NCBI GenBank assembly: GCA_029210545.1
Contig: JARGFV010000097.1
Location: 1 to 9,153 of the forward strand
Direction of reading: 5' to 3'
Length of the DNA stretch: 9,153 bases
Source of the DNA: a bacterium
Lineage (GTDB): Bacteria; BMS3Abin14
Part shown: positions 1 to 9,153 of the stretch, one piece after another
How the letters are laid out: each line of letters starts with the position of its first letter
Position numbering within the stretch: position 1 is the stretch's first letter
The notes under the pieces: generated by a model
The model's input: the letters and a program-made list of their open reading frames with translations, nothing else
Told to the model about the DNA's origin: nothing
Database searches by the model: none
Program-made: the position numbers and the translations under genes

Positions 1-162
1 TCTTCGCTTCACAATTAACAAGACGGAAGCTTCGACGCGACAGCCTTCGCTTCCTTCTGCAATGGCTTGCCGAGCCGAGTGTCCGTCTTCGCTTCACAAT
101 TAACAAGACGGAAGCTTCGACGCGACAGCCTTCGCTTCCTTCTGCAATGGCTTGCCGAGCCG
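1..162. repeat. 85-bp tandem duplication beside tRNA-Arg
   Basis: Bases 1-77 and 86-162 are identical, giving a tandem repeat with an 85-bp period. The copies diverge after the shared CGAGCCG. The first copy starts at the window edge, so more copies may lie to the left. The unit is rich in CTTCG/CGAAG words and holds no open gene that I recognise. A degenerate relative may lie in the kinase-mscL gap, where the word CAGCCTTCGC (126-135) recurs at 8363-8372. Confidence 0.9.
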
Positions 163-188
163 TAGCTTCCGTCAGGAAGCGAAGGCTG
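107..188. repeat. Interleaved inverted repeats at the tRNA 3' end
   Basis: There are two perfect inverted repeats. Arm A (GACGGAAGCT, 107-116) pairs with A' (164-173). Arm B (CAGCCTTCGCTTCCT, 126-140) pairs with B' (174-188). The order is A-B-A'-B', so the hairpins exclude each other or form a pseudoknot. B' overlaps the complement of the tRNA CCA end (187-189), so a minus-strand tRNA primary transcript would run straight into this structure. It may act in 3' trailer processing or termination, but there is no clear U-tract. The role is inference; the repeats are directly visible. Confidence 0.8.
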
Positions 189-263
189 GTACCCCCGACA
201 GGATTCGAACCTGTGACCCCCAGATTAGGAATCTGGTGCTCTATCCTGCTGAGCTACGAGGGC
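187..263 (-). tRNA. tRNA-Arg (anticodon CCT)
   Basis: Read on the minus strand, this is a full cloverleaf: acceptor GCCCTCG paired with CGGGGGT (one G-U and one U-G pair), D-arm GCTC/GAGC, anticodon stem CCAGA/TCTGG around loop TTCCTAA, and T-arm ACAGG/CCTGT around TTCGAAT. The discriminator base is A and CCA is encoded in the DNA (187-189). Anticodon CCT reads the arginine codon AGG. The length is 77 nt with CCA. A strong promoter lies just upstream and no other tRNA is adjacent. Confidence 0.97.
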
Positions 264-278
264 ATGTTTGGAGAGACG

Positions 279-307
279 TAGATAGCATCTCGCCAAAACA
301 GTGTCAA
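279..307 (-). promoter_or_regulatory. Sigma-70-type promoter of tRNA-Arg
   Basis: On the minus strand a perfect -35 TTGACA (302-307) is followed, after a 17-nt spacer, by TATCTA (279-284). That -10 is preceded by TGC, giving an extended -10. The -10 ends 15 nt before the first tRNA base, so the leader would be only about 8 nt, as expected for a tRNA. The -10 hexamer itself is a weak match. Confidence 0.7.
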
Positions 308-317
308 TGGGACAGGA

Positions 318-350
318 TCGTGATTCGTGATTCGCAATTCGTGACTCGAA
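318..350. repeat. Heptamer repeat tract (TCGTGAT type)
   Basis: Consecutive 7-nt units begin at 318, 325, 332 and 339 (TCGTGAT twice, then TCGCAAT and TCGTGAC), followed by a partial TCGAA. The phase is kept exactly while bases vary. It lies between the tRNA promoter and the end of the PA2779-family gene. Confidence 0.8.
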
Positions 351-386
351 CAGGAGTTTTTACGGCTGATTGGCATGTTTTACCAA

Positions 387-413
387 TCGCGAGTTACGAG
401 TTACCAGTCACAG
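387..413. repeat. Heptamer repeat tract (TTACGAG type)
   Basis: Units TCGCGAG, TTACGAG and TTACCAG begin at 387, 394 and 401, followed by a partial unit. The period is 7 nt, as in the tract at 318-350, but the sequence differs. It ends at the base of the terminator hairpin of the PA2779-family gene. Confidence 0.7.
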
Positions 414-444
414 ATATAAAAGCGGCAAGTGCAGCTTTTATATC
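413..444 (-). terminator. Hairpin terminator overlapping a stop codon
   Basis: A perfect 11-bp stem GATATAAAAGC (413-423) / GCTTTTATATC (434-444) has an inner GCA-AG-TGC mini-stem. On the minus strand the descending arm supplies CTTTTATATC, a U-rich run. The TAA stop codon (438-440) of the upstream gene lies inside the stem. The near-symmetric A/T arms could let it work in both directions. Confidence 0.7.
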
Positions 445-815
445 TTATCCATCAACTTCAGGATCAGGATCACGAGGAGCACCAGGACGGCGAGGCCAAC
501 AAGGGATCCGCCCGCCTGGATATTTTCAAGGTCAGCCACGACCGCCTGCCGTTCCTCGACGGTAAGGGAATCCAGCCGAGCCTGTACCTCCTCCGGCGAG
601 AGCCCCAGGGCGGTGAGTTTTTCGGCAAGCAGCTGATCCTCGAGGGCATTGCGGGCTTCTGCCAGAAGATCACCGCTCATCCCTGTCATCTCCGCGGGAG
701 CCGAGGGGATGAAGGCCGCCTGAACAGCCCCGGGCAGGAATACCATGCCCGAGAGGACAAAAGTGAGGTACCAGCATGTCATACGTGCTACGGGCGAACT
801 CAGCAATATACGCAT
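438..815 (-). CDS. PA2779-family (DUF6627-like) small envelope protein
   Basis: This is a 125-aa protein of unknown function with the PA2779-family layout. Residues 1-33 form a Sec-type signal peptide with likely cleavage after VQA. A short charged helical middle follows, with the LGLSPEEVQARLDSL segment (about 70-84) and then VEERQ, and a C-terminal hydrophobic helix (about 102-122) ends in LMDKI. Family members share this alanine/glutamate-rich middle with a 'GL..EEV..RL..L' pattern and a terminal membrane span. The ATG at 815 is supported by AAGGAG (822-827) at good spacing. In other genomes a PA2778-type peptidase/TPR gene often sits beside it; here the downstream neighbour is a tRNA, so this copy looks orphaned. 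Assignment is from remembered family features; function is unknown. Confidence 0.75.
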   Translation of the reverse strand: MRILLSSPVARMTCWYLTFVLSGMVFLPGAVQAAFIPSAPAEMTGMSGDLLAEARNALEDQLLAEKLTALGLSPEEVQARLDSLTVEERQAVVADLENIQAGGSLVGLAVLVLLVILILKLMDKI

Positions 816-843
816 AGAAAGCTCCTTTCCGCTGATTACCTGC

Positions 844-864
844 CAGCTTTCAGCTCACAGCTAA
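844..864. repeat. Heptamer repeat tract (CAGCTNN type)
   Basis: Three 7-nt units starting with CAGCT begin at 844, 851 and 858 (CAGCTTT, CAGCTCA, CAGCTAA). They lie in the 122-bp gap between rpoS and the PA2779-family gene. Confidence 0.7.
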
Positions 865-882
865 CCCACTGTTAACTTTGGC

Positions 883-910
883 CTTTCCACTTTTCACTTT
901 CCACTCTGGA
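883..910. repeat. Heptamer repeat tract (CTTTCCA type)
   Basis: Four units in exact 7-nt phase begin at 883, 890, 897 and 904 (CTTTCCA, CTTTTCA, CTTTCCA, CTCTGGA). This is the second heptamer family in the gap downstream of rpoS. Confidence 0.75.
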
Positions 911-919
911 GGAAATTTC

Positions 920-941
920 CTGAATCGTTCGCCAGATTCAG
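920..941 (-). terminator. Possible hairpin at the rpoS stop codon
   Basis: A perfect 7-bp inverted repeat CTGAATC (920-926) / GATTCAG (935-941) surrounds an 8-nt loop and covers the TGA stop of rpoS (938-940). Outer GGAAATTT/AATTTC flanks can lengthen the stem imperfectly. There is no clear U-run, so termination is uncertain. Confidence 0.4.
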
Positions 942-1843
942 AGAATTTCATCCAGCCCGATATCCATCCTTATGGCGATACGCCGGAGCTTGCGCAGGGC
1001 CGACGCCTCGATCTGACGGATGCGCTCCCTGGTCACCCCGTACAACCGGCCGATCGATTCGAGCGTCTTTGACTCGCCGTCGTCCAGACCGAAACGGAGA
1101 ATGATGATCTCTTTTTCGTTTTTGTGGAGTTCATCCAGCCAGTTGAAGATGAGGGACAGGCGTTTTTCGTCCTCGATCTGCTCGGAGGGCATGACGGCCT
1201 TCTCATCCTTGATCAGGTTCATAAGCTCCTGATCGTCATCTTCGCCGATGGGGGCCTCGATGGAAGAGGTCCGTCGTACCAGCTGATAGATATACTGCAC
1301 CTTGGCGAGAGGTTTATCCAGCCGCTGGGCCACATCCTGCATGGTCGGTTCCCGGCCCAGTTCCTGGAGGAGCTTGCTGCTCGCCTTCAGAACGCCGGTG
1401 ATCTCCTCGGAGACGTGGACGGGAAGACGGATGATCCGTGCCTGGTTGACGATGGCTCTCTCGATGGCCTGGCGGATCCACCACGTCGCATAGGTGGAGA
1501 ACCGGAAACCGCGCTTGTAATCGAACTTCTCTACAGCCCGGATAAGGCCCATATTGCCCTCCTCGATGAGGTCGAGAAGGGGCAGACCCCGGTTCATGTA
1601 CCTTTTGGCTATATTGACCACCAGGCGGAGGTTGGACTCGATCATGAGGCACCTGGCGTCTTCGTCCCCCTCGGACACCTTCCGGGCCAGATGGAGTTCC
1701 TCTTCGGCGGTCAGCAGCTTTGTTCGGCGGATCTCGTCCAGGTAAATCCTGATGGGATCACGACTTACAACACTGCTCCTGCCGGTAACTCCCGGCTTTG
1801 GGGTGGATGCCGATCCCTTTTCCTTGCCGCTTTGTTTCTTCAT
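938..1843 (-). CDS. rpoS: RNA polymerase sigma factor RpoS (group 2 sigma-70)
   Basis: This is a general-stress/stationary-phase sigma factor of 301 aa from the chosen ATG. Region 1.2 is at about 29-56 ([16 protein letters not shown]). Regions 2.1-2.4 are at about 70-131, with [16 protein letters not shown], the [14 protein letters not shown] core-binding segment and the [14 protein letters not shown] -10-reading helix. Region 3 follows, and region 4 is at about 244-292, ending with the [18 protein letters not shown] -35-reading helix. It lacks region 1.1 and the long non-conserved insert of primary RpoD, which fits group 2. An in-frame TTG at 1906 would add 21 residues inside nlpD but has no SD. 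The ATG at 1843 lies 4 nt after the nlpD stop, with AGGGG at the junction, suggesting translational coupling. The nlpD-rpoS order supports rpoS over another sigma-70 paralogue. Confidence 0.93.
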
Positions 1844-1847
1844 ACCC

Positions 1848-2597
1848 CTAAGGTGCGGACAGGAAGTCCATGGGATCCTCGGGGACCCCTCGCCTTCGGA
1901 CCTCAAAGTGCAGGTGCGGCCCGGTGGCCCATCCTGTCTGGCCTACCCTGGCGATCACCTGACCCTGCTCCACACGCTCCCCCATCCTGACCAGTAGTTT
2001 CGAATTGTGGGCATAGACCGTGGAAAGCTCACTGGCGTGCTTGATGACCACGACCTTGCCGTACCCCTTCATCCCGTCACCGCTATAAGCTACCTTCCCT
2101 TCGGCCGCTGCTTTCACCGGCGTCCCCGTCGCCGCCGCCAGGTCGATACCCTGGTGATCCCGGTCTCCCCTTGGACCGTAACGGGAAGATGTCCTGCCCG
2201 ACATGGGCCATATAATACTGATCTTTTGGCTCGATGGTATCTCGTCTCCGGGCCTGTACGGTTCGATCTCCATAACCTTGTTCACGCCCGGGACGAACAG
2301 AATGCGGCCAATGCGAAGATCTGTAACGTCCTCAACATCATTTACCCACTGAAGTGTTTCCAGGTCAACACGATAAGTTGTGGCGATCCGCCAGAGCGTC
2401 TGCCCGGCCTTCACCTCGTGGTAGACGCCGCCGAACCCCTCCCGGTTTAACTGGGCCTCGGCCTGCCCCGCCGGACGGGGCTCCCAGGCTAACTGGCGAG
2501 GGGCACAAGCGGCGGCGGCTACGACAATGATCGTCCAGAAAAAACACAGTCGCAGCCGTGAACAGCGAACAGTGAATAGTGGACGGTTAATCTTCAT
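1848..2597 (-). CDS. nlpD: NlpD-like LysM/M23 (LytM) lipoprotein
   Basis: This is a 249-aa cell-wall lipoprotein. The signal peptide ends in a lipobox with Cys31 (VVAAAAC). A LysM peptidoglycan-binding domain covers about 58-104 ([14 protein letters not shown]). An M23 LytM domain covers about 134-245 and has the zinc ligands His148 and Asp152 (HQGID) and His230 (HLHFE), plus catalytic-type His197 (YAHNS). E. coli NlpD has lost these residues and only activates AmiC; this protein may instead be an active endopeptidase. It lies 4 nt upstream of rpoS, as in proteobacteria where rpoS is also transcribed from within nlpD. The start at 2597 has only a weak GGAA SD, and codons 5-14 lie in a heptamer repeat tract (2558-2585), so the extreme N-terminus is unusual. 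No better in-frame start is visible before the hydrophobic core. Confidence 0.92.
2558..2585. repeat. Heptamer repeat inside the nlpD 5' end
   Basis: Units GTGAACA, GCGAACA, GTGAATA and GTGGACG begin at 2558, 2565, 2572 and 2579. They are within the nlpD reading frame, encoding about residues 5-14 ([10 protein letters not shown] on the opposite strand). Confidence 0.8.
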
Positions 2598-2641
2598 TTT
2601 TTATTCCGGGGAACCGTGAACGCGCATCGCTAACGCTCCAC

Positions 2642-2683
2642 GGGTTTTGGGTTTTGGGTGTAATTCTCAATTTTCAATTCCCT
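2642..2683. repeat. Six-unit heptamer tract
   Basis: Six 7-nt units begin at 2642, 2649, 2656, 2663, 2670 and 2677. They change family midway: GGGTTTT twice and GGGTGTA, then ATTCTCA, ATTTTCA and ATTCCCT, without losing the 7-nt phase. Confidence 0.85.
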
Positions 2684-2796
2684 GGCCTGAGATCGCTTCA
2701 CCCGGTAACGGTTCGCGATGACTTCTTTTCCGCTATACCGTGCTTGCCGTTCGAAGCTCATTGAGCGAAGGATATTCTCCGCGTCCAGGCTCTTTC

Positions 2797-2830
2797 CCCC
2801 ACGCTCCCATGCCCCCATACCGTTCCCAAG
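2797..2830. repeat. Imperfect C-rich heptamer tract
   Basis: A run of related words in a 7-nt register (on the minus strand, GCATGGG-like and GCGTGGG-like) is visible, for example CCCATGC and CCCCATA. It is more diverged than the other tracts. Confidence 0.45.
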
Positions 2831-2837
2831 TCTGCTC

Positions 2838-3458
2838 TTACCTCTGGACGCTGGACTCTGAACTATCACTTTGCACGCCGGACTTGTGCCTCCCGACCGC
2901 AAACTTGAGGAGGGCAAACCCTCCGATAAGCAGAACCATGAAAACAAGACTGAACCAGTTGAAATATTTCACCAGGAGATGTTTCACCGATTCGCCCCAT
3001 AGGTAAATGGCTCCGGCGACGAGGAAAAAGCGGGCGCTTCTGCTGACGGCGGAGACGGCCGCGAATGGTTTGAAAGGGATCTCGAAGGTCCCGGCGGACA
3101 AGGTGAACACCTTGTAGGGAATGGGCGTGAAACCTGCCACGGCAATGGCCCAGACCTCGTATTTCTCGAAGGCATATTTAACAGCCTGGATTTTTTTCTC
3201 TGAGAAAACCTTGTGAAGCAGGGGACGTCCCCCCAGCCAGCCGATGAGGTATCCGAACATCCCCCCTAATACGGATCCCGCCGAACAGACCAGCGCCAGG
3301 ACAAATGCCGCGTCGGGCCTTATGAGGGCCATGGAGATGAGAAGCACGTCCGGCGGAATGGGGAAAAAGGAAGACTCTGCGAAGGCGAGGACGAACAGCG
3401 CCGTGGTGCCCGCAGGACTTTGCGCCCAGCTGATGACCCATTCGACGAGACCGCCCAT
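2838..3458 (-). CDS. yqaA: YqaA/DedA-family (SNARE-associated) membrane protein
   Basis: This 206-aa polytopic inner-membrane protein belongs to the YqaA branch of the DedA/VTT superfamily, whose members are linked to lipid movement and envelope homeostasis. Visible marks are the re-entrant motif E28-SSFFPIPPD (28-37), a glycine-rich membrane segment (about 52-77), the second half-motif GFTPIPYK (109-116), the basic SRSAR segment (139-143) and a terminal hydrophobic helix (about 168-188). The start codon shares one base with the pcm stop (TGATG), so expression is probably coupled to pcm. yqaA-like genes occur between pcm and nlpD in other proteobacteria as far as I recall. The last residues (about 199-205, SSESSVQ) are encoded by a heptamer repeat, so the original C-terminus may have been replaced. 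Confidence 0.88.
   Translation of the reverse strand: MGGLVEWVISWAQSPAGTTALFVLAFAESSFFPIPPDVLLISMALIRPDAAFVLALVCSAGSVLGGMFGYLIGWLGGRPLLHKVFSEKKIQAVKYAFEKYEVWAIAVAGFTPIPYKVFTLSAGTFEIPFKPFAAVSAVSRSARFFLVAGAIYLWGESVKHLLVKYFNWFSLVFMVLLIGGFALLKFAVGRHKSGVQSDSSESSVQR
2844..2864. repeat. Heptamer repeat inside the yqaA 3' end
   Basis: Units CTGGACG, CTGGACT and CTGAACT begin at 2844, 2851 and 2858, in frame within yqaA just before its TAA stop. One unit length equals 7/3 codons, so the repeat reads as a varied Ser-rich tail. Confidence 0.75.
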
Positions 3459-4123
3459 CAGTACCCGGCCTCCCAGCCGTGTTTCCCGACCAGCCTGACG
3501 AAAACGCAGCTGCCCAGCCGTTCTTCCCGCAGGGTGCCATCCTCCCCTTTTGTCACGCGGGTCAGTTCCTGGAGGCTGTTGGAACCCACCGGGATCACAA
3601 GGATTCCACCCGGTTTGAGCTGCTCGGTCAGCGGTTCCGGGACCCAGGGCGCTCCCGCCGTCACCAGGATGCGGTCGTAGGGCGCGTACTCCTCCCAGCC
3701 CAGGGTCCCGTCAGACAGTTTGACAAGGACGTTGCCGCAACCCAGGAAATCGAGAACCTTCCTGGCCTTGCCGGTAAGCGAGGGCACCCGCTCCACCGAG
3801 TAGACCTTGGCGGCCAGTTCGGCCAGGATAGCCGTCTGGTAGCCGGAGCCCGTTCCGATCTCGAGGACCGTTTCCGTACCGCTCAGCTTCAGCGCTTCGG
3901 TCATGGCAGCCACAATGTAGGGTTGTGAGATGGTCTGCCCCTCTCCGATGGGCAGCGGGTGGTCCTCGTAAGCGCTCATGCGCTGATGCCCTTCCACGAA
4001 AAGGTGTCTGGGTACCTTTCGCATGGCATCTAGGACCCCCTCGTCCTTGATACCCCGGGGAATGATGTCCTTTTCCACCATCTTTTCCCGGGCCCAGGCC
4101 TGGCGATCTGAATTTCCCCTCAT
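3458..4123 (-). CDS. pcm: Protein-L-isoaspartate O-methyltransferase
   Basis: This is an SAM-dependent repair enzyme of 221 aa that methylates isoaspartyl residues in aged proteins. The PCMT substrate-binding segment [11 protein letters not shown] (62-72) precedes methyltransferase motif [17 protein letters not shown] (86-101). The acidic end of strand 2 (SVERVP, 109-114), the [10 protein letters not shown] segment (150-159) and [12 protein letters not shown] (169-180) complete the fold. The frame is open further upstream inside surE, but the ATG at 4123 overlaps the surE stop as ATGA and has a G-rich run just before it as a strong SD. The length is close to E. coli Pcm (208 aa). The surE-pcm pairing is classical, and both proteins support survival in stationary phase. 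Confidence 0.96.
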
Positions 4124-4872
4124 CTGTCCCCCCCCTGCCAACTTTTGAACTGTTCGACAAACCGGTAGTTGGTCATGTCGACGTGAAGGGGGGTGACACT
4201 GATGTACCCGGCCGTGACAGCTCCCAGATCCGTTTCGGTGGGTCCCTTGTAAGGCGGCCTGGTGCCGCCGATCCAGTAATAGGTGCGTCCTCTCGGATCG
4301 CTGTTCCTGATGACGTTTTCCTCCCATCGGTGGAAGCCCTGGCGGGTGATGAGGAATTTATCGATATCCTGGTCCGGATCGTCCGGCACGTTGATGTTGA
4401 GGATCGTTCCTTCGGGGAGACCTCTTTCGCGGACCCATCCGGCAGCCGCGACGGCAAACCGGGCCGCGGGACGGTAGTCCGAGTAGCGGTCGTCGACCAG
4501 GGAAACGGCAAGGGACGGCACCCCCATGAGTCCCCCCTCCATGGCAGCCCAGACAGTTCCCGAATAGGTGACGTCCTGTCCCATGTTACCCCCCCGGTTG
4601 ATCCCCGAAACGAGGAGGTCGGGTGTCGTTCCGTTCAGGAGAACGTGGGTCGCCAGGTGTACGCAATCGGTGGGTGTCCCGTCGATGGCGAACCTGTCAT
4701 CCCCAAGCTCATCGATGCGCAGGGGATGGTTCAGGGTCAGGGAGTGGCTGGCGGCGCTGCGTTCCCGGTCCGGAGCCACGACCACCACGCGCCCCAGTTT
4801 CCCGAGGGCGCCGGCAAGGGCCAGGATGCCCGGCGCGTTAATGCCATCATCGTTGGTGACTAAGATCAGCAT
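4120..4872 (-). CDS. surE: 5'/3'-nucleotidase SurE
   Basis: This is a metal-dependent nucleotidase/exopolyphosphatase of 250 aa. The N-terminus [15 protein letters not shown] carries the metal ligands Asp8 and Asp9. Ser39 (ERSAAS) and Asn92 ([10 protein letters not shown]) complete the set known in the family. GTPTDCV (66-71) and [11 protein letters not shown] (103-113) are further conserved segments. It is the first gene of the surE-pcm-yqaA block and overlaps pcm by 4 nt. The ATG at 4872 matches the family start; a potential AAGGA lies rather far upstream (about 14 nt). An 8-G run on the coding strand (4128-4135) precedes the stop and gives the tail WQGGDR. Confidence 0.96.
4128..4135 (-). 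repeat. G8 homopolymer at the surE-pcm junction
   Basis: There are eight consecutive C on the plus strand (G on the coding strand) three codons before the surE stop and 4 nt before the pcm ATG. The run doubles as the pcm Shine-Dalgarno region. Frame check: inserting one G would remove the surE stop and put surE in frame with pcm. Confidence 0.85.
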
Positions 4873-4918
4873 TGGCAGTCAGCAGCTTCCTTAAGGTTCT
4901 ATTTTGATTTTCCGGGGC

Positions 4919-4947
4919 ATCGTAACTTTTTGGCGTGAAGGTTGCAA
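4919..4947 (-). promoter_or_regulatory. Candidate promoter of the surE block
   Basis: On the minus strand TTGCAA (4942-4947) and TACGAT (4919-4924) are separated by 17 nt, 46 nt before the surE ATG. Each hexamer matches consensus at four of six positions. The position fits, but the match is modest. Confidence 0.35.
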
Positions 4948-4958
4948 CGGAAACTGGA

Positions 4959-4986
4959 GTGAAACGTGAAACGGGAGAGCAGTGAA
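4959..4986. repeat. Heptamer repeat tract (GTGAAAC type)
   Basis: Two identical GTGAAAC units (4959, 4966) are followed by GGGAGAG and CAGTGAA in the same 7-nt phase, just upstream of the candidate surE promoter. Confidence 0.6.
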
Positions 4987-5145
4987 TCGCTATAACAGGA
5001 TCTTTGGGATAGAAACGGGGATTTTCATGGCAAGAGACAATGAAGCTACATCTCTTCATCATTTCAACGATCATCGTAATCTGAAGGTGCCGCGAGAGGC
5101 AGCAGGAAGGATTTTATTTGGAGCAGGTAAAAAGGTTTACAAACA
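4987..5145. other. Spacer upstream of surE, no clear gene
   Basis: I see no supported gene. On the plus strand an ATG at 5040 opens a 14-codon hydrophobic stretch (MKLHLFIISTIIVI) that ends at TGA 5082-5084. The same frame then stays open into the palindromic element. This could be a decayed gene start or chance; there is no good SD. Confidence 0.4.
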
Positions 5146-5302
5146 TGATAGAGTCGCAAAAAGTCCAATCCGGGACTTTTCGCTCCACGGAAAGGGAAAA
5201 GCGTCGTTTTCCCTTTCCTTACAAATCAATGACTTACAGTGGGAGTCATTGATTTGGGCGCCCCGCGCGGGGCGCGTTGATGGACTTTTTGCGAGTCCAT
5301 CA
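5146..5302. repeat. Five-hairpin palindromic element (copy 1)
   Basis: This 157-bp block is bounded by imperfect terminal inverted repeats, TGATAGAGTCGCAAAAAGTC against TGATGGACTCGCAAAAAGTC. Five hairpins lie in a row: AAAAGTCC/GGACTTTT (5159-5180); a perfect 12-bp stem GGAAAGGGAAAA (5189-5200/5207-5218); a perfect 13-bp stem CAAATCAATGACT (5222-5234/5244-5256); an 18-bp palindrome GCGCCCCGC-GCGGGGCGC (5258-5275); and a perfect 9-bp stem TGATGGACT (5278-5286/5294-5302). The right end includes the stop codon of the phosphoesterase gene. No transposase is present. A MITE-like mobile repeat, a 3'-end RNA structure, or both are possible. Confidence 0.85.
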
Positions 5303-6151
5303 CCTGTTCGTTATCCCAAAACTATCGATCATCTCCGCCTTGTCGCTCCAGACTTCCACCGTGAGGTTCTGCTCTTCGTCGAAGAAAAGAACGCAGAAGT
5401 GATAAGCCTTGAGGAACAGTTCACTGAATTCGCTGGATTCGGCCTGGTTTCTGAGGGGCGCACCACCGCCGCCGGTGACGATGTACCGGATTCCGTTGAC
5501 CGTTGACCTCTCGTAATCGTGGTCGTGCCCGTTGAAAACGGCATCCACCCCGTACTGCTCGAAAAGGGGGACCAGGTCGTCAGCGATCCCCTTCTCGTCA
5601 GAACGGTGTTTCCCGGTGCTGAACAGGGGGTAGTGGAACGTCACGATGGTGTAGTCTGTCGCGGAAACACTCGACGAGAGCTCGCTTTCAAGCCACTGGT
5701 ACTGAGTGGAGCCGGCAGCGAGGCTCGATTCGGTGTCCAGAACGACGAAGTGAAACCCCTCGATGTCATCTACCGGGTACCACTTCTCGTTACCGGGGAG
5801 TGTAAAATTGTCGAAATAACGCTGGGCTTCCTCCTCGTGGTTGCCTAATGCGGGGTAGACGGGGGTCCCGGATGGCAGCTCTGAAATAATGCGGTTGAAG
5901 ATGATCCAGTCACCGGCCACCCGGCCGTCGTCCACCAGGTCGCCGGTGTGAAAGACGGCGGCAGGCTCGATGGTCGCCATCCCCTCCACAAGTGTCAGGT
6001 GGACATCGTGACCGGTGCGGCTGTCTCCGTAGACCACGACTCCACCGGCCAGGTGGCCGGGGAGCACGGACCAGTCCACGGATGCACTGCACCCGCCGGC
6101 CGCGACTGCGAGCACAAGAGCCACTGCAAAGAAAACCGTGTATTTCCTCAT
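5300..6151 (-). CDS. Calcineurin-like metallophosphoesterase lipoprotein
   Basis: This 283-aa secreted or membrane-anchored phosphoesterase starts with MRKYTVFFAVALVLAVAAGG followed by Cys21, a lipoprotein signal. Dimetal-site motifs appear in family order: GDSR (about 43-46), GDLVDDG (about 70-76), GNHE (about 103-106), FHYPLFS (about 173-179), and GHDHDYERS (about 209-217), which resembles the GHxHxYER end motif of purple-acid-phosphatase relatives. It probably hydrolyses phosphoesters outside the cytoplasm; the substrate is unknown. I chose the ATG at 6151 because AAGGA lies 7 nt upstream and it gives a clean signal peptide. An in-frame ATG at 6166 adds MKEMA but lies in the flanking repeat and lacks an SD. 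The TGA stop lies inside the terminal repeat of element copy 1, and copy 2 touches the start region, so the gene is tightly bracketed by repeats. Confidence 0.9.
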   Translation of the reverse strand: MRKYTVFFAVALVLAVAAGGCSASVDWSVLPGHLAGGVVVYGDSRTGHDVHLTLVEGMATIEPAAVFHTGDLVDDGRVAGDWIIFNRIISELPSGTPVYPALGNHEEEAQRYFDNFTLPGNEKWYPVDDIEGFHFVVLDTESSLAAGSTQYQWLESELSSSVSATDYTIVTFHYPLFSTGKHRSDEKGIADDLVPLFEQYGVDAVFNGHDHDYERSTVNGIRYIVTGGGGAPLRNQAESSEFSELFLKAYHFCVLFFDEEQNLTVEVWSDKAEMIDSFGITNR

Positions 6152-6163
6152 CGCCATTTCCTT

Positions 6164-6273
6164 CATCAGGGTCGCAAAAGTCCGTGCGGGCCTTTTGCTT
6201 AACGGGAACCGAAAAGCGTGGTTTCCGGTTCCCTCACGGGGGCGCGTTGATGGACCATCTCTGTGTCCATCAA
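6164..6273. repeat. Related palindromic element (copy 2)
   Basis: This element has the same orientation and end signatures as copy 1 but is about 110 bp. It opens with GTCGCAAAAGTCC followed by GGCCTTTTGC (imperfect hairpin). A GGGAACCG/CGGTTCCC hairpin comes next (6204-6211/6226-6233). It keeps the shared GGGGCGCGTTGATGGAC junction and ends with a perfect 9-bp hairpin TTGATGGAC/GTCCATCAA (6247-6255/6265-6273). The 12- and 13-bp stems and the GC palindrome of copy 1 are replaced or missing. Any phosphoesterase promoter must lie within or upstream of it. Confidence 0.75.
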
Positions 6274-6461
6274 CTGAAACAGCCTCGCGTTAACGGAAAT
6301 GTTACCACAAAGACAGGTCGTCTGGGTTGATGGTTTTGAAACCCCATCGGTTCTGAACCGGTAAAATAGTTCGCCACTTTTTCCTTAAAATCCTGCTAAA
6401 ATTGCAGGGGAAGCAATCGCCTCTGGAGAAGGAGGAGGTGATAAAATTGCAGAGTTGTAAC
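6274..6461. other. Hairpin-rich spacer with a plus-strand Shine-Dalgarno
   Basis: No protein gene is evident. Small inverted repeats include CGGTT-ctg-AACCG (about 6348-6360) and CCTGC/GCAGG (6392-6396/6404-6408). TAAAATTGCAG occurs twice (6397, 6443). On the plus strand a 10-nt match to the full anti-Shine-Dalgarno, AGGAGGTGAT (6433-6442), stands 4 nt before a TTG codon. An extended -10-like TGcTAAAAT is at 6394-6402 with no good -35. Confidence 0.5.
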
Positions 6462-6518
6462 CTTGATGGACCCGCAAAAAGTCCCGGATTGGACTTTTTG
6501 CGACTCTATCAAGTTTGA
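6447..6518 (+). other. Candidate small ORF or truncated gene start
   Basis: TTG at 6447 follows AGGAGGTGAT at near-ideal spacing and opens 23 codons (MQSCNLDGPAKSPGLDFLRL, then YQV) ending at TGA 6516-6518. Most of the codons lie in the palindromic element copy 3, so the peptide is probably not conserved. A lost gene cut off by insertion of the element is an equally good reading. It is followed by a plus-strand terminator. Confidence 0.2.
6462..6513. repeat. Single-hairpin element (copy 3, inverted)
   Basis: This is a 52-nt hairpin. CGCAAAAAGTCC (6473-6484) and GGACTTTTTGCG (6491-6502) pair perfectly around CGGATT, with outer arms CTTGAT/ATCAAG. Bases 6477-6511 are the exact reverse complement of 5146-5180 (35 nt). 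With one mismatch the match extends to 41 nt (5140-5180 against 6477-6517). Together these arms enclose the phosphoesterase gene. Confidence 0.9.
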
Positions 6519-6531
6519 TGTCTGAAGCCTG

Positions 6532-6574
6532 CCCTTCGATCATGCTGACTGCGTGATCGAAGGGTTTTGGTTTT
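6532..6574 (+). terminator. Intrinsic terminator on the plus strand
   Basis: A perfect 11-bp stem CCCTTCGATCA (6532-6542) / TGATCGAAGGG (6554-6564) is followed directly by TTTTGGTTTT (6565-6574) on the plus strand. On the minus strand, where the kinase ends 34 nt away, the stem lacks a U-tract, though it could still stabilise the kinase mRNA 3' end. Confidence 0.65.
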
Positions 6575-6597
6575 CAGGCGCTCGCTACACTCAGGTT

Positions 6598-8133
6598 TCA
6601 CCGCTGATCAAACTCCACCTCTATCTCCTTCCTCTCCCCCGATCCAAGCTCCAGGATATACTTCCTCGATCCCAGGTCCGGATGCCTGACCTCCAGGTTG
6701 TAAAGGCCGGGGTTGATATCGAAGGCCCTGACCTGCCAGGCGCCTCCTCCGGAGATCGCCAACTCCTCGCCGTTCAGCAAGACCGTTCCCCCCGATGGGC
6801 TGACAATGGTCAGTTGGGCTTTGCGTAGGGCAACCGGCATTATATCGTTGAGGGCGGACCGCTCACCCATCCAGCCTGCCAGAAACCATCCCCCCGCGAC
6901 AAGCAGGATAAGGAGCCCAACGATCCACAATGCTTTTAAGGAAGATCTGCTCTCCTTGTCATCACCGACGTAGTGGCCTGCATGCTCTTCCGCTTTGGAA
7001 CCGCCTCCGGGAGTCGCCTTGAGGCTCAAGGGAACATCCGCGGTACCGGCTTTCTGGTGTGTGTGCGGCACGGACACGACATCTTCAACCGGCTCGAGGG
7101 GCGGCAGATCAGCCGGCGGGTCCAGTTCGAGGGGATGGACAGCGCCTTTCTCAACACCCGTCGACGGCGCCGGTGCGACGGCCGCTTCAGGCAGCTGAAC
7201 CGCAACGAAGGGAGCAGTGACATCCTCCGGGCCCGCATCGGGAGACAATGAAGCGGTGCTCTCGGGGTCACGGTGCCTTTCGACAAGCCTTGTTACAGCT
7301 GTTTTCCGGGGGATCCTTTCCAGGGGCAGTGACATCTCGAGGACCGTAGACAGCTCTCCCATGGAGCTGAAGCGGGTTTCCGGGCTTTTGTTGAGGCACT
7401 TCATGACGATCTGCGAGATCGCGTCAGGGACATGGGGGGCGAACTCGCCCGGAGACGGAGGATCGGTGTGCAGGACGTTCTGGATGAGGGCGATGTGGTT
7501 GGCTCCCGAAAACGGCTTCTTCCCGGTAAGCATCTCGTAAAAGACGGCGCCGAGGCTGAAGATGTCCGCAGCCGACCCGAGCTGGTTCCCGGTGATCTGC
7601 TCGGGGGCCATGTAGGCCGGGGTCCCCAGGATCTGCCCTGCCACGGTCAGTTCCCCTGCATCGGGAACCGCCACGATCCCGAAGTCCATGAGCTTTACCT
7701 CGCCGTTTCCTGAAAGCATGACGTTGGCGGGCTTGACGTCCCGGTGGATCATGCCCCGGGAGTGGGCGAAAGAGAGGGCATCGCAGACCTCGATGACGAC
7801 CAGGGACGCCTCCACGACCTCCAGGCGCCCCAGACTTCCCAGGACATCCCTGAGCTCGGCCCCGTCGACGAACTCCATGGCGATATAGGCCTTTTCACCT
7901 TCTTCCCACAGGTCGTAGATAGTGACTATATTGGGGTGTTCGAGGGAAGCGGCCGCGCGGGCCTCGAGCCGGAACCTTTCGAGAGCGTTGGGGTCGGTCC
8001 GGAACCTCGCCAGGTCCAGTTCCTTGATCGCCACGTTCCTGTTGAGGGACTCCTGGACAGCCCTGAACACGACGGCCATGCCCCCCCGGCCGATCTCCTC
8101 GATGACTGTGTAGTTGCCGATTTTCCGGACCAT
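6598..8133 (-). CDS. PknB-like membrane Ser/Thr protein kinase
   Basis: This is a 511-aa Hanks-type kinase. The Gly-rich loop GRGGMAVVF is at 15-23, with ATP-lysine Lys37 (AIKE) and Glu57 as its likely helix-C partner. The catalytic loop HRDVKPAN is at 130-137 (Asp132), DFG at 150-152 and APE at 176-178. The kinase domain ends near 270. A Pro/Ala/Glu-rich linker (about 285-395) leads to one membrane span (about 401-420) and an outer domain (about 437-509) whose SPSGGTVLLNGEEL...PGLYNLEVRHP pattern resembles a PEGA carbohydrate-binding-type domain. It probably senses an envelope or wall signal and phosphorylates cytoplasmic targets; those targets are unknown. The ATG at 8133 has AGGGG about 5 nt upstream. 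No PP2C phosphatase or FHA gene is in the window. Confidence 0.95.
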   Translation of the reverse strand: MVRKIGNYTVIEEIGRGGMAVVFRAVQESLNRNVAIKELDLARFRTDPNALERFRLEARAAASLEHPNIVTIYDLWEEGEKAYIAMEFVDGAELRDVLGSLGRLEVVEASLVVIEVCDALSFAHSRGMIHRDVKPANVMLSGNGEVKLMDFGIVAVPDAGELTVAGQILGTPAYMAPEQITGNQLGSAADIFSLGAVFYEMLTGKKPFSGANHIALIQNVLHTDPPSPGEFAPHVPDAISQIVMKCLNKSPETRFSSMGELSTVLEMSLPLERIPRKTAVTRLVERHRDPESTASLSPDAGPEDVTAPFVAVQLPEAAVAPAPSTGVEKGAVHPLELDPPADLPPLEPVEDVVSVPHTHQKAGTADVPLSLKATPGGGSKAEEHAGHYVGDDKESRSSLKALWIVGLLILLVAGGWFLAGWMGERSALNDIMPVALRKAQLTIVSPSGGTVLLNGEELAISGGGAWQVRAFDINPGLYNLEVRHPDLGSRKYILELGSGERKEIEVEFDQR

Positions 8134-8424
8134 TTCATCCCCTGGAATTGAGTGGCAGGCGATGCAACGGGAAGATTTTAATATATCGGAATTGCGAATC
8201 GGGGATTGAAAATTTCCTGCCCTTGTCTTTCTTCGCTGCTTCGCGGCTTTGCGTGAGACCGCCCTTCAGCGTTATGGCGCCGGGACGCATAGACTCAGGA
8301 ACGCCACAATTCACCCTTCGACCTGGCTTCCGACTGCGCTTCGACCGTCTCCGTTTGAGCTTCAGCCTTCGCGTAAACCTCCTTCGTTGCTGCTTATACC
8401 CGGAAAACAGATATGTCCTCTCCG
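8134..8424. other. Repeat-rich gap between mscL and the kinase
   Basis: This 291-bp gap shows no convincing gene. It contains a heptamer-phased tract (8187-8214) and three octamer-like units CTTCGCTG, CTTCGCGG and CTTTGCGT at 8231-8254. A CTTCG-rich stretch (about 8315-8395) shares CAGCCTTCGC with the tandem repeat at the left end of the window. No clear terminator for mscL is visible after its stop. Confidence 0.6.
8187..8214. repeat. Heptamer-phased tract upstream of the kinase
   Basis: Units CGGAATT, GCGAATC, GGGGATT and GAAAATT begin at 8187, 8194, 8201 and 8208, in 7-nt phase but diverged. Confidence 0.6.
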
Positions 8425-8871
8425 TTAAAGCCCGGAAGTGCAGTTCGGACAGCGCTTCGCGTTAATGGGAATGGTTGTGAAACAATAAGAGCATTCTTTC
8501 GTTGTCGGCTCTGCCGGAGGAGCGTCCTCCTGTCGCTGCATTTTGTTCAGGGATTTAACGACCATGAACACCGCGAAAGCAACAATGATAAAACTGATGA
8601 CTGTATTGGCAAACATTCCGTAGTTCAGTGTCACCGCCCCGGCAGCCTGTGCATCGGCGATGGTCATATAGGGTCCCGCCGCTGAACCTTCCTTCAAGAT
8701 AATGAAAAGATTCGAGAAATCCACGTTACCCATCAGCATTCCGATGGGCGGCATGAGGATGTCGCTCACGAACGATTTTACAATTGTTCCGAAAGCGGCA
8801 CCGATGACGATTCCCACCGCCATGTCAACCACGTTGCCTTTCATTGCAAATTCTTTAAATTCCTTGAACAT
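8425..8871 (-). CDS. mscL: Large-conductance mechanosensitive channel MscL with zinc ribbon
   Basis: This is a 148-aa osmotic safety-valve channel of the inner membrane, acting as a homopentamer in this family. The N-terminal amphipathic helix [13 protein letters not shown] leads to TM1 (about 14-44, [20 protein letters not shown] with the DILMPPIG exit). A periplasmic loop (about 45-76) and TM2 (about 78-106) follow. E. coli MscL has 136 aa. Here the cytoplasmic end carries a zinc-ribbon-like tail with Cys127-x2-Cys130 and Cys141-x2-Cys144, a variant known in some other bacterial MscL proteins. The ATG at 8871 has GGGAGG about 7 nt upstream, a strong SD. It appears to be a single-gene unit. 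Confidence 0.97.
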
Positions 8872-9002
8872 AACGTACCTCCCCTTCCAGTCTTGTGTTT
8901 TGAGTTTTTTTCATATACGCAGCGTATCACGTTTTTCCGAGACGCTGCCAGAGTCGATAGCCTGGCCCGGATCCCTGGTGAAGGAACACTCCGGTTCAGG
9001 TA

Positions 9003-9023
9003 GTCGGGGCGAGAGGATTTGAA
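9003..9023 (-). other. tRNA 3'-end-like fragment
   Basis: On the minus strand TTCAAATCCTCTCGCCCCGA reads like a T-loop, the 3' half of a T-stem, an acceptor strand and a discriminator base. The 5' half of the T-stem and the rest of the cloverleaf are absent, and the CCA position reads CTA. It may be an attachment-site remnant or chance similarity. Confidence 0.3.
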
Positions 9024-9102
9024 GGAACCTACGCCAAGCAACGTCCATGACTATCAGGATGGACCTCGATATATATCCAGCTTCGGCCCCCCCAGGCCTC
9101 CA

Positions 9103-9122
9103 ACCACCACTTTTCAGGTGGT
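9103..9122. repeat. Small hairpin near the right edge
   Basis: ACCACC (9103-9108) and GGTGGT (9117-9122) pair around an 8-nt loop. No U-tract follows on the plus strand. Too short to assign a role. Confidence 0.35.
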
Positions 9123-9153
9123 CGGGAAGAGACCTGTTCGTCATCCGCAACCA

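Follow-up and report, generated by a model that had tools for sequence, protein, structure and literature searches.

A high-copy MITE family with IS1182-like ends at the borders of a phosphoesterase gene

Why should a single phosphoesterase gene lie between the arms of a long, perfect inverted repeat? The 9,153-nucleotide stretch of bacterial DNA analysed here (the window) presents such an arrangement, for which the original prediction, made from the sequence, offered two readings: a non-autonomous mobile cassette, or a gene whose two mRNA ends had been taken over by one repeat family. The description underlying both readings is accurate. The two arms (Table 1) are exact reverse complements over 35 nt and, with mismatches allowed, extend to 44 nt at 95% identity (5140-5183 and 6474-6517). 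When the window was shuffled 50 times with its dinucleotide content preserved, exact inverted repeats reached at most 19 nt. One calcineurin-type phosphoesterase reading frame is encoded between them on the minus strand, and a screen of open reading frames and domains found no transposase in the window. One repeat copy had been placed at the stop codon of the gene and another at its start, and both placements are correct: the TGA stop consists of a host T (5302) followed by the terminal GA of the element (5301-5300), and the earliest ATG that could serve as start lies 3 bp downstream of where the second copy begins.

The window contains three copies of one MITE, two on the plus strand and one on the minus strand, the limits given for copy 2 being approximate. 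The segment 6462-6513 holds the third, a 46-bp copy, so that the 35-bp repeat consists of the left ends of copies 1 and 3 in opposite orientation. Copy 1 is delimited by the pairing of its terminal inverted repeats and by relatives in the same genome that match it at 93-100% identity over most or all of its length. Copy 2 is related to units of ~82 bp that form tandem arrays elsewhere in the genome. Copy 3 belongs to a size class of 45-46 bp with seven members in the 1.12-Mb sample, and a deletion between the two GGACTTTT repeats of copy 1 would yield its form but for one mismatch; the 46-bp core form was probably born by deletion between these repeats, which lie near both ends. At least two 46-bp copies have perfect target-site duplications, so the core itself seems mobile.

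Table 1. Coordinates of the MITE copies, the inverted-repeat arms and the enclosed gene in the window
Feature	Position	Strand	Description
MITE copy 1, full-length form	5147..5301	+	155 bp between terminal bases GATAG...CCATC
Copy 1 including the usual flanking T/A	5146-5302	+	157 bp
Internal hairpins of copy 1	H1 5156-5183, H2 5189-5218, H3 5223-5255, H4 5258-5275	+	DNA folding
Right terminal hairpin H5, including right terminal inverted repeat TGATGGACTTTTTGCGAGTCCATCA	5278..5302	+	Sequence; 10-pair stem
MITE copy 2, variant	6169..6273	+	H1, a different H2 (GGGAACCG...CGGTTCCC) and H5; without H3 and most of H4
MITE copy 3, 46-bp core form	6465..6510	-	Left end, 6 nt, right end
Left arm of 35-bp inverted repeat	5146..5180	+	Left terminal inverted repeat and start of hairpin 1 of copy 1
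Right arm of 35-bp inverted repeat	6477..6511	-	Left end of copy 3
Lipoprotein-like calcineurin-type phosphoesterase	5300..6166	-	Pfam PF00149 (Metallophos), E 1.3e-17

Searching the element segments against their own genome, as had been proposed, returned dozens of near-identical relatives. Comparison of the 157-bp copy with this 2.7-Mb draft genome gave 373 first-look candidates, and each of the 40 that were scored matches at 93-100% identity. Pairing inward-facing ends in a sample of 1.12 Mb of genome stretches (41%) gave 55 elements, mainly of 45-46, 154-155 and 166-189 bp, with terminal inverted repeats GATAGAGTCGCAAAAAGTC and GATGGACTCGCAAAAAGTC. Some part of the family occurs at 111 places in the sample, which extrapolates to ~270 for the genome; this is probably an underestimate, because long contigs supplied most of the sampled stretches and contig ends often fall within an element. 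The family makes up more than 1% of the DNA sampled. The variant form represented by copy 2 is often found in tandem units of ~82 bp. At L054:13805-14368 (G000:C4) lies a greatly expanded MITE of 564 bp that has the ends typical of the family, about four internal units in tandem, and AAAGTT/AAAGAT as its flanks. At L049:18939-19219 (G000:C8), a full MITE is followed, across AATTTT, by the left end of another element, GACAGGGTCGTAAAAAGTC, an arrangement that suggests insertion beside or into an older copy.

The element is present in 11 of the 12 genomes searched from its phylum, and the same search found it in none of 19 more distant genomes. The single phylum genome with no element, the complete genome G001 from the same bacterial family, either lost it or was never invaded. 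An exact 27-mer from the right end (H5) also occurs in two deltaproteobacterial MAGs. A plasmid or phage vehicle was considered and rejected: plasmids and phages gave no blastn match to the 157-bp copy, and viral contigs contained no exact 23-mer from it. A literature search with the end sequence returned only unrelated papers.

The proposal that the repeats are non-autonomous mobile elements is confirmed by their inverted ends together with target-site duplications elsewhere in the genome. Perfect 6-bp duplications flank 21 of the 55 elements, where shuffling the right flanks gives an expectation of 1.3, and the flanks of another 12 differ by one base (6.5 from the same shuffling). The 33 copies with at most one mismatch yield, position by position, the target consensus AANNTT. 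Comparison within a genus supplies an empty site: an element of 153 bp in G004 (L161:10456-10608) has ATCGTT on both sides, and the orthologous sequence in G009 runs on unbroken, with ATCGAT present once. At L161:16343-16475, another candidate for an empty site, the comparison was not clean. The family is a MITE family by every feature of that class that was checked: short length (under ~600 bp), no transposase gene, terminal inverted repeats, target-site duplications, high copy number, presence/absence variation, and ends shared with insertion sequences. In the window, the flanks of copy 3, AACCTT/AAGTTT, each fit AANNTT, with two mismatches to each other; those of copy 1, AAACAT/ACCTGT, are not a duplication, and copy 2 has no recognisable one. 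As none of the three has a perfect duplication, we infer their insertion from the behaviour of the family.

DDE transposases encoded in genomes of the bacterial family were screened for ends matching those of the MITE. This yielded one locus, L086 in G000, where an IS1182-like element begins AACCTT|GATGGACCCGCAATTAGTC and ends GACGGCATCGCAAAAAGT (read inwards). For the transposase fragments of G009 and G007 the ends are GACGGACTCGCAAAAAGT and GATGGCTTCGCAAAAAGT, with 17/18 and 16/18 identity to the right end of the MITE. IS1182-like elements, whether from this lineage or from others, agree with the MITE at 14-17 of 18 end positions. The left flanks of these elements, AACCTT, AATCTT and AATCTT, fit the MITE target. 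Ends of the same kind occur on IS1182-like elements of other genomes, drawn from the phylum to which the deltaproteobacterial MAG with locus L095 belongs. One of these elements, L105, retains both ends and is flanked by ATTGTT as a perfect 6-bp duplication. The best model for the transposase is NF033551 (IS1182), with E 1.6e-47 over positions 33-485 of 488 for L105 and E 1.6e-33 for G000; the scores, 162.5 and 116.3, lie below the NCBIfam IS1182 cut-off of 270, and "IS1182-like" is therefore as far as the evidence goes.

No active source of transposase was found in the host. The only long copy in G000 has no region of the last catalytic residues, jumping from KETC to KATGVNILRA, and the copies in G007 and G009 are fragments. 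Given the internal deletion of the G000 copy, an intact transposase must have been elsewhere, or must have been lost. The two deltaproteobacterial MAGs with the exact right end were searched as well, and no IS1182-like transposase was found in them. At L086:1258-2820 (G000:C1), the reading frame of the IS1182-like transposase is open, and AACCTT separates its left end from an adjoining full MITE.

Judged by ends and target site, the MITE has likely been mobilised in trans by an IS1182-like transposase; both the mover and the timing of movement are what we infer. After binding ends of ~18 bp (left, GATAGAGTCGCAAAAAGT; right, GATGGACTCGCAAAAAGT), the DDE transposase would cut out or copy the element and place it at an AANNTT site, where 6 bp become duplicated. 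The three copies of the window would have arrived in separate events around a phosphoesterase gene already resident there, two of them facing each other by chance and so creating the 35-bp inverted repeat. We regard this account as a whole, with one MITE family, mobilisation by an IS1182-like transposase and three independent landings around a resident gene, as very probable.

Orthologs of the phosphoesterase, at 49-69% identity, occur in 6 of 11 genomes of the bacterial family. An orthologous locus with unrelated flanks, named in the original prediction as an outcome that would tell against it, exists in G003, where the order MscL-kinase-phosphoesterase-SurE is that of the window and no element lies beside the phosphoesterase. 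The gene is also next to SurE in G008, where no element was found in a region of which ~110 upstream bases (L058:2578-2687) read N. A DNA search for the empty site in these two genomes returned mostly repeat matches and no flanks. In G010, a diverged left module lies a few bases upstream of the phosphoesterase. The G003 protein ends with the same residues as that of the window, TNR, followed by TGA; insertion at the 3' end would have left the protein length unchanged because the terminal GA of the element restored the TGA stop. By the gene calls of a simple program based on codon scores, the stop codon of a neighboring gene is completed by the GA of the element at 6 of the 55 elements. From these comparisons of gene content and order, we take the phosphoesterase to be a resident gene that was already there before the elements arrived, and not cargo.

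The 157-bp form folds, as DNA, into several hairpins at -50.5 kcal/mol (z -9.1). Among 17 copies from about ten genomes, eight base pairs have changes on both sides, a number reached in none of 500 shuffles and far from reached with shifted partners; double-change counts can be inflated by shared ancestry, and this count is among the measures least affected. Because compensatory change has preserved the internal hairpins, pairing probably matters, whether for transposition, for protection, or for tolerance of the element within transcripts. A bolder proposal is that the interior is selected for pairing and the element works as folded DNA or RNA, perhaps as a cruciform recognised by an IS1182-like transposase, from a family of which one member is known to act on inverted repeats, or perhaps as an mRNA-border element, and that it persists for this reason at a few hundred extrapolated copies despite broken transposases. 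A selected fold would explain how one MITE persists across almost a whole phylum-level lineage in which only broken transposase copies were found, yet we consider the proposal rather unlikely.

Still less probable is the view that a role for the host at gene borders, such as termination, mRNA processing or nucleoid organisation, is the main reason why the elements are kept, with mobility secondary. The helices kept paired by compensatory changes across genera would suit it, as would the stop codons completed by the element and the largely intergenic location of the copies (43 of 54 classifiable copies, though ~85% of the sequence is coding). Yet the gaps occupied show no preference. By the same gene calls, neighboring genes are tandem, divergent and convergent in 30, 8 and 5 cases, which matches what the intergenic bases offer, and a preference for one kind of gene border was therefore rejected. 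The region 4880-6600 contains no sigma-70-like promoter, and its terminator-like sites, 4 against 2.2 in shuffles, are in no clear excess. At the gathering score, a tRNA was the sole Rfam match in the window, and the repeats had none. The orthologous gene has no element beside it in G003, and none was found in the readable flanks of its G008 counterpart. The original prediction had set its proposals against random scatter with no association to gene borders; scatter describes the data in that no border type is preferred, and fails to in that the elements are mainly intergenic.

The idea that one repeat family took over both mRNA ends of the gene finds no support in the same orientation classes, which match background, or in the number of bracketed genes, which is not in excess. 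Whether other genes sit between such pairs was a question raised at the outset: the 1.12-Mb sample contains three genes that have an element in the gap on each side, where 5.1 are expected by chance (P(>=obs)=0.905). Enclosure of the gene in the window is a chance outcome of this repeat density. We accordingly give scarcely any credence to 5146-6511 as a composite non-autonomous cassette in which two inverted MITE ends mobilise the phosphoesterase. The geometry is suitable, with two inward-facing, inverted ends 1364 bp apart and no transposase between them, and both outer ends are in principle open to recognition by an IS1182-like transposase, but the outer flanks of the pair, AAACAT/AAGTTT, share no duplication, and the gene occupies its place between the kinase and SurE in G003 with no elements, besides having orthologs in 6 of 11 genomes of the bacterial family. 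On synteny, outer flanks and bracketing statistics, the gene-carrying cassette was rejected.

Movement of REP sequences by RAYT is not known to leave target duplications. The multi-hairpin, mosaic, intergenic and tandem-array forms of the repeats might recall REP/BIME-type palindromes spread by an IS200/IS605-like (RAYT) Y1 transposase, and G000 encodes a RAYT-like Y1 protein of 243 aa at a distance of ~840 bp from one of the copies. Such an origin was rejected as extremely improbable, given abundant 6-bp duplications in the family, ends that match a DDE insertion sequence, and unrelated GTAACCCCTGTGTCAGAG repeats bordering the RAYT gene. That gene (L036:1798-2491, G000:C150), with its own GTAACCCCTGTGTCAGAG-type repeats, represents a second, unrelated repeat system.

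The repeats of the preferred reading, in which an IS1182-like transposase moved copies to either side of a resident gene, form a new MITE family of high copy number whose internal hairpins are conserved, and belong to a kind of element already known. BOX elements of pneumococcus and BIME/REP sequences consist of modular hairpin units, varying in number, between conserved ends. The modular hairpins are a likeness to the present family; the difference is that the ends here are those of a DDE insertion sequence and create target duplications. The closest precedent is MITEPye1 of Paracoccus yeei, described in the available text as a gene-less, intergenic element of 159 bp with 18-bp IS1182-like ends, direct repeats and a strong predicted fold, for which movement by IS1182-family transposases was proposed (PMC11578231). 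According to the same text, MITEPye1 makes 4-bp duplications, in contrast to 6 bp at AANNTT here, and has 1-3 copies per chromosome, in contrast to the extrapolated ~270; that text mentions no mosaic or tandem-array forms, unlike the family here. What is new relative to MITEPye1 is the 6-bp AANNTT site, the copy number, the mosaic forms, and the spread over 11 of 12 phylum genomes.

IS1272 of staphylococci, a member of the IS1182 family for which tandem duplications of left-end sequence have been reported, shares with the present elements a broad transposase family and a hairpin-rich biology, but its insertion takes the place of an inverted repeat at the target and creates no duplication, whereas the elements here carry ordinary 6-bp duplications (PMC5678879). 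The Chunjie MITE of Geobacter uraniireducens, compared through its description in a review, is likewise high-copy, gene-less and mainly intergenic, with inverted ends, direct repeats and many partial copies, and differs in its length of 178-235 bp (PMC10969869). Multicopy palindromic families of Geobacter bemidjiensis also occupy many intergenic regions, a likeness by description alone in the part of the report available (PMC2996986).

A puzzling gene-flanking inverted repeat thereby receives a named mechanism. IS1182-like ends can found MITE families of very high copy number, ~270 by extrapolation, where the precedent in the literature has 1-3 copies. The compensatory hairpin changes offer a concrete case in which to test whether the folding of MITEs is important. 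Because genome assemblies often break inside the element, recognising it helps annotation. At the contig end, window positions 1-190 hold a tandem repeat with an 85-bp period (two identical 77-nt blocks), adjoined by a tRNA-Arg gene (anticodon CCT) at 187-263 on the minus strand.
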